64,000 nucleotides of DNA from an uncultured Erysipelotrichaceae bacterium (lineage in GTDB: Bacteria; Bacillota_I; Bacilli_A; Erysipelotrichales; Erysipelotrichaceae). Each line of letters starts with the position of its first letter. Positions within the stretch are counted from its first letter, which is position 1. The translations under genes and the position numbers were made by a program. This document shows, piece after piece, positions 1 through 64,000 of the stretch. The notes under the pieces are model-generated. The model was given only the letters and a program-made list of their open reading frames with translations. It made no database searches and was not told the DNA's origin. Location: contig CAMVGT010000001.1 in the NCBI GenBank assembly GCA_947167125.1, forward strand, positions 124,001-188,000, in the 5' to 3' direction.

Positions 1-68
1 TGTCAGGAACCGTCAGAATCGAAAATCTCTCCGCAGACAAACGCTTTTTCAAAGATTATGATAGTGCC

Positions 69-785
69 ATGACACAGATTGCACAGACATACACACCGGT
101 TGATCTGCTTACTCCGGGCGAACAGTATATATATCAGTACATCCTGCAGTATCCCCTTGAAGCTTCCTCCATGAGCATCCGCGAGCTTGCGGACAAAGCC
201 TGCACATCCACCTCCTCCATTCTGAGACTGGTGCGCAAATTCGGCTTTGAAGGCTATTCCGACTTCCGTTATGAACTGCAGAGAAATCCGGAAAACGGCA
301 ATGTCTTTTTTCATGACAGAAGAGATTTCGAACTGAATTCCTTCTTTGGAATCACGGCTCAGTCAGAACGGTTTGAGAATGCTTTAAGCAGAGCGGCCGC
401 ATTGATTTCACGCAAATCGAGTATATTTTTTTACGGAGATTCCTATGGACTCTGTGCCTGTGAAGCGGGAATCCGTATGATTCAGGAAACAGGCAGGTCC
501 GCTTCTTATTTCGATCCGGGCAATACGGAGATCCCCTATCCCACCAGAAGCTGCGCGGTTGTCATTGTCGGCAGCTGCACACAGAGGGAAATGGAGCAGA
601 TGGCAAGGATTCTGCCGGTCGGCCGGGTTCCGATTATCACGATCCGCTGCGGCGGTTCACCCGTCCTTTTCCCATGCGGAATGATTGAATGTTCGTATCT
701 GAAAAACGGAGGAAACGCGGTATCCCTGATTCCGGCAGTCCATGCGCTGGAACAGCTCGGAAAAAAGATAAAGTTGCCATCCTGA
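69..785 (+). CDS. RpiR/MurR-family transcriptional regulator
   Basis: The 238-residue product has an N-terminal RpiR-type helix-turn-helix (about residues 12-78, with SIRELADKA and LRLVRKFGFEGYSDFR) followed by a SIS-like phosphosugar-sensing region (about 95-230). Members of this family usually control sugar-phosphate or amino-sugar genes, but no clear target lies beside it. The ATG at 69 has no visible ribosome site and the frame stays open to the left edge, so the true start could lie outside the window. The next gene starts 30 bp downstream. The family call is firm; the ligand is unknown. Confidence 0.85.
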   Translation: MTQIAQTYTPVDLLTPGEQYIYQYILQYPLEASSMSIRELADKACTSTSSILRLVRKFGFEGYSDFRYELQRNPENGNVFFHDRRDFELNSFFGITAQSERFENALSRAAALISRKSSIFFYGDSYGLCACEAGIRMIQETGRSASYFDPGNTEIPYPTRSCAVVIVGSCTQREMEQMARILPVGRVPIITIRCGGSPVLFPCGMIECSYLKNGGNAVSLIPAVHALEQLGKKIKLPS

Positions 786-786
786 G

Positions 787-795
787 TGTTATACT
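787..795 (+). promoter_or_regulatory. Possible extended -10 promoter (TGTTATACT)
   Basis: TGT followed by TATACT matches an extended -10 element and lies 21-29 bp before the ATG at 816. No good -35 hexamer is visible at normal spacing. It would give a short leader for the DAC-like gene. Confidence 0.35.
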
Positions 796-815
796 AATGA
801 CAGGATTGGGACCAT

Positions 816-2156
816 ATGGAAAATTACTGGAATCATCTGACTGCCGACCGTGAAACGGATTGCACAGATTTCTTTTTCAAAGTACGCGATCTGTATCACG
901 CCTGTCTGAAACATCTCTACAACGATCCGAAAACCATTCCTGATTTCCGGATCACTTTTGCCATGGAACAGATGCCGATTGAAAAAGGCATAGAGGAAGG
1001 CTATTCCGTCTGCACAGTCACAAGACGTTCCTCCAAAGCTGAATATTCCGTGATACGCGATCTTTCCGAAATTGAGAATTTTGAAAACTCCTATACATGG
1101 TATCAGGATGATATCTTTGCCGTATTTGATTTCCGTGCTTTTTCGATCAGTCCTCTGATGTTTATTACCCGCTCCTTCTGGGGTGAACTGTACCGCCAGC
1201 TTTCCGCTTTCGGTTTAAAGCAGACACGGATCAATCATATGTATGAGCCGCTGATCGCGACCGGCGTTATGGAATTCTTCTTCAGCTTCTACCATCTCGA
1301 TATCAATCTTGTCACCACCCTGACAGCTCTTACATATGAAAAATCATTTGTCAACGCGACACTGTATGTTCCGCGTTTTGACAATGAAACGGAAAAACGG
1401 ACGAAATCATCCGGTCTGGATATTGTATTCAGCCAGCCGATCCCGTTCCTGGTCGATCATTTAAGGCAGGTAAGAAAGCTGATGGAAATGTCCGGCAAGC
1501 ATATCGCACTTGCCGTCAACCGCAAAGGAAGTATTATCGGCTTAACTTCCGAACCGGTGGCGGAAGGTGAATGTCTTGTCCGCTTATGGGGACATCTGAC
1601 ATGGACCATCACCTATGAAGGCGGCAAGATTTCCTATTATGACGGACGCTATCACCTTCATACCGAAAAAGGAAATGATATCGAAACACTGCTGAAACTG
1701 ACTGCGAAGCTGAGCCCGGAAACAGCAGAGAAAATTGAAACGGTAATCCTGGAAGCCGCAAGGCAGCGCCACGGCACCATTCTGATTCTCGGAAATGACG
1801 AAGATATCCAAAGTGAATCAGCACGTCTCTGCGCAGCCAAAAATGCCCTTGGCATCCAGAAAGCGGATATTTACGAAAAGATCGGATTGCTGAATTATTT
1901 AACTGCGATCGACGGCGCGATGTTCCTGAATTATAACTGCGAATGCACATGCATCGGGGCGATTCTCGACGGCGATGCCGTCACGGCCGGAAGCACCGCC
2001 CGCGGCGCCCGCTACAATTCCACTGTCAACTATGTGACCAGAAGATCGCAGCTCAGTCAGGAATTCATCGGAATTGTTGTTTCGGAAGACGGCACGGTTG
2101 ACGCGGTCACTTCAACAAAGGTAATCCGGCTGAATCTGGCTGCCGCAAGATCATGA
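816..2156 (+). CDS. Protein with a degenerate DisA_N/diadenylate cyclase-like C-terminal domain
   Basis: This 446-residue protein ends in a region resembling the DAC (DisA_N) fold. A DGA motif is at about residues 366-368 (ID-GAMFLNYN), followed by a glycine-rich turn and a GIVVSEDGTV strand like the family's VVSEE element. The canonical RHR nucleotide-binding motif is not kept: the aligned segment reads GARYNS (R399, Y400, N401). The roughly 290 residues before it do not resemble a family I can name with confidence and may be a sensor module. It could be a divergent c-di-AMP synthase, a nucleotide sensor or an inactive relative. It lies between an RpiR gene and ftsH and has its own terminator. 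Confidence 0.6.
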   Translation: MENYWNHLTADRETDCTDFFFKVRDLYHACLKHLYNDPKTIPDFRITFAMEQMPIEKGIEEGYSVCTVTRRSSKAEYSVIRDLSEIENFENSYTWYQDDIFAVFDFRAFSISPLMFITRSFWGELYRQLSAFGLKQTRINHMYEPLIATGVMEFFFSFYHLDINLVTTLTALTYEKSFVNATLYVPRFDNETEKRTKSSGLDIVFSQPIPFLVDHLRQVRKLMEMSGKHIALAVNRKGSIIGLTSEPVAEGECLVRLWGHLTWTITYEGGKISYYDGRYHLHTEKGNDIETLLKLTAKLSPETAEKIETVILEAARQRHGTILILGNDEDIQSESARLCAAKNALGIQKADIYEKIGLLNYLTAIDGAMFLNYNCECTCIGAILDGDAVTAGSTARGARYNSTVNYVTRRSQLSQEFIGIVVSEDGTVDAVTSTKVIRLNLAAARS

Positions 2157-2162
2157 TCCATG

Positions 2163-2186
2163 CCTGCATGTGTGTGCAGGTTTTTT
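2163..2186 (+). terminator. Intrinsic terminator after the DAC-like gene
   Basis: CCTGCA and TGCAGG form a 6-bp stem around a TGTGTG loop, followed by six T residues. Confidence 0.85.
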
Positions 2187-2223
2187 AATATTTGCGAATT
2201 CACACAATTTCACACAGCATTAT

Positions 2224-2250
2224 TTAGCACTCTCGACGTTTTAGTGCTAA
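2224..2250 (+). promoter_or_regulatory. CIRCE operator (HrcA site) upstream of ftsH
   Basis: TTAGCACTC, nine bases, then TAGTGCTAA. This matches the CIRCE consensus TTAGCACTC-N9-GAGTGCTAA with one mismatch (G to T at the start of the right arm). It ends 32 bp before the ftsH start codon. CIRCE is the binding site of the heat-shock repressor HrcA, so ftsH is predicted to be heat inducible through HrcA. Confidence 0.88.
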
Positions 2251-2282
2251 AATGGAACCTGTAACAGAAATGAGGTGATTGC

Positions 2283-4154
2283 ATGCCTGATAAAAACAAA
2301 CAACGAAAACCTATTATCTATTACTACGCCATCGTAATGCTCATCCTGGTTCTGCTGAACTTATTCATGCTGCCGCAGATGAGACAGGCGCAGATAATCG
2401 AAACAAACTATAGTACCTTCATCAAGGAAACACTCAATGATGAAATCGAAGAAGTCGAAGTACAGTCAAACCAGATTCTCTTCCAGAAAAAAGGCGATGA
2501 GACGATTTACCGCACCGGTCTGATCGACGATCCGGGTCTTACCGACCGTCTGCTTGAACATGAAGTCAAATTCAAGGCGGACATCATCGAACAGACTTCG
2601 CCATGGATCTCGCTTCTTGTCAGCTGGCTGTTCCCGATCTTAGCGGCGACACTGCTGCTGCGGGTTCTGATGAACCGCTCGGGAGGCAGCGGCGGAAATA
2701 TGTTCAATCTCGGCAAATCCAATGCCAGGGTCTATCAGGGATCCGAACAGGAAATCCGCTTCAAGGATGTGGCCGGCGAAGATGAAGCCAAAGAAAATCT
2801 GCAGGAAATTGTTACCTACCTGCACGATCCTTCCCGCTATAAGCACATCGGTGCGACAATGCCGAAAGGCATCCTGCTGGTCGGTCCTCCCGGAACCGGC
2901 AAAACCATGCTCGCAAAAGCGGTTGCCGGTGAATCAAACGTACCGTTCTTCTCCATTTCCGGTTCGGAATTTGTCGAGATGTTTGTCGGTATGGGTGCTT
3001 CCAAAGTCCGCGACCTCTTCAAAAACGCGAAAGAAAAAGCGCCGTGCATCGTCTTTATCGATGAAATCGACGCAATCGGCGGAAAGAGAAATACCGGCGG
3101 GATCGGCGGAGCCAATGATGAACGCGAACAGACGCTCAATCAGCTGCTGACGGAAATGGACGGATTTGAAGGAAATAACGGCGTCGTGATTCTTGCCGCA
3201 ACCAACCGTCCTGAATCCCTGGATCCGGCACTGCTGAGACCGGGCCGTTTCGACAGAAGAGTTCCGGTTGAGCTTCCTGATCTGAAAGGCCGTGAAGAAA
3301 TACTCCGTGTCCATGCGGCAAAAGTCAAAACCGCAGGAAATATCGATTACAACGTGATCGCAAGAATGGCATCCGGCGCTTCCGGCGCGGAGCTTGCCAA
3401 CATCGTCAATGAAGCAGCGCTCAGAGCAGTCCGTGAAAACCGCAATGTGGTCACACAGAAGGATATGGAAGAAAGCATTGAAGTCGTATTCGCCGGCTAT
3501 CAGAAGAAAAACGCGATTCTGACCGACGAAGAAAAGCTCCGTGTTTCCTATCATGAAGTCGGCCACGCGCTTGTCGCAGCTCTGCAGACGGACAGCGCTC
3601 CGGTGCAGAAGATCACGATCATCCCGCGTACTTCCGGCGCTCTTGGCTACACCATGCAGGTGGAGGAAGGAAACCACTATCTCTATACAAAAGAGGAACT
3701 GGAAAACCGGATTGCCACACTGACCGGCGGCAGAGCCGCGGAGGAAGTGAAATTCGGAACGATTTCCACCGGTGCCTCCAACGATATCGAACAGGCCACC
3801 AAGCTTGCCCGGGCAATGATCACCATGTACGGTATGTCCGATGACTTCGATATGGTTGCCATGGCAACAGTCAGCAACAAATATCTTGGCGGAGACTCGA
3901 CACTTGCCTGCTCCGATCAGACAGCCGCTGACATCGATGCCCGCGTCGTGAAGATCGTAAAAGAGCAGCACGCCAAGGCAAGAAAGCTTCTGGAAGATCA
4001 TTCAGATGATCTTGAAAGAATCTCCCGCTATCTTTACGAAAAAGAAACCATCACAGGTGAGGAATTCATGGCAATCCTTCACCATAAAGATGAAGAACCG
4101 GAAACTCCGGCAGAAGGGGTTCCATCAGAAGAAACTCCGGCAAAAGCCGAATAA
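2283..4154 (+). CDS. ftsH: ATP-dependent zinc metalloprotease FtsH
   Basis: This 623-residue membrane AAA+ protease degrades misfolded and regulatory membrane and cytosolic proteins. There is an N-terminal membrane segment (about 12-31), a short external domain and a second membrane segment near 107-130. The AAA domain has Walker A GPPGTGKT (201-208), Walker [11 protein letters not shown] and the second region of homology with RPGRFDRRV. The zinc protease motif HEVGH is at 424-428, with the third metal ligand Asp near 501 in GASNDIEQA. Length and order are normal. The ATG follows a good GAGGTGA ribosome site, and a CIRCE element lies just upstream. It ends in a Pro/Glu-rich tail and its own terminator. 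Confidence 0.98.
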
Positions 4155-4164
4155 GCATTTTAAA

Positions 4165-4203
4165 ACCAGCGCGGTTTTCAATACTGCGCTGGTCTCTTTT
4201 TTT
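4165..4203 (+). terminator. Intrinsic terminator of ftsH
   Basis: ACCAGCGC pairs with GCGCTGGT across a 13-nt loop, followed by CTC and a run of seven T. Confidence 0.9.
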
Positions 4204-5128
4204 ATTCCAGCGGGTCCTTTTTCTTCCCGGACTTTTTCAGGAAACCGGGAAGGTGAGTTTTCTTTCTGAACACAAGGAACAGAACAGCCGCAATCAGCAG
4301 GTACGGCACCAGTCCGGCAATCGCAAGAATCAGTCTCTGAACGGTTTCAAAGAATCCGGTGAATCCCGATACGAATCTGTTTCCCAGTCTTTCAAAGAAT
4401 CCTTCATTGATTTCGGTATATACCCTGACTTCGCGCAGTGTCAGATTCACAGTGGAGTATTCCACATCCGTATCCATTGAGGAGCGGTCTGTTTTCAGGC
4501 TGTTGAGCTGATACTGCACATCGGAAAGACGCTGCTCAACCTGGATCATTTCTTCAATGGTCTGCGCTTTGTCCATCATATCCAGCAGACGTGTCTGCTG
4601 TTTCTCCAATGCTTCGATCTGTGCCGACACATCGTTGTAGCGGCGGGAAATGTTTTCGGCGGAAGCGCTGCGGGAAATGACATTGCCGGCTTCGTCGCTT
4701 CCGTTCATGAAATCATTGAACTTCTCTGTCGGAATCCTGACTGTCAGAAACAGGGAATGCAGACTGCGCTCCTCTTCTCTGACGTAATAGCTTCCTTCCA
4801 GATATTCTTCTTCATTTTCGACAAAGCCGCCCATTTCCCTGATCATGGACCGGATCTTTGCCGTGCTTGTTTCATAATCTTTGGTCTGAATGGTGAGGGC
4901 TCCCCTGTACACCAGCTTTTCCGCGTCTGTGTGTTCCTCTTCACTCACAAACTCGTTATCAGCTGCCCATTCTGCCTTTTCTTCCGTCACTTCTGCAGCG
5001 GCTGTATCCGATGATTCATACATCGCCGTGTTCGAAACTGACGCTGAACCCCCGGACTTTGCGCATGCGCCGAGTCCCAGCGCACAGATCAGTCCGACGA
5101 GAACTTTTGTTTCCTTACTCCATTTCAT
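4202..5128 (-). CDS. DUF4349-type lipoprotein of an ECF sigma cassette
   Basis: The product starts with a lipoprotein signal (lipobox LGAC about 20 residues in) and is therefore anchored outside the membrane. The middle resembles DUF4349: a beta-rich segment, then a coiled coil at about residues 150-220 rich in Glu, Gln and Arg. It ends with a C-terminal membrane helix (near 270-295) and a basic tail, which makes a hairpin with both ends at the membrane. I chose the ATG that gives the lipoprotein signal directly at the N-terminus; a TTG 48 nt upstream is also in frame. It overlaps the end of the anti-sigma gene by 14 nt and belongs to that operon. The role is unknown; an envelope-stress sensor or effector is plausible. 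Confidence 0.8.
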   Translation of the reverse strand: MKWSKETKVLVGLICALGLGACAKSGGSASVSNTAMYESSDTAAAEVTEEKAEWAADNEFVSEEEHTDAEKLVYRGALTIQTKDYETSTAKIRSMIREMGGFVENEEEYLEGSYYVREEERSLHSLFLTVRIPTEKFNDFMNGSDEAGNVISRSASAENISRRYNDVSAQIEALEKQQTRLLDMMDKAQTIEEMIQVEQRLSDVQYQLNSLKTDRSSMDTDVEYSTVNLTLREVRVYTEINEGFFERLGNRFVSGFTGFFETVQRLILAIAGLVPYLLIAAVLFLVFRKKTHLPGFLKKSGKKKDPLE

Positions 5129-5624
5129 CTGCGTGTGCCAGATGGAAGATATATGTTTTTCCTGTTTCACCTTCAAACGAAAGGATTTCCTGCTTCGTCA
5201 TTGTCACTGTTTCTTCTTCTGAATAAAGAACACCGTCTTTCTCTGTGATGGTTTCCATGATGACTGTCACTTCAGAATCATCGCTCACATCTTCCAGTGC
5301 ATCCCACAGCTCTTCATCAATCCGGAAGCTCAGGACAGCAGATTCCGTCAAATCATCCTTTCCTTCCTCCGCGGCTGCTGCTTCTGTGTCTGCTTTCTCA
5401 TTTGACAGGGATGTTCCGGTCAAAGGCGCAGCAGGTGCACCGCCGGAATTGGAAGACATCGGCCGCAGGATAATCAGCCCCATGATCAGTGAGAAGACTG
5501 CCGCAAATGACAGAACCGGTTTCCAGGCAAATGCTTTCTTCGGTTCTCTTTCGCTTTCTTCCAGATATCTGCTGTCGATTTCCGACATTGCTTCGATTAC
5601 AGCTTCTGACAGTTTCACAGCCAT
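5115..5624 (-). CDS. Putative anti-sigma factor, single-pass membrane protein
   Basis: The product has 169 residues: about 33 cytoplasmic residues (LSEAVIEAMSEIDSRYLEE), one membrane helix (about 35-54) and an acidic external domain. The gene overlaps the end of the ECF sigma gene by 10 nt, the usual arrangement for a sigma and its membrane anti-sigma partner. The N-terminus resembles that of the larger anti-sigma-like protein at 50609-52591 in length and pattern. No zinc-binding anti-sigma motif (HxxxCxxC) is present, so the assignment rests on context and topology. Confidence 0.65.
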   Translation of the reverse strand: MAVKLSEAVIEAMSEIDSRYLEESEREPKKAFAWKPVLSFAAVFSLIMGLIILRPMSSNSGGAPAAPLTGTSLSNEKADTEAAAAEEGKDDLTESAVLSFRIDEELWDALEDVSDDSEVTVIMETITEKDGVLYSEEETVTMTKQEILSFEGETGKTYIFHLAHADEME

Positions 5625-6172
5625 CCCTCCTTTCTCAGATGATCTCTTAACTGATTCCTTGTACGGTTTAAAATCACATTTACATTGTTCTCACTCAGTC
5701 CGTATCGCTCAGCGATCTTTTTTCCGCTTTCCAGATAGAAATATCTTCTGACAAAGATATTTCTGTCTTTTTCCTTCAGCCCGGAAAGAAAGCGGTTGAG
5801 TTCCTTCGCCAGCTCGGATGCCCGGAATTCCTCTTCCGGATTATGCCCGCCGGAAAGTACATTTTCCAGCTCTTCCACTGCGGAATCATACTGTGTGCCA
5901 CCCCGCTTTTCACGGGTCTGTGTTCTCAGCATGTTCAGTGCGAATCCCCTGGTGATTTTGGCCAGGAAGAATTTCAGGAAGGCAGGTCGGTTCGGGGGAA
6001 TCAGATCCCAGGTTTTCCGGTAGGTGTCATTGACGCATTCCTGGGAATCTTCACGGTCAAACAGAATATTCCAGGCAACGGTAAAACAGTAGTGTCCATA
6101 TTTCTGATCCGTTTCACGGATTGCGGACTCATCTCTCTGAAAATAGAGATCGATGATGCCTTTATCCTCCAT
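5615..6172 (-). CDS. ECF-type RNA polymerase sigma factor (cassette 1)
   Basis: The 185-residue protein has sigma-70 region 2 (about 10-85, with DSQECVNDTYRKTWDLIPP) and region 4 with a helix-turn-helix (about 125-180, GKKIAERYGLSENNVNVIL). It directs RNA polymerase to a small regulon and is probably held by the membrane protein encoded just downstream. The ATG at 6172 is preceded by an ideal GGGAGG site; a GTG 15 nt upstream is unlikely. It is paralogous to the sigma at 52588-53145: both are predicted at 185 residues and share MED-II, ETD-KYG and the RDSxExVNDTY-type motif. Confidence 0.9.
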   Translation of the reverse strand: MEDKGIIDLYFQRDESAIRETDQKYGHYCFTVAWNILFDREDSQECVNDTYRKTWDLIPPNRPAFLKFFLAKITRGFALNMLRTQTREKRGGTQYDSAVEELENVLSGGHNPEEEFRASELAKELNRFLSGLKEKDRNIFVRRYFYLESGKKIAERYGLSENNVNVILNRTRNQLRDHLRKEGWL

Positions 6173-6220
6173 CTTTCCTCCCTTCACCTCTACAGGTGTA
6201 CGTTTCCGCGCATTTCTTAC

Positions 6221-6248
6221 GAAAAAAGTATGACATTTTCTGTCATAC
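6221..6248 (-). terminator. Intrinsic terminator overlapping the lgt stop codon
   Basis: A perfect 8-bp inverted repeat (GTATGACA / TGTCATAC, 5-nt loop) includes the lgt stop codon. On the minus strand it is followed by six T. Confidence 0.85.
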
Positions 6249-7007
6249 CTGTGTACTGTCTTTGAGATTGTTTTTTCCTTTCATCAGCAGAAGCACACCC
6301 GCCAGGAATACAAAGAGCGCGATAAACTGCGATGTGGAAAGGATGCCGACGAACCCGCGGTTGATATCGCCGCGGATGAATTCAATCAGGAATCTTCCCA
6401 GACTGTAAAGAATCAGATACATCGCTCCTGTATTGTCCGGATGCTTTCCTTTTTCCAGATTGTGCATCAGGATGAAGAAGATGATGAAATCCCCTGCCGA
6501 CATAATCAGCTGTGTCGGAATGACCGGATGGCCGACGGGACATAAGGAATCCACCGGGAACGAAACGCCGATCGCGGAATCCGTCTGAATCCCGTAGCAG
6601 CATCCCGCAAAGAAGCAGCCGATCCGTCCGAATCCCTGTGCAAGAGCGACACACGGAATCAGCACATTCAGATGGCGGATAAAATCCCATCCATGCGTTC
6701 TGCAGTAAAGATAAGCGCCGAGGATTCCGCCCAATATGCCGCCATAGACAACCCAGCCGCCGCTGCCGAGAACGGAAAACGGATCGCTGAGGAACTGATC
6801 GAATACCGTGATGCAGTAAAGAATTTTTGAACATGCATATCCGAAGATGATTACAAAGAATACAAAGGAATCCATCTTCTCCGCGTCAAGACCATGCCTG
6901 CGGGCAAGTTTTTCCGAGAGCCAGAAGGCTGCCAGAATGCCGATCGCAATCATGACGCCGTATCCATGAACGGTCACAGGACCGATTTTGAGCCAATCGT
7001 TATACAT
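6243..7007 (-). CDS. lgt: Phosphatidylglycerol-prolipoprotein diacylglyceryl transferase
   Basis: Lgt moves diacylglycerol from phosphatidylglycerol to the lipobox cysteine of prolipoproteins, the first step of lipoprotein maturation in the membrane. The 254-residue protein has about seven membrane helices, the Lgt signature GRIGCFFAGCCYG (about 126-138) and the late catalytic-region Arg in FLIEFIRGD. The residue corresponding to E. coli His103 appears to be Tyr (VVYGGILGG), a change also found in some Firmicute Lgt proteins as I recall. A CGGAGA ribosome site precedes the ATG. At least two predicted lipoproteins in this window would be its substrates. Confidence 0.96.
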   Translation of the reverse strand: MYNDWLKIGPVTVHGYGVMIAIGILAAFWLSEKLARRHGLDAEKMDSFVFFVIIFGYACSKILYCITVFDQFLSDPFSVLGSGGWVVYGGILGGILGAYLYCRTHGWDFIRHLNVLIPCVALAQGFGRIGCFFAGCCYGIQTDSAIGVSFPVDSLCPVGHPVIPTQLIMSAGDFIIFFILMHNLEKGKHPDNTGAMYLILYSLGRFLIEFIRGDINRGFVGILSTSQFIALFVFLAGVLLLMKGKNNLKDSTQV

Positions 7008-7060
7008 AGTTTTCTCCGTGTTTCATATTGTATGCCTTTCAGCTCAAAAGGAAAAGTTTT

Positions 7061-7735
7061 TTAACTTAAGATGTTCTCTTCCGGAACCTGCTCATCTTCC
7101 ATTGGAGCGGCAGGTGTTTCCGGCTGTGTATAAACCGGTGCTTCCGGCTGGACAGCCGGAGTCTTCGGAATATTTCCGGCCTGATAATCCTTTGCATATG
7201 CTGTATAGCCGCCTGCTAAGAACAGCTGTGTGATGGCATCGCTGAGACCGCAGTAGACAAATCCTGCGCCGATTACACGGAACAAAAGATCCTTGGCGAA
7301 AGTTTTGCTGAAGACAAACATGATCAGAAGACCGAGAATAATCGATACAGCGGACAGGCCTGCGAACCACGCAGCTTTGTTATAGCGGATGCGGAATGCG
7401 CATACCGCGCTCTGCAGTTTGGAAAAGCCGCTTGAGACAATGATCAGACCGAGAGCGATCGGGATCAGACCGATGATCATATCGCGGTTGACCATAATCA
7501 CAATTCCTGCAAGCAGCGCCATGATTCCTCTGACAAATTCATCTCTGAACAGACTGTCTTCGATTTTCAGAAGGAAATACTGCGTCAGACTGATGACACC
7601 GAAAATGCATGCGCCGACACCGATCAGATAGCAGATGATATCCGAACTGACTGCCGGGTAAAGAATCAGAAGCACACCTGCGGCAATTTCACATACCGAA
7701 AGAACGATATTGAGCCATTTGACATTTTTTAACAT
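7061..7735 (-). CDS. DUF308/HdeD-like membrane protein
   Basis: This 224-residue protein has about six membrane helices in repeated pairs (for example near 8-28, 33-52, 70-85, 90-108 and 123-143). This matches the DUF308/HdeD layout of short hydrophobic hairpins. The last ~45 residues are a Pro/Glu/Thr-rich, probably disordered tail (TPAVQPEAPVYTQPETPAAP). It lies 53 bp upstream of lgt on the same strand. A consensus -10 (TATAAT, 7774-7779 on the minus strand) lies about 40 bp before the start. The function is unknown; family members are linked to acid or general stress in some bacteria. Confidence 0.75.
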   Translation of the reverse strand: MLKNVKWLNIVLSVCEIAAGVLLILYPAVSSDIICYLIGVGACIFGVISLTQYFLLKIEDSLFRDEFVRGIMALLAGIVIMVNRDMIIGLIPIALGLIIVSSGFSKLQSAVCAFRIRYNKAAWFAGLSAVSIILGLLIMFVFSKTFAKDLLFRVIGAGFVYCGLSDAITQLFLAGGYTAYAKDYQAGNIPKTPAVQPEAPVYTQPETPAAPMEDEQVPEENILS

Positions 7736-7773
7736 ATGGAAGCCCCCTTCCTTTTTTTCTATCCTGTATAACC

Positions 7774-7779
7774 ATTATA
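7774..7779 (-). promoter_or_regulatory. -10 element for the DUF308 gene
   Basis: A perfect TATAAT lies on the minus strand 39 bp upstream of the DUF308 start codon. The -35 region is poor. Confidence 0.5.
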
Positions 7780-7839
7780 GCGGACAAAGAGTATTTTTGA
7801 CGGTTCCATGTTAGTATTAACGCATTGGAGGTTCATATT

Positions 7840-8778
7840 ATGACCAAAGTAATCATCGCCACTCCCGTCCCTGACAGCAGAAAAGGTCTTTTCACTTCCA
7901 TTGAAGGTGCTGATATCACATTCATCGATCGTTCTTCCGTAACCCGTGAAGAACTTCTCGGAGCTGAAGTCATCCTCGGAAATCTTCCGCTTGATCTTGT
8001 AAATGATCTTCCGGATCTGAAATGGCTGCAGCTGGACTCGGCAGGAGCCAATACCTATTCATCTCTGAATGAAAACGTCACTTTGACAAACGCGTCCGGT
8101 GCTTACGGCATCGCGATCTCGGAACATATGATCGGATGCGTGTTCATGGTCATGAAAAATCTGGCACGCTATCTGGAAATCCAGAAGGAACATTCCTTTA
8201 CCAACCTCGGTTCCGTCAAAACCGTTGACGGTTCCAGAGTTCTTTCCGTCGGTATGGGCGACATCGGATCTTCATTCGCAAAAAAGATGAATGCGCTCGG
8301 CGCTGAGGTATACGGCGTCAGAAGAAATGTCCATGAGACACCGGATTATGTCAAAGCCATGTATACAATGGAGAATATGGATGAAATTCTCCCGGAATGC
8401 GATATTGTCGCTCTTTCCCTTCCCGAAACAGCGGAAACCATTCATCTCTTTGATGAAGCGCGCTTAAGAAAAATGAAGAAAGGCGCGATTCTCGTCAATG
8501 TCGGCAGAGGAACCGCGGTCGTCACCGAAGACCTGCTGAAAATCATGAAGGAAGGATATCTTGCCGGTGCGTGCCTGGATGTCACAGATCCCGAACCTCT
8601 TCCGAAGAACCATCCGCTCTGGAATACGGAACATGTCTATATCACACCGCACATTTCCGGCCGCTTCAATGCCGAAGTCACCTATGACAGAGTGCTGAAC
8701 ATCTTCCGTACCAATCTGCTTCATTATCTGGCGGGCGAACCGCTGGACAACATCGTAAACAAATCCATCGGCTATTAA
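7840..8778 (+). CDS. D-isomer-specific 2-hydroxyacid dehydrogenase (NAD-dependent)
   Basis: The 312-residue protein has the split fold of this family. The Rossmann NAD site GMGDIG is followed by charged residues. The catalytic Arg lies in LVNVGRGT, the Glu in the DVTDPEPLP segment and the His in ITPHISGR. The family interconverts 2-oxoacids and D-2-hydroxyacids; the substrate cannot be told from sequence. I chose the ATG at 7840 because TTGGAGG sits 8 nt upstream. The gene stands alone and ends at a strong bidirectional hairpin. Confidence 0.92.
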   Translation: MTKVIIATPVPDSRKGLFTSIEGADITFIDRSSVTREELLGAEVILGNLPLDLVNDLPDLKWLQLDSAGANTYSSLNENVTLTNASGAYGIAISEHMIGCVFMVMKNLARYLEIQKEHSFTNLGSVKTVDGSRVLSVGMGDIGSSFAKKMNALGAEVYGVRRNVHETPDYVKAMYTMENMDEILPECDIVALSLPETAETIHLFDEARLRKMKKGAILVNVGRGTAVVTEDLLKIMKEGYLAGACLDVTDPEPLPKNHPLWNTEHVYITPHISGRFNAEVTYDRVLNIFRTNLLHYLAGEPLDNIVNKSIGY

Positions 8779-8786
8779 AATCAAAA

Positions 8787-8815
8787 CGGGACCTGCATTC
8801 AGGTCCCGGTATTTT
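8787..8815. terminator. Bidirectional terminator between the dehydrogenase and the hairpin-array RNA
   Basis: CGGGACCTG and CAGGTCCCG form a perfect 9-bp stem with a 4-nt loop. T-rich sequence follows on both strands: GTATTTTG on plus and TTTTGATTTT on minus. It can end both the dehydrogenase mRNA and the convergent hairpin-array transcript. Confidence 0.88.
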
Positions 8816-8819
8816 GTAT

Positions 8820-9222
8820 ATATCGACCGGTGAGTGATTCACCGATTTGTCTTTGTATTTCACCCGGCGGTCAGCCCGTCGGTTTGCCTTTATATATCAC
8901 TCGATGACGGTGTCATCGATTTGTCTTTGTATATCGCCTGACTGCGTCTTTGCAGTCAGTTTGTAGCTGTATTTCACTCGATGGTTTCCCATCGATTTGA
9001 CTGTATATATCGCTCGATGACGGTGTCATCGATTTGTCTTTGTATTTCGCCTGACTGCATCTTTGCAGTCAGTTTGCTGCTGTATTTCACTCGATGGTTT
9101 CCCATCGATTTAACGGTATATATCGCTCGATGACGATGTCATCGATTTGCTTTTGTATATCGCCTGACTGCGGTTTCGCAGTCAGTTAAGTGCTGTATTT
9201 CACCCGGATTTTTCAACCCGGT
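8820..9222 (-). repeat. ~38-bp hairpin units arranged in a ~114-bp three-hairpin higher-order repeat
   Basis: Units at about 8891-9003, 9004-9117 and 9118-9222 repeat the same three-stem order, with small substitutions mostly in loops and linkers. Two extra leading units (8820-8890) have different stems that still pair. The last copy ends in a weaker CCGG hairpin near 9204-9221, itself enclosed by GTGCTG/CAGCAC pairing with the 5' leader of the predicted RNA. Confidence 0.9.
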
Positions 9223-9241
9223 ATTTCTTTCAGCACGAATG

Positions 9242-9269
9242 AATATAGCACTTTAAAAATGAATGTCAA
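9242..9269 (-). promoter_or_regulatory. Strong minus-strand promoter for the hairpin-array RNA
   Basis: TTGACA (9264-9269), a 16-bp spacer and TATATT (9242-9247) lie on the minus strand. An A/T-rich tract (GAAAAATCTTTTGAAAAAG) just upstream of the -35 looks like an UP element, as seen before highly expressed RNA genes. The predicted start is near 9235. Confidence 0.8.
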
Positions 9270-9374
9270 CACCTTTTTCAAAAGATTTTTCACGCCCTCT
9301 GAATGCAAGCGTTTTCAGCCGGAAAACACATCTTTTTCACACATCTGTAATACAATACATGCAGGAGAAATCAA

Positions 9375-10319
9375 ATGGATTTAACAGTTCTGCTATGGCT
9401 GCAGGAACTTCGGATTCTGCTCGGCCCTGTATTTGAAATGATTGTTTCAGCTCTCTCGGATGTGATCTCCGGCATCGCGATTGTTCTGCCGTTTATCGCC
9501 TACTGGTGCATGAACAAGAAACGCGGTCAGATCATGCTGGCGGTATTTTCCGGAAGCCTGTTTCTGAATCAGCTTGTAAAAGTCACAATGGCGGTCAACC
9601 GGCCATGGATTCTTGACAGCCGCATTCAGCCCTCTGCCCAGGCAAAGAAAACAGCGACCGGCTATTCCTTCCCGAGCAGCCACACCCAGACAGCCGCTAC
9701 TGCTTATGGCGAACTGGCTTATGAATACCGGAAAAAGGAGCCGAAAAAAAGCATATTGCTTGTGCTTCTGATTCTGCTTTCCGGATTCTTACGGATGTAT
9801 CTGGGTGTTCATACACCGCAGGATGTGCTTGTCGGAATGGCATTGGCACTGCTGATGATTCCGATGTGCGGATTCTTTTTCAGGACATTGGATAAATACG
9901 ATAAATTCGAATATCTCTTCCTGGCACTCTTCATTCTGATCCAGGCAGGATGTGCATATTACGCACTGACGAAAAACTACTCCATGGAATATGTAAACGG
10001 AGAGCTTCTGGTCGATCCGCAGGAAATGCTCAAGGATTATATGCTGTCGGCAGGCTTATGCACCGGCATCGTCACCGGCGGCATTCTGGAACACCGGCTG
10101 ATCCGGTTTTCAACAGACTGTTCCTATTCCGTAAAGACCGCAAGACTTCTAAGCGGACTGGCAGCTGTCGGAGCCATCTATCTTCTGACAAAACTGAGCG
10201 AACCGGTTCTCGGAACACTGATCAACGCGGCTCTGCGGGGAATACTCATCGGCTTCTATACCGTATTCCTGCATCCTCTTATTTTCACAAAGATCGAAAA
10301 AAGCAGGCAGTCTTCATAA
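9375..10319 (+). CDS. PAP2-family membrane phosphatase
   Basis: This 314-residue integral membrane protein carries all three PAP2 phosphatase motifs: K69-x6-R76-P77, PSSH at 100-103, and R140-x5-H146-x3-D150. The family removes phosphate from lipid phosphates such as phosphatidate, phosphatidylglycerol phosphate or undecaprenyl diphosphate. About seven to eight membrane helices are visible, with an extra hydrophobic C-terminal region beyond the catalytic core (after about 180). An AGGAG site precedes the ATG. It is transcribed away from the hairpin-array RNA and ends at a bidirectional terminator. Confidence 0.93.
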   Translation: MDLTVLLWLQELRILLGPVFEMIVSALSDVISGIAIVLPFIAYWCMNKKRGQIMLAVFSGSLFLNQLVKVTMAVNRPWILDSRIQPSAQAKKTATGYSFPSSHTQTAATAYGELAYEYRKKEPKKSILLVLLILLSGFLRMYLGVHTPQDVLVGMALALLMIPMCGFFFRTLDKYDKFEYLFLALFILIQAGCAYYALTKNYSMEYVNGELLVDPQEMLKDYMLSAGLCTGIVTGGILEHRLIRFSTDCSYSVKTARLLSGLAAVGAIYLLTKLSEPVLGTLINAALRGILIGFYTVFLHPLIFTKIEKSRQSS

Positions 10320-10333
10320 GGCTGTCTGCTTTT
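10297..10333. terminator. Bidirectional terminator between PAP2 gene and response regulator
   Basis: AGCAGGCAG pairs with CTGTCTGCT (one G-U pair), flanked by A and T runs that give a U tract on both strands. Confidence 0.8.
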
Positions 10334-10335
10334 GG

Positions 10336-11133
10336 TTACAGATCCATTTCCATCCGTTCAAGTTCGGCATGCGTGAATTCCGCCCAGGAATACTGGGACA
10401 TATATTCACCGCAATAGCTCTGCCTGGCCTCCGGTTTGCCGGCCAGGAAATCATAATAATCACATACGATGGATGAAGGCACAATGCCGATCATGCCGCG
10501 TCTGCGCACAAGAACATCATCGCAGCCGTTCATATCCAAAGCCGTTCTGAGATCTTTCTTCAGGTTTTTCAGATAGGAAGTGTGCTTTTCACTCGCGTCA
10601 TCCTCCCAGAGGATCGCCATGATTTCGCCATTGGTGCATAATGCGCCTTTGCGGTCCACCAGGTAGGCAAGAAGTTCTTTTGTCTTGGTATATGCGAAAC
10701 GGAGCGGCTCCTGATCCGCGAATGCTTCAAAGTTGCCGAATGTCTGCACATACAGCTTCTTTCCTGTTTCTTCCGCAACAGGATAGCGCAGATCTTCAAT
10801 CTCCCTGCGCACCTTTTCAATGGTGACAGGCTTCATGATATAGCCGCTGGCGTGAAGCTTCATCGCGTCGCCGGTATATTCACTGTAACCTGTTGTAAAG
10901 ATGATGTTGATCCTGGGATTGACTTCTCTTAACTGTCTTGCCAGTTCGATTCCGTTTACCGGATTCATATTGATATCCAGAAAAGCGATATCGATCTCTT
11001 CTTTCATTCCGTATTCAAGAGCTTCCGCCGGATCGCGGAAAGAGACAATTTCTACCGAAGGCAGAACCTTCTGCACTGTTCTTGTCAGACCCTCCAGTGC
11101 GAGTTTTTCGTTATCCGCAGTCATGATTTTCAT
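10336..11133 (-). CDS. Response regulator with a SARP/OmpR-like winged-helix output domain
   Basis: The 265-residue protein begins with a receiver domain: acidic pocket near D7, phospho-acceptor D53 in AFLDINMNP, and conserved K101 in YIMKPVT. The C-terminal half (about 125-235) resembles the winged-helix of transcriptional activators of SARP/OmpR type. It contains AYTKTKELLAYLVDRKG and SEKHTSYLKNLKKDL. No histidine kinase is adjacent. It lies 70 bp downstream of the ald-GNAT pair on the same strand, with a GGAGG site. The target is unknown. Confidence 0.82.
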   Translation of the reverse strand: MKIMTADNEKLALEGLTRTVQKVLPSVEIVSFRDPAEALEYGMKEEIDIAFLDINMNPVNGIELARQLREVNPRINIIFTTGYSEYTGDAMKLHASGYIMKPVTIEKVRREIEDLRYPVAEETGKKLYVQTFGNFEAFADQEPLRFAYTKTKELLAYLVDRKGALCTNGEIMAILWEDDASEKHTSYLKNLKKDLRTALDMNGCDDVLVRRRGMIGIVPSSIVCDYYDFLAGKPEARQSYCGEYMSQYSWAEFTHAELERMEMDL

Positions 11134-11203
11134 TGCTTAATACCTCCATGAATGAAAATTGCCGTCTGTCAGGATTGGCTGTTCAGGTGATGATGATCAC
11201 CTT

Positions 11204-11698
11204 TTATTTTAATGCGTCATCGAGAATGTGATAGTACGGACAGATGTTTTCATAATGCCCGTCCTTCATCAGGAATCCGCCGGGAATGGTGCCGAGCTGT
11301 ACAAATCCAAGCCGTTCATAAAGATGGCGGGCATGGACGTTGCTTTCAACAACCGCGTTGAACTGCAGAATTCTGAATCCAAGCTCATACGCCTGCTTCA
11401 TGCAGTCCTTCACCAGCATTTCCCCGATATGCTTTCCCCTGCAGTCCGGACGGACACAATAGGAAGCATTGGAAATATGGCCGCATCTGCCGATATTATT
11501 GGGATGGAGAATATACAGTCCATAGACTGTACCGCCATCGCAGGCAACCGCGCTGTATGACTGGGACTGAAAGAACTGCTTTCCCGATTCTTCATCGAGC
11601 AGTTCCGTCTGGGGAAAGGCGATGCCTTCCTCCACCACTTCATTCCATATTGCGATCATCTGCGGCAGATCGTTTTCCGTATATTTCCGGATGATCAT
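11204..11698 (-). CDS. GNAT-family N-acetyltransferase
   Basis: The 164-residue protein has the GNAT fold. The acetyl-CoA binding motif is in the segment VRPDCRGKHIGEML (about 85-98), with a later NVHARHLYERLGF helix-strand. The acceptor is unknown. Its ATG overlaps the ald stop codon by 4 nt (ATGA), so the two genes are translationally coupled. A role linked to alanine or another amino acid is possible but is inference from position only. Confidence 0.85.
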   Translation of the reverse strand: MIIRKYTENDLPQMIAIWNEVVEEGIAFPQTELLDEESGKQFFQSQSYSAVACDGGTVYGLYILHPNNIGRCGHISNASYCVRPDCRGKHIGEMLVKDCMKQAYELGFRILQFNAVVESNVHARHLYERLGFVQLGTIPGGFLMKDGHYENICPYYHILDDALK

Positions 11699-12813
11699 GC
11701 GATCAATGTGCTGAGGTCTGTATAGTCAATGTCATCATAGCTGTCCGCCAGGGATCTGCATGTGACATATCCTTTGTATGTGTTGACAGCAGAAGCGATG
11801 ACTGCGCTGTCTCTGCATGCCTGCTCGAGACCTTTCGCCGCAAGCTGCAGTCCATAGCGTTCTGTCGCATTTGTCAGAGCGATTGTGGAAGTGCGGGGAA
11901 CCGCGCCGGGCATATTGCCGACGCAATAGTGAACGACACCGTCTTCAACATAGACCGGATCATCATGGGTTGTGACTCTGGAGGACTCTCCGCAGCCTCC
12001 CTGATCGATCGCGACATCCACGAATACCGCGCCAGGTTTCATTTCCTTCAGGAATCTCTTCTTGAAAAGCTTCGGTGTGGAACCGCCCGGAATCAATACA
12101 GATCCGATGACAAGATCCGCGTCGAGAACTGCCTTTTCAACATTGGACTCTGTGGAAACCAATGTCTGGATTCTGGAACCGAACTGGTTGTCCAGCTGTT
12201 CCAGACGTTTCAGGTTGACATCGAGAATGGTGACATCGGCACCGATGCCGACCGCGATTCTGCATGCGTTCATACCGACAGTGCCGCCGCCGAGAATCAC
12301 GACATGCGCTTTCGGAGTTCCCGGAACACCGGCAAGGAGCACGCCTTCGCCGCCGTATTTCTTTTCCAGATACTTCGCGCCTTCCTGAATGGAAAGACGG
12401 CCGGCAATCTGGCTCATCGGCGCCAGCAGCGGCAGACTTCCGTCTGTTTCCTGCAGTGTTTCATACGCGACAGCGCTGATCTTTCCGTCAATAAGCGCAT
12501 CCAGCTGTTCCCGGTCAGCTGCCAGATGGAAATAGGTATAAAGAACAAGTCCTTCCCGGAAGTACGGATACTCTTCCGGAAGCGGTTCTTTGACTTTCAC
12601 CATCATATCGACAGCAGCCCATACATCTTTCGCTTCATCAACCATCTGTGCGCCTGCTGCTTCATATTCTTCATCTTTGAATCCGGAACCGACACCGGCA
12701 CCTTTTTCAATCAGGACCGTGTGGCCGGCAGAGACATAGCTTTTGACATTGTCAGGAGTGAGGCCTACCCTGAATTCGTTGTTTTTGATTTCTTTTACAC
12801 ATCCAACTTTCAT
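11695..12813 (-). CDS. ald: Alanine dehydrogenase
   Basis: Ald reversibly deaminates L-alanine to pyruvate and ammonia with NAD. The 372-residue protein has the N-terminal substrate domain (RVGLTPDNV; K in MVKVKEPLPEEY; H in YTYFHLAAD). It also has a Rossmann domain with VVILGGGTVGMNA (about 170-182) and the late GNMPGAVPRTST segment typical of Ald. Length is normal. The gene starts 25 bp after the rubredoxin terminator, so transcription may depend on read-through. It overlaps the GNAT gene by 4 nt. Confidence 0.96.
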   Translation of the reverse strand: MKVGCVKEIKNNEFRVGLTPDNVKSYVSAGHTVLIEKGAGVGSGFKDEEYEAAGAQMVDEAKDVWAAVDMMVKVKEPLPEEYPYFREGLVLYTYFHLAADREQLDALIDGKISAVAYETLQETDGSLPLLAPMSQIAGRLSIQEGAKYLEKKYGGEGVLLAGVPGTPKAHVVILGGGTVGMNACRIAVGIGADVTILDVNLKRLEQLDNQFGSRIQTLVSTESNVEKAVLDADLVIGSVLIPGGSTPKLFKKRFLKEMKPGAVFVDVAIDQGGCGESSRVTTHDDPVYVEDGVVHYCVGNMPGAVPRTSTIALTNATERYGLQLAAKGLEQACRDSAVIASAVNTYKGYVTCRSLADSYDDIDYTDLSTLIA

Positions 12814-12837
12814 ACCTTTTTTTCTCCTTCTTTTTTA

Positions 12838-12863
12838 TGAAAAATGGAATCCTGCGATTCCAT
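12838..12863 (-). terminator. Terminator of the rubredoxin gene
   Basis: ATGGAATC and GATTCCAT form an 8-bp stem with a CTGC loop, followed by T residues on the minus strand. Confidence 0.8.
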
Positions 12864-12873
12864 CTTATGCAGA

Positions 12874-13032
12874 TTATTCAGCCTTTGTGAATACATCCTT
12901 TGTTAATCCGCAGACGGGGCATACCCAGTCTTCAGGGATGTCTTCAAAAGCTGTTCCCGGTTCAATACCGCTGTCCGGATCGCCGATTTCGGGATCATAG
13001 ACATATCCGCACGGGCAAATATATTTATCCAT
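12874..13032 (-). CDS. Rubredoxin with an unusual CxC first knuckle
   Basis: This short gene encodes 52 residues of rubredoxin type. It has a [19 protein letters not shown] start, the central [12 protein letters not shown] segment and a C-terminal CPVCG. Rubredoxins carry one iron bound by four Cys and move single electrons. The first pair is Cys6-Pro-Cys8 rather than the usual CxxC, while the second pair is Cys38 and Cys41. The bases were re-read and give CxC. An AGGAGG site lies upstream and a terminator directly follows. No electron-transfer partner is adjacent. Confidence 0.9.
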
Positions 13033-13081
13033 ATATAGATGTCCTCCTGTCTTTATGATACACGATTTAAAGTCCGATTGA

Positions 13082-13109
13082 CAGAAAGAAGAAAGGCGGT
13101 TTCCCGCCT
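13082..13109 (-). terminator. Terminator after the second RpiR gene
   Basis: AGGCGG / CCGCCT stem with a GAAA loop, then TTCTTCTTTC on the minus strand. Confidence 0.75.
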
Positions 13110-13117
13110 GTTCTCTC

Positions 13118-13870
13118 TTATTCGTTTTCCATTTCCTGGATCAGTGCAAGCAGCAGATCCAGTGCGTGATGCAGTGAGAATTCACTGTAGTCGCTGTCTT
13201 TGGCCGGTACAACCCAGCGCTCTCCGCTGAATTCCAGTTCCTCATTGCAGGTAACCAGCCATTTATTGGCACGGATGGAATTGACCCTGACCGCAATCTC
13301 GGGATTCAGTCTGAATGACTGACCGATAATACTCAGGAAAATGAACAGGTCATCCTTTGAAGGACGGTAATCATTTTCCAGCTCTCTGTCAGTGATCTCC
13401 ACTTCTTTGCCATAGAGCATCAGTTCCGTTCTCAGATAATGTGCCAGCGGCCTTGTATAGCCCTGGGCGAAAATATAAATCCTCTTTGCCTTGATAACAG
13501 CCCATGCCAGTTCACGCATCCGATCCTGTCCCAGACGCTGTGTGCTGTAGAGAATCGCATCGACCTTTCTCTGTGTCATTGTTTCGATATTCTCTGCCAG
13601 GCTTGCTTCATCGTCAAACAGGATACGGCGGTACGCACTCTTCGGCGCGTACTCACGGCACATTTCACGGAAGTCACGGTAATCCCCGAATCCCAGGGAA
13701 TGAACAAATCCGGAAAGCATTGTGGCGGAAACGCCGCACTGCTCAGCTGTCACTTTGAGCGTCTGCGTTGAAATAACAGCAAGATGATCCTTCAGCCATT
13801 TGGCCATCTGATAATCTGCGCTGTCTTTATTTCCGCCGCTCAGTATTTCATCCAGTCTTTCTGTAATCAT
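13118..13870 (-). CDS. RpiR-family transcriptional regulator, probably leaderless mRNA
   Basis: The 250-residue protein has an N-terminal RpiR helix-turn-helix (about 1-75, with [20 protein letters not shown] and YRDFREM) and a SIS-like domain (about 100-240, [19 protein letters not shown]). The start fits the family. There is no ribosome site: a TATACT -10 lies only 6 nt before the ATG, so the message may begin at the start codon. A perfect 14-bp palindrome overlaps this -10. No sugar gene lies beside it. Confidence 0.85.
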
Positions 13871-13873
13871 AGA

Positions 13874-13887
13874 TTTAGTATACTAAA
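13874..13887. promoter_or_regulatory. Perfect palindrome TTTAGTATACTAAA over the RpiR -10 element
   Basis: The 14-bp palindrome contains TATACT (minus strand 13877-13882) and ends 3 bp before the start codon. It could be an autoregulatory operator (inference). Confidence 0.5.
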
Positions 13888-13953
13888 AAAAACGCATTTT
13901 CGTACTGTTATCTCTTTTATTTCACGGAATCTCTGATCATCTGCGCGTTATCG

Positions 13954-14169
13954 ATGCCGGAGGTTCTTGTTTCACAGCGGCATCATATGCTTGTCTCTCT
14001 TGTGATCACAGCTGCCTGTGCATTCTGCCTGTATGTACTTCCGTTTGGAATCATGGACGCACAGGGTTTCAGGCTGCTTGTTATCACCATTCCATGCGCA
14101 TGTCTTTCAATTGCTTTCATGTACCGCAGTCTTCTTTCAGACAAGGCCGTTCATCGCTCACAGCTGTAA
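13954..14169 (+). CDS. Doubtful small hydrophobic protein or remnant of a membrane protein gene
   Basis: The frame encodes two strongly hydrophobic segments, roughly MLVSLVITAACAFCLYVLPF and FRLLVITIPCACLSIAF. It stays open leftward to about 13879, adding another hydrophobic stretch, but has no ribosome site at any ATG. It lies in the 438-bp gap between the RpiR gene and galE. It may be the decayed 3' end of a transporter gene, a real 2-helix protein or chance. Apart from this frame and the galE leader, I see nothing else in 13888-14308. Confidence 0.25.
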   Translation: MPEVLVSQRHHMLVSLVITAACAFCLYVLPFGIMDAQGFRLLVITIPCACLSIAFMYRSLLSDKAVHRSQL

Positions 14170-14308
14170 AACACAGTACACAGAGTGTTTTCTGATGCTT
14201 CGGAAACAAAGTTTTATGCTTTGTTCTCACTTATTTCATGGAATATCAAACATTCTTCCATATCAACAGTGATATGATTGTACCGGTAGAAAAAAGGAGA
14301 GTTTATAT

Positions 14309-15325
14309 ATGAGCATTCTCGTTACAGGCGGTGCAGGTTTTATCGGAAGCCATACCTGCGTTGAACTGATCAAAAGCGGCTATGATGTCATCGTAGCTGA
14401 CAATCTTTACAATTCCAAAGCACTGGTCATCGACCGCATCGAACAGATCACAGGCACACGTCCGAAATTCTATGAAATTGATATCTGCGACAGAGAAGCA
14501 CTGACCGAAGTATTTGAAAAAGAAAATATCGATGCAGTCATTCACTTCGCCGGATACAAAGCAGTCGGCGAATCCACAAGAAAGCCGATTGAATACTACT
14601 ATAACAACCTCGTGTCCACACTCGTGCTGACAGATGTCATGAGAAAGCACAACTGCAAAAAGATTGTCTTCTCCTCTTCAGCAACTGTCTATGGCGATCC
14701 GGCATTCATTCCGATTACAGAAGAATGCCCGAAGGGAATCACAACCAATCCTTACGGTGAAACAAAGTCTCAGCAGGAAAGAATCCTGACTGACATCTGG
14801 AAGAGCGACAATGAATGGACAGTCATGCTGCTCAGATATTTCAATCCGATCGGAGCGCATGAGAGCGGACTCATCGGTGAGGATCCCAAAGGCATCCCGA
14901 ACAACCTGCTTCCTTATGTGGCGCAGGTCGCTTCCGGAAAGCTGAAGGAAGTTCATGTCTTCGGCAATGACTATGACACACCGGACGGAACCGGCGTCAG
15001 AGACTATATCCATGTCGTTGACCTGGCAAAGGGACATGTCAAGGCAATTGAAGGAATGAAGAAGCTGGACGGCGTCAACATCTTCAATCTCGGAACAGGT
15101 ACAGGCTACAGTGTTCTTGATATCATCCGTGCCTTCTCCAAGGCATGCGGAAAAGAGATTCCTTACGTCATTGACGCAAGAAGACCCGGCGACATTGCCA
15201 CATGCTACAGCGATCCCTCAAAGGCTTATGAAGTTCTCGGCTGGAAAGCGGAAAAGAATCTTGAAGACATGTGCAAAGACGCATGGAGATGGCAGTCTCA
15301 GAATCCGGACGGATACGGAAACTGA
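14309..15325 (+). CDS. galE: UDP-glucose 4-epimerase
   Basis: GalE interconverts UDP-galactose and UDP-glucose. The 338-residue SDR protein has the NAD motif TGGAGFIGSH (6-15), the catalytic Ser in FSSSATVYG (121-129) and Tyr149/Lys153 in YGETK. The substrate region includes FNPIGAHESGLIGEDP. An AAGGAGAG site precedes the ATG. No Leloir partner (galK, galT) is nearby, so a role in envelope sugar supply is as likely as galactose use. The next gene starts 2 bp after its stop. Confidence 0.97.
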   Translation: MSILVTGGAGFIGSHTCVELIKSGYDVIVADNLYNSKALVIDRIEQITGTRPKFYEIDICDREALTEVFEKENIDAVIHFAGYKAVGESTRKPIEYYYNNLVSTLVLTDVMRKHNCKKIVFSSSATVYGDPAFIPITEECPKGITTNPYGETKSQQERILTDIWKSDNEWTVMLLRYFNPIGAHESGLIGEDPKGIPNNLLPYVAQVASGKLKEVHVFGNDYDTPDGTGVRDYIHVVDLAKGHVKAIEGMKKLDGVNIFNLGTGTGYSVLDIIRAFSKACGKEIPYVIDARRPGDIATCYSDPSKAYEVLGWKAEKNLEDMCKDAWRWQSQNPDGYGN

Positions 15326-15327
15326 CC

Positions 15328-15933
15328 ATGCTGGCAAAACCGGAAAACAGAGCGGAGATCTTCTCTGACTGGCCGGAATCCTATTACCGCGAAGAGTCTC
15401 TTTCCAAACGGAAAGAATATCTTGAAGAAAAGCTCAGGGCAGACCCTGACAGTGCAGAGGACAGAAGACGTCTGGAAATTCTCAACAGACGCCTTTGCGT
15501 CAAAGGAAAAGACAGCAGCGATCTGTTCATCCGTTCCTGGATGATGATAAGAATCTGCGAAAATGACAGAATCAGTTTTCTCAACCGGAAATCCAAAGAA
15601 AAAGAGCTGCGTGAAAATCTGAAGCAGCTCTGCATTCTGGATGAAAAAGCGGATAATGTTCTGATCAGGGAGTGGAAGGATTTTGCCCGCACCTATCTGA
15701 TCATCTGCTGCAATTCCCATTCCTACCGGACAGCAGCTTTCGGGCTTATTCCGATGAGCGATGAAAAGACAGCGCTTCGCATCGCGGGAGAAATCGATCT
15801 TGTCACAAGGATCATCCCGGCACGATTTGATCTGGAAGAAGTATGCGGAACATTCCGTGAAACCGTGATTGATGTCTACTGCCGTCTGCTCGAAAACGGA
15901 GATGCATACTGGGCTGAATACAATCAGGACTGA
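15328..15933 (+). CDS. Uncharacterised protein co-transcribed with galE
   Basis: The 201-residue product is charged and mostly helical, with Lys/Glu/Arg-rich N-terminal half (about 20-110) and no membrane segment or signal. I do not recognise a named family with confidence. The ATG at 15328 lies 2 bp after the galE stop, with only a weak upstream ribosome site, suggesting translational coupling. A 57-nt 5' extension into galE in the same frame is unlikely. It ends at a shared terminator. Confidence 0.7.
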   Translation: MLAKPENRAEIFSDWPESYYREESLSKRKEYLEEKLRADPDSAEDRRRLEILNRRLCVKGKDSSDLFIRSWMMIRICENDRISFLNRKSKEKELRENLKQLCILDEKADNVLIREWKDFARTYLIICCNSHSYRTAAFGLIPMSDEKTALRIAGEIDLVTRIIPARFDLEEVCGTFRETVIDVYCRLLENGDAYWAEYNQD

Positions 15934-15976
15934 AGAAGACCGGAAAAAAGGTCTTCTTTTTTCATTCAGAAGACCT
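15934..15976. terminator. Interlocked convergent terminators sharing one arm
   Basis: AGAAGACC (15934-15941), GGTCTTCT (15950-15957) and AGAAGACC (15968-15975) are three alternating arms. The left pair plus T-run ends plus-strand transcripts and the right pair plus T-run ends minus-strand transcripts. The centre arm serves both. Confidence 0.85.
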
Positions 15977-15988
15977 TGGTCAATTGTT

Positions 15989-17455
15989 TTATTCTGCTGT
16001 AAACAGTGATCCGTCCTCCGGAATTCCCCGCCCGCCGTCATTGTAGACTGTCTGAACAAATTTAAATGAATCCGTATCGGGATCATAGGCAATTTCCGTT
16101 TCGATATCATTTTCATTGCTGTAGATCCAATAGCGGTTTTCAAGCCGTTTGCCGTCGGAATACATCGGATTGATTCCGCCTTTGATCACAGTATCGCCGT
16201 TAATCAGCTCAAATCTCAGAAGGCTGCCGCTTTCCAGAGTTCCGTACACAATGAACTTTGCGCCGGTTTCTCCATTCACAAAAACATTTTCACTGAGCGT
16301 CAGTTCGTTTTCAACTGTCGGTGTCACATTCCTGTCCGCAAGTGCCGCATAGCCGGTCTGCTCAATAATCTCCTGACCGTCATCCGATAACATGAATTCC
16401 ATCATCTTCTTTACATACGGCTTATCATTGGACGCAAGCGTCGCGGCAACCAGGCTGACCGCTGCCGGATAGGTGCCGTTTTTGATATTTTCCGTACTCG
16501 GATACACGCCGTCAACCGAAAGAATTTTGACATTCTCCTCCTGATTAAGGCCGGTCAGGAAGTATTTGAATGTATATCCCAGAGCGCCTTTTTCATCGTT
16601 ATACTGAGCCACCTCAGTAACAACCCCGCCCATCGGACCGACATTGACAATATCGAAGGTCTTGGGATCTGCCAGAGAAACATCGCCCATAAACCATCTC
16701 ATCGCCACCTGGGAGCCGGATTCCTCCGGTCTTTGGAAAGCAATGATCTTCTGATTCTTTCCGCCGACATCCTTCCAGTTTGTGATATCACCGTGATAAA
16801 GCGAACGGATCTGTTCAGAAGTCAGATTATCAACCGGATTGGATGCCTGGGTAAAGAAGATGAACGCTTCCCTGCCGATCGGGGTTGTGACAATCTGCTC
16901 ATTGACGCTGGAAGCGTGATCCTTCTGTGACTGCGAAGGTCTTGCGCCGATCATGATATCCGCTTCTCCGTTAATCAGACGGTAATATCCGTTGGATGAA
17001 TTGGTGAAGGATACATATCTGCCGTTGTTATAGTAGATGTCCATCAATGTATAGTCATCTTTATTGAAGTCCCTGCTTTCAACCTTTTCTTCTGCTTTCT
17101 TTTTGTAATCCGCTTCAATTTCCGCAATGTTTTTATACGCGGCCAATGCAAGGGAACTGTATACCGGATAGCAGGCTTCAGCGCCATCGAGCACCGGGAA
17201 ATCCTCCTCGTTTTCTATGATCAGTGAAGCTTCGTGATCCAGCCTGTAAAGCTTTTCGGAATCATAGACATGATAGCCGGTGAAATCCGTTGAAGAATAG
17301 CCATGCATATAATCAAAGCCATGGCCCATGTATTTTTCATTATTTTCCTGACTGGCAAAAAATATTGCCGACGCAAACACGGCGATTGCCGCAATCACAA
17401 GCAGGGCAATCCTTACCGGATGTTTCTTTTTTGTTTTTACTGCTGTTTCGCTCAT
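15989..17455 (-). CDS. Membrane-anchored phosphate-binding-like (PstS-type) substrate-binding protein
   Basis: The 488-residue protein has a basic cytoplasmic start, one membrane helix (about 15-33) and a large external domain. It resembles PstS/PBP-like phosphate-binding proteins (PVDNLTSEQIRSLYHGDITNW, ERPEESGSQVAM-like RPEESGSQVAMRWFM, and SDDGQEIIEQTGYAAL). There is no lipobox and no pstCAB beside it, so it may sense rather than transport its ligand. The ATG at 17455 follows AAGGAAG. It lies 16 bp after an XRE regulator gene on the same strand and is probably controlled by it. Confidence 0.8.
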   Translation of the reverse strand: MSETAVKTKKKHPVRIALLVIAAIAVFASAIFFASQENNEKYMGHGFDYMHGYSSTDFTGYHVYDSEKLYRLDHEASLIIENEEDFPVLDGAEACYPVYSSLALAAYKNIAEIEADYKKKAEEKVESRDFNKDDYTLMDIYYNNGRYVSFTNSSNGYYRLINGEADIMIGARPSQSQKDHASSVNEQIVTTPIGREAFIFFTQASNPVDNLTSEQIRSLYHGDITNWKDVGGKNQKIIAFQRPEESGSQVAMRWFMGDVSLADPKTFDIVNVGPMGGVVTEVAQYNDEKGALGYTFKYFLTGLNQEENVKILSVDGVYPSTENIKNGTYPAAVSLVAATLASNDKPYVKKMMEFMLSDDGQEIIEQTGYAALADRNVTPTVENELTLSENVFVNGETGAKFIVYGTLESGSLLRFELINGDTVIKGGINPMYSDGKRLENRYWIYSNENDIETEIAYDPDTDSFKFVQTVYNDGGRGIPEDGSLFTAE

Positions 17456-17471
17456 AAACAGAACTTCCTTT

Positions 17472-17924
17472 TCATTCAATTCCAGTCTGACGCATGTAAT
17501 CTCTGATTTCCTCATAATCAAAGGATGACATCATCCGTCCGTCATGGGGATCGAGAAGCCGGTAATGCCGGGAGATGATATTCTGCTGCAGCCGGTATCC
17601 GTTATGTTCCTCAATCAGTGTCCACCAGACTTTGCCGCCCATGGTAGGCGGATATTCCACATGCGTATTTCCAAAGGCGATCGCAGTGATGATGTCTGAA
17701 AGGTCTCCTCCGAATTCATTCTGCAATACCTGACTCTGCGCAAATACCGCCCCGAGCGTGACGCATTCCGTCCAGCTCAGCGGACGTCTTCCCTTTTCCG
17801 TTTCCACGAGGGACTTTTTTGAAATGCCGAGTACGGCTGCCATCTGATCCTGTGAAAAGCCATACTCGGTCCGGACCAGTTTCAGACGGGAACTCATAAT
17901 CTGTATAAATGTATTTCTTTCCAT
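17472..17924 (-). CDS. XRE/Cro-family helix-turn-helix regulator
   Basis: The 150-residue protein starts with an XRE helix-turn-helix (about 9-65; RLKLVRTEYGFSQDQMAAVL and KKSLVETEKGRR) and has a C-terminal region without a recognised domain. The ATG at 17924 has a strong AAGGAGG site. A perfect 16-bp palindrome overlaps its predicted -10 and suggests autoregulation. The PstS-like gene follows 16 bp downstream. Confidence 0.85.
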   Translation of the reverse strand: MERNTFIQIMSSRLKLVRTEYGFSQDQMAAVLGISKKSLVETEKGRRPLSWTECVTLGAVFAQSQVLQNEFGGDLSDIITAIAFGNTHVEYPPTMGGKVWWTLIEEHNGYRLQQNIISRHYRLLDPHDGRMMSSFDYEEIRDYMRQTGIE

Positions 17925-17941
17925 ACAAGCAGCCTCCTTGC

Positions 17942-17957
17942 AGTGTAAATTTACACT
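17942..17957. promoter_or_regulatory. Perfect 16-bp palindrome AGTGTAAATTTACACT, candidate operator
   Basis: The palindrome lies 18 bp upstream of the XRE start codon. On the minus strand TTGTAT, 17 bp and TAAATT form a plausible promoter whose -10 lies inside it, so a bound repressor would block RNA polymerase. Confidence 0.65.
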
Positions 17958-18010
17958 ATTTATGAAATTAATACAATATTCTGGCAATCATCTTAATCTT
18001 CAGACCATTG

Positions 18011-18046
18011 AAAAAAAAAGCACCAATCCTGCCCGGATCGGTGCTT
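18011..18046 (-). terminator. Terminator of the pyrBI operon
   Basis: AAGCACCGATCC pairs with GGATTGGTGCTT (one G-U pair) around a 5-nt loop, followed by a run of T on the minus strand. Confidence 0.9.
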
Positions 18047-18072
18047 CATGTTTTTTGGTGATTCTGTATAAA

Positions 18073-18489
18073 TCAGTTTGCTTTGGTTTCGCAGTAGACA
18101 CAGCGGTAAACCCGGTTTTCCCGGTCGCTGAGGCGGAATTCATGAACGATTTCCTGCTCTGTCATACTGATGCAGCGGGGATTTTTGCAGCGGATGACAT
18201 TGATCAGAACTTCCGGCAGATCGAGCTTTTTCTTTTCGACAATCTCACCGTTTTTAATAACAACAACGGTGGCTTCCGGTGACACAAAACCGACAAGATC
18301 CAGATTCACATCGAATTCACGGTCGATTTTGATGATGTCCTTTTTTCCCAGTTTCTGAGACACTACATTTCTGAGCAGAGCGACCGAGCAGTCCAGTTTG
18401 TCCAGTTCGAGAAGTTCATAGAGCTTCATGCCGTTGCCGGCAGCGATGTGGTCAATAACGATTCCGTTCTGAATTGAGTCGATATTCAT
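18073..18489 (-). CDS. pyrI: Aspartate carbamoyltransferase regulatory subunit
   Basis: PyrI binds nucleotides and zinc and gives aspartate carbamoyltransferase its allosteric control. The 138-residue protein has the nucleotide domain (about 1-92) and a C-terminal zinc domain with CKNPRC and CVYC. It is a little shorter at the N-terminus than the 153-residue E. coli protein. It overlaps the pyrB stop codon by 4 nt, as expected for stoichiometric subunits. Confidence 0.96.
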
Positions 18490-19409
18490 ATTGTTCCAGC
18501 CTCCTTGAGAAGTTTCATAATCAGAGCCATACGCATGTATTTGCCGTTGAGAACCTGTTTGAAGTAGCAGGCACGGGGATCATCATCAATTGCGACGCTG
18601 ATTTCATTGACACGCGGCAGCGGATGCATGACGATCATGTCCTTCTTCGCATTCTTCATTTTGTCCGGTGTCAGGATGTAGCTGTCCTTGAGTCTGAGAT
18701 AATCCTCTTCATTGAAGAAGCGCTCTCTCTGCACTCTTGTCATATACAGAACATCGAGTTCCGGCATTGCGCCTTCCAGGTCTGTTGTCTGTACATACGG
18801 AATGCCCTTCTTTTTCAGAACATCCTTTTTTACGTAGCTGGGAACCTTGAGTTCCTCCGGGGAAATCAGATACATCTTCAGTCCCTTGTAGCGGGACATC
18901 GCGTTGATCAGAGAATGCACGGTACGGCCGAATTTCAGGTCGCCGCATACGCCGATGGTCAGGTTTTCAAAGCCGCCCTTTTCCCTGTAGATTGTCAGCA
19001 GGTCCGCCATTGTCTGGGTTGGATGGTTATGGCCGCCATCCCCGGCATTGATCACCGGTACGCTTGCGGCTCTCGACGCAACCAGCGGCGCACCTTCCTT
19101 GGGGTGGCGCATCGCGATGATGTCCGCATAGCAGCTGACTGTCTTGACTGTGTCGGCCACACTTTCGCCCTTGGCTGCGGATGAGCTCTGTGCTTCCGAG
19201 AAGCCGATTACATGGCCGCCGAGTTCATACATGGCTGCTTCAAAGCTGAGTCTTGTGCGGGTGCTCGGTTCAAAGAAGAGCGTTGCCAGCTTTTTTCCAT
19301 GGCATACTTCGGCATAATCAGCCGGCTTTGCGATGATGTCCTGCGCGGTCTGTACCAGTTCCGCGATTTCATCGGTTGAGAGATCAAGAATGTCGATAAT
19401 GCTTCGCAT
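18486..19409 (-). CDS. pyrB: Aspartate carbamoyltransferase catalytic subunit
   Basis: PyrB joins carbamoyl phosphate and aspartate, the first committed step of pyrimidine synthesis. The 307-residue protein has the carbamoyl phosphate motif STRTRLSFE (about 49-57), HPTQT (about 130) and the C-terminal HPLPRVNEI. An AAGGAGG site precedes the ATG. It is preceded by a promoter, leader peptide and terminator, so transcription is attenuated. Its carbamoyl phosphate must come from the CarAB encoded in the arginine operon about 1.5 kb upstream. Confidence 0.98.
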
Positions 19410-19426
19410 GGGATCCTCCTTTTTCT

Positions 19427-19464
19427 GAAAAAAGGTTTCCGGAGAATCAAATCCTCGGGAAACC
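19427..19464 (-). terminator. Attenuator hairpin between the pyrBI leader peptide and pyrB
   Basis: GGTTTCC and GGAAACC form the outer stem, extended inward by GAG/CTC across a C-C mismatch, and are followed by six T. It ends 18 bp before the pyrB ATG, so it must be read through for expression. Confidence 0.88.
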
Positions 19465-19469
19465 TGAAA

Positions 19470-19532
19470 TTACAAAATAAATATTCTGTCGGGGTAAATC
19501 ATTCGGATATGTGCAGCTTTGAAGAGTTTCAT
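19470..19532 (-). CDS. Leader peptide of the pyrBI attenuator (20 residues)
   Basis: The small frame MKLFKAAHIRMIYPDRIFIL has an AGGAG site 9 nt before its ATG. Its stop codon lies 5 nt before the attenuator stem. The end of the frame and following bases are U-rich in RNA (ATATTTATTTTGTAATTT). This is the layout of the E. coli pyrBI leader. There, low UTP makes polymerase pause in the U-rich leader so the trailing ribosome reaches it and blocks the terminator. The mechanism here is inference from that likeness. Confidence 0.7.
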   Translation of the reverse strand: MKLFKAAHIRMIYPDRIFIL

Positions 19533-19566
19533 ATATGCCGTCTCCTGTCCTTGAATGACCGTACCT

Positions 19567-19595
19567 ATATAACAACGAATTGTTTTCTTTGTCAA
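19567..19595 (-). promoter_or_regulatory. pyrBI promoter
   Basis: TTGACA (19590-19595), a 17-bp spacer and TTATAT (19567-19572) on the minus strand, with predicted start near 19560 and the leader peptide 28 nt downstream. Confidence 0.8.
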
Positions 19596-19600
19596 TGACT

Positions 19601-20722
19601 TCAGCCTTCAAATTCAGCTGCGACCTGTTCAAGGAGACTGCGGATCGGCAGATGCTGAGGGCAGACTCTTTCGCACTTTCCGCACTTAATGCAGTCGGAA
19701 GCTTTGCCGTTATTCAGTGTCAGCACATTATTGTAATAATAATCCGCATTCCAGTCGCCGAATGTTTTCTTTGTATTGTAATTGGAGAACATATCGGGAA
19801 TCAGGATCTTTTTCGGGCAGCTGCTTTCTTCAATGCAGTAGCGGCAGGATGTGCATGGAATCATATTCCTGGAATTGAACACATCGCAGACCTTTTTCAA
19901 AGCTTCTTTTTCCTCTTCATTAAGCGGCTTGAAATCGCTCATGAAGGAAAGGTTGTCTTCCATCTGTTCCAGATTGGACATACCGGAAAGGACAACACGG
20001 ATATTTTTGAAGGATGCCGCAAAGCGGATCGCATAGGACGCGTTGGAGCCGCCATGAAGTTCATCGATGATTTTCTGTGCCTCTTCCGGCAGACGGACAA
20101 GGTTTCCGCCTTTGACCGGCTCCATGACAAGAACCGGCTTATCATGTTTTTCGCAGACTTCGTAAACCTTGCGTGCTTCCACAGACGCGCTTTCATAGTC
20201 CAGATAGTTGAACTGAATCTGAACGATTTCGATTTCCGGATATTCCGTCAGGATCTGATCAAGAACGGATGCCTTGTCATGGAAGGAAATACCGACGTGC
20301 TTTACCTTTCCTTCCTTCTTTAATTCAAATGCAGTTTCATAGGCATGGCAGCGCTTGTACTTTTCAAAGATTGCGCTGTTCTGCGCATGCATGAGGTAGA
20401 AATCAAAATATTCTACACCGCAGGCTTCCAGCTGGCTTTCAAACAGAGGACGGATGTCTTCCTCTTTGTTAAAGAAACTGGTTGTCAGTTTGTCTGTCAG
20501 AATATAGCTGTCTCTCGGGTATCTGGATGTCAGGCATGTTTTCAGTGCCTTTTCGCTTCTGCCTCCGATATAGCCATGGGCAGTGTCAAAATAATTGAAT
20601 CCTCTTTCGATAAAGGTATCGACCATCTTTTTTGTTTCTTCAAGATCGACTTCGCCGTCTTTCATCGGCAGACGCATGCAGCCGAAGCCGAAGTTCTTTT
20701 TGATCATTTCAAACTGTTCCAT
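19601..20722 (-). CDS. Aldo/keto reductase with C-terminal 4Fe-4S domain
   Basis: The 373-residue protein has an aldo/keto reductase barrel (about 5-275): GFGCMRLPM start, YFDTAHGY with the catalytic Asp/Tyr, and H in FYLMHAQN. A C-terminal iron-sulfur region holds CTSCRYCIEESSCP and CIKCGKCERVCP. Such proteins are widespread in anaerobes and have unknown substrates. It is paralogous to the gene at 54040-55167. It precedes pyrBI on the same strand, but pyrBI has its own promoter. Confidence 0.9.
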   Translation of the reverse strand: MEQFEMIKKNFGFGCMRLPMKDGEVDLEETKKMVDTFIERGFNYFDTAHGYIGGRSEKALKTCLTSRYPRDSYILTDKLTTSFFNKEEDIRPLFESQLEACGVEYFDFYLMHAQNSAIFEKYKRCHAYETAFELKKEGKVKHVGISFHDKASVLDQILTEYPEIEIVQIQFNYLDYESASVEARKVYEVCEKHDKPVLVMEPVKGGNLVRLPEEAQKIIDELHGGSNASYAIRFAASFKNIRVVLSGMSNLEQMEDNLSFMSDFKPLNEEEKEALKKVCDVFNSRNMIPCTSCRYCIEESSCPKKILIPDMFSNYNTKKTFGDWNADYYYNNVLTLNNGKASDCIKCGKCERVCPQHLPIRSLLEQVAAEFEG

Positions 20723-20816
20723 TGAATCCTCCTCTGTTCACTCCTATTTTAATTTTACGGACCGGCCTTTCGTTAAAAAATCTCAATATCCGATTGTTTT
20801 CATCAGTAATACTGAT

Positions 20817-20846
20817 CAAAGAAAGGGAAGAACGTCAGTTCCTCCC
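20817..20846 (-). terminator. Terminator of the arginine operon
   Basis: GGGAGGAAC pairs with GTTCTTCCC (one G-U) around TGAC, followed by TTTCTTTG, just after the carB-dapF stop. Confidence 0.8.
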
Positions 20847-20852
20847 TGACTG

Positions 20853-23800
20853 CTAATATTCAAATGTTCCTTCAAAAGCGATTGAAGCCCCGCCTGTCAG
20901 GACTGCCGATCCGTTTTCAATGCGGACGGACATATCCCCTCCCGGAAGCTTGACCGTGATGTCTGTTCCTTCTCTGCAGTAACCAAGCTTCACCGCAGCC
21001 GCGGCTGCCGCACAGGCACCGGTTCCGCAGGCAAGCGTAATTCCGTTGCCGCGCTCATACACTCGCACACGCAGTGTATACGGATCCACGACTCTGACAA
21101 ATTCCGTATTGATCCTGTCAGGGAACAGCGGTGAATATTCAAATTCCGGACCGGTCTCTTTCAGATTGATGGAATCAATTGCTTTGGCAAAAACAACACA
21201 ATGCGGATTGCCGATGGAAAGACATGTGATCCGGTAATCTTTCTTGCCGATGGTCACCGGCAGATCGACCGCTTCCTTCTGATCCGTCACAACCGGAACG
21301 GAAGAAGCGTTCCAGTCAATCTTTCCCATATCCACGGAAATTGTTCCGGCTTTATGGTTTCTGGTAAAGATCTGAATCGTACGGATGCCTTCCGCGGTTT
21401 CGATATCCATCGTTTCCTTTATGACTATGCCTTTGTCATAAAGATATTTGCCGATGCACCGCAGATTGTTTCCGGCCATGTGTCCTTCTGTACCGTCCCT
21501 GTTGAAGCTTCTCATCTTCGCATCCGCGATATCCGATTTTTCAACCAGGACAATGCCGTCGGCACCGATGGAGAAATGATGCCTGCATAAGGAAACACAT
21601 AAGGATTCCGGGGCAGTGATGCTTTCATCCATGTTGTTGATGAAGATGTAGTCATTGCCGCAGTCATGCATCTTGGTGAAGGCAATCTGCTCATGATGGG
21701 TGCGCATATGATTGATATCAATCAGTTCCGTATTGTGGAAGCTGTATCTGCTGGCAATCATATCCGCGAGTGCGTTGGCGGTATCCACACTTGTCAGACA
21801 CGGGATATTCAGCTGCATTGCCTTTCTGTGCAGCAATGTGAAATCGCCCATCGTCGCGTCTTTGACAGCACCGGTATAGATGATATAGCTGAGCTTTCCG
21901 GATTCCATCAGCTCCTCGATCTGTCTGCTGTCGGTCGCATTGGCGACAGATTCCACTTCAATTCCCATCGTGCGGATGGTTTCCGCAGTTCCGTGTGTCG
22001 CATACAGCTTCATTTTCAGATCATTCAGCTTTTTCGCCACATCCAGGATTTCCTGATAATCATAGCTGTCCACACTGATCAGAACGCCGTTCTCTTCTTT
22101 TCTTCTCATGTCAGGAACCCTAAAGCCGGCTGCCGTCAGTCCTTTGAACAGTGCTTCGGGAAGTGTTCTTCCGATACCGAGCGCTTCGCCGGTTGATTTC
22201 ATTTCCGGTCCGAGAATGGAATTGGCGTCATCCAGCTTTTCAAAGGAGAAGACCGGAACCTTCACGCAGCTGTAAGGCGGCGTGTGATACAGACCGGTTC
22301 CGTATCCCTGCTCTTCCAGCGTTTCCCCGGCCATCACTCTTGATGCAAGATCAGCCATCGGAACACCTGTTACTTTTGAGATATAAGGAACCGTACGGCT
22401 GGCTCTCGGATTGACTTCAATCACATAGAGCTGACCGCCGAACATCAGATACTGGATATTGACAAGCCCCCTTGTCCGCATTGCCAGTGTGAGCTTTTCA
22501 GAAACGGAAATGATTCTTGCAAGATCGCGGTCATTGAGATTGTAGGCAGGATATACAGCAATCGAGTCTCCTGAATGCACGCCTGCCCTTTCAATATGTT
22601 CCATGATTCCCGGAATCAAAACATCCATTCCGTCAGAAATCGCGTCGACTTCAAGTTCCACGCCGGGCAGATACTGATCGATCAGAACGGAATTGTCGAT
22701 TTCCTGGGCAAGGATTCTGCCCATATATTCAACCGTATCCGCTTTCTCATGGGCGATTGTCATGTTCTGGCCGCCGATGACATAGGAAGGCCTTAACAAA
22801 ACCGGATAGCCGAGTGTTTCCGCAGCTTTGATCGCTTCCTCCATTGTATGAACCGCAGTTCCTTTGGGACGCATGACATTCAGTTCTTCGAGCAGCGCGT
22901 CAAAGCGTTCCCTGTCTTCCGCAAGGTCAATGCTGTCGGCAGTGGTGCCGAGAATCCTGATTCCATGGGAATCCAGATAGGATGTCAGACGGATCGCGGT
23001 CTGACCGCCGAATGCCACAACCACGCCGGACGGTTTTTCCACCCGGATGATATTCATGACATCTTCCGGACATAACGGTTCAAAATAGAGTCTGTCAGCT
23101 GTGTCATAATCGGTGGAAACCGTTTCCGGATTGTTGTTTACAATCACGGTTTCATATCCCATTTCCTTCAATGTCCAGACACAATGGACAGATGAATAGT
23201 CAAATTCAATGCCCTGGCCGATCCGGATCGGTCCGGATCCCAGAACCATGATGACTTCTTTTCCGCTGCGTTTCAGATTTTCCGATTCGCAATACGAATC
23301 CGCTGTGGAATAGAAATACGGTGTTTCCGCCGCAAATTCAGCCGCGCAGGTATCAACCATCTTATAGACATAATGGAAATCAGGAAGATCTTTTCTTCCG
23401 CTGATCCGCTTCAATGCGTCATCCGGATAGCCAAGACGCTTTCCTTCCTTATAGTCTTCATCGCTGAGTCCTTTTTCAATCCGGCTTTCAAATTCAGCCA
23501 GATTCTTTAAGCGGTACAGGAACCATTCATCAATCAGTGTGATCGCATGGATTTCATCCACGCTCACGCCGGTTTTCAGTGCTTCAAACACTGTGAAAAT
23601 CCGGGTATCATTCTGTTCCTTCAGTCTTTCTCTGATATCCCTGCTGTCATGAGATACATGATTCAGAGTATCAAGACCGATTTCAGCACCTCTGACCGCC
23701 TTCATCAAAGCCGCTTCAAAACAATTGCCGATTGCCATGACTTCGCCGGTCGCTTTCATCTGTGTGCCAAGCCTTCTGCTGGAGCCGGCAAATTTGTCAA

Positions 23801-24884
23801 ACGGCCACTTCGGGAATTTGACAACCACATAGTCCAGAGCCGGTTCGAAGCACGAACATGTTTCACCTGTGATCTCATTGGTGATTTCATCCAGTGTATA
23901 GCCCAGTGCGATCTTTGCGGTCACTTTGGCAATCGGATAGCCGGTTGCCTTGGAAGCCAGCGCGGAAGATCTTGAAACACGCGGATTGACTTCGATGATG
24001 GCATATTCAAAGCTTTCCGGATTCAGGGCAATCTGCACATTGCAGCCGCCGACAATCCCGAGCTCATCAATAATATCCAGCGATGCTTTTCTCAGCATCT
24101 GGAATTCCCTGTCCGCAAGCGTCAGACATGGCGCTGTGACAATGCTGTCGCCGGTATGGATTCCGACCGGATCGACATTTTCCATCGAACATACTGCGAT
24201 TGTATTTCCAACCGCATCCCGCATTGTTTCAAATTCGATTTCTTTCCATCCGGCAATTGATTTTTCAATCAATACCTGGGTGATCGGCGAAAGTTCAAGA
24301 CCTGTATGGGCAATGACTTTCAGTTGTTCCGGTGTTCCTGCAATTCCTCCGCCGCTGCCGCCGAGGGTAAATGCCGGTCTTACAATCACCGGATAGCCGA
24401 TTCTTTCCGCAGCCGAAAGCGCTTCTTCTTCCGTGACGGCAATTTCAGACGCGACAACCGGCTGATTGATTTTCTGCATCGCTTCCCGGAACAGTTCACG
24501 GTCTTCCGCCCTGTCAATTGCGGTGATATCCGATCCGAGCATTCTGACGCCATGATCCTGCAGCCAGTTATCTTTGCATAATTCAAGCGCTAAGGTCAGG
24601 CCGGTCTGTCCGCCCAGCCCTGCTAAAAGAGAGTCCGGCTTTTCTTTTTCAATAATCCGCTTCAGTGTTTCCGCATTCATCGGCTCAAGATAAATCTCAT
24701 CGGCCAGATGCCTGTCGGTCATAATGGTGGCGGGATTGGAATTGGCTAAAACAACATTGATGCCTTCCTGCTTCAGAACACGGCATGCCTGGGCGCCCGC
24801 ATAGTCAAACTCCGCCGCCTGGCCGATAATGATCGGACCGGAGCCGATCACAAGAACCTTTTTGATTGAAAGATCTCTCGGCAT
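20853..24884 (-). CDS. carB: Carbamoyl-phosphate synthase large subunit fused to a DapF-like epimerase domain
   Basis: The 1343-residue protein has a complete CarB (about 1-1062): two ATP-grasp halves, each opening with a (V)LGSGPIxIGQxxEFDY-type motif (starts near residues 13 and 555), and the C-terminal allosteric (MGS) domain. It continues without a stop into a diaminopimelate epimerase-like domain (about 1066-1343; FTKMHDCGNDYIFIN). CarB makes carbamoyl phosphate with CarA; DapF epimerises LL- to meso-diaminopimelate. In the DapF part the second catalytic Cys is present (C1286 in LACGTGACA). The first active-site motif reads MAGNNLRC, with Ala1137 where the family has Cys. No ribosome site precedes the DapF part, so a single polypeptide is expected. 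CarA lies 1 bp upstream. Confidence 0.93.
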   Translation of the reverse strand: MPRDLSIKKVLVIGSGPIIIGQAAEFDYAGAQACRVLKQEGINVVLANSNPATIMTDRHLADEIYLEPMNAETLKRIIEKEKPDSLLAGLGGQTGLTLALELCKDNWLQDHGVRMLGSDITAIDRAEDRELFREAMQKINQPVVASEIAVTEEEALSAAERIGYPVIVRPAFTLGGSGGGIAGTPEQLKVIAHTGLELSPITQVLIEKSIAGWKEIEFETMRDAVGNTIAVCSMENVDPVGIHTGDSIVTAPCLTLADREFQMLRKASLDIIDELGIVGGCNVQIALNPESFEYAIIEVNPRVSRSSALASKATGYPIAKVTAKIALGYTLDEITNEITGETCSCFEPALDYVVVKFPKWPFDKFAGSSRRLGTQMKATGEVMAIGNCFEAALMKAVRGAEIGLDTLNHVSHDSRDIRERLKEQNDTRIFTVFEALKTGVSVDEIHAITLIDEWFLYRLKNLAEFESRIEKGLSDEDYKEGKRLGYPDDALKRISGRKDLPDFHYVYKMVDTCAAEFAAETPYFYSTADSYCESENLKRSGKEVIMVLGSGPIRIGQGIEFDYSSVHCVWTLKEMGYETVIVNNNPETVSTDYDTADRLYFEPLCPEDVMNIIRVEKPSGVVVAFGGQTAIRLTSYLDSHGIRILGTTADSIDLAEDRERFDALLEELNVMRPKGTAVHTMEEAIKAAETLGYPVLLRPSYVIGGQNMTIAHEKADTVEYMGRILAQEIDNSVLIDQYLPGVELEVDAISDGMDVLIPGIMEHIERAGVHSGDSIAVYPAYNLNDRDLARIISVSEKLTLAMRTRGLVNIQYLMFGGQLYVIEVNPRASRTVPYISKVTGVPMADLASRVMAGETLEEQGYGTGLYHTPPYSCVKVPVFSFEKLDDANSILGPEMKSTGEALGIGRTLPEALFKGLTAAGFRVPDMRRKEENGVLISVDSYDYQEILDVAKKLNDLKMKLYATHGTAETIRTMGIEVESVANATDSRQIEELMESGKLSYIIYTGAVKDATMGDFTLLHRKAMQLNIPCLTSVDTANALADMIASRYSFHNTELIDINHMRTHHEQIAFTKMHDCGNDYIFINNMDESITAPESLCVSLCRHHFSIGADGIVLVEKSDIADAKMRSFNRDGTEGHMAGNNLRCIGKYLYDKGIVIKETMDIETAEGIRTIQIFTRNHKAGTISVDMGKIDWNASSVPVVTDQKEAVDLPVTIGKKDYRITCLSIGNPHCVVFAKAIDSINLKETGPEFEYSPLFPDRINTEFVRVVDPYTLRVRVYERGNGITLACGTGACAAAAAAVKLGYCREGTDITVKLPGGDMSVRIENGSAVLTGGASIAFEGTFEY

Positions 24885-24885
24885 A

Positions 24886-25947
24886 TCAGTCCTCCTCCAT
24901 CATGGCAATAAAGCGGTCAAACAGGAATGAAGTATCCTTCGGTCCGGCACAGGCTTCCGGATGGAACTGAACCGTAAAGCAGTTCAGATCCGGATAATCC
25001 AGACCTTCGCATGTACCGTCATTTGCGTTGATATAGCGGATCACGGCAGATTCAGGCAGACAGTCATTGTCCACCGCATAGCCATGGTTCTGGGTGGTGA
25101 TGTAGGTTCTTTGTCCAAGTACATCCTTCACCGGCTGGTTTGCGCCGCGGTGGCCGTATTTAAGCTTGTATGTTTTTCCTCCTGCCGCAAGAGCAGTCAT
25201 CTGATGGCCCAGGCATATTCCGAACATCGGCTTTTTGCCTAAAAGCCTTGCGATCTGTTCAATCACGCCGGTATTGTCCGCCGGATCGCCCGGACCGTTG
25301 CTTAACATGATGCCGTCCGGATTCATCGCAAGGATATCTTCCGCAGACGTATCAAAAGGAACTGCCGTAACCCGGCAGCCTCTTTTCCGCAGTTCTTCTG
25401 AAATATTCTTTTTCGCGCCGAAATCCATCAGCACGACATGATATTTTTCCTCATCCGGTCTTTTTTCGCTGATTTGCCTGCAGCTGACTTCAGACAGGAT
25501 GTTTTCGGAAACACGGTACGACGAAATGACCGAAAGATCTTCGGGGATTTCATCAAAGATGCCGGCGTTGATCACGCCGTATTCCCGGATCTTTCTGGTG
25601 ATTTCTCTTGTATCAATCCCGCAGATGCCGGGAATGTTCATTTTCTTTAAATAGGAATCCAGCGTTTCCTCACACCGGAAATTGGACGGTGTATCGCAGT
25701 ATTCCCTGACCGCATATCCCTTTAAACAGGGTTTCCCCTCAAAGTCATCCGGAATGATTCCGTAATTTCCTATGAGGGGAAATGTCTGCATGACGATCTG
25801 GCCGCCGTAGCTGGGATCGCTCAGGGTTTCGATATAGCCGCACATGCCGGTTGTGAAAACAAGTTCACCGATGCACGCAGTGTCAGCGCCGAATCTTTTG
25901 CCTTCCATCACAGTCCCGTCGGACAGTACCAGATACGCCTTTTTCAT
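24886..25947 (-). CDS. carA: Carbamoyl-phosphate synthase small (glutaminase) subunit
   Basis: CarA releases ammonia from glutamine and channels it to CarB. The 353-residue protein has the N-terminal CarA domain (SDGTVMEGKRFGAD) and a class I amidotransferase domain. The nucleophile is in FGICLGHQM and the His/Glu in VQFHPEA near residue 330. It is flanked by argF (3-bp gap) and carB (1-bp gap). Being in the arginine operon ties carbamoyl phosphate supply mainly to arginine control. Confidence 0.97.
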   Translation of the reverse strand: MKKAYLVLSDGTVMEGKRFGADTACIGELVFTTGMCGYIETLSDPSYGGQIVMQTFPLIGNYGIIPDDFEGKPCLKGYAVREYCDTPSNFRCEETLDSYLKKMNIPGICGIDTREITRKIREYGVINAGIFDEIPEDLSVISSYRVSENILSEVSCRQISEKRPDEEKYHVVLMDFGAKKNISEELRKRGCRVTAVPFDTSAEDILAMNPDGIMLSNGPGDPADNTGVIEQIARLLGKKPMFGICLGHQMTALAAGGKTYKLKYGHRGANQPVKDVLGQRTYITTQNHGYAVDNDCLPESAVIRYINANDGTCEGLDYPDLNCFTVQFHPEACAGPKDTSFLFDRFIAMMEED

Positions 25948-25950
25948 AAT

Positions 25951-26937
25951 TTATAACGTAGCTGCCATGACTGCCTTAATGGTATGCATACGGTTTTCTG
26001 CTTCCGCGAAAACCACCGACTGGGCAGATTCAAACACTTCGTCCGTCACTTCAAGCGCATCCATTCCGTAGCGCTCGCCGACTTCTTTTCCGATCTTTGT
26101 ATCAAGGTTGTGATAGGAAGGCAGACAATGCATGAAAATGCACTGTTCGCCAGCCGCTTCCATCAGCTGCTTATTGACCTGGAACGGCTTCATCAGTTCA
26201 ATTCTTTCATCCCAGACTTCCTTCGGTTCACCCATGGAAACCCAGATGTCTGTGTAGATGACATCAGCGCCTTTGACAGCGTTCAGCGGATCGCTGCTGA
26301 ATGTGATGGTTCCGCCTGTCTGCTCGCAGATGGCTCTGCATTCAGCTGTCAGTTCCTCATCCGGGAAATATCCTTCCGGCGCACATGCGGTGAAATGCAG
26401 GCCGAGCTTCGCGGAGCCGACCATTAAAGATCTGCCCATATTGAAGCGGGCATCTCCCATATAAACCATCTTAATGCCTTCCAGCTTTCCGAAATGTTCA
26501 CGGATTGTAAGCATATCGGCAAGGATCTGGGTCGGATGGAATTCATCGGTCAGACCGTTCCATACCGGGACATCCGAATACTTCGCAAGTTCTTCAACAA
26601 TCTCCTGTCCGAAGCCTCTGTATTCAATGCCTTCATACATGCCGGACAGCACTCTTGCCGTGTCGGCAATTGTTTCCTTGATGCCGATCTGGGAACCGGT
26701 CGGTCCAAGATAAGTGGATCCCATGCCGAGATCGCTTGCGGCAACTTCAAAAGCACAGCGTGTTCTTGTGCTGGTTTTTTCAAAAATCAAAGCGACATTC
26801 TTGCCTTCGCAAAGACGGTGCGCTTCACCCTTTTTCTTCTTTTCCTTCAGTTCCGCCGCAAAGTCAATGAGTCCGAGGATTTCTTCCGATGTGAAATCCA
26901 TCAGTTTGAGAAAATCTCTGCCTTTCAGATTAATCAT
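25951..26937 (-). CDS. argF: Ornithine carbamoyltransferase
   Basis: It joins ornithine and carbamoyl phosphate to citrulline. The 328-residue protein has STRTRCAFE (about 55-63), HPTQI and the ornithine-binding MHCLPSYHN motif. Neighbours argD and carA make an anabolic role clear, rather than arginine deiminase fermentation. The start overlaps the argD stop by 4 nt. Confidence 0.96.
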
Positions 26938-28118
26938 GATTCTTCTCCAATCTGCCGGAATGCGTCCGCAATCACCTCAGCGGCTTTTTCCAGGAGCTCC
27001 ATCGGAATATTCAAAGCCGGCAGCAGGCGCACTTTGTTTCCGCCCGCACTCAATACCATCACATGATTCTCAAGACATTTCTTCACAATGTCCGCCGCTT
27101 TGCCTTTAACAGGTTCAATTCCGATCATCAGTCCCATGCCGCTGACCTGCTTCACATTCTCTGCCGATTCAAGTTTATCAAAAAGATAGTTGGATTTCTT
27201 AACGACTTCGCTCATCAGCTCATCATCCAGTCTGCCGATGTTGCTTAAAGCACCTGCGCACACAGCAGGATTGCCGCCGAAAGTGGATCCGTTATCGCCG
27301 GGATGGAAGATATCCTTTACCTTTTCTCCAAGCATGGTAACGCCGATCGGCAGACCGCCGCCGATTCCTTTTGCGGTTGTGACAACATCCGGAATCAGGT
27401 CATAGTTCATATAAGCATACAGTTTTCCGGTTCTGCCGTTGCCTGCCTGCACTTCATCATCAATGACAACCAGGTCATATTCCTTCTGCAGACGGGAAAT
27501 GCAGCTGACAAATTCCTGTGACAGCGCTCTGACACCGCCTTCTCCCTGCACGCATTCAATCATGATGCCGGCTGTTTTGTTTTCCTTCACCAGCTTTTCC
27601 AGCCCTTCGCAGTCATCCGCATCGGCATGGACAAAACCCGGTGTCAGCGGCTGGAACAGTTCATGGAAATGCTCCTGACCGGTCGCGGAAAGCGTGGTCA
27701 GGGTTCTGCCATGGAAGCTGTTCTTCAATGTGATGATTGTGTAATAATCACTGCCTTTTGTCTCAGCCGCATATTTTCTTGCGGCCTTGATTGCGCATTC
27801 ATTGGCTTCCGCGCCGGAATTGGAATAGAACACTTTCTTCATTCCGGTTTTCATACAGAGCTGTTCTGCCAGTTTCGCACACGGTCCGGTGTAATAAAGA
27901 TTGGATGTGTGCTGGACGGTTCCAAGCTGTTCTGTGACTGCCTTCAGCCATGTATCATCGCTGTAGCCGAACAGATTGACCGCGATGCCGGAGCCCATAT
28001 CAATATATTCTTCACCATTTTCATCCACTGCCACCGATCCCTTTCCTTTGACAATCGTCAAAGGGAATCTTGCGTAAGTGGAAGCGACATAAGTCTGATC
28101 CAGTTCTTTAATCTGCAT
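26934..28118 (-). CDS. argD: Acetylornithine aminotransferase
   Basis: This PLP enzyme converts N-acetylglutamate semialdehyde to N-acetylornithine. The 394-residue class III aminotransferase has [24 protein letters not shown], the PLP Asp in [15 protein letters not shown] and the PLP Lys in [13 protein letters not shown]. Length is normal. It lies between argB (5-bp gap) and argF (4-nt overlap). Confidence 0.96.
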
Positions 28119-28123
28119 CTTCT

Positions 28124-28990
28124 TTACTCCTTTGAAATGAGTGTGCCTGCACCTTCATCGGTCAGAATTTCCATCAGTGTCGCATGAGGAACTCTGCCGT
28201 CGATAATAACAGCCGCTTTGACGCCGTCATTCAGTGCGTCAATACAGCAGGAGACCTTGGGAATCATTCCGCCGGAAATGATTCTCTGGTCCATCAGTTT
28301 TTCCGCTTCGCTGACCGTCAGTTTCGGGATCAGGGAATTGGGATCATCCTTGTCGGTCATGATGCCTTCGATGTCCGTCATCATGATCAAACGTTCAGCG
28401 CCGATTGCCGAAGCGATTCTGCCTGCGCCTGTATCGCCGTTGATGTTGTAGGTGTTGCCCTTTTCATCGCATCCCAGTGTGGAGATAACAGGAATGTAGC
28501 CGCTGTCGAGCAGTGTATTGATGATATCGGCGTTGACTTCCGTCACATCGCCGACATATCCGTATTTCGGATCGCGGATTTTCGCCTGGATGAGTCTGCC
28601 GTCCATGCCGGAAAGACCGACTGCCTGTCCGCCTTTCATCTGCAGCAGATTGACCAGGGACTTGTTGATTTTGCCGGCCAGAACCATCTGTGCCATGTCG
28701 ATGGTTTCCTTGTCTGTGACTCTTAAGCCGTCAATGAATTCCGGCTTCTTGCCGAGTCTCTGCATCAGGCTGGAAAGTTCAGGTCCCCCGCCGTGCACCA
28801 GGACAACACGCACGCCGACCATGGTCAGAAGTACGATATCCTCCATGACCTGCTCTTTGAGATCTTCGCTGGTCATGGCGTTTCCGCCGTATTTGATGAC
28901 AATTGTTTTTCCGTAGTATTTCTGCAGATAGGGAAGAGCCTGTACAAGGACATGTGCCCTGATCTGATTGGTCAGTCCGTCATATTTCAT
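28124..28990 (-). CDS. argB: Acetylglutamate kinase
   Basis: ArgB phosphorylates N-acetylglutamate. The 288-residue amino acid kinase fold shows IKYGGNAM near the start, LVHGGGPELS and the C-terminal DGRVPHATLMEIL. Long N-terminal helices (VLVQALPYLQKYYGKT) are those seen in arginine-inhibited, hexameric forms, so feedback control is plausible. It overlaps argJ by 4 nt. Confidence 0.96.
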   Translation of the reverse strand: MKYDGLTNQIRAHVLVQALPYLQKYYGKTIVIKYGGNAMTSEDLKEQVMEDIVLLTMVGVRVVLVHGGGPELSSLMQRLGKKPEFIDGLRVTDKETIDMAQMVLAGKINKSLVNLLQMKGGQAVGLSGMDGRLIQAKIRDPKYGYVGDVTEVNADIINTLLDSGYIPVISTLGCDEKGNTYNINGDTGAGRIASAIGAERLIMMTDIEGIMTDKDDPNSLIPKLTVSEAEKLMDQRIISGGMIPKVSCCIDALNDGVKAAVIIDGRVPHATLMEILTDEGAGTLISKE

Positions 28991-30213
28991 GTTCTGTAAT
29001 CTCCGTTGATTTTCACATAGTCATAAGTCAGATCGCATCCCCAGCATATCGCTTCTTCATTTCCTTCATGAAGGTTCACATCGATGATCACTTCTGCTTC
29101 CTGCAGAACCTTGAGGGCAAGATCTTCATCAAAGGCAAGGCCCTTGCCGTCTTTGCAGACAGGAACGCATCCTGCTTCTGAAACAAAGGCGATGTCTGTT
29201 TTTAAAGGATCGAAGTCCGCTCCTGAATAGCCGAGCGCACAGAGCACTCTGCCCCAGTTGGCATCGCAGCCGAATACTGCCGCTTTTGTCAGAGAAGAAC
29301 CGATTACGGATTTTGCGAGCAGTTCCGCTTTTTCTTCACTTTCGCATTCCGATACTTTGCAGGTGATCAGATGCTTTGCGCCTTCGCCATCCGCCGCCAT
29401 TCTTCTTGCAAGATCCGTGCACAGGGATTTCAATGCGTCTTTGAAGATGTCATAGTCTGCGCTTCCTTCTTCAACCGGCGTGTTTCCTGCTGTTCCGTTA
29501 GCCAGAATGATCAGGGAGTCATTGGTTGATGTATCGCCATCCACCGAAATCCGGTTGAATGTCACATCGCATACTTCCTTCAGGGCTTTCTTCAGTGTCA
29601 TCGCGTCAATTGCGCAGTCGGTTGTCAGATAGCACAGCATCGTTCCCATGTTGGGATGAATCATGCCGGAGCCTTTGGAAATACCGCCGATTGTGACTGT
29701 CTTTCCATCCAGTTCAAACGAAACAGCCTGTTCTTTTTTAACTGTGTCAGTTGTCATGATTGCCTTTGCGGCTTCATCCGAACCGGAAGCTTCATCGCTC
29801 AGCAGGCTGATCAGCTCAGGCATCGCGTTTTCAATCGCGCTGACATTCAGGTCAACGCCGATGACGCCGGTGGAACCGACAAGAACTTCTGCCTGGTCAA
29901 TTCCAAGCGCGTCAGCTGCAGCCTTCTGCATCTTCAGCGCGTTTTCCATATCATGCGGTGCGCATGCGTTGGCAATGCCGGAATTGGCAATGATCGCTTT
30001 CGCCTTGCCGCTTTTGACTGTCTCAATGTCCAGGAGCACCGGGGCTGCTTTCACCTTGTTGCGGGTGAAGAGTCCGGCGGCTGTGCATAATGAATCACTG
30101 ACAATGAGCGCCAGATCGTTTTTTGTTTTTCCGGGCCGGATGCCGGCATTCATTCCGGCAGCTCTGAAGCCCTTTGCGGCAGTAATTCCGCCTTCTTTCC
30201 ATTCCATTTTCAT
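28987..30213 (-). CDS. argJ: Bifunctional ornithine acetyltransferase/N-acetylglutamate synthase
   Basis: ArgJ recycles the acetyl group from acetylornithine to glutamate, giving the cyclic pathway. The 408-residue precursor cleaves itself before a Thr (about Thr191) in IHPNMGTMLCYLTTD. The residue before the Thr is Gly where Ala is usual, a mild variation. No separate argA was seen here, so bifunctional activity is likely but not shown. It overlaps argC and argB by 4 nt each. Confidence 0.96.
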   Translation of the reverse strand: MKMEWKEGGITAAKGFRAAGMNAGIRPGKTKNDLALIVSDSLCTAAGLFTRNKVKAAPVLLDIETVKSGKAKAIIANSGIANACAPHDMENALKMQKAAADALGIDQAEVLVGSTGVIGVDLNVSAIENAMPELISLLSDEASGSDEAAKAIMTTDTVKKEQAVSFELDGKTVTIGGISKGSGMIHPNMGTMLCYLTTDCAIDAMTLKKALKEVCDVTFNRISVDGDTSTNDSLIILANGTAGNTPVEEGSADYDIFKDALKSLCTDLARRMAADGEGAKHLITCKVSECESEEKAELLAKSVIGSSLTKAAVFGCDANWGRVLCALGYSGADFDPLKTDIAFVSEAGCVPVCKDGKGLAFDEDLALKVLQEAEVIIDVNLHEGNEEAICWGCDLTYDYVKINGDYRT

Positions 30214-31136
30214 TCTCCCAATGTCAGTCCGTATGTTTCATCGCAGCCGATCGCAATATTCATATTCTGAATCGCCGCGCCGCTTGCGCCTTTGCCGAGG
30301 TTGTCAAACACTGCGGTCAGCACAATCCGGTCCTCATTTCCTTCGACATGGATTTTCAGATCATCCCTGCCTTTCATTGTGCAGGCGGAGATCATGCCGT
30401 CCTTTGCGAAGGATTCATATTTTACAAGCGGTGTGCGGTAAAGATCTTCATACACGGCAATGATGTCCTGCATCGTTCCATGAATCTTCTTTCCGTCAAG
30501 CGGAATCATTGTTTCCATGCCGCTGTAGAAATCAGCCACCACCGGCATGAATGCCGGTTCATTTTTCAGTGCGGAGATGATTTTCATTTCCTTCAGATGC
30601 TTGTGGTTCTGTGTTAAGCCATAGAACCGCGGGGCATCGAGAAGCGGATCCCTGTTTTCATCTTCATACTGGGCAATCATCTTTTTTCCGCCGCCGGAAT
30701 ATCCGGTTAAGGAAGTGCACTGCAGGAAGAGATCATCATCGATGATTACTGCCTGTACAAGCGGTTGAACCAGAAGGATGAATCCGGTTGCGTGGCAGCC
30801 CGGATTGGCAATCCGTTTCGCGTTTTTAATCAGTTCCCGCTGTCCCTTCAGTTCCGCAAGACCGTATACCCAGCCTTCAGCTGTACGGTGTGCGGTTGAT
30901 GTATCGATAATGACCGTATCCAGTCCTTCCGCCAGTGATGCCGATTCTTTTGCGGCATCATCGGGAAGACAAAGGAAGGCCACATCTGCCTTCGCGATCG
31001 CGTCCCTGCGGACTTCAGGCTCATGGCGCAGTTCATAAGGAACCGTAATCAGTTCAATGTCACTTCTTTCCCCCAGACGCTCATGAATCCGAAGTCCTGT
31101 TGTGCCGGAGCTGCCGTCAATGAATACCTTTGTCAT
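30210..31136 (-). CDS. argC: N-acetyl-gamma-glutamyl-phosphate reductase (short, type 2 form)
   Basis: ArgC reduces acetylglutamyl phosphate with NADPH. The 308-residue protein is of the short type: VFIDGSSGTTGLRI start, catalytic Cys in IANPGCHATG (about 117), GYSGGGKKM and the His in QNHKHLKEM. It follows argH by 20 bp and overlaps argJ by 4 nt. Confidence 0.95.
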   Translation of the reverse strand: MTKVFIDGSSGTTGLRIHERLGERSDIELITVPYELRHEPEVRRDAIAKADVAFLCLPDDAAKESASLAEGLDTVIIDTSTAHRTAEGWVYGLAELKGQRELIKNAKRIANPGCHATGFILLVQPLVQAVIIDDDLFLQCTSLTGYSGGGKKMIAQYEDENRDPLLDAPRFYGLTQNHKHLKEMKIISALKNEPAFMPVVADFYSGMETMIPLDGKKIHGTMQDIIAVYEDLYRTPLVKYESFAKDGMISACTMKGRDDLKIHVEGNEDRIVLTAVFDNLGKGASGAAIQNMNIAIGCDETYGLTLGE

Positions 31137-31156
31137 AGTGCCTTCCTTTCGTTATC

Positions 31157-32530
31157 TTATTTAATTGTGTTTCTGATCATTTCGATCTGTTCCTTGATCG
31201 AAGCGCGGGAGGCGCCGCCTTTGGAGGTCCGGCGGTCTGCAGCGTTTCTCAGATCGATGTCATCATAGAGATCTTCTTCAAACTGATCCCAGTATTTCTT
31301 ATATTCCGCAAGCGGAAGTGTTTCCAGAATCTGTCCGGACGCGATGCAGTCAGCGACGATCTGTCCGGAAATCTTATAGGCAGAGCGGAACGGAAGTCCT
31401 TTCTTTACCATATAATCGGCGAGATCCGTTGCGTTGATAAAGCCATTCTGGGCAGCTTTCATCATTTTTTCATCATGAACCTTCATTGAGGCAATCATCG
31501 GTGTGAATACCTTCAGGCACATGATAACTGTATCCACTGCATCAAAGACCGGTTCCTTGTCTTCCTGCATGTCCTTGTTGTAGGCAAGCGGGATTCCTTT
31601 CATGACTGTTAACAATGTCATCAGATCGCCATAGACTCTTCCTGTTTTTCCTCTGACCAGTTCCGCCATGTCCGGATTCTTTTTCTGCGGCATGATGGAG
31701 GAACCGGTTGTAAAGGAATCGGAAAGTTCGACAAAGCGGAATTCCCAGCTGCTCCAGAGAATCAGCTCTTCGGAAAATCTGGATAAATGCATCATCAGAA
31801 TCGACAGTGTGCTTAACATTTCCAAAGAGAAATCCCTGTCGCTTACCGCGTCCATGCTGTTGGCACATACGCCGGAGAATCCAAGCAGCTGCGCTTCATA
31901 ATCACGGTCCGTGTCATAGGTTGTACCGGCAAGTGCACAGGCACCGATCGGCGATTCATCCATCCGCTTTACCGTATCCTGCAGTCTTCCGATATCCCTT
32001 TTCAGCATCATTGCGTAAGCCAGCAGATAATGGCCGAAGAAGATCGGCTGCGCTCTTTGAAGATGGGTATAGCCGGGTACGATGACCTCGGTATATTTTT
32101 CAGCAGAATCCGCCAGTACAAGAATCAGTTCTTTTACCAGTGCTTCGATTTCCGCTTCTTTCTTTTTCAGATACATCCGGATATCCAGTGCCACCTGGTC
32201 ATTTCTGCTTCTGGCTGTATGCAGCATCTTTCCTTCATCGCCGATCCGTTCTGTCAGAACCTGTTCCACAAACATATGGATATCTTCACAGGTTTCATCG
32301 ATCTCAAGAGCGCCGCTTTCAAGATCTTCCAGAATCTGCTTCAGGCCTTCGGTGATATGATCGGCCGCTTCAGCCGGAATAATATTCTGCTTTTTCAGCA
32401 TCGCGGCGTGCGCGATGGAACCGGTGATGTCTTCCACGTACATGCGGGAGTCAAAACGGATGGATGAATTGAAATCATCCGCGATCTGTTCTGTTACTCC
32501 TGCTGTTCTTCCTGCCCACATCTTTGCCAT
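31157..32530 (-). CDS. argH: Argininosuccinate lyase
   Basis: ArgH splits argininosuccinate to arginine and fumarate. The 457-residue protein has the superfamily signature GSSIMPQKKNP, the catalytic region TYLHLQRAQP-like GYTHLQRAQPI and normal length. I use the ATG at 32530, 7 nt after GAGGTG; a GTG 9 nt upstream is also in frame. It follows argG by 30 bp. Confidence 0.97.
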   Translation of the reverse strand: MAKMWAGRTAGVTEQIADDFNSSIRFDSRMYVEDITGSIAHAAMLKKQNIIPAEAADHITEGLKQILEDLESGALEIDETCEDIHMFVEQVLTERIGDEGKMLHTARSRNDQVALDIRMYLKKKEAEIEALVKELILVLADSAEKYTEVIVPGYTHLQRAQPIFFGHYLLAYAMMLKRDIGRLQDTVKRMDESPIGACALAGTTYDTDRDYEAQLLGFSGVCANSMDAVSDRDFSLEMLSTLSILMMHLSRFSEELILWSSWEFRFVELSDSFTTGSSIMPQKKNPDMAELVRGKTGRVYGDLMTLLTVMKGIPLAYNKDMQEDKEPVFDAVDTVIMCLKVFTPMIASMKVHDEKMMKAAQNGFINATDLADYMVKKGLPFRSAYKISGQIVADCIASGQILETLPLAEYKKYWDQFEEDLYDDIDLRNAADRRTSKGGASRASIKEQIEMIRNTIK

Positions 32531-32560
32531 GGCGCACACCTCTTTCCTTTATATATATGC

Positions 32561-33784
32561 TTATTTGTTTTTCTTCTGCATCATAGCGGCCTGAACCTTG
32601 ATCGGCAGACCGTAGAGCTTGATGAATCCTGCGGAATCCGTCTGATCATAATCAGATTCGCCGAAGGATGCGAGATCTTCGTTATAGAGGGAATATTCAC
32701 TCCAGACACCGCCCTTGATGATGTTTCCCTTATAGAGAATCAGCTTTGTCTTTCCGGTAACGGTTTCCTGTGTCTTGTCGACAAATGCGCTTAATGCTTC
32801 TCTCAGCGGTGTGAACCACTGTCCGTTGTAAACCAGATCGGCAAATGTCAGCGCCAGTTCCGCCTTCTTATGAGCTGTCATCTTGTCGAGTGTAATGCTT
32901 TCAAGATAGCTGTGCGCTTCATAGAGAATGGTTCCGCCCGGAGTTTCATACAGGCCTCTGCTCTTCATGCCGACAAGTCTGTTTTCGACGATGTCGAGAA
33001 GACCGATTCCGTTCTTTCCGCCGATTTCATTGAGCTTGAGGATCATTTCCTTGAAGGACATCTTTTCCCCATTCAGCGCTACCGGCTTGCCCTGTTCGAA
33101 ATCGATTTCGATTTCTGTCGGCTCATCCGGTGCCTGCATCGGGGATACGCTCATTTCAAGGAAGCCCGGCTTGTCATACTGGGGAACATTGCCCGGATCT
33201 TCAAGATCAAGACCTTCATGGCTCAGATGCCACATGTTCTTGTCTTTGGAATAGTTGGTTTCCCGGGAAATCTTCAGCGGGATGTTATGTGCTTCCGCAT
33301 AATCGATTTCTTCATCTCTGCTCTTGATATCCCATTCTCTCCACGGTGCGATGATCGGCATGCCCGGAGCGAAATGATTGATTGCCAGTTCGAATCTGAC
33401 CTGGTCGTTGCCTTTTCCGGTGCAGCCATGGCAGATTGCGTCAGCTCCTTCTTTCAGAGCAATTTCGACAAGACCCTTTGCGATCAGCGGTCTTGCATGG
33501 CTGGTGCCGAGCAGATACTGCTCATAGGCAGCGCCTGCCTTTAAGCAGGGCAGAATATATTCATCGGCATATTCTTCTGTGAGATCGAGAACATAGAGCT
33601 TGGAAGCACCTGTCTTCAGTGCCTTTTCTTCCAAGCCTTCCAGTTCGTCAGCCTGACCGACATTGCCGGAAACAGCGATGACTTCGCAGTTGTTATAGTT
33701 TTCCTTGAGCCAGGGAATGATAATGGATGTGTCGAGACCGCCGCTGTATGCAAGAACTACCTTTTTGATGTTTTCCTTATTCAT
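32561..33784 (-). CDS. argG: Argininosuccinate synthase
   Basis: ArgG condenses citrulline and aspartate using ATP. The 407-residue protein begins with the PP-loop [10 protein letters not shown] and has [13 protein letters not shown] and normal length. It is the first gene of the operon argGHCJBDF-carAB. AGAGGAG lies before the ATG. An upstream small frame rich in Arg codons overlaps its first codons, so translational coupling is possible. Confidence 0.98.
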
Positions 33785-33863
33785 AATTTTTTTCTCCTCT
33801 TTCTTTTATTCCGGTATTGAAGCTGCAGGTAAGTGAATCCGTTTTTCTTCGTCGCTCTCGCAT
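33777..33863 (-). CDS. Arg-rich small upstream frame (28 residues) overlapping argG
   Basis: A 28-codon frame begins MRERRRKTD and has a strong GGAGG site 7 nt before its ATG. Four of its first six codons are Arg (CGA, CGA, CGA, AGA) and a fifth comes later. It lies between the T-box terminator and argG, and its stop codon is inside argG, so the frames overlap by 8 nt. It could couple argG translation to charged tRNA-Arg or may be chance; I place it at moderate confidence. Confidence 0.5.
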
Positions 33864-33880
33864 CTCTCCACCTCCGTAAA

Positions 33881-34120
33881 AATGAAAACGTCCTTCGAGC
33901 AGACGCTCAAAGGACGACATAATCATCGCGGTACCACCTTTATTCCCGCAGTCAGACTGCGGACACTCATTCCCTTAACGCGGGTTTCTACGGGTATCCT
34001 CTCGGCAATTGCTTCGGGGAACCGGCTCCGGGACACGTTCCTTCCGCTTTCCTTTACCCTCTTCCACCATCCAGGGCTCGCTTGAAAGCTTCTGCGGGAG
34101 TACTTCTTCCTTTCACAGCT
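33881..34120 (-). promoter_or_regulatory. T-box leader controlling the arginine operon
   Basis: On the minus strand the conserved T-box sequence AAGGTGGTACCGCG lies at 33927-33940. It is followed by a terminator with long arms (CGTCCTT...AAGGACG, 33881-33916) and a T-rich tail. The 5' part has the stem I features GGAAGAAGTA and a distal GATGGTG loop. A CGT (Arg) codon at 34035-34037 sits at a plausible specifier position, but AAC and ACG overlap it and I did not fold the RNA. Uncharged tRNA would stabilise the antiterminator and allow transcription into argGHCJBDF-carAB. Confidence 0.93.
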
Positions 34121-34128
34121 TTAGCGCC

Positions 34129-34156
34129 ATTATAAATGGCATTTTCAGATTTGCAA
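34129..34156 (-). promoter_or_regulatory. Promoter of the arginine operon
   Basis: TTGCAA (34151-34156), 16 bp, TATAAT (34129-34134) on the minus strand, with start near 34122 at the head of the T-box leader. Confidence 0.8.
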
Positions 34157-34249
34157 GCCTTTTCAATATTTTTTGAAATCTTTTTCTTAAGAGAATGTAA
34201 ATTTTTGTAAAACTTTTCAAAAGTAATACCCGGTAAAAATTGCCTTTTT

Positions 34250-35038
34250 CTACCGATAGTTTTTCTCAATCAGTTCCGTCAGTTCCTGTTTTTTCGGATT
34301 GTCCGTATGAAACTGACCGAAGATATCCCTGTCCGCAAACGCGCCGGTCTTTCCGTATCCCGGTATATCCATATGCAGGATCAATGTGTACGGATTCAGA
34401 ACTTCAGGTTCCGCGCTGCGGAAGGTTTCCAGCATCATGGAAAGAACACTGTCCTGATCTTCCTCATCCAGATGATTGAAGATTGCGGCTGTCAAAGCTG
34501 AAGGAACCGCCGCCTCTGTGAAAGAGGAACCGAACATATACCGTTTCAGATCGTCCTCACTGCAGACGGCATCCTTCAGTTTAGCGGGACAGTAGAAGGA
34601 TTCAAGACCGGACAGTCTGTTTGCGGTCAGCGGATATCCGTTTTTCAGCAGAAGTTCGCGGATGCACGCAATCGTAACGGCATCGATTTTCCAGTCTTCA
34701 TTGATGGAATTGACGGCCGTCACAATATAAAAATCATTTTTGAAGCGGATGATGCGGGTAGCGGCAATCAGATGCAGGGTACGGATATCCTCCTGTTCGA
34801 TGCACTGCTGAAGATATCTCATATTGATAAATGGATATGAACCGTACAGCACGTTCATCACATTCCGGATGGGATATTCAAATGTTTCCGCCAGCATCAG
34901 CAGATCATCCGTATCCGGGATTTTCCCTTCGCATAGCTCCTGCAGTCTGTTTCGGATTTCTTCTTTGGAGCTGCGCGTTGAAAGATTGGCCATGTCTCTG
35001 CAGTTTTCCATCTGGAGTCTGAATTCTTCAGCTGTCAT
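34250..35038 (-). CDS. Uncharacterised cytoplasmic protein
   Basis: The product has 262 residues, is acidic and mostly helical, and shows no signal, membrane segment or known catalytic motif. The first ~80 residues are a run of short helices (EEFRLQMENCRDMANLSTR). I use the ATG at 35038 after GGGAGGG; the TTG 6 nt upstream is unlikely. It lies alone between the fructokinase terminator and the arginine operon promoter. No function is proposed. Confidence 0.7.
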   Translation of the reverse strand: MTAEEFRLQMENCRDMANLSTRSSKEEIRNRLQELCEGKIPDTDDLLMLAETFEYPIRNVMNVLYGSYPFINMRYLQQCIEQEDIRTLHLIAATRIIRFKNDFYIVTAVNSINEDWKIDAVTIACIRELLLKNGYPLTANRLSGLESFYCPAKLKDAVCSEDDLKRYMFGSSFTEAAVPSALTAAIFNHLDEEDQDSVLSMMLETFRSAEPEVLNPYTLILHMDIPGYGKTGAFADRDIFGQFHTDNPKKQELTELIEKNYR

Positions 35039-35130
35039 ATACAAGCCCTCCCGTATTCAGAATAAAATGATCATGCATGATGTGAAAAAGAAAATGATTC
35101 TGTAAAAATCATACATGATACTGTGCAATT

Positions 35131-35156
35131 TAAAAAGCGCCCATGACTGAGCGCTT
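35131..35156 (-). terminator. Terminator of the fructokinase gene
   Basis: AAGCGC/GCGCTT stem followed by TTTTTA on the minus strand. Confidence 0.75.
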
Positions 35157-35176
35157 GTTATGAGAAAAGCTGATAA

Positions 35177-36049
35177 TTATTCTTCAGCAGCCATCATAGC
35201 GAGCTTGATGCCGCCCATGAGGCCCTGGTCATCATTCAGGCTTGCCGGAACGATGTATGTGTCAAGATCTTCGAGTTCCTTTGTCTTGAGGTAGCCGTTC
35301 ATCATCTCTGCAACATACTTGCGGATCAGCGGGAACAGGCTTTCCTGATGCATGACACCGCCGCCAAGAATGATCTTCTGCGGAGAAAGAACCATGATGT
35401 AGTCAACAAGAGCCTGCGCAATGTAGTAAGCTTCAAGATCCCAGACTTCCGGTCTGTCTGTCAGTTCAGCTCCCGGCTTGCCCCATCTTTCGCCGATTGC
35501 AGGTCCGGCTGCCATGCCTTCCAGGCAGTTGCCGTGGAACGGGCAGTGTCCCTTATATGTATCGTCTTCACGGACTTTGAGCAGAATGTGTCCTGCTTCC
35601 GGGTGCAGCATGCCGTGCAGCATCTTGCCGTTTGTCATGACGCCGGCGCCGACGCCTGTACCGATTGTCAGGTAAACAGCGTCTGTCAGAGACTGTGCGC
35701 AGCCCCATGTCATTTCGCCGAGCAGCGAGCCGTTGACGTCTGTATCGAATCCGATCGGGATATTCAGCGCTTCTTTCAGAGCGCCGACGATATTGTAGTT
35801 GCCCCATCCCGGTTTCGGTGTGGATGTGATATATCCGTAAGTTTCGGAATCTTTGTGCAGATCAATCGGTCCGAAGCATGCGATACCGAGAGATACGATG
35901 TCCTTGGATTTGAAATATTCGATGATCGGAGGCATTGTCTCCTCAGGTGTTCTTGTCGGCACGGAAATACGTTCCAGAATTTCTCCGTTTTCATTGCCGA
36001 CTGCGCAGAGCATTTTGGTTCCGCCTGCTTCTAATGTTCCATACAGCAT
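35177..36049 (-). CDS. ROK-family sugar kinase, probably fructokinase
   Basis: The 290-residue protein has ROK motifs: GTLEAGGTKM phosphate loop, DVNGSLLGE, LTIGTGVGAGV and the zinc site H..C..H..C (HPEAGHILLK then GHCPFHGNCLEG). This form is typical of ScrK/YdhR-type fructokinases. The divergent neighbour is a sucrose-type PTS permease, which fits: sucrose-6-phosphate is cleaved to glucose-6-phosphate and fructose, and the kinase handles fructose. No sucrose-6-phosphate hydrolase is in the window. The ATG at 36049 follows AGGGGAG. Confidence 0.88.
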   Translation of the reverse strand: MLYGTLEAGGTKMLCAVGNENGEILERISVPTRTPEETMPPIIEYFKSKDIVSLGIACFGPIDLHKDSETYGYITSTPKPGWGNYNIVGALKEALNIPIGFDTDVNGSLLGEMTWGCAQSLTDAVYLTIGTGVGAGVMTNGKMLHGMLHPEAGHILLKVREDDTYKGHCPFHGNCLEGMAAGPAIGERWGKPGAELTDRPEVWDLEAYYIAQALVDYIMVLSPQKIILGGGVMHQESLFPLIRKYVAEMMNGYLKTKELEDLDTYIVPASLNDDQGLMGGIKLAMMAAEE

Positions 36050-36504
36050 TGTTGTTTTCTCCCCTGCATTCATTTCAGAATGCAATTTTCCTTTCTATCC
36101 GTTTTCCCACGGATTTATAACTGTTTTTATTTTAGCAGAGGATTCAGAAACAAGAACAGTGTTTGCGGGAAACTTCATGCATTTAGGGCCATTTTTTTGA
36201 AACGTTTCATCAGATTTTCACATTTCTGTTTTCTCCATATGATCCCCCGGCCATACCGGGCATTCTTCCTTCCGTTCCTTCCATAAAAAAATAACGTTTT
36301 CTGCCATGATTCTGATACACATAACAAACCTTTATCATCATTTTCCGTTCAGGTACATGAATTTATGCAAATCAGTAGTAAAATGAATTCATTGAAACCG
36401 GTAAGGGAAATACATCCCATGGCAGATCATATGCCCCAGTATCGCAGAAATACTATTTACGCGGTTTGTTTTTCCCTGTATCCGGAAATAAGGAGGATAG
36501 TATC
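36050..36504. other. Divergent regulatory region between fructokinase and PTS genes
   Basis: The 455-bp gap holds one LacI-type palindrome (36198-36209) and A/T-rich promoter-like sequence, for example TAAAAT near 36379 on the plus strand. The last ~140 bp form a long leader to the PTS gene with short weak inverted repeats. I found no antiterminator-protein target, riboswitch or gene there. Confidence 0.6.
36198..36209. promoter_or_regulatory. LacI-family-like operator TGAAACGTTTCA
   Basis: A perfect 12-bp palindrome with the AAACGTTT core typical of LacI-family repressors such as ScrR. It is two bases shorter than a standard CcpA cre site, so a sugar-specific repressor is more likely. No LacI-type gene is in the window. 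Confidence 0.55.
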
Positions 36505-38361
36505 ATGGCACTCAATTACAGAAAGTGCGCGGAAGAGATCTTCGCGACTCTCGGCGGCAAAGAAAATGTCGCCTCCGCTGCACATTGCGCCACACGTCTG
36601 CGTCTTGCGATCGTGGACAACAGCAAAGTTGATCTGAAAACTCTGGAGAACGTCGAAGGGGTACAGGGCGTTTTCTCAAATGCAGGTCAGCTGCAGATCA
36701 TCATCGGCACCGGAACAGTAAACAAAGTATTCGATGAATTCATTGATGTTTCCGGCGTCGCGGCAGGCTCCAAGGACGATGTCAAGGCAGCCGCTGCCGC
36801 AAACATGCCCTGGTGGAAGCGTCTTGTCAAAACACTGGGCGATGTCTTCGTCCCGATTCTTCCCGCAATCGTCGCTGCAGGTCTGATGATGGGCCTTGTC
36901 GAAGCGCTCGGAAACGCGATTCCCGCATTCAAGGGTTCGGACTGGTTCGGATTCCTGGATATGGCCGCAAATACAGCCTTTGCGTATCTGCCGGTTCTTG
37001 TCGCAATCTCTTCCGCCAAAGTCTTCGGCGCAAATGAATTCCTCGGCGCGGTCATGGGCCTGATGATGGTTCATTCCGCTCTCACCAACGGCTGGAACGC
37101 AGCTGCAGGTTTTGAAAAATGGTATCTGTTCGGAGACGGAATCAAAATCGGCGGCTATGTATTAGGCCAGATCAACCAGCTGGGCTATCAGGGCCATGTC
37201 ATCCCGGTTGTCATCTCCATCTGGCTGATGGCGAAGATCGAAAAGAAACTGCACAGCGTTGTTCCTGAAGTCATTGACCTCTTTGTCACACCGCTCTGCA
37301 CAGTTCTGTTAACCGCACTTGCGACATTCATGGTCATCGGCCCGATCTTCTCCGGACTTGAAACAATCGTTCTCAATGCGGCTACCGCTCTTGTCGCAAA
37401 TCCGATCGGTGCATGCATTATGGGTGCTCTTTATCCGGTGACCGTTGTCATGGGTCTGCACCATATGTACAACACGATCGAACTCGGTATGCTGGGTGCT
37501 TATGAAGGAGCGCTCAACACCTGGATGCCGATCGCTTCCGCTGCCAACTTCGCACAGTTCGGCGCCTGTCTTGCGGTTGGTCTCAAGACCAGAAACTCCA
37601 AGACAAAGCAGGTTGCGATTCCTTCCGCCCTCTCCGCTTCCCTCGGTATCACCGAGCCGGCGATCTTCGGTGTCAACCTTCGTCTGATGAAGCCGTTTAT
37701 CTTCGCGGCTGCCGGCGGCGCGGTCGGCGCCCTGTTCGGTGCGATCTTCAAGATCGGTGCTGTTTCCAACGGCGTTACCGGTATTCCGGGCTACCTGATT
37801 GCGAAAAACCCTGCCGGCTATACAATCGTTCTGTTAATCTCCGCAGGCATTGCCTTCGCTTTGACATGGATTTTATGGAAAGAAGATCCGGATGAAGCGG
37901 ACCGCCCTGCAGCTGTTGAAACAGTTCCCAATGAAACAGCGATCACAACTGAAAAAGGAACTGTCATTCAGCCGGTTGCCGGAACAATCATTCCCGCTTC
38001 ACAGATTGCCGATCCGATGTTTGCGGCAGAAACCATGGGTCCTTCCATCGGAATTGTGCCGACCGGTGAGACCGTCTATGCGCCGTTTGACGGAAAAGTC
38101 ACAATGCTGTTTCCGACAAAGCACGCAGTCGGCATCACCTCGGATACAGGAATTGAAGTACTGATCCATGTCGGCATCGATACCGTTGCGATGAACGGAA
38201 CCGGATTTGAAGCATATGTCGAGCCGGATCAGGAAATCAAAGCCGGCGATAAGCTTCTGCATTTCGACCGCAATGAAATCAAGAATGCCGGCCATCCGGA
38301 TACCGTTATTGTGGTAATCACAAACGGTGCCGACTTCACCGACATCAAAAAAGCCGCATAA
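36505..38361 (+). CDS. PTS sucrose/beta-glucoside-type permease, EIIBCA
   Basis: The 618-residue membrane protein imports and phosphorylates a disaccharide. Domain order is EIIB (about 1-90, phospho-Cys in AAHCATRLRL), EIIC (about 105-450, ten or so helices, with the GITEPAIFGVN signature) and EIIA (about 480-618, phospho-His in VLIHVGIDT). Sequence and the neighbouring fructokinase favour sucrose; trehalose or beta-glucosides cannot be ruled out. The ATG at 36505 follows AAGGAGG. A strong terminator follows. Confidence 0.9.
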   Translation: MALNYRKCAEEIFATLGGKENVASAAHCATRLRLAIVDNSKVDLKTLENVEGVQGVFSNAGQLQIIIGTGTVNKVFDEFIDVSGVAAGSKDDVKAAAAANMPWWKRLVKTLGDVFVPILPAIVAAGLMMGLVEALGNAIPAFKGSDWFGFLDMAANTAFAYLPVLVAISSAKVFGANEFLGAVMGLMMVHSALTNGWNAAAGFEKWYLFGDGIKIGGYVLGQINQLGYQGHVIPVVISIWLMAKIEKKLHSVVPEVIDLFVTPLCTVLLTALATFMVIGPIFSGLETIVLNAATALVANPIGACIMGALYPVTVVMGLHHMYNTIELGMLGAYEGALNTWMPIASAANFAQFGACLAVGLKTRNSKTKQVAIPSALSASLGITEPAIFGVNLRLMKPFIFAAAGGAVGALFGAIFKIGAVSNGVTGIPGYLIAKNPAGYTIVLLISAGIAFALTWILWKEDPDEADRPAAVETVPNETAITTEKGTVIQPVAGTIIPASQIADPMFAAETMGPSIGIVPTGETVYAPFDGKVTMLFPTKHAVGITSDTGIEVLIHVGIDTVAMNGTGFEAYVEPDQEIKAGDKLLHFDRNEIKNAGHPDTVIVVITNGADFTDIKKAA

Positions 38362-38378
38362 ACACAGCATTCAGTAAA

Positions 38379-38409
38379 GGAGACGCCAAGCCGGCGTCTC
38401 CTGTTTTTA
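38379..38409 (+). terminator. Terminator of the PTS gene
   Basis: GGAGACGCC/GGCGTCTCC, a perfect 9-bp stem with 5-nt loop, then TGTTTTTAT. Confidence 0.9.
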
Positions 38410-39018
38410 TTCTTTCGGTTCAGATGGCTGAGCCTGTTCCGCCGCAGCTTTCTTCGCTGCCGCGTTTTTGTCCGTAATCTCGTAGATGTTTTTCAGAAGC
38501 AGCTGCTGTGCCTTTGGTGTGAAAGTCAGACGGATGTAGGCTTCATTCTTCTGGTTCACTGCCGCTGCCGCAAGAATTCCGTTTTCTTTTCCCTTTTCAG
38601 TCGGAGTCTTGGCAATTCTGCCGAGATATTCAATTTCCTGCAGATAGCCTTCCTGTATCAGCCATGCGTTGATATCCTGCGGACGCGGGCGGCTCATAGC
38701 AGGGTTGTTTGTCAGATCGCCGAGTTTTGCGCAGAAGCCGCTGGCTGTCAGCGGTTCTTCCGAATAGGTATAATTCTTCAGCTGCTCCCTTGTGATTCCG
38801 AAGGGAAGGCTGTTCTTCACCACAACAACCGGATTCAGCTGTTCATAGCGGTATTTCTTCAGAATCTGTTCCACATATTCAAGATAGGTATGAATCTTTT
38901 CCTGATTCACAACATCATTCGGGGAAACTTTACGGTTATCCAGAGGATTGACTCCTCTTGCAAGAGAAGATGTATAAGCAATTGCTCTGTCCAGTATTTT
39001 CAGTTCTTTTTCATTCAT
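38407..39018 (-). CDS. Uncharacterised protein
   Basis: The product has 203 residues, with no signal or membrane segment. The start (NEKELKILDRAIAYTSSLARGVNPL) is helical and followed by a mixed domain; the end is an Ala/Lys-rich low-complexity tail (KNAAAKKAAAEQAQPSEPKE). I do not recognise the family. The ATG at 39018 follows GAGG. It is convergent with the PTS gene and divergent from the PHP gene. Confidence 0.7.
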   Translation of the reverse strand: MNEKELKILDRAIAYTSSLARGVNPLDNRKVSPNDVVNQEKIHTYLEYVEQILKKYRYEQLNPVVVVKNSLPFGITREQLKNYTYSEEPLTASGFCAKLGDLTNNPAMSRPRPQDINAWLIQEGYLQEIEYLGRIAKTPTEKGKENGILAAAAVNQKNEAYIRLTFTPKAQQLLLKNIYEITDKNAAAKKAAAEQAQPSEPKE

Positions 39019-39138
39019 GATCAAAACCTCGTCTCCATCATATCATGTGAAAGATTGTTCCGATATAATAATGGAGGAATGAATTTTCCGAAAAGTGCTT
39101 CTTCCCTGAAAAGAAGGCACAGAAACAGGAGTATGCAT

Positions 39139-40005
39139 ATGCGCGCAGATTATCATTTACATTGTGAATTTTCCGATGATTCAAGGGAAAGAATGGAAAA
39201 CCAGATCGAAAGAGCGATTGAACTCGGTCTTGATGAGATCTGTTTCACCGATCACGTCGACTACGGCATCAAAAAGGACTGGTCGGACGGCAATATCGTC
39301 TGGAGAGGCGGAGACGGCGTCGGAACAGCAAAGGATCAGATGGATCCCTGTGCCAACGTCAATTATCCGGAATACTTTTCCAAGATCGACCGGATGAGAG
39401 AAACCTATAGAGGACAGCTCGTGATTAAAAAAGGCCTGGAATTCGGCATCCAGACAATCACGGCAGACCAGTTCCGGAAACTCTATGACACATGGAAGAA
39501 TGAACTGGATTTTGTCCTGCTGTCCATGCACCAGGTAAACAATCTGGAATTCTGGACACAGGATTTCCAGAGAGGAAAGACACAGAAGGAATATAACGAA
39601 GAGTATTACCGGGAAATCTATAACGTCCAGCAGATTTTCAAAGACTATTCCGTTCTTGCCCATCTTGATCTGATTGTACGTTATGACGAAAACGGTATTT
39701 ATCCGTTCGAAAATGTCAGAGACATGGTGGCCGAAATCCTGAAACAGGCAATCAAAGACGGCAAAGGCATTGAACTGAATACTTCCAGCTGGAAATACAG
39801 ACTCACCGACACCCAGCCTTCCCGCGCCATCTTAAAGCTTTACAAAGATCTCGGCGGAAAGGTCCTGACCATCGGCTCCGATGCCCATAACGCAAATATG
39901 CTCGCCGACCATATGGAGGATGCCGTTCAGATTCTCAGAGATGAAATCGGATTTACGGAATTCTGCACATTCGACCATATGAAACCAACCTTCCACAGTT
40001 TTTAA
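39139..40005 (+). CDS. PHP-domain phosphatase, histidinol-phosphatase (HisK/HisJ)-like
   Basis: The 288-residue protein shows metal-binding PHP motifs: YHLHCEFSDDS at the start, FTDHVDYG, the internal LSMHQVNN, AHLDLIVRY and late GSDAHNAN. HisJ-type members remove phosphate from histidinol phosphate. No his gene is nearby, so another phosphoester substrate is possible. An AGGAG site precedes the ATG at 39139. It is followed after 22 bp by an acetyltransferase gene. Confidence 0.85.
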   Translation: MRADYHLHCEFSDDSRERMENQIERAIELGLDEICFTDHVDYGIKKDWSDGNIVWRGGDGVGTAKDQMDPCANVNYPEYFSKIDRMRETYRGQLVIKKGLEFGIQTITADQFRKLYDTWKNELDFVLLSMHQVNNLEFWTQDFQRGKTQKEYNEEYYREIYNVQQIFKDYSVLAHLDLIVRYDENGIYPFENVRDMVAEILKQAIKDGKGIELNTSSWKYRLTDTQPSRAILKLYKDLGGKVLTIGSDAHNANMLADHMEDAVQILRDEIGFTEFCTFDHMKPTFHSF

Positions 40006-40027
40006 ACAGAATGAGAAACAAATATCC

Positions 40028-40606
40028 ATGAATGAAATCGAAAAAATGAAAGCCGGCATGTGGTACGATGCCAATTACAATCCCGAAATCGGTGAAATGC
40101 GCATGCGCGGAATGTCCCTCTGCACAAAACTGAATATGACCGATCCGATGGACATAGAGAAAATGTATGCAGTCATTGAAGAACTGCTCGGCTATGTACC
40201 GGAAAATTTCGCCCTTGTCCCGCCGTTTACATGTGATTACGGTCCGAATATCAAACTCGGAAAATATGTCTTCATCAATGCGAACTGCTACCTGATGGAT
40301 GGCGGCGGAATTGAAATCGGCGACCATTGCTTTATCGGTCCTTACTGCGGATTCTATACAGCAGCCCATCCCCTGCAGTACAAATACCGCAATCAGGGTC
40401 TTGAAAAAGCATTGCCGATCAAAGTCGGAGACAACTGCTGGTTCGGTGCCAATGTCAGTGTCATGCCCGGTGTCACGATCGGAAGCGGATGCGTGATCGC
40501 GGCCGGTGCCGTTGTCACAAAAGACATTCCCGATAACAGTCTTGCGGCAGGCATTCCGGCAAAAGTTGTACGGACAATCGATCAGAACGCGCCTCTGGAA
40601 GAATAA
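40028..40606 (+). CDS. Maltose/galactoside-type sugar O-acetyltransferase
   Basis: The 192-residue protein has the short N-terminal helix region of the maltose/galactoside acetyltransferase family (KMKAGMWYDANYNPE). It then has a left-handed beta-helix of hexapeptide repeats (for example CVIAAGAVVTKDIPDNSLAAG) with the active-site His in AAHPLQ. It uses acetyl-CoA to acetylate a sugar hydroxyl. It probably shares a transcript with the PHP gene. Confidence 0.92.
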   Translation: MNEIEKMKAGMWYDANYNPEIGEMRMRGMSLCTKLNMTDPMDIEKMYAVIEELLGYVPENFALVPPFTCDYGPNIKLGKYVFINANCYLMDGGGIEIGDHCFIGPYCGFYTAAHPLQYKYRNQGLEKALPIKVGDNCWFGANVSVMPGVTIGSGCVIAAGAVVTKDIPDNSLAAGIPAKVVRTIDQNAPLEE

Positions 40607-40629
40607 AACAGGAGACATCTGTCTCCTGT
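40600..40629 (-). terminator. Terminator of the LysR gene
   Basis: ACAGGAGACA/TGTCTCCTGT perfect 10-bp stem with 2-nt centre, then TTTTATT on the minus strand. Confidence 0.7.
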
Positions 40630-40635
40630 GTGTGA

Positions 40636-41598
40636 TTACAGCTGCTTTGCGGCTGTTTTCTTTTTCTTTCTTCCTTTTTCAACTGTGGAAAGATATTTCT
40701 GCAGTTCTTCGATATACATTTCACCGACTTCGGAAAGAATACTGTTTTTATGGGTGATATATCCGATCTCCATATAGCTGTTGGGATTGTCATCATCTTC
40801 TTTATAAGGAATCGCGATATAGTCATCGCCGTTGAGTTCTTCGCAGATGATGCCGGAACATAAGGTATAGCCGTTGAGTCCGACCATCAGGTTCAGCATG
40901 GTTGCCCGGTCATTGGCTTTGATGATTCTCGGATATTCGTTGGTGCTGAGAATTTCTTCCGCAAAATAGAACGATGTGCTGTCTCCCTGGTCAAACTGCA
41001 GACACGGATATTCCTGCAGCTGGGAAAGGCGGATGGATTTTCTTTTTGCGAGCGGATGATCCTTATAAATATATACATATGCCTGGCAGTCAATCAGATG
41101 ATGGAATTCAAGATTGTTTGTGCGCAGCAGCTTATTGATCGCGGAGCGGTTGAAATCCGAAAGATACAGAATACCGATTTCGCTGCGGGCTGAAGCTGCG
41201 TCATCAATGACTTCCCTGGTTCTTTCCTCCATGATCGCGAATTCATATTCGGTGGTGTCAAACTTCTTGACCATTTCGACAAACGCCTTGATCGCAAAGG
41301 AATAATGCTGGGTGGATACCCCAAACTTCTTGCGGATCTTTTCGCTTCCCGAATACCTGTCCTGCAGCTGTTCGTATTGGGAATAGACCTGCCTTGCATA
41401 AAGGAGAAATTCCTTTCCGTCATTGGTCAGTGTCACTCCCCTTCCGGTCCGGTTGAAAATCTGAATGCCAACCGACTTTTCCAGTTCCTGGATGGCGCTG
41501 GTCAGAGAAGGCTGGGAAATATAAAGCTTTTCGGCAGCTTTGTTTATAGAGCCTGTTTCCGAAATCACGATTGCGTAATAAATCTGCTGAATTGTCAT
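40636..41598 (-). CDS. LysR-family regulator next to the methionine operon
   Basis: The 320-residue protein has an N-terminal LysR helix-turn-helix (about 1-60; SINKAAEKLYISQPSLTSAI) and an effector-binding domain, plus a basic tail (KGRKKKKTAAKQL). It is divergent from the metA operon, which makes control of sulfur amino acid genes likely. The ATG at 41598 follows GGGAGG. A partial dyad ATACCCGGTTAT at 41694-41705 between the two promoters is a candidate LysR site (weak). Confidence 0.88.
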   Translation of the reverse strand: MTIQQIYYAIVISETGSINKAAEKLYISQPSLTSAIQELEKSVGIQIFNRTGRGVTLTNDGKEFLLYARQVYSQYEQLQDRYSGSEKIRKKFGVSTQHYSFAIKAFVEMVKKFDTTEYEFAIMEERTREVIDDAASARSEIGILYLSDFNRSAINKLLRTNNLEFHHLIDCQAYVYIYKDHPLAKRKSIRLSQLQEYPCLQFDQGDSTSFYFAEEILSTNEYPRIIKANDRATMLNLMVGLNGYTLCSGIICEELNGDDYIAIPYKEDDDNPNSYMEIGYITHKNSILSEVGEMYIEELQKYLSTVEKGRKKKKTAAKQL

Positions 41599-41775
41599 AC
41601 CTGCATCCTCCCGCATACATGCCATTTCTGCATGTCACCATTCTGAATGACCTGTCCGTTTTGAACAAGATGTTCCTGTTATATATTAAACCTATACCCG
41701 GTTATCGGTTAATCCACTTGCCCCGAAATGCTTTTCCGGCGCATTTTCCGCTACAATATCCTTTGTACGATCCGT

Positions 41776-41804
41776 TTGATTTTACATGCATCAACATTTA
41801 ATAT
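41776..41804 (+). promoter_or_regulatory. metA operon promoter
   Basis: TTGATT (41776-41781), 17 bp, TAATAT (41799-41804), with start near 41812 and a leader frame 19 nt further on. Confidence 0.7.
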
Positions 41805-41830
41805 AGTTGGTAACACGCAAGAGGAATAAG

Positions 41831-41914
41831 ATGGAAAAAACAGCGTTCAGACAAAACCGAATGTGCATCCCGGAAATTCATGCCGGCATCCTTTTGTATG
41901 TTTATGACTGTTAA
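41831..41914 (+). CDS. Leader peptide upstream of metA (27 residues)
   Basis: A short frame beginning MEKTAFRQNRMCIPE follows a GAGG site and ends in Cys-stop. Met and Cys codons are adjacent at positions 11-12 (ATGTGC). A segment after them (CGGCATC, 41884-41890) is perfectly complementary to GATGCCG (41934-41940) in the 5' half of the downstream terminator, so an alternative antiterminator can form. This is the layout of ribosome-mediated attenuation; whether Met or Cys is sensed is not decided by sequence. Confidence 0.6.
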   Translation: MEKTAFRQNRMCIPEIHAGILLYVYDC

Positions 41915-41929
41915 ATGAAAGTGAACATA

Positions 41930-41961
41930 CCCTGATGCCGACATGCATCAGGGATGTTTTT
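41930..41961 (+). terminator. Attenuator hairpin directly before metA
   Basis: CCCTGATGC/GCATCAGGG perfect 9-bp stem with a 6-nt loop, then ATGTTTTTG. The metA ribosome site (AAAGGAG) follows at once, so this terminator must be bypassed for expression. Confidence 0.88.
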
Positions 41962-41978
41962 GAAAGGAGACCGTATTT

Positions 41979-42947
41979 ATGCCGATCAGAATCCCGAATG
42001 AACTTCCAGCAGCCGATGTTCTTGAATCCGAGAATATCTTTGTCATGCGTGAAACCAGAGCCGAAAGCCAGCAGATCAGACCGCTGCGGATTCTTGTACT
42101 GAATCTTATGCCGTTAAAGATTGTCACTGAAACACAGCTGGCAAGGTTACTGGGAAATACACCTCTGCAGGTGGAAATGGAACTGCTGACCATCAGCGGC
42201 AGACAGCCCAAGCACACGCCGATTGAACATATGGTCGCTTTCTACCAGACCTTTGATGAAGTCAGAGACAGAAATTATGACGGCATGGTTATCACCGGAG
42301 CGCCGGTGGAGCACCTTCCTTTTGAAGAAGTGGACTATTGGGATGAACTGTGCGAAATCATGGAATGGTCTACCACCCATGTCCACAGCACCTTCCACAT
42401 CTGCTGGGGAGCCCAGGCAGCCCTGTATTATCACTATGGAATTGAAAAGATTCCTCTGGATGAAAAGATGTTCGGGGTATTCCCGCATAAGGTCACACAT
42501 AAAGGATCCATCCTTTTCAGAGGATTTGATGATACCTTCATGGTTCCTCATTCCCGCCATACAGCAATCAGACGTGAAGATATCGTCAATACACCGGAGC
42601 TGAAAATCCTTGCCGAAAGCGAACAGGCAGGCGTCTATGCCGTTTCAACTGACGGCGGACGGCAGATCTTCATCACCGGCCATTCCGAATACGATCCCGA
42701 TACCCTGGAAAAAGAATATCTCCGCGACAAAAATGCCGGACTTCCGATTCATGTGCCGTACAACTACTATCCCGATGACGATGATACAAAAGAGCCTGTA
42801 TGCACATGGAGATCCAGCGCCAACCTGCTTTATTCCAACTGGCTGAATTACTTCGTCTATCAGGAAACACCGTATGATCTGAAAGAACTGAAAGAATTCA
42901 ATGCCCGCAGAAAGGCAGGAAAGGCAAAAGCAAATGAAAATCACTGA
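41979..42947 (+). CDS. metA: Homoserine O-acyltransferase MetA, predicted acetyl-CoA type
   Basis: MetA activates homoserine for methionine synthesis. The 322-residue protein has the catalytic Cys142 in HICWGAQAA, a His in [10 protein letters not shown] and normal length. Residue 111 is Glu (GAPVEHLPF). Published work on this family links Glu at 111 to acetyl-CoA and Gly to succinyl-CoA, so it probably makes O-acetylhomoserine despite the usual succinyltransferase label. It is the first gene of metA-metF-activation protein-metH and overlaps metF by 14 nt. Confidence 0.95.
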
Positions 42948-43794
42948 CCTTCTGAATGAAGACAGAATCACCCTCTCCTTTGAAGTATTCCCGCCCAAGA
43001 AAGCGGAAAAGTTTGAAGCTGTTAAAAACGCGGCTGAAGCGATTGCGGATCTGCATCCCAGCTTCATGAGCGTCACTTATGGTGCAGGCGGCAGCACTGC
43101 CGGATTTACTGCAGAGTTGGCAGCCGATCTGAAAAAAGAGACGGGCGTCACCGTTCTGCCCCATCTGACCTGTGTCGGATCATCCAGAGAACATGCGGAC
43201 AGAATGATTGATCAGTATGTGCGTGAAGAGATCGAAAACATCATGGTACTGCGCGGCGATATGCCTAATGGCGGTGAAATCGAAACCGACTTCACCCATG
43301 CCAGCGATCTGATTGCCTATATCAAAAGCAGAAGCGATGTATGCATCGGAGGAGCCTGCTATCCGGAAGGCCATCCCGAAAGCTACAACAAGAACGACGA
43401 TCTCAAAGGTCTCAAAGCCAAGGTTGACGCCGGATGCGATTTTCTGACCACCCAGATGTTTTTTGACAACAACATTTTCTATAACTTCCTCTACAGAGCC
43501 GGCAGGGCCGGAATCAATGTCCCGATTCTCGCCGGCATCATGCCGATCACAAACGCGAAGCAGCTCGACCGCAGTGTCGCCCTTTCCGGAACCAATGTAC
43601 CGGAACGCTTCCGCGCCATTGTCGATACATTCAAGGATAACCCTTCCGCAATGAAACAGGCCGGCATTGTCTATGCCTCAGAGCAGATCATCGATCTGAT
43701 CGCCAACGGCGTGAAGAATATTCATGTTTATTCCATGAATAAGTCGGATGTGGCTGCAGGCATCATGAACAACCTTTCGGAAATTCTCAAATGA
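42934..43794 (+). CDS. metF: 5,10-methylenetetrahydrofolate reductase
   Basis: MetF makes 5-methyltetrahydrofolate, the methyl donor for MetH, using FAD. The 286-residue barrel has the early catalytic Glu in LSFEVFPPK, the VTYGAGGST and LRGD segments and the [10 protein letters not shown] signature. I use the ATG at 42934 (AGGAAAGG upstream), inside the end of metA. It overlaps the next gene by 4 nt. Confidence 0.96.
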
Positions 43795-44438
43795 ATATCA
43801 GCAGAAAAGAAATCAGACGCTATCTTGGAATGAAGCGGGACAGTGAAGCGATGAATGAGCTCATTGAAGAATGTGTCGCGCTTCTGGAAAAAGCAGCAGT
43901 GCCGCGCCATATTTATGTCCGCCTTCCGTTATCATGGAAAGACGGTTTTCCGGTGATTGATTCCGAAGTCATCGAAAGCAGAAATCTTGCCAAAAATCTG
44001 GAAGGCTGTTCTGAGATTGTGATCATGGCATGCACGCTGGGAGCGGAAGTGGACAGACTGATCGCAAAATACAATGTCATCTCCATGGCCCATGCGGCAG
44101 TCCTGCAGGCTGCAGGCGCGGCGATGATTGAAGAAGTATGCGATGAAGTCAATGAAGAAATCCGCAGGAATGCAGAAGAAAACGGTTTTTACTGCCATCC
44201 CCGCTTTTCACCGGGCTACGGGGATCTCAAACTGGAAACACAGAAGCTGATTTTCTCATTGATCAACCTGCCGAAGGAAATCGGCTTAACCCTCAATGAA
44301 AGTATGTTAATGACACCGTTCAAATCCGTCACTGCCTTCATCGGTCTTTCAAAGGAAAAGCAGGATGAAAGTGACAGGAACTGCGATGCGTGCGATATGT
44401 CACCGACATGTGAATACCGCCAACAGGAGGACATATGA
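43791..44438 (+). CDS. Stand-alone MetH activation-domain protein
   Basis: The 215-residue protein resembles the C-terminal S-adenosylmethionine-binding activation domain of cobalamin-dependent methionine synthase. It has RFSPGYGDLKLETQK, corresponding to the RxxPGY motif, and LMTPFKSVTAFIGL. It ends with a Cys-rich tail (CDACDMSPTCEY), which may bind metal (inference). It lies between metF and metH, overlapping both by 4 nt, and metH lacks this domain. The MetH reactivation function is therefore supplied by a separate protein. Confidence 0.88.
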   Translation: MNISRKEIRRYLGMKRDSEAMNELIEECVALLEKAAVPRHIYVRLPLSWKDGFPVIDSEVIESRNLAKNLEGCSEIVIMACTLGAEVDRLIAKYNVISMAHAAVLQAAGAAMIEEVCDEVNEEIRRNAEENGFYCHPRFSPGYGDLKLETQKLIFSLINLPKEIGLTLNESMLMTPFKSVTAFIGLSKEKQDESDRNCDACDMSPTCEYRQQEDI

Positions 44439-46840
44439 AAAAGAAATTCCTCGAACGCTTAGGAAAAGAATGGCTCTTTTTTGACGGCGGAACCGGTTCA
44501 ATCCTGCAGAAAATGGGACTTCGCGGGGGCGAACTTCCCGAAACATGGAATCTGAAATATCCTGACAGAATCAAAGAATTATACAAAGGCTACCTGAACG
44601 CGGGAACCGATGTGTTCAACGCAAATACATTCGGAGCCAACCGTCTTCACTATCCGGACAATGTCACGGAAATCGTCAAAGCCGGTGTGGAACTGGCAAA
44701 AGAAGCCCGGATTGAAGCCGGCCGGGAAGACGCCTATATCACCATTGATATCGGACCGACCGGAAAACTGCTGGAACCGCTTGGAGATCTTGGCTTTGAA
44801 GAAGCCGTGGGCATCTTTTCAGAAACTATTAATGCAGGTGCTGAAGCCGGCGCCGATCTTGTTCTGATTGAAACAATGAATGACACCTATGAGGCAAAAG
44901 CAGCTGTGCTTGCCGCAAAGGAAAGCTGCGATCTGCCTGTATGCATTACCGTCACCTTTGATCAGAACGGCAAACTGCTGACCGGTGCATCCGTCGAGGC
45001 GGTTGTGGCCATGCTGGAAGGACTGCGTGTGGATGCCCTGGGCGTCAACTGTTCCCTGGGTCCCCGTGAAATGGTACCGATCATTCAGAGGCTTGTATCA
45101 GCTTCTTCCATTCCTGTTATCGTCAATCCCAATGCCGGTCTGCCCATCACAAAGCACGGCATGACATATTATCCGGTACAGCCGGAAGAATTCGCCGATC
45201 TGATGGCGGAAATCGCCGGCATCGGCGTTCAGTGTGTCGGCGGATGCTGCGGAACAACTTCCGAACATATCCGTCTGATGAAAGAAGCTGTTTCCAGAAA
45301 GAAATTCAGACCGGTTCAGCCGAAGAATAAAACCGTTGTCAGTTCCTATAACCGCGCCGTTGAAATCGGGGATACATGCGCCGTGATCGGCGAGCGGATC
45401 AATCCGACCGGAAAAAAAGCCTTCAAACAGGCTTTACGTGACAACAATATCGAATACATTATTGCGGAAGGCTTAAAGCAGGAAGATGCCGGCGCCCATA
45501 TCCTGGATGTCAATGTCGGCCTGCCTGAAATTGATGAACCGGCGATGATGGAAACTGTTGTCAAAAGACTGCAGGCTGTCTGCGGACTGCCGCTGCAGCT
45601 GGATTCATCCGATCCTGAAGCTCTTGAAAGAGCGATGCGGATTTATAACGGCAAGCCGATGATCAATTCGGTCAACGGCAAAGAAGAAACCATCCGCAGC
45701 ATTATGCCGCTGGTCGCTAAATACGGCGGCGTTCTGGTCGGTCTTTGTCTTGACAGGGAAATCCCGTCCACTGCTGACGGCAGAATCGCTGTCGCAAAGC
45801 GCATTCTCGATGAAGCTGCTTCCTATGGAATCGATAAAAAGGATATTGTCATTGACGGTTTATGCATGACCGTATCATCTGATCCGCAATCCGCTTTATG
45901 CACATTGGAAACAGTCAGAAGATGCCGCGATGAGCTGCATGTCCGCTCAATTCTCGGTGTTTCCAACATTTCTTTCGGGTTGCCGCAAAGAGGCATTGTC
46001 AATGCTCACTTCCTCTCCATGGCAATGCAGAACGGATTATCGGCGGCGATCATCAATCCGAACAATGCCCAGATCATGGCAGCCTACAGAGCTTCCAATG
46101 CCCTGCTTGCCAAAGATCCAAACTGTTCTGATTACATTTCCGCTTATGCCGGAACAGCTGAAATCAATACACCTGTTTCTTCTAAACAGTCTTCTGAAAC
46201 CGGACAGGTCTCTTCAGGCGTGCAGTCTCTGCACCAGTGCATTGTCCGTGGTCTTGCGTCACCTGCGGCCGATGCCGCAAGAGAAGCTTTGAAAACAGCA
46301 ATTTCCCCGCTGTCTGTCATTGACGGGGAAATCATCCCTGCCCTGGATGAAGTCGGCAGAGGATTTGAAGCAGGCACAACCTTCCTGCCGCAGCTGTTAA
46401 TGAGCGCGGATGCCGCAAAAGCCGCATTTGCGGTCATCAAGGAAAGCATGGCTTCTTCCCCGCAGACCATTAAAGGAAGAATCATCCTGGCAACCGTCAA
46501 AGGCGATATTCATGATATCGGTAAAAACATTGTCAAAGTCATGATGGAAAACTATGGCTATGAGGTGATTGATCTGGGCAAAGATGTCGATCCGGAAGTG
46601 ATCGTCGATACAGCGATCAGAGAAAACATCAGACTGGTCGGCTTATCCGCCTTAATGACTACCACGGTTGTCTCCATGGCGGAAACAATCAAACTGCTCA
46701 GGGAAAAGAAACCCGACACAAAGATTATTGTCGGCGGCGCTGTCCTGACCCAGGAATATGCCGATCAGATCGGGGCGGATGCCTATGGCAAAGATGCCAT
46801 GGCTTCAGTCCGCTATGCCGACAGTGTATTTGAATCCTGA
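44435..46840 (+). CDS. metH: Cobalamin-dependent methionine synthase without activation domain
   Basis: MetH transfers the methyl group of methyltetrahydrofolate to homocysteine through cobalamin. The 801-residue protein has the homocysteine domain (about 1-290; zinc Cys in VNCSLGP and GGCCGT), the pterin domain (about 310-570; GERINPTGKKAF), the helical cap and the B12 domain. The B12 domain has the cobalt-ligand motif DIHDIG near 691. E. coli MetH is about 1227 residues; the missing part is the activation domain, encoded immediately upstream. It converges on a B12 uptake operon. Confidence 0.97.
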   Translation: MKKKFLERLGKEWLFFDGGTGSILQKMGLRGGELPETWNLKYPDRIKELYKGYLNAGTDVFNANTFGANRLHYPDNVTEIVKAGVELAKEARIEAGREDAYITIDIGPTGKLLEPLGDLGFEEAVGIFSETINAGAEAGADLVLIETMNDTYEAKAAVLAAKESCDLPVCITVTFDQNGKLLTGASVEAVVAMLEGLRVDALGVNCSLGPREMVPIIQRLVSASSIPVIVNPNAGLPITKHGMTYYPVQPEEFADLMAEIAGIGVQCVGGCCGTTSEHIRLMKEAVSRKKFRPVQPKNKTVVSSYNRAVEIGDTCAVIGERINPTGKKAFKQALRDNNIEYIIAEGLKQEDAGAHILDVNVGLPEIDEPAMMETVVKRLQAVCGLPLQLDSSDPEALERAMRIYNGKPMINSVNGKEETIRSIMPLVAKYGGVLVGLCLDREIPSTADGRIAVAKRILDEAASYGIDKKDIVIDGLCMTVSSDPQSALCTLETVRRCRDELHVRSILGVSNISFGLPQRGIVNAHFLSMAMQNGLSAAIINPNNAQIMAAYRASNALLAKDPNCSDYISAYAGTAEINTPVSSKQSSETGQVSSGVQSLHQCIVRGLASPAADAAREALKTAISPLSVIDGEIIPALDEVGRGFEAGTTFLPQLLMSADAAKAAFAVIKESMASSPQTIKGRIILATVKGDIHDIGKNIVKVMMENYGYEVIDLGKDVDPEVIVDTAIRENIRLVGLSALMTTTVVSMAETIKLLREKKPDTKIIVGGAVLTQEYADQIGADAYGKDAMASVRYADSVFES

Positions 46841-46883
46841 AAAAAAAACGGAATGTCCTCATGCAGGAAACATTCCGTTTTTC
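46841..46883. terminator. Bidirectional terminator between metH and the B12 uptake operon
   Basis: AACGGAATGT/ACATTCCGTT with A and T tracts on both sides. It includes the stop codon region of the S-component gene. Confidence 0.88.
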
Positions 46884-47380
46884 TTATTCAGTATGGAGAG
46901 TGCCCTGTTCAAAGGCACAAACAGCAGCAGACACAGAATGAAATTGGAAACACCGTGCACAATGTCATACGGAATTCCGGCAATCCACCAGGAGAAGGCT
47001 GCTGCCCACCCTCCTGCGATCAGGGTCACAATTGAACAGAACGCCCCGAAGGTCAGTCCGAAAAAGCCGGAAAGAACCGCAAATACCAACACTGACTCAT
47101 TCTTCCGCACAAGATGCGTGAACAGAACAAGCAGAGGCCACATATAGAAATACACAATGGACCATGTGCCGAATCCCCAGTAGGAACATTCAATAAACGC
47201 GAACAGCAGAACCGACGGCAATGTCATTTTCCAGCCGAACTGCTTGGTATAGACAATCACCAGCAATGTAATCAGTTCCACATTGGCGATCGCGTTCAAT
47301 GCGATTTTGGCAGCCTCCATGATGGCTGTCATAGCGGCGATATAAACAAGCGCACGGATCGAATATCCGGTCCGGGTCAT
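46859..47380 (-). CDS. ECF transporter S component, probably for cobalamin
   Basis: The 173-residue membrane protein has five to six helices and the small size of an ECF-type substrate-capture subunit (ALVYIAAMTAIMEAAKIALN start; WWIAGIPYDIVHGVSNFILC). It would pair with a shared energy-coupling module encoded elsewhere. A cobalamin riboswitch controls the operon, and the DUF4430 protein gene lies 3 bp upstream, so B12 is the likely substrate (inference). Confidence 0.82.
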   Translation of the reverse strand: MTRTGYSIRALVYIAAMTAIMEAAKIALNAIANVELITLLVIVYTKQFGWKMTLPSVLLFAFIECSYWGFGTWSIVYFYMWPLLVLFTHLVRKNESVLVFAVLSGFFGLTFGAFCSIVTLIAGGWAAAFSWWIAGIPYDIVHGVSNFILCLLLFVPLNRALSILNKKNGMFPA

Positions 47381-47383
47381 ATT

Positions 47384-47803
47384 TTATTCTTCAGGAACGT
47401 AGACTTCGTACGCAAAACGGTATGTATCGCCGTCCGTGACAGGCTGCGCATCCGCGCCGTACTGACCGTATTCACCGTTTACATAGATGGACCAGTAGGC
47501 TCCGTCTTTTTCATAATCCGGTGTCAGACCGTTGATGGAAATAATATATAAGCCGTATTCAGACGTGCTTCCTTCATATGTGAAGTCACCGTCCTTTTTC
47601 ATTTCATCCATCAGTTCGCTCAGGAATTCGGCGTCTGTTTTTTCGGAATAGGTTTTTGTCTCACCCTGATCATCCACAACTTCAACTGTGACGGATTTGG
47701 AACCGGCTTGCGGTTTGGGCCCGAATGCCTTATAGAGGCCGAACATCAGCAATGCGGCGACAATAAGACCGAGCACCCAGGTTAATGTCTTTTTGTTTTT
47801 CAT
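47384..47803 (-). CDS. Membrane-anchored DUF4430 (transcobalamin-like) protein
   Basis: The 139-residue protein has a short basic N-terminus, one membrane helix (about 6-24, no lipobox) and an external DUF4430-like domain (about 36-139; YGLYIISINGLTPDYEKDG, YWSIYVNGEYG). This domain resembles the C-terminal domain of transcobalamin and intrinsic factor and probably captures B12 or a relative at the surface. The ATG at 47803 has GAGGAGGG upstream. It is the first gene behind the cobalamin riboswitch. Confidence 0.85.
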   Translation of the reverse strand: MKNKKTLTWVLGLIVAALLMFGLYKAFGPKPQAGSKSVTVEVVDDQGETKTYSEKTDAEFLSELMDEMKKDGDFTYEGSTSEYGLYIISINGLTPDYEKDGAYWSIYVNGEYGQYGADAQPVTDGDTYRFAYEVYVPEE

Positions 47804-47822
47804 GAATCTTCCCTCCTCATCA

Positions 47823-47851
47823 AACAAAAAAGCTCTCAGGATCCCAAGAGC
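47823..47851 (-). terminator. Terminator in the cobalamin riboswitch expression platform
   Basis: GCTCT/AGAGC outer stem around an inner GGATCC palindrome, then TTTTTTG on the minus strand. A second, weaker ACAGT/ACTGT hairpin with a T-run lies at 47868-47888. Confidence 0.75.
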
Positions 47852-47924
47852 ATCAGAAAGGCACGCATAAAAAACAGTTTTAAACTGTATACGCGGACAC
47901 ATAACGTGCAGTCAGGATCTCGTG

Positions 47925-48106
47925 ACTATCGCACAGTCCCAGGCAGGTCTCCCGGCTTGCGGAGCATTGTGAACTGCCGCCTTCTCAGTTTCCCAATGGC
48001 ATCATGGCGTTCACCCTCCGGTTACGGTGACGAGTTCGTACAGGATTTTCACCTGTTTCCCTTTTCACTGCGCCGATCATTTCCATGATCCGCAGCACCT
48101 GAAACT
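47925..48106 (-). ncRNA. Cobalamin riboswitch aptamer
   Basis: The minus strand carries the B12-box GCAAGCCGGGAGACCTGCC (47942-47960) and the upstream conserved AAACAGGTGAAAATCCTGT. It also has the GTCACCGTAACCGG and GGGTGAACGCCATGATGCCA elements in the right order. It precedes the DUF4430 and S-component genes with a terminator between. Bound adenosylcobalamin is expected to switch the operon off. Confidence 0.93.
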
Positions 48107-48173
48107 ATCCGTATTGATCTGTACAGCATACTGCTGCAGATCTATTTTCCCATTTCCTTACAGGATCTGTAAA

Positions 48174-48197
48174 GAAAAAGGAGACATATCTGTCTCC
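48174..48197 (-). terminator. Terminator of the PurF-like gene
   Basis: GGAGACA/TGTCTCC stem with GATA loop, then TTTTTC on the minus strand. Confidence 0.85.
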
Positions 48198-48208
48198 CTG
48201 TATATGGA

Positions 48209-49624
48209 TTATTCCTTGCCGTTCCAGCAATAGGTGCAGAGGTTTTCTTCCGGAATTCCCACTGCCTTGACCATGTCGTCCATGCGGTTGAATTTCAATG
48301 AGGAGAAATTCATCTGCGCGCACATGCGGTCAAGCATCTTGTGGTAGCGGTCGCTGTCCGGATTGCAGTAATCTTCCAGGATATCCCGTTCCACCTTTTC
48401 GCCTTCTTCTTCCGCGATGATGCGTCTTGCGATCAGTTCCATGTCACTGGTTGATCTGGAGAAGTTGATATATTTGCAGCCGAACATAATCGGCGGGCAT
48501 GCCGGACGGACATGAACTTCCTTCGCGCCGCTTTCATAAAGGAACTGGGTTGTCTCACGCAGCTGAGTGCCTCTGACGATGGAGTCATCGATCAAAAGCA
48601 GTCTCTGGTTTTCAATCAGTTCATGAACAGGAATCAGCTTCATCTTCGCGATGAGATCCCTCTTTGTCTGCATGGTCGGCATAAAGGAACGCGGCCATGT
48701 CGGTGTGTATTTGATAAACGGTCTGGAATGCGGCACATGCGATTCATTCGCATAGCCGATCGCATGGCCGAGACCTGAGTCAGGAACGCCGGCGACTGTG
48801 TCAATATCTTCAATCGTCAGGCCGTCTCTTCTTGCCATATATTTGCCGCAGTTGTAGCGCATCGCTTCAACATTGACGCCTTCATATTTGCTGGGCGGAT
48901 AGCCGTAGTAAGTCCACAGGAAGGTGCAGATCCGCATCTTCTTTCCCGGTGCCGCCAAAACAGTAACGCTTTCCGGTGTAATGACATCAATTTCACCCGG
49001 ACCCAGTTCTTTATAATCCTGATAGCCCAGTTTCAGATATGCGAAGGATTCGAATGTGGCGCAATAGCCTTCTTCCTTCCTGCCGATCAGAATCGGTGTT
49101 CTGCCCAGTCTGTCTCTTGCGCAGTAGATGCCTTTCGGTGTCAGCAGGAGGATGGACATTGAGCCATCGATCACTGACTGCGCATAGCGGATTCCTTCCA
49201 CAAGGTTGTCCTGCTGGTTGATCAAAGCAGCGACAAGCTCTGTCTTGTTGATTTCACCGCCGCTCATTTCCATGAAATGTGTGCGTGAATTGCCGAAGAT
49301 CTTTTCGACAATTTCATCCGTGTTGTTCACCTTGCCGACAGTTGTAATCGCATAGGTGCCGTGATGCGAACGGACAATCAGCGGCTGCGGATCATAGTCG
49401 GAAATACATCCGATTCCCATATAGCCGAACATATCCGCCACATCAGAATCAAACTTGGTTCTGAACGGAGAATTCTCAATATTGTGAATTGCACGATTGA
49501 AACCGTTCATGCCGTATACCGCAAGCCCGGCTCTTCTCGTTCCCAGATGTGAATGGTAGTCAGTGCCGTAAAACAGGTCGAAGACACAGTCTTCTTTCAG
49601 TGCTGCCGCAAAGAATCCGCCCAT
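48209..49624 (-). CDS. Amidophosphoribosyltransferase-like protein lacking the glutaminase nucleophile
   Basis: The 471-residue protein has the PurF layout: an N-terminal Ntn-type domain (SHLGTRRAGLAVY, ARDRLGRTPILIG) and a C-terminal phosphoribosyltransferase domain with the PRPP motif LLLIDDSIVRGTQ (about 345). PurF makes phosphoribosylamine from PRPP and glutamine. Here the first residues are MGGFFAA, with Gly where the catalytic Cys should be residue 1 of the mature enzyme. The glutaminase activity is thus doubtful. A Cys-rich C-terminus (CTYCWNGKE) may bind metal. It may be a paralog with another role. No other purine gene is near. Confidence 0.8.
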   Translation of the reverse strand: MGGFFAAALKEDCVFDLFYGTDYHSHLGTRRAGLAVYGMNGFNRAIHNIENSPFRTKFDSDVADMFGYMGIGCISDYDPQPLIVRSHHGTYAITTVGKVNNTDEIVEKIFGNSRTHFMEMSGGEINKTELVAALINQQDNLVEGIRYAQSVIDGSMSILLLTPKGIYCARDRLGRTPILIGRKEEGYCATFESFAYLKLGYQDYKELGPGEIDVITPESVTVLAAPGKKMRICTFLWTYYGYPPSKYEGVNVEAMRYNCGKYMARRDGLTIEDIDTVAGVPDSGLGHAIGYANESHVPHSRPFIKYTPTWPRSFMPTMQTKRDLIAKMKLIPVHELIENQRLLLIDDSIVRGTQLRETTQFLYESGAKEVHVRPACPPIMFGCKYINFSRSTSDMELIARRIIAEEEGEKVERDILEDYCNPDSDRYHKMLDRMCAQMNFSSLKFNRMDDMVKAVGIPEENLCTYCWNGKE

Positions 49625-49641
49625 AAGTCATCCTTTCATCT

Positions 49642-49655
49642 ACTGAAGTTTCAGT
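49642..49655. promoter_or_regulatory. Inverted repeat ACTGAA-N2-TTCAGT before the PurF-like gene
   Basis: A 14-bp dyad lies between the predicted -10 and the ribosome site of the PurF-like gene; a possible operator. Confidence 0.35.
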
Positions 49656-49667
49656 ATTAACCCACGC

Positions 49668-49673
49668 ATTATA
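49668..49673 (-). promoter_or_regulatory. Extended -10 (TGCTATAAT) of the PurF-like gene
   Basis: TATAAT with the TGn extension on the minus strand, 44 bp upstream of the start codon; no clear -35. The rest of the 49674-50063 gap holds short hairpins (such as GAATCC-GAAA-GGATTC on minus near 49900) and no gene I can support. Confidence 0.55.
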
Positions 49674-50036
49674 GCATGTGATTTTCAAATGTACACCGTT
49701 AAACCTGATTTCTTTGGCACATGCCCGCATGCAAGGACAAAAGGACGGAATACCGGATGCTGAATTCATGCAGGTTTTCGTATCCGGATACTGCTGACAA
49801 TACCCTCACATACAGGCTCACACCGCCATTGTCAGAAGTTTTTACACAGCTTTCATAGTTTTTCAGATACCGGTATGACTGCAATCAGCCGGAACACGAA
49901 TCCTTTCGGATTCACGCAGTAATATACTTTAAAGAAACACAGTAAATCGCCGGATACGCAGTCATCTGCAATTTTGCGTTATAAATGTCAAGTGTTACTT
50001 TGAGTAAAAACATGCCTTTCGGCCCAAAGCTCTTTT

Positions 50037-50056
50037 AGATCATGATGATCTTTTTT
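50037..50056 (+). terminator. Orphan plus-strand terminator-like hairpin
   Basis: AGATCA-TGA-TGATCT followed by TTTTTC on the plus strand, although no plus-strand gene lies upstream. It could end a small RNA within about 49880-50050, or be chance. Confidence 0.4.
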
Positions 50057-50063
50057 CGAATGA

Positions 50064-50597
50064 CTATTCCGCTTTCACACTGTTCAGAACAATATCTGCC
50101 GCTTTGACAAGCTCTTCATCTCCCCACTTCTCTCCCATTTTCAGAAGAACCAGATCCGGAAGATTTTCCATATGCATGACCGTAAATTCCCAGGAATCAT
50201 CACCGCTGTATCCGTACTGCCCATCTTCATAATATCCCTGGAATGTCTCAATTCCGTTGACCGGTTTATTTCTTGAAACCAGACCGGTTCCGCAGACTCC
50301 AAATAATTCATCGAAAAATATATGCAGAACGGTTTCCGGACTTTCTTTATAAGAAAGTACAATTCTTTCTCCCTCTATTTTCGCATCAAAGATTTCCGGC
50401 AGAAGGAATGTGACCATTCCTTCTGACAGTACATAGGATTGTTCTTCTGCAGGTACTGTTTCAGGTTCTTCAGGAATCACTGTTTCTTCAGATACCGGTT
50501 CTGTCTCATCCGCATGAACGGTTTTTTTATCGGTGCATCCTGCGGATAAAACCATCAGGAATGCCAGACTGATCAGCCATAGTTTCTTCTGCTTCAT
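50064..50597 (-). CDS. Lipoprotein of ECF cassette 2
   Basis: The 177-residue product has a lipoprotein signal with lipobox LSAGC (Cys21), an acidic Pro/Glu linker (about 30-55) and a small external domain without a recognised family. It starts 11 bp after the anti-sigma/peptidase gene and ends the cassette. By place in the operon it parallels the DUF4349 lipoprotein of cassette 1, though the sequences differ. Confidence 0.75.
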   Translation of the reverse strand: MKQKKLWLISLAFLMVLSAGCTDKKTVHADETEPVSEETVIPEEPETVPAEEQSYVLSEGMVTFLLPEIFDAKIEGERIVLSYKESPETVLHIFFDELFGVCGTGLVSRNKPVNGIETFQGYYEDGQYGYSGDDSWEFTVMHMENLPDLVLLKMGEKWGDEELVKAADIVLNSVKAE

Positions 50598-50608
50598 TTT
50601 CTTTCACC

Positions 50609-52591
50609 TCACCAGATATAAGACGGTTCATAACTGCTGTAAATGGACTGATAAAGCGTGTAGGAGTCAAATGTGCTGTATCCGCCGCCGTCCGTTCCTT
50701 CAAAATACGGATCAACGGTATAGAAGATGAGACCGTCAGCTGTTTCCTGATAGCCGTATACAACGATGTTGTGATTTTCCCCGCCGGCACCGGAATAGAG
50801 ATATGAAGTCCAGATCTGTACGATGGACGGATAGCCGTCATCGATATTCCGCTTCATTCTTGTGACAAACTGATCATATTCGCTCTGTACAAACACACCC
50901 GATGTCGGCTGTACCCGATAGCCGCCGTCATAGATCGAAGTAGGCTGGCCGCCGAACAGGTATTCGCTGAGAACCCTTGCGACATCGGTATCATATGTTC
51001 CTCTGATGCCGTCCTCACGTACGCCTGGAGCGTATGTATTCAGTTCTGCCGCAAGAGAATTCTGATCCTTTGAGATTCCGAAATGATCCAGAATCATCTG
51101 GGTGCAGGCAACTGCGCAGTACCAGGATGTTTCCTGCTTTCTTCTGCTGATGAAAACATAATTGGACGCATAGGATGCTGAAGGATCTTCCGAAGGTTCG
51201 GGAACTTCCGGATCCGGCTGAGCGGTCTGTTCCGGTTCCGGCTTGGATTCCGGCTCCGGCACTGCTGTTTCCGCAGGCTCTTTGGGATCAGCGGTTTCCT
51301 GCGGGTCTTCTGTCTGAGCAGGCTCAGGCTTTGCGGGATCTTTTTCTTTCCATGTGATAAAGGAAGGATCGACTGCCGGCACATAGCAGACCGCATATGT
51401 GCACAATCCCGGCAATCCCGGCAGATCAGCCGTCTGATCTGTGATATCAATGATCAGTTTCCAGTAAGGAATCTGGTATTCCAGACTGTGGAAATCTTCA
51501 TAGGCTATCTGCGCATCTGCGATCTGATCCGCATTCCATTCATCCGGCAGCTTTCCGATGAAGTTTCCTTCTTTCAGCTGTTCAAACGCTTCTTCTTTGG
51601 AAATCAAAGGATAATTTCCGATCTTTTCCGCTGCCGCGAGTGAATCATAGATCCGGATCATGCCGATTTCGGAAGGATATTCCCACTGACCGGCAAACTG
51701 AATGCGGCGGTATGCATAATTCAGCAATGTTTCTTCATCGCTTCTGCCTTCCGCATATATGTAATAGCTGTTATGCCCGACGCCTTCATATGAATAATTG
51801 CGGCTGACATCGATCAGTCCTTCACTGCCTTTGAGCAGACTGCTGTATTCATTTTTCATCCATTGAGCTGCTGTCAATGCGGCTTCTGCACTGACATCAC
51901 TCAGACTGGCCGCATCCATGTCCGCAAATTCTGAAATCTGTTTTCCATAACCCGGGTTATAGAAGAATGTGACGTCTCCGTATCCGTTGGCAGAAACCGA
52001 AGCTTCTTCACATTCCGCTGTCATGAAGACAGGCATTTCTGATGGAATTCCCGGCGTTCTGTTATCGCCGGCATAAGTCACCTCAAAGCCATCCGGTTTC
52101 AGGCCGAGCAATTCAGCCGCATCCGTCAGCTGCTTTCTGATTTCTTCTTCACTCAATCCCCATGCTTCACCAGCTGAATGGGCAGGCCGCTTATAAACCG
52201 GAAGATCTTCCAGCTTCATTTCTTCTGTCCATGGGTTGTAATCTGTTTCTTTTGTATAATCCGGATACATAACCCATGCAAGTCCCCCGCCGCCCACTGA
52301 CGGCTTACGGGTAAGTGTGATCACCGGCAGATCTGAATAATCCTTTTTCGGATCAATTTCCTGCGGTGCAGGTGTCACATCAATTGCCTGTTCTGATTCA
52401 GACGGTGCAGGTTTCTGTACAATCATAATTCCGGCAATCACTGCCGCAAGCGCACCGATTCCTGCCGCAGTTCTCGTCCAGACTGCTTTTCTTTTCTTCT
52501 GTGACTGATAGTTTCTGCGTGCCTGATCAGCAGCTTCCACCATCGTCTCATCCGCTTCATTCAAAGCGTCAATCAGATCTTCCTTTTTCAT
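50609..52591 (-). CDS. Membrane protein: anti-sigma-like N-terminus plus extracellular C39-like peptidase domain
   Basis: The 660-residue protein has a short cytoplasmic part (about 1-38, EDLIDALNEADETMVEAA) and one membrane helix (about 40-60). A large external domain follows (about 85-425), then a Pro/Glu/Thr-rich linker (about 425-480) and a C-terminal papain-like domain of C39_2 type. The likely catalytic set is Cys492 (SWYCAVAC), His607 (GGENHNIV) and Asp627 (YTVDPYF), with Gln about 487. Overlap of 4 nt with the ECF sigma gene and the N-terminal pattern suggest it is the sigma's membrane partner. A peptidase on an anti-sigma factor is not something I know as a described arrangement. Confidence 0.78.
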   Translation of the reverse strand: MKKEDLIDALNEADETMVEAADQARRNYQSQKKRKAVWTRTAAGIGALAAVIAGIMIVQKPAPSESEQAIDVTPAPQEIDPKKDYSDLPVITLTRKPSVGGGGLAWVMYPDYTKETDYNPWTEEMKLEDLPVYKRPAHSAGEAWGLSEEEIRKQLTDAAELLGLKPDGFEVTYAGDNRTPGIPSEMPVFMTAECEEASVSANGYGDVTFFYNPGYGKQISEFADMDAASLSDVSAEAALTAAQWMKNEYSSLLKGSEGLIDVSRNYSYEGVGHNSYYIYAEGRSDEETLLNYAYRRIQFAGQWEYPSEIGMIRIYDSLAAAEKIGNYPLISKEEAFEQLKEGNFIGKLPDEWNADQIADAQIAYEDFHSLEYQIPYWKLIIDITDQTADLPGLPGLCTYAVCYVPAVDPSFITWKEKDPAKPEPAQTEDPQETADPKEPAETAVPEPESKPEPEQTAQPDPEVPEPSEDPSASYASNYVFISRRKQETSWYCAVACTQMILDHFGISKDQNSLAAELNTYAPGVREDGIRGTYDTDVARVLSEYLFGGQPTSIYDGGYRVQPTSGVFVQSEYDQFVTRMKRNIDDGYPSIVQIWTSYLYSGAGGENHNIVVYGYQETADGLIFYTVDPYFEGTDGGGYSTFDSYTLYQSIYSSYEPSYIW

Positions 52592-53145
52592 GATAAGAAG
52601 CCCTCCTGTTCCAGGTATTCCTTCAGAGCAGCACGCATGCGGAAGAGTTTGGTTTTCGCTCCGCTCTCACTGAACCCGCAGGCTCCGGCTGCTTCTTTCA
52701 GTGAATCAAAGAAGAAGTAGCGGCAGAGGAACAGATTTCTTTCCTGTTCGCTGTATCTCTGCAGGAACTGATTCAGCGCGTCTTTCAGAATTGAAAGTTC
52801 GTATTCTTTCTGCGCGCTTTTCTCACCGATGCATTCACCGATTTCCTCGAGAGAAACAGCATACTGCGAAGCTCCGCGCTTTTTTCTGGTGTTAAAGCGG
52901 ATCCGGTCAATCGAAAGTGATCTTACAATCCTGCAGAGCCATGCACGGAACAGATTCGGTCTTTCCGGCGGAATCTGATTCCAGGTTTTCAGATAGGTGT
53001 CATTGACAGCTTCCCTGCTGTCTTCTTCATCCGCAGTGATATTGTAAGAAACAGCCTTCAGGTACTTTCCGTATTTTCTGTCCGTCTCCGCGATCGCGTT
53101 TTCTTCACGCCGCCAGTACATTTCAATAATCTCTGTATCTTCCAT
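52588..53145 (-). CDS. ECF-type RNA polymerase sigma factor (cassette 2)
   Basis: The 185-residue protein has region 2 (DSREAVNDTYLKTWNQIPPE) and region 4 (SLKEAAGACGFSESGAKTKL). It is paralogous to the sigma at 5615-6172 with the same predicted length. I use the ATG at 53145, 7 nt after AAAGGAG; the ATG 21 nt upstream has no good site. A typical ECF promoter (TGAAACC-N16-CGTC) lies just upstream, suggesting that it activates its own operon. Confidence 0.92.
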   Translation of the reverse strand: MEDTEIIEMYWRREENAIAETDRKYGKYLKAVSYNITADEEDSREAVNDTYLKTWNQIPPERPNLFRAWLCRIVRSLSIDRIRFNTRKKRGASQYAVSLEEIGECIGEKSAQKEYELSILKDALNQFLQRYSEQERNLFLCRYFFFDSLKEAAGACGFSESGAKTKLFRMRAALKEYLEQEGFLS

Positions 53146-53166
53146 GTCCGCTCTCCTTTCATCCAA

Positions 53167-53196
53167 TAAGACGGCAGAATACCCCTGTCGGTTTCA
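53167..53196 (-). promoter_or_regulatory. ECF-type promoter of cassette 2 (TGAAACC-N16-CGTCTTA)
   Basis: On the minus strand TGAAACC (53190-53196) is followed after 16 bp by CGTC (53170-53173). This matches the -35 AAC and -10 CGTC elements of many ECF sigma factors, including Bacillus sigW/sigX/sigV types. The predicted start is 15 nt before the sigma ATG. Confidence 0.8.
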
Positions 53197-53286
53197 CTTT
53201 TCATCAATTTCATTATATTTCTTTTTTCCTGTAAGATTCATCGCTGCCCATATGCATCATCAAAAGCCATATGCATTTTCCCCGAA

Positions 53287-53316
53287 AATGAAAAACGGAA
53301 AGTTTCCTCTCCGTTT
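53287..53316 (-). terminator. Terminator of the ACP-like gene
   Basis: AAACGGA/TCCGTTT stem followed by TTTTCATTTTC on the minus strand; it begins at the stop codon. Confidence 0.8.
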
Positions 53317-53545
53317 ACATCTTCGCATATTTTTCAGCCAGCTTGAGAAGATCCATGACTGTCTCAACCTGATCCATATCCTCTTCAGAGACTTCTGCTT
53401 CAAAGATATTGCTGAGTTCATTTCTCAGCAGATACAGATCGGAACGGTCCATTTTCAGATCTTCACGCAATGTGGAATCCGTACTGACATCCCACGCCTC
53501 AAGCGGCGTATATTTCATGACAAGATCCAATACAATGTCAAACAT
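53315..53545 (-). CDS. Acyl carrier protein-like, without the canonical DSL motif
   Basis: The 76-residue acidic protein has the four-helix acyl carrier pattern (TDSTLREDLKMDRSDLYLLRNELSN written here only in parts: LREDLKMD, RSDLYLL; late EEDMDQVETVMDLL). Carrier proteins hold a phosphopantetheine on Ser in a DSL motif. Here the aligned bases give Asp33-Arg34-Ser35-Asp36-Leu37, so Arg occupies the usual Ser position and Ser is one residue later. It may still be modified, or be a carrier-like protein with another role. GGGAGG precedes the ATG at 53545. No fatty acid gene is near. Confidence 0.75.
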   Translation of the reverse strand: MFDIVLDLVMKYTPLEAWDVSTDSTLREDLKMDRSDLYLLRNELSNIFEAEVSEEDMDQVETVMDLLKLAEKYAKM

Positions 53546-53646
53546 TGATTTGCCTCCCTGTTTACTACAGAAACAATCATACTCCAATTGCATGGCAATT
53601 GGCAGATCATCTTAAGCTTCACAGCCAGCGGAAACTCCGCCTTCTA

Positions 53647-53674
53647 TTGTTATTTTTACAGCATCCGCTATAAT
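53647..53674 (+). promoter_or_regulatory. Promoter of the small membrane protein gene
   Basis: TTGTTA (53647-53652), 16 bp, TATAAT (53669-53674), with start near 53681 immediately before a palindromic operator. Confidence 0.75.
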
Positions 53675-53685
53675 GAAAGTGTAAA

Positions 53686-53700
53686 TTGACCGACGGTCAA
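53686..53700. promoter_or_regulatory. Operator-like palindrome TTGACCGACGGTCAA (site 1)
   Basis: Perfect 6-bp arms around GAC, just downstream of the predicted transcription start and before the ribosome site. A near-identical site (CTGACCGGCAGTCAA) lies at 61365-61379, so one repressor of TetR type may control both (inference). Confidence 0.6.
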
Positions 53701-53712
53701 AAGGAGGCACAG

Positions 53713-53892
53713 ATGCTGAAATCTTTAGTCAAGTTCACAATCGCGGTTGCCGGAACTGCCGTCATTGCCGCAGCTACATTCGTCTCATCCGTAAAACTCG
53801 CAGAAAAAGTTGAGCGGTCCCTGGATGAAAATGACCGCAAAAAGGATGAAAACAAACCGGAAGAAAATCCGGAAGACGAAACAGAGGAATAA
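53713..53892 (+). CDS. Small single-pass membrane protein with acidic tail
   Basis: The 59-residue product has a membrane helix (about 6-24, FTIAVAGTAVIAAATFVSS) and a strongly charged C-terminus (DENDRKKDENKPEENPEDE). The ATG at 53713 follows AAAGGAGG. It has its own promoter and operator-like site. The charged tail resembles that of small membrane proteins annotated only as hypothetical; I propose no function. Confidence 0.75.
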   Translation: MLKSLVKFTIAVAGTAVIAAATFVSSVKLAEKVERSLDENDRKKDENKPEENPEDETEE

Positions 53893-53974
53893 TATTCCAA
53901 GGCAGCGGAGATCCCGCTGTTTTCTTTTCGCCAGATATGCCCGGCATGAATAATTCAGTATACATATTCAGTAT

Positions 53975-54003
53975 TTGAGCACGAATAAGCAGTCAAATAT
54001 AAT
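53975..54003 (+). promoter_or_regulatory. Promoter of the second iron-sulfur aldo/keto reductase
   Basis: TTGAGC (53975-53980), 17 bp, TATAAT (53998-54003), 37 bp upstream of the start codon. Confidence 0.8.
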
Positions 54004-54039
54004 AAAGGTGAGGAAAAATGAAAAAGGAGAAGAGTGTAT

Positions 54040-55167
54040 ATGATTTACAGAGATTTTCAGGGTGAAAAACTTTCTGCTTTGGGATTCGGCGCGATGCGTC
54101 TGCCTGTCATTGACGGCAATGACCGTGTGATTGATGAAGAAAAAACACAGCAGATGGTTGATCAGGCGTATGAAGCAGGAATCAATTACTATGACACCGC
54201 ATGGGGCTATCATGGCGGCAATTCCGAAACCGTACTCGGAAAGTGCCTTGCGAAGTATCCGCGTGAAAGCTTCAATCTTGCCACAAAGTTCCCGGGCTAT
54301 GATCTTTCCAACATGCCGAAGGTAAAGGAAATCTTTGAGAAGCAGCTGGAAAAGACCGGTGTTTCCTATTTTGATTTCTATCTTTTCCACAATGTATGCG
54401 AAATGAATATCGATGCCTACCTGAATCCGGAATACGGCATCCTGGACTATCTTCTTGAGCAGAAAAAAGCAGGAAGAATCCGCCATCTCGGTTTCTCCTG
54501 CCATGGCAATATCAATGTTCTGAAACGCTTCCTTGAAGCATATGGCAAACATATGGAATTCTGCCAGCTGCAGCTCAATTATCTGGACTGGACATTCCAG
54601 AACGGAAAGGAAAAAGTTGCAATCCTGAAGGAAGCCGGCATCCCGGTATGGGTCATGGAACCGCTGCGCGGCGGAAAACTCGCTCATATCAAGAAAGAAG
54701 ATGAAGCAGTTCTCAGAAAGCTCAGACCGGATGAAGACCCAGCCGCATGGGCGTTCCGTTTCCTGCAGTCCGTTCCGGAAGTCACAATGATTCTTTCCGG
54801 CATGTCCGCTCAGGATCAGATGGAAAAGAACCTTGCCACATTCTCAGAAGACAGAAAGCTGAATGAAGAAGAATACAAGGCAGTGATGGAGATTGCGGAC
54901 AGAATGTTATCTGTCAATACCGTTCCCTGCACAGCCTGCCACTATTGCGTGACACACTGCCCGATGGAACTGGATATCCCGCATCTGATTTCACTTTACA
55001 ACGAACATGTTTATACCGGCGGCGGATTCATTGCGCCGATGGCTCTCAGCGCTCTTGATGACAACAAGAAGCCCAGTGCATGCCTGCATTGCCGCAGCTG
55101 CGAACAGGTCTGCCCTCAGCAGATTAAGATTTCCGAAATCATGGAAGACTTCGCAGAACGGATCTGA
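54040..55167 (+). CDS. Aldo/keto reductase with C-terminal 4Fe-4S domain (second paralog)
   Basis: The 375-residue protein matches the one at 19601-20722: LGFGAMRLPV start, YYDTAWGYHGG, H in FYLFHNVCE and the C-terminal clusters CTACHYCVTHCP and CLHCRSCEQVCP. The ATG at 54040 follows AAGGAG; a GTG 6 nt upstream is unlikely. It is monocistronic with its own promoter and terminator. Substrates of this family are mostly unknown. Confidence 0.9.
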   Translation: MIYRDFQGEKLSALGFGAMRLPVIDGNDRVIDEEKTQQMVDQAYEAGINYYDTAWGYHGGNSETVLGKCLAKYPRESFNLATKFPGYDLSNMPKVKEIFEKQLEKTGVSYFDFYLFHNVCEMNIDAYLNPEYGILDYLLEQKKAGRIRHLGFSCHGNINVLKRFLEAYGKHMEFCQLQLNYLDWTFQNGKEKVAILKEAGIPVWVMEPLRGGKLAHIKKEDEAVLRKLRPDEDPAAWAFRFLQSVPEVTMILSGMSAQDQMEKNLATFSEDRKLNEEEYKAVMEIADRMLSVNTVPCTACHYCVTHCPMELDIPHLISLYNEHVYTGGGFIAPMALSALDDNKKPSACLHCRSCEQVCPQQIKISEIMEDFAERI

Positions 55168-55187
55168 AACATCTGAAAGACACCATT

Positions 55188-55226
55188 AAAAAATGAGGAC
55201 TGCATCGCGCAGCCCTCATTTTATTT
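55188..55226. terminator. Bidirectional terminator between aldo/keto reductase and GH1 genes
   Basis: AATGAGGACTGC/GCAGCCCTCATT (one mismatch or wobble) with T-runs on both strands. Confidence 0.88.
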
Positions 55227-55232
55227 TGTGTC

Positions 55233-56747
<1,515 letters not shown>

Positions 56748-56783
56748 TCAGCCAATCTACACCGACAAAAATGCATGGGTGTT

Positions 56784-56816
56784 CAAAAAAACCGTACCCT
56801 CTTTCAAAGCGTACGG
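56784..56816 (-). terminator. Terminator of the flavodoxin gene
   Basis: CCGTAC/GTACGG stem, then a run of seven T on the minus strand. Confidence 0.85.
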
Positions 56817-56824
56817 CTGAGCTG

Positions 56825-57313
56825 TCATTTTGTCAGTTTTTCAATCCATTTGTTCAGTATGGATTCTTCTGTTTTCAGAACCGGTCCGCCTTCTGAATCA
56901 AACAGGATTTCCATCGGATTGGAAATCATTGCGCCGCTGCAGAGATCCATCATGTCATGAATCACCGTTCCCGGCCAGCCGGCATTGGTCATAAACGGCA
57001 CAACCGTTTTTCCTGTCCAGTCGTTCTGATCCAGAAACGTCCTTACGGCAGGGGCCATCGTATACCACCATGTCGGTGTTCCGACAATGATTCTTTCATA
57101 GTCCTTCACATCATAGGGAAGCTTTTTGATTTCCGGCTCAAATCCGGTTTCGGTTTCCCGTTTTCCCTGATCGGAAGCTTTGCGGTATTCTTTCGGATAC
57201 GGAGTCACGGTTTCAATTGCACAGATGTCGGCTCCGGTTTTCTTCTGAATCATTTCCGCAATTCTTTTTGTATTTCCGTTATGCCATGTATAGTAAACAA
57301 TCAGTGTCTTCAT
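56825..57313 (-). CDS. Flavodoxin
   Basis: The 162-residue protein has the FMN-binding phosphate loop YTWHNGNTKRIAE (about 7-19) and the flavodoxin segment IIVGTPTWWYTMAP. It resembles the flavodoxin_4 group. It lies between the cysKE terminator and the GH1 gene. The electron partner is unknown. Confidence 0.9.
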   Translation of the reverse strand: MKTLIVYYTWHNGNTKRIAEMIQKKTGADICAIETVTPYPKEYRKASDQGKRETETGFEPEIKKLPYDVKDYERIIVGTPTWWYTMAPAVRTFLDQNDWTGKTVVPFMTNAGWPGTVIHDMMDLCSGAMISNPMEILFDSEGGPVLKTEESILNKWIEKLTK

Positions 57314-57344
57314 CTTTTTTTCCTGCCTTTGTCTCTATCATGGT

Positions 57345-57388
57345 AGAAAAAACAGATGAGCGGATCAATCTCAAAATCCGCTCATCTG
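57345..57388 (-). terminator. Terminator of the cysKE operon
   Basis: CAGATGAGCGGAT/ATCCGCTCATCTG, a perfect 13-bp stem, then TTTTTTC on the minus strand. Confidence 0.95.
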
Positions 57389-57421
57389 AATCACAATAGC
57401 TTATGTATAAGATTCCGGCTT

Positions 57422-58240
57422 CTACTTGTTTGTATAGTAGACTTTCATTCCTTCCGGAACGGAATCAATAATCCATGTGTTGCCGCCGATGACACTGTGA
57501 TCGCCGATCACCGTATCGCCGCCGAGAATTGTCGCATTTGCATAGATAACCACATGGTTGCCGATATCCGGATGGCGTTTTCCGCCCTTGACCGGATTTC
57601 CGTTTTCATCCTTTTCAAAGCTCTTGGCACCGATCGTGACGCCCTGATAGAGCTTGACATGATGGCCGAGCACCGCGGTTTCACCGATGACAATACCGGT
57701 TCCGTGGTCAATGCAGAAGTAATCGCCGATGGTTGCGCCGGGGTTGATATCAATACCGGTTTTTTCATGGGCGTATTCGGTCATGATACGGGGAATATAC
57801 GGAATCCCCAGCTGATAAAGGACATGCGCAATCCGGTAGATGGAAATCGCATAGAAGCCCGGGTAGCATAAAATGATTTCAGTTTTTGATTTGGCTGCCG
57901 GGTCGCCGTCATAGATCGCCTGAATATCGGTATTGATCTGACGCATGATTTCCGGAAGCGTCTGAATGAATTCTTCTGCCAGCTTCTTCGCCTTCATCGG
58001 GCTGGTGCCGCTGAAACACAATGCGGAACCGATCTGTTCATCCAGGTCCCTGACAAGATTGTCAAAGGCAGCTTCCTCACTCAGGTCATTGTAATGAAAA
58101 TGACCTGGAAGAAGAACAACCTGTATTTCCTTAATCAGACCGACAACTCTTTTGCGGTCTGCGATTCCTCTTGGGGCGCGCAGATCTTCTTCTCTTGCGG
58201 CCCTGATCTGTTCCAGTATTTCAGCGTGCATTTTTTCCAT
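57422..58240 (-). CDS. cysE: Serine O-acetyltransferase
   Basis: CysE makes O-acetylserine from serine and acetyl-CoA. The 272-residue protein has the helical N-terminal domain and a hexapeptide beta-helix with the catalytic region FCIDHGTGIVIGETAVLG and GKRHPDIG. It belongs to the longer EpsC-type group. It follows cysK by 5 bp. Confidence 0.95.
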   Translation of the reverse strand: MEKMHAEILEQIRAAREEDLRAPRGIADRKRVVGLIKEIQVVLLPGHFHYNDLSEEAAFDNLVRDLDEQIGSALCFSGTSPMKAKKLAEEFIQTLPEIMRQINTDIQAIYDGDPAAKSKTEIILCYPGFYAISIYRIAHVLYQLGIPYIPRIMTEYAHEKTGIDINPGATIGDYFCIDHGTGIVIGETAVLGHHVKLYQGVTIGAKSFEKDENGNPVKGGKRHPDIGNHVVIYANATILGGDTVIGDHSVIGGNTWIIDSVPEGMKVYYTNK

Positions 58241-58245
58241 TTTCT

Positions 58246-59178
58246 CTATTCTCCAAACATCGGTGTGGAGAGATAGCGGTCTCCGGAATCCGGAAGAATC
58301 ACGACAATATTCTTCCCTTCATTCTCCTCTCTTTGTGCCAGCTGAATTGCCGCCCATACAGCAGCGCCTGCCGAGATACCGACCAGAATGCCTTCTGTCT
58401 TTCCGAACTCGGCACCTGTGCTGATTGCATCTTCATTCTTTACGCGGATGATTTCATCATAGAGAGATGTATCAAGAACTTCCGGAACAAATCCCGCGCC
58501 GATTCCCTGAATCTTATGCGGACCGCTCTTTTCACCGGACAGCACTGCGGATGCGTCCGGCTCCACAGCTACTATTTTAACATCCGGATTCTTTTCACGC
58601 AGGTATTTTCCTGTTCCTGTTAAAGTTCCGCCGGTTCCTACCCCTGAGACAAGGATATCCACCTTGCCGTCTGTGTCTTCATAGATCTCCGGACCGGTTG
58701 TCTTGTAATGTGCTTTCCAGTTGGCCGGATTGACAAACTGACCGGCAATCCATGCACCGTCAATCTCTTTCGCCAGCTCTTCCGCCTTTGCGATTGCGCC
58801 GCTCATTCCCTTGGAGCCTTCGGAAAGAACCAGCTCCGCGCCGTATGCTTTCATGAGCTTTCTTCTTTCCACCGACATCGTTTCAGGCATGACGATGATG
58901 ACTCTGTAGCCTCTGGCTGTTCCGACTGCCGCAAGACCGATGCCGGTATTGCCGGATGTCGGTTCAATGATCACAGATCCTTCCTTCAGAATGCCTTTTT
59001 CTTCCGCATCATCGATCATGTTCAGGGCGATACGGTCCTTGACTGATCCGGTCGCATTCAGATATTCCATTTTGCCGAGCAGTTTTGCCTTCAGATCATA
59101 TTTCTTTTCGATGCGAGTAAGTTCAAGCAGTGGTGTTTTTCCGATCAGCTGTTCAACGGATGTGTAGATGTTTGACAT
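58246..59178 (-). CDS. cysK: Cysteine synthase (O-acetylserine sulfhydrylase)
   Basis: CysK joins O-acetylserine with sulfide to give cysteine. The 310-residue PLP enzyme has IGKTPLLEL, the PLP Lys in NATGSVKDR (about 45), the loop PTSGNTGIGLA and the GVGTGGTLTG phosphate loop. The ATG at 59178 follows GGGAGG. It is the first gene behind a leader peptide and attenuator that probably sense cysteine. Confidence 0.97.
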   Translation of the reverse strand: MSNIYTSVEQLIGKTPLLELTRIEKKYDLKAKLLGKMEYLNATGSVKDRIALNMIDDAEEKGILKEGSVIIEPTSGNTGIGLAAVGTARGYRVIIVMPETMSVERRKLMKAYGAELVLSEGSKGMSGAIAKAEELAKEIDGAWIAGQFVNPANWKAHYKTTGPEIYEDTDGKVDILVSGVGTGGTLTGTGKYLREKNPDVKIVAVEPDASAVLSGEKSGPHKIQGIGAGFVPEVLDTSLYDEIIRVKNEDAISTGAEFGKTEGILVGISAGAAVWAAIQLAQREENEGKNIVVILPDSGDRYLSTPMFGE

Positions 59179-59213
59179 TAGTTCTGTCCTCCCTTTCATC
59201 AATCAGAATGTTC

Positions 59214-59247
59214 AAAGAAAAATCCGGGAATTTCAAAATCCCCGGAT
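59214..59247 (-). terminator. Attenuator hairpin before cysK
   Basis: ATCCGGG/CCCGGAT stem around a 12-nt segment, followed by TTTTTC on the minus strand, between the leader peptide and cysK. Confidence 0.9.
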
Positions 59248-59291
59248 GATAACTGCTTTGGTTTCAGGATTGTCCGATCAAAACAATCCGC

Positions 59292-59354
59292 TCAGGCAGC
59301 AGGTCCGGGGGTCTTTTTACAACAGCACATATAGAAGTTTCCTGTATGTTTCAT
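59292..59354 (-). CDS. Cysteine leader peptide of the cysKE attenuator (20 residues)
   Basis: MKHTGNFYMCCCKKTPGPAA is preceded by AAAGGAG and contains three Cys codons in a row (TGC TGT TGT, 59319-59327). Nine bases after the last Cys codon lies CCCCGGA (59304-59310), perfectly complementary to TCCGGGG in the 5' arm of the terminator. A ribosome stalled on the Cys codons would leave it free to form an antiterminator, while one that runs on to the stop would cover it. This is the logic of the trp and his attenuators. Confidence 0.88.
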   Translation of the reverse strand: MKHTGNFYMCCCKKTPGPAA

Positions 59355-59386
59355 TTCCCGTCTCCTTTGCCTTTCTGACTGTTTCC

Positions 59387-59415
59387 AATATAAACCTGCC
59401 GAAAGGGAAATTCAA
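59387..59415 (-). promoter_or_regulatory. cysKE promoter
   Basis: TTGAAT (59410-59415), 17 bp, TATATT (59387-59392) on the minus strand, with start near 59380, 26 nt before the leader ATG. A second TATAAT lies at 59434-59439 without a good -35. Confidence 0.7.
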
Positions 59416-59470
59416 TCGGGAACCCCCGTACCCATTATACCCGTTGCCTATGCACAGCTATTGATTTTTC

Positions 59471-61153
59471 TTATTCCTTTAAGACGAAACCTGTGCCGTC
59501 TGTCAGGATTGTGATCTCATCGCCTTCTTCAGCAAGGATCATACCGATGACATCCGCGTACTTCGCGTTATAGATGTGATTGTCTTCATCGACAATGTAG
59601 ATATAGGTATCGCCGCCTCTGTCGATGGTTTCTATTTTGCGGATGACAATTGTCTTTTCCGTGTATGTGCTGAGATCCGGCAGATCTTCATCGATGCCTT
59701 CCTCCGGATTTTCAGAATGCATCAGTCTTCTGTACTTTTCAATGCATTCAGCCTGGGAAGCAGCTGTTGCGACGATGTTGTACTGTTCAACATTGACAGC
59801 CGCATACATTTTGACAAGGCCGCTGGAATCCTTCAGAACCATGATGTATGTCGGTGTTCCTTCGACATTGATGAGGCTCGGGAACGAAGCGGTATAGCCT
59901 TTTTCCTGCACCTCGCCTTCCGCGCTTCTCATGCCGGAGAATTCATCCGCGCCTGCACATGGAATGTAATTTGTTTCCAGTGTTCTTTCATTGGCAAGAA
60001 TAAAGCCGAGGTTTGAGCTGTCGCCGTTCAGGGATGTGATACCTGTGTAAATCCAGATGTCGCCGTCCTTGGCGATATATCCGTAATCCGGATAGGATTC
60101 TTCATCGCCATCCTCATTGACGCTGCGGATGGAAGTGACCTGGCGGCAGTCTGTCTGGGAGAACACACTGTTCCAGAAGCCATGCTGGAGCTGGGCATGG
60201 TCATTGTATTGGCTGCAGATGAGATTGCCGTCAATGACGATGTCTGCCCATACCGGAACATCTGCCAGTTCATAGCGGTTCATTTCACCGCTGACCGGAT
60301 CCACAATCAATGCGCCGGTGACTTTTTTGCCTCCGAACAGACCGATCGAATGAGTATAAATGGAACCTACATACCACGGCTTTCCTTCTTCATCGATTTC
60401 AAAATGAAGATTGTCCACCAGCAGAGAAGGATTGGCGAGACGGACATGGCGCATCAGATCCTGTGAGAAATATGCGGAAGGAACATAGCGCAGTCCTTCA
60501 TTCAATGCTTTGTAATCAGCAGACATATCCACCGGATTGACTACAACATAGCCCGGCACGCCTCTGTTTTTGTTCGCATTCCATTTGAAGAATCCGTCAT
60601 ATTGAAGCGCGGCGACTTTCACCGGTGCTTCCTGATAATTGATCTGCATATAGGAGCCGACATTGAACTGGCTGACCACATTGGAAAGTGAACCGATCTT
60701 TCTGTCACCGAGCATCTCCGCACTTGCCGTATCCATTAACGCAATTGAAGAGGAACCGGAAACAGAAGGAATCAGATCGATGTCTGCTTCTTTTGCCTGC
60801 AGGATTTCACTGTATGCCTTTGCGTGAAGAAGACGGGAGCTGTAGATCAGATTTCCGACCAGTCCTGCGGCCAGTGCAATCAGAAGGATAAACGGTGTTC
60901 TGATGCCTGCAGCTTTCTTTTTCAAAGCGCCGGTCAGCAGTTTCACAGTCGTATAGATAAATACCCCGAGCAGAAGGAACAGCCAGAAACCGATGGATTT
61001 CAGATTGATTGCCGGAAGTGCAAAGTACCAGATGACTGCCATGATCAAAGCTGTCACAGCCAGGGATACCGCAATCACATCCCCGCTTCCTTTCGGTTCC
61101 TTCCAGACTGTACGGAATGTATCGCCTGTATTGATAACGATCTTTTTCTTCAT
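59471..61153 (-). CDS. Large membrane protein of unknown function under a manganese-type riboswitch
   Basis: The 560-residue protein has three membrane helices in the first ~110 residues (about 28-48, 55-75, 87-106) and then a ~450-residue external domain without a motif I recognise. Short repeats such as KPWYVGSIYT and KDGDIWIYTG suggest beta-propeller-like strands (weak inference). The ATG at 61153 is 7 nt after AAGGAGG; the ATG 6 nt upstream is too close to the site. It is preceded by a yybP-ykoY riboswitch, a terminator and an operator-like palindrome, so metal homeostasis is a reasonable guess. Confidence 0.75.
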   Translation of the reverse strand: MKKKIVINTGDTFRTVWKEPKGSGDVIAVSLAVTALIMAVIWYFALPAINLKSIGFWLFLLLGVFIYTTVKLLTGALKKKAAGIRTPFILLIALAAGLVGNLIYSSRLLHAKAYSEILQAKEADIDLIPSVSGSSSIALMDTASAEMLGDRKIGSLSNVVSQFNVGSYMQINYQEAPVKVAALQYDGFFKWNANKNRGVPGYVVVNPVDMSADYKALNEGLRYVPSAYFSQDLMRHVRLANPSLLVDNLHFEIDEEGKPWYVGSIYTHSIGLFGGKKVTGALIVDPVSGEMNRYELADVPVWADIVIDGNLICSQYNDHAQLQHGFWNSVFSQTDCRQVTSIRSVNEDGDEESYPDYGYIAKDGDIWIYTGITSLNGDSSNLGFILANERTLETNYIPCAGADEFSGMRSAEGEVQEKGYTASFPSLINVEGTPTYIMVLKDSSGLVKMYAAVNVEQYNIVATAASQAECIEKYRRLMHSENPEEGIDEDLPDLSTYTEKTIVIRKIETIDRGGDTYIYIVDEDNHIYNAKYADVIGMILAEEGDEITILTDGTGFVLKE

Positions 61154-61191
61154 GGTCATACCTCCTTGAAACAGACATCACTGTTTCTTCC

Positions 61192-61220
61192 AAAGAAAAG
61201 ATACAGCAGATCGCTGTATC
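61192..61220 (-). terminator. Terminator in the manganese riboswitch expression platform
   Basis: GATACAGC/GCTGTATC perfect 8-bp stem, then TTTTCTTT on the minus strand. GCTGTAT at 61241-61247 can pair with the same 5' arm and would form an antiterminator. Confidence 0.8.
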
Positions 61221-61256
61221 GGTTCTTCCTTTTCTTTCCCATACAGCAAAAACTGC

Positions 61257-61344
61257 ATGAGTCTTGCGGGATATCGGAAGACCGGGTAAATACCGTGCTG
61301 ACGGCCCTCCGGATGTCCGTTATGAACATCCGCTACTCCCTCAT
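61257..61344 (-). ncRNA. yybP-ykoY (manganese-sensing) riboswitch
   Basis: The minus-strand RNA reads ATGAGGGAGTAGC at its 5' end and GCAAGACTCAT at its 3' end; ATGAG pairs with CTCAT as helix P1. The conserved loop sequences GGGAGUAGC and GCAAGAC, plus the internal GCCGUCAGCACGG, match the family (Rfam RF00080 as I recall it). Two internal hairpins complete the four-way shape. It starts at the predicted transcription start and is followed by a terminator/antiterminator pair. In this family Mn(II) turns transcription on. Confidence 0.87.
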
Positions 61345-61351
61345 TGACTAT

Positions 61352-61379
61352 ACAATAGCACAAACTGACCGGCAGTCAA
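61352..61379 (-). promoter_or_regulatory. Promoter with operator-like palindrome (site 2) before the manganese riboswitch
   Basis: TTGACT (61374-61379), 16 bp, TATTGT (61352-61357) on the minus strand. The near-palindrome CTGACCGGCAGTCAA (61365-61379, plus strand) covers the -35 and resembles site 1 at 53686-53700 with three differences. Confidence 0.6.
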
Positions 61380-61401
61380 TACTTTTCGAAATCTTTCATA
61401 A

Positions 61402-61812
61402 TCAGATCACAATCCCGTCGCAATGATCAATTTCATGCTGGATGATCTGGGCGGTATATCCTGTGAATTCCTGGGTATGTTTCTGAAACTGCATATCCTG
61501 ATAGGATACCGTAATGTTCTGATAGCGCACTGCTTTTCTTCTGCCGCTCAGGGAAAGACATCCCTCTTCCGTTTCATAGCGTCCGGATTTCGAAATCACT
61601 TTCGGATTGATCATGACAAAAGGCAGATTCATAAAGTCAATCACAATGAACCGCTTCTTTACACCGATCATATTTGCGGCCATACCGACGCACTGATCAC
61701 GGTTTGCCTTGAATGTATCCACAAGATCACGGACATCCTGCAGATCTTCCCTGGATGTCTCCTGTGATTTCTGTGCTAAGAAAAATGTGTCTCTGACAAT
61801 TGCCTTCTGCAT
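61402..61812 (-). CDS. def: Peptide deformylase, variant motif 1
   Basis: Peptide deformylase removes the formyl group from new proteins. The 136-residue protein has motif 2 EEGCLS (metal Cys) and motif 3 QHEIDHCDG (two metal His and catalytic Glu). Motif 1 reads VGMAANMIG, with Met where the family usually has Gln (GxGLAAxQ). Such ANMIG variants occur in second Firmicute deformylases as I recall. It is shorter than most. It follows the HAD gene by 11 bp, with GGGAGG. A second standard def elsewhere is likely (inference). Confidence 0.85.
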   Translation of the reverse strand: MQKAIVRDTFFLAQKSQETSREDLQDVRDLVDTFKANRDQCVGMAANMIGVKKRFIVIDFMNLPFVMINPKVISKSGRYETEEGCLSLSGRRKAVRYQNITVSYQDMQFQKHTQEFTGYTAQIIQHEIDHCDGIVI

Positions 61813-61823
61813 TCTTTTCCTCC

Positions 61824-62555
61824 CTATTCATAATCGATCTGATGAATGTCGAGATGATAGATGACATCTTTGCGTTCCACAACAATACGGATACGGTCCA
61901 TCAGTTCCTCATTCTCTCTGATCCTGTTCAGCAGTTCCTTGGTCGGATTGACCGCGGTCGGATGGCCGGTGTTTTCAAACATCGTCAGATCCCCGTTGGT
62001 ATCGCCATAGCTGAAACACCGGTTCAGATCCAGATCATAGATTTCCGCCAGTTCATACATGGCTTTCTTTTTGGAAACCGAGTCCCACATCGGTGTAATC
62101 GCACCGGTGTAGATCCCTTTTTCATCGGTCTGATAGACCGTTCCCCGCCAGTCATCGAACTGGTATTTACGGGCCATATAATCAACCAGCGCATCAGGAG
62201 AGCCGGAAATCGCAATGATTTTATGTCCCAGTTTCCGGTGTCTTTCAATTTCATTTCTTGTAAACTGATAGACTCTGTCACCCTTCTGCTCAATCACTTT
62301 TCTTGCGATCAGGTTGATATGCTCACTGGAGGTACCGACAGTCACACGTTTGAATGCTTCAACCATGCGGTCCAGATAAATATCATAATCCCCCTGTCTT
62401 TTGTCCCAGGCCATAAATGCAGGTCTCACATGATCCGTCCACTCCGACGCATCGATCAGCTCATGGGTAACCATTTTCTTGAACACTTCCGTAATCAGGC
62501 CTTCCCTGTAAATGGTTCCATCTATATCAAAGAAAGCCGCAATATTATTTCCCAT
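61824..62555 (-). CDS. HAD-IB family phosphatase (SerB-like)
   Basis: The 243-residue protein has HAD motif I FFDIDGTIY (about 8-16), motif II IISGSP in IIAISGSPDALV, the motif III Lys and motif IV YGDTNGD. The family includes phosphoserine and other small-molecule phosphatases; the substrate is unknown. It is the first gene of a pair with the deformylase and is isolated from the ABC exporter by a terminator. Confidence 0.9.
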   Translation of the reverse strand: MGNNIAAFFDIDGTIYREGLITEVFKKMVTHELIDASEWTDHVRPAFMAWDKRQGDYDIYLDRMVEAFKRVTVGTSSEHINLIARKVIEQKGDRVYQFTRNEIERHRKLGHKIIAISGSPDALVDYMARKYQFDDWRGTVYQTDEKGIYTGAITPMWDSVSKKKAMYELAEIYDLDLNRCFSYGDTNGDLTMFENTGHPTAVNPTKELLNRIRENEELMDRIRIVVERKDVIYHLDIHQIDYE

Positions 62556-62582
62556 ACTTCAAAACCTCTGATTCCATCATAA

Positions 62583-62612
62583 CGAAAAAAGCGCCTCATG
62601 ACGAGACGCTTT
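62583..62612 (-). terminator. Terminator of the ABC exporter gene
   Basis: AAGCGTCTC/GAGGCGCTT (one T-G) around GTCAT, then TTTTTTC on the minus strand. Confidence 0.88.
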
Positions 62613-62622
62613 CAGAATTCCT

Positions 62623-64000
62623 TTAATCGGCAATGGCGTTGCCGGTGTAGAGCTGATAGTATCTGCCCTTCTTGTCCAGCAGGTCCATATGATTGCCGCG
62701 TTCAATGATTCTTCCCTGTTCAAGAACCATGATGCAGTCGGAGTTTCTGACTGTGGAAAGACGGTGGGCGATGACAAAGGTTGTTCTGCCTTTCATCAAA
62801 GCATCCATTCCTTCCTGAACCAGTTTCTCGGTACGGGAGTCGATCGAGGATGTCGCTTCATCCAGAATCATTGCGGGCGGATCGGCAACTGCGCATCTTG
62901 CGATTGCCAGAAGCTGCCGCTGACCCTGTGAGAGGTTGCCGCCGTCTCCCTTGAGCATCGTGTTATAGCCTTCCGGAAGCCTTCGGATAAAGCCGTCCGC
63001 TCTTGCCAGTCTTGCGGCTGCGATGCATTCCTCATCGGTCGCATCCAGTCTGCCGTAACGGATATTGTCCATAACGGTTCCGGTGAACAGATGCGTATCC
63101 TGGAGAACCATGCCGAGCGATCTTCTCAGATCCGGCTTTTTGATCTTGTTGATATTGATGTCATCGAAGCGGATCTTTCCGTCATCGATGTCATAGAAGC
63201 GGTTGATCAGGTTGGTGATGGTGGTCTTGCCGGCACCGGTGGAACCGACAAAGGCAATCTTCTGACCCGGTTTGGCGGCGATGTCGATATCATGCAGGAT
63301 CGTCTTGCGGCCGTCATAGGAGAAGTCCACATCGAGAAGATCGACTTTTCCCTGCAGTCTCTGATAGGTAACGGTGCCTTCCGCCTTGTGCGGATGTCTC
63401 CATGCCCACATGCCGGTATTCTTCTTTGTTTCTTTGATCTCGCCGTTTTCATCCTCTTCAATATTGACCAGTTCAACATAGCCTTCATCAAATTCGGACG
63501 GTTCATCCATCATCGCAAAGACACGCTCCGCACCTGCCATCGCGTTGACGATCGAGGCAAACTGCTGGGAGATCTGGGTGATCGGCATTGTGAAGCTGCG
63601 GTTGAGGGAAAGGAAGGAAACAAGGGATCCGAGTGTCAGTCCGAAAAGACCGTTCAGTGCGATCACGCCGCCGGCCACCGCGATCAGAACATAGGAAATG
63701 TTTCCGAGGTTGGCCATAACCGGCATCATGATGTTCGCATACATATTCGCGTTGGCTGCGTTTTCACGCAGTTCGCCATTCAGCTTTTCAAATCCCTGAA
63801 TGGACTTTTCCTCATGGTTGAATACTTTGACAACCTTCTGTCCCGACAGCATTTCCTCAATATAGCCATTGACTGCACCGAGTGATTTCTGCTGCTGGAT
63901 GAAGTAGTTTCTGGACTGTCCGCCGAGTTTGCCTGAGACAAACAGCATGACAGCGATCATGCACAATGAGATGCATGTGAGCGGAATATTGAGCATGACC
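62623..64000 (-). CDS. ABC exporter, permease-ATPase fusion (partial, cut at right edge)
   Basis: The visible C-terminal part (about 458 residues) has the last membrane helices of an ABC exporter and a full nucleotide-binding domain. This shows Walker A VGSTGAGKTT, Q-loop VLQDTHLF, signature LSQGQ, Walker B MILDEATSS and switch His in VIAHRLS. The reading frame runs off the window with the first helices missing, so the apparent Met near 63996 is not the start. An unusual charged insert (about 195-235) separates the two domains. The substrate is unknown; such proteins often act as heterodimers. Confidence 0.95.
   Translation of the reverse strand, partial: VMLNIPLTCISLCMIAVMLFVSGKLGGQSRNYFIQQQKSLGAVNGYIEEMLSGQKVVKVFNHEEKSIQGFEKLNGELRENAANANMYANIMMPVMANLGNISYVLIAVAGGVIALNGLFGLTLGSLVSFLSLNRSFTMPITQISQQFASIVNAMAGAERVFAMMDEPSEFDEGYVELVNIEEDENGEIKETKKNTGMWAWRHPHKAEGTVTYQRLQGKVDLLDVDFSYDGRKTILHDIDIAAKPGQKIAFVGSTGAGKTTITNLINRFYDIDDGKIRFDDININKIKKPDLRRSLGMVLQDTHLFTGTVMDNIRYGRLDATDEECIAAARLARADGFIRRLPEGYNTMLKGDGGNLSQGQRQLLAIARCAVADPPAMILDEATSSIDSRTEKLVQEGMDALMKGRTTFVIAHRLSTVRNSDCIMVLEQGRIIERGNHMDLLDKKGRYYQLYTGNAIAD

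Follow-up and report, generated by a model that had tools for sequence, protein, structure and literature searches.

A predicted family of noncoding RNAs with tandem hairpins and 18-nucleotide linkers in one genus of Erysipelotrichaceae

The RNAs CsrB, CsrC and RsmZ, which sequester CsrA or RsmA, share several properties with the hairpin array described here: they are free-standing multi-hairpin molecules with a repeated conserved motif, the number of motifs is variable, and they are tied to carbon control, as is likely for the array. However, their motif is a GGA in the loops, while the conserved motif of the array is a long linker kept strictly at 18 nt, no CsrA/RsmA gene was found in the host, and no Rfam family matched. 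Type III antitoxin RNAs (ToxI, CptI, TenpI) are also tandem units of about 36–40 nt located between a promoter and a terminator; the ToxI repeat is 36 nt long and the order is promoter, repeats, terminator. The array differs from them in that its units are non-identical, they are plain hairpins rather than pseudoknots, and no toxin gene adjoins them. The large ornate RNAs (OLE, GOLLD, ROOL, HEARO) are, like the array, long and highly structured, have their own promoter and terminator, and play an unknown or structural role. Unlike their single elaborate fold, the array consists of a small unit repeated in variable copy number, and it has no Rfam match. With respect to the control of expression, the Bacillus subtilis genes ackA, pta and ilvB, which are activated by CcpA, have a helix-phased cre box upstream of the −35 hexamer. 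A helix-phased cre-like box was found at the same place in most array loci, but in this case the putative target is a noncoding RNA and the binding of CcpA is a prediction.

The window analyzed is a stretch of 64,000 nucleotides of contig CAMVGT010000001.1, from an uncultured Erysipelotrichaceae bacterium. Its minus strand includes, between positions 8780 and 9236, 11 hairpins followed by a terminator hairpin, with eleven 18-nt linkers between them (Table 1). The initial annotation had described 11 hairpins with a centre-to-centre spacing of 36.5–38.5 bp and 18-nt linkers, and all of these elements were located as claimed. The linkers follow the pattern GYGAWATAYA-N4-YAAA and are unpaired in the centroid fold. 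The sequence GYGAWATAYANNNNYAAA matched exactly in nine of them and nowhere else in the 2.87-Mb genome, where a search for isolated units returned a single chance-level match (E = 6.9). The folding energy of the minus strand was well below that of shuffled sequences (z = −11.2) and that of the plus strand was equally low (z = −12.3); since both strands fold comparably, energy alone does not assign the strand. A 113-bp module of three hairpins occurs three times, with copies 100, 92 and 81% alike. Part of the regularity of the array is recent tandem duplication, and the similarity among its stems is partly due to the copying of this module. An encoded peptide was discarded because the short frames in the array are unconserved and the module length (113 bp) is not divisible by three. 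Comparison with Rfam 15 identified no match in the array region at the gathering threshold. When E-values up to 5 were accepted, the best matches were well below their cut-offs, and the architecture of the array had no counterpart among the 4227 Rfam families. No direct match was found in a literature search for this RNA.

Table 1. Features of the array locus (positions in the window)
Feature	Position	Strand	Hairpin centre	Basis
cre-like box TGAAAACGCTTGCA (CcpA/LacI-type operator)	9304–9317	−		10/10 core positions
Promoter TTGACA-N16-TATATT, A-rich tract upstream	9242–9269	−		11/12 consensus
Predicted start and 5′ segment GUGCUGAAAGAAAUA	9222–9236	−		start inferred from −10 position
P1 5′ strand GUGCUG	9231–9236	−		P1 test
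Hairpin H1 (CCGGGUU/AAUCCGG)	9204–9221	−	9212.5	array layout and folding
Linker 1 GTGAAATACAGCACTTAA; its CAGCAC (9190–9195) is the P1 3′ strand	9186–9203	−		P1 test and array layout
Hairpin H2	9164–9185	−	9174.5	array layout
Hairpin H3	9127–9145	−	9136	array layout
Hairpin H4	9091–9108	−	9099.5	array layout
Hairpin H5	9051–9072	−	9061.5	array layout
Hairpin H6	9014–9032	−	9023	array layout
Hairpin H7	8978–8995	−	8986.5	array layout
Hairpin H8	8938–8959	−	8948.5	array layout
Hairpin H9	8901–8919	−	8910	array layout
Hairpin H10, single A-C mismatch	8864–8882	−	8873	array layout and pair scoring
Hairpin H11	8827–8845	−	8836	array layout
Linkers 2–11 (18 nt each), H2 to terminator hairpin	8809–9163	−		array layout
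Linkers 2–6	9163–9146, 9126–9109, 9090–9073, 9050–9033, 9013–8996	−		
Linkers 7–11	8977–8960, 8937–8920, 8900–8883, 8863–8846, 8826–8809	−		
Three tandem 113-bp copies of three-hairpin module (array expansion)	8875–9213	−		
Intrinsic terminator, last hairpin of the array: 9-bp stem and T-rich tail TTTTGATTTT	8778–8808	−		
Terminator hairpin	8787–8808	−		

Relatives were sought by DNA search, by scanning about 85,000 species genomes for the pattern, and with a covariance model (R1) derived from 43 units of many species. Together these identified the same gene in 23 of the 70 species genomes of the source genus, and other species show the linkers, stems, promoter and terminator again in unlike sequence. 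Standard pairs accounted for 96.7% of the pair cells in the 43 units, and all nine stem pairs showed changes on both sides. Both-side changes were present in 98 cells, and the covariation score was 0.658 as compared to 0.024–0.126 when the partners were slid; as a caveat, units of the same array are paralogues, and the cells do not represent independent events. The initial annotation had taken the stems of the source array as covariation-like evidence and had named failure of pairing in homologous loci as one observation that would speak against an RNA structure. The comparison was carried out and the stems keep pairing across species; within the array, however, the initial annotation had counted as covariation a similarity that is partly a product of recent duplication. 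The count of distinct hairpins reached 91 over 24 arrays or fragments, with stems differing within arrays. When these were scored in a strand-symmetric manner, G-U pairs exceeded A-C pairs by 13 to 2 on the promoter strand (binomial p ~0.004), which indicates selection on the minus-strand RNA. Stem G-U pairs were very rare across all loci (e.g., positions 8827–9221 of the window), at 13 of the 661 pairs in unique hairpins, far fewer than we would expect for a family of RNA helices. Strict helical geometry or replication-time correction of near-palindromes may be behind this scarcity.

Stems (5–10 bp, mostly 7–9 bp) and loops (3–4 nt) vary across the family, and the conserved bases sit in the unpaired linkers. 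Among 67 units with clear boundaries, 64 had linkers of 18 nt. The bases G1, G3, A6, T7, A8, A10 and A17 did not vary in 60 distinct linkers; the motif used to pick the linkers fixes the first five of these bases, and their invariance is therefore partly an effect of the picking. Invariant bases flank every stem directly, AAA before it and GNG after it. The N4 portion (positions 11–14) is variable, position 5 is A or T in about half of the cases each, and Y2 and Y9 are mixed, both within single molecules and across species. Rarer linker variants such as GCGTAATA and TTGATATA also occur.

The promoter proposed in the initial annotation can be recognized, at a near-constant distance, in all loci with a complete 5′ end (22 genomes). 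In the family the layout consists of an A-rich tract, a −35 hexamer of the TTGACA or TTGCAA type, a −10 hexamer and then the RNA, in which a 5′ segment (AAGGAAAACAAYG or variants) is followed by H1, linker 1, more hairpins and the terminator hairpin. The 9-bp terminator hairpin and T-run, also noticed before, were found at the source locus and are retained across loci although the downstream neighbours differ. Many loci have a convergent 2-hydroxyacid dehydrogenase gene downstream, as does the source locus, and a divergent PAP2 phosphatase gene upstream. Other loci have a 4Fe-4S protein, a CvpA-like protein or others (unscanned neighbours were named by eye), and no protein gene is constant beside the array across all loci. 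Since its own promoter and terminator are kept wherever the ends are present, the array is best regarded as a gene of its own rather than the leader or attenuator of a neighbour. The start is predicted near 9236 and the end near 8780, so that this free-standing noncoding RNA gene would specify a minus-strand product of ~455 nt, the size anticipated by the earlier reading.

A long-range helix, P1, forms between the 5′ end of the RNA and the N4 part of the first linker. It is formed in 20 of 22 loci by sequences that differ from one locus to another (e.g., GUGCUG/CAGCAC, GCGUA/UACGC, CACUG/CAGUG and ACGG/CCGU), and the 5′ ends pair better with their own linker 1 than with those of other species (0 of 20,000 permutations were as good). 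It is hard to see what such locus-specific, long-range pairing would mean for DNA as such. Cross-species covariation, the promoter and terminator, P1, the G-U bias and the lack of an Rfam match all agree with the proposal, made in the initial annotation, of a minus-strand structured RNA of unknown class. Judging from the sequences, it is nearly certain that a new noncoding RNA family exists, and we hold its transcription from the minus strand with the same high confidence.

At the source locus, a cre-like box lies upstream of the −35 hexamer, at a distance of 48 bp from the first hexamer base. Searching the 150 bp upstream for boxes with at least 8 of the 10 core positions gave a match at 21 of 24 loci, as compared to 2.1 expected, and 16 of the 21 include the central CG. 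Measured from the −35 hexamer, the box starts group at −27, −37, −48 and −58, a period of ~10.5 bp; none of 20,000 random sets was as phased, or 4 of 20,000 if the boxes are collapsed to four positions. In B. subtilis, a cre located upstream of the −35 generally activates and the effect of CcpA depends on the face of the helix (PMC3463425). In two genomes (G002 and G063) the upstream gene points in the same direction as the array and stops 42–43 bp before the −35 hexamer, with the box in between; therefore, the box cannot serve a divergent gene there. The cre-like sequences of two other loci (G011 and L019) overlap a terminator-like hairpin and are ambiguous. The source genome encodes a CcpA-like LacI-family protein with ccpA as its best match (248 bits; next family, 141; cut-off, 442), and its identity as CcpA is not certain. 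Activation of the RNA gene by a carbon-catabolite mechanism of the CcpA type is likely on the basis of these predicted sites.

The repetition of conserved linkers at fixed length while the stems change freely fits an RNA with multiple binding sites. According to the model that we propose, CcpA or a close LacI-family relative would switch transcription on through the helix-phased cre-like box in response to carbon supply. The hairpins would act as rigid spacers that keep the single-stranded linkers accessible, with every linker forming one putative site for an RNA-binding protein, so that one transcript could titrate several protein copies and relieve or block the action of the bound protein on mRNAs. 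Gain and loss of units by tandem duplication would tune this capacity. A carbon-controlled, multi-site, probably protein-sequestering RNA is, in our judgment, the best overall explanation and one that we favour modestly; for the sequestering mode taken separately we estimate an even chance or slightly better. By analogy, the array RNA would work most like CsrB, yet a strict CsrB analogue was rejected since CsrA (PF02599) was not found in the 94%-complete source genome, with positive controls, and the source linkers have no repeated GGA or ANGGA. The linker consensus of the source array lacks GGA, and GCGGAATA linkers exist in few relatives only. The linkers have an A at nearly every second position, as does the distal-face site of Gram-positive Hfq. 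An Hfq sponge was nevertheless discarded because Hfq (PF17209) was not found in the source genome, again with positive controls. Since neither Hfq nor CsrA was found, the binding partner would be another protein. CcpA itself is a remote candidate, by analogy with Staphylococcus aureus, where it associates in vivo with RNA hairpins close to terminators (PMC9130240). In the source genome, the linker motif and its complement showed no clear enrichment elsewhere (89 near-matches outside the array versus 65 for the reversed control) and mRNA targets of a shared protein were not visible. If the linkers do bind a protein, it would be a new global RNA-binding regulator for which the array RNA is a ready bait. 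We also considered that the arrays could constitute a categorically new class, or 'hairpin ruler': a modular, copy-number-variable RNA whose fixed 18-nt linkers would dock an undescribed RNA-binding protein or an RNA-body assembly, and which would be subject to carbon-catabolite control in a lineage that yielded neither Hfq nor CsrA in searches. This may be so because no binding partner of known type can be assigned, and we give it somewhat less than an even chance.

The linkers could instead be multiple copies of an antisense seed, GYGAWAUAYA, that base-pairs with mRNAs while the hairpins keep the seeds exposed. Their A/U-rich and unpaired state is in agreement with this role, the repeated linkers could act on a single target or on more than one, and there is a precedent for carbon-controlled small RNAs in Spot 42. 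However, the linkers carry either A or T at position 5 and either C or T at positions 2 and 9, so that no single target pairs with all of them; such mixing would be tolerable for a protein but not for one antisense target, which disfavours base pairing. The absence of a clear genomic excess of the motif or its complement and the failure to find Hfq also weigh against it, and we consider this reading unlikely. Somewhat less probable still is a structural scaffold: linkers and hairpins together would form an RNA body, compact or multimeric, with YAAA and GYGA extending the stems through non-canonical pairs and the number of repeats setting the particle size, as in large ornate RNAs. The invariant bases next to every stem, the near-absence of G-U pairs with its suggestion of strict helical geometry, and the closing of the 5′ domain by P1 would fit a scaffold, but inspection by eye identified no covariation linking linkers 2 onward to anything, and a range of 2 to ~12 copies is hard to tolerate for a fixed particle.

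The near-perfect palindromes and the equal folding of both strands would also be expected of a DNA element bound as a duplex (operator, centromere or nucleoid site), with the RNA being incidental. This possibility is very improbable given that the palindromes differ freely in sequence while the asymmetric linkers are conserved, the excess of G-U over A-C is found on one strand only, the 5′ end pairs with linker 1 in most loci, and promoter and terminator fit the array exactly. Tandem weak plus-strand terminators that stop read-through from the convergent dehydrogenase gene are even more doubtful: several stems are followed by TTTG tracts on that strand and a scan called five array stems and one chance pairing terminator-like, but these T-runs are just 3 long, the most conserved side of the linker is the one far from them, and array and promoter are kept with other downstream genes (G067, G087, G073, G025, G081, G034). 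Equally improbable is a type III toxin-antitoxin RNA, with each ~37-nt unit excised to inhibit an endoribonuclease toxin, which has the unit length and gene order of ToxI in its favour and was rejected since the units of an array are non-identical plain hairpins, no toxin gene adjoins, and downstream genes vary among relatives; a search of the source genome for ToxN (PF13958) gave no match, but neither did the control genomes, which leaves this negative without weight.

The array gene is lineage-specific. Outside the source genus, no array was found among the sampled genomes (295 of the order and 395 of the class were searched, source genus included), and a match in Oscillospiraceae (L023), which lies in coding DNA and scored weakly with the model, was discarded as due to chance. 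Plasmids, phages and viral contigs had no array, for which reason a mobile, viral or plasmid origin was rejected; loosened patterns produced eight single viral matches with model scores of 15–30 bits, none of them an array, and the best of them (L105) was coding DNA. Named host records are metagenome-assembled genomes of uncultured Erysipelotrichaceae or 'Solobacterium', several of them from rumen or gut. The family is a well-supported addition to the known RNAs and comes from gut and rumen bacteria, in which post-transcriptional regulation seems to be unexplored. P1, the cre-like box and the restriction to a single genus were absent from the initial annotation. On the tree of the neighbouring dehydrogenase, the distribution fits one gain and about three losses, and more gains are also compatible. 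Several relatives lack the gene (G086, G070, G004, G033), including one (G086) that has the dehydrogenase orthologue with no array next to it; the gene is therefore dispensable.

The number of hairpins besides the terminator varies through tandem duplication, from 2 (G020) to ~12 (G081). The arrays offer a natural valency series, from 2 to ~12 sites, in which the evolution of sponge capacity by tandem duplication could be followed. The longest array (L021, positions 1–560, the same locus as that of G081) has a second linker-hairpin type, GCGTAATATRGCAAGGACCTGATGG..ATCATCGGGTAGATATA, which suggests two interleaved module types. One metagenome-assembled genome (G031, RUG11161) has two nearly identical array 5′ ends, L019 and L022, with different upstream genes, which could result from a duplicated array, a moved array or a mixture of strains. 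Several contigs (L011/L018, L019, L022, L016, L037) begin or end within or near the array, so that arrays may be undercounted in draft genomes. Two known RNA elements were identified elsewhere on the minus strand of the window: a T-box leader (RF00230, 113 bits) at 33907–34125 and a Cobalamin riboswitch (RF00174, 108 bits) at 47925–48117.
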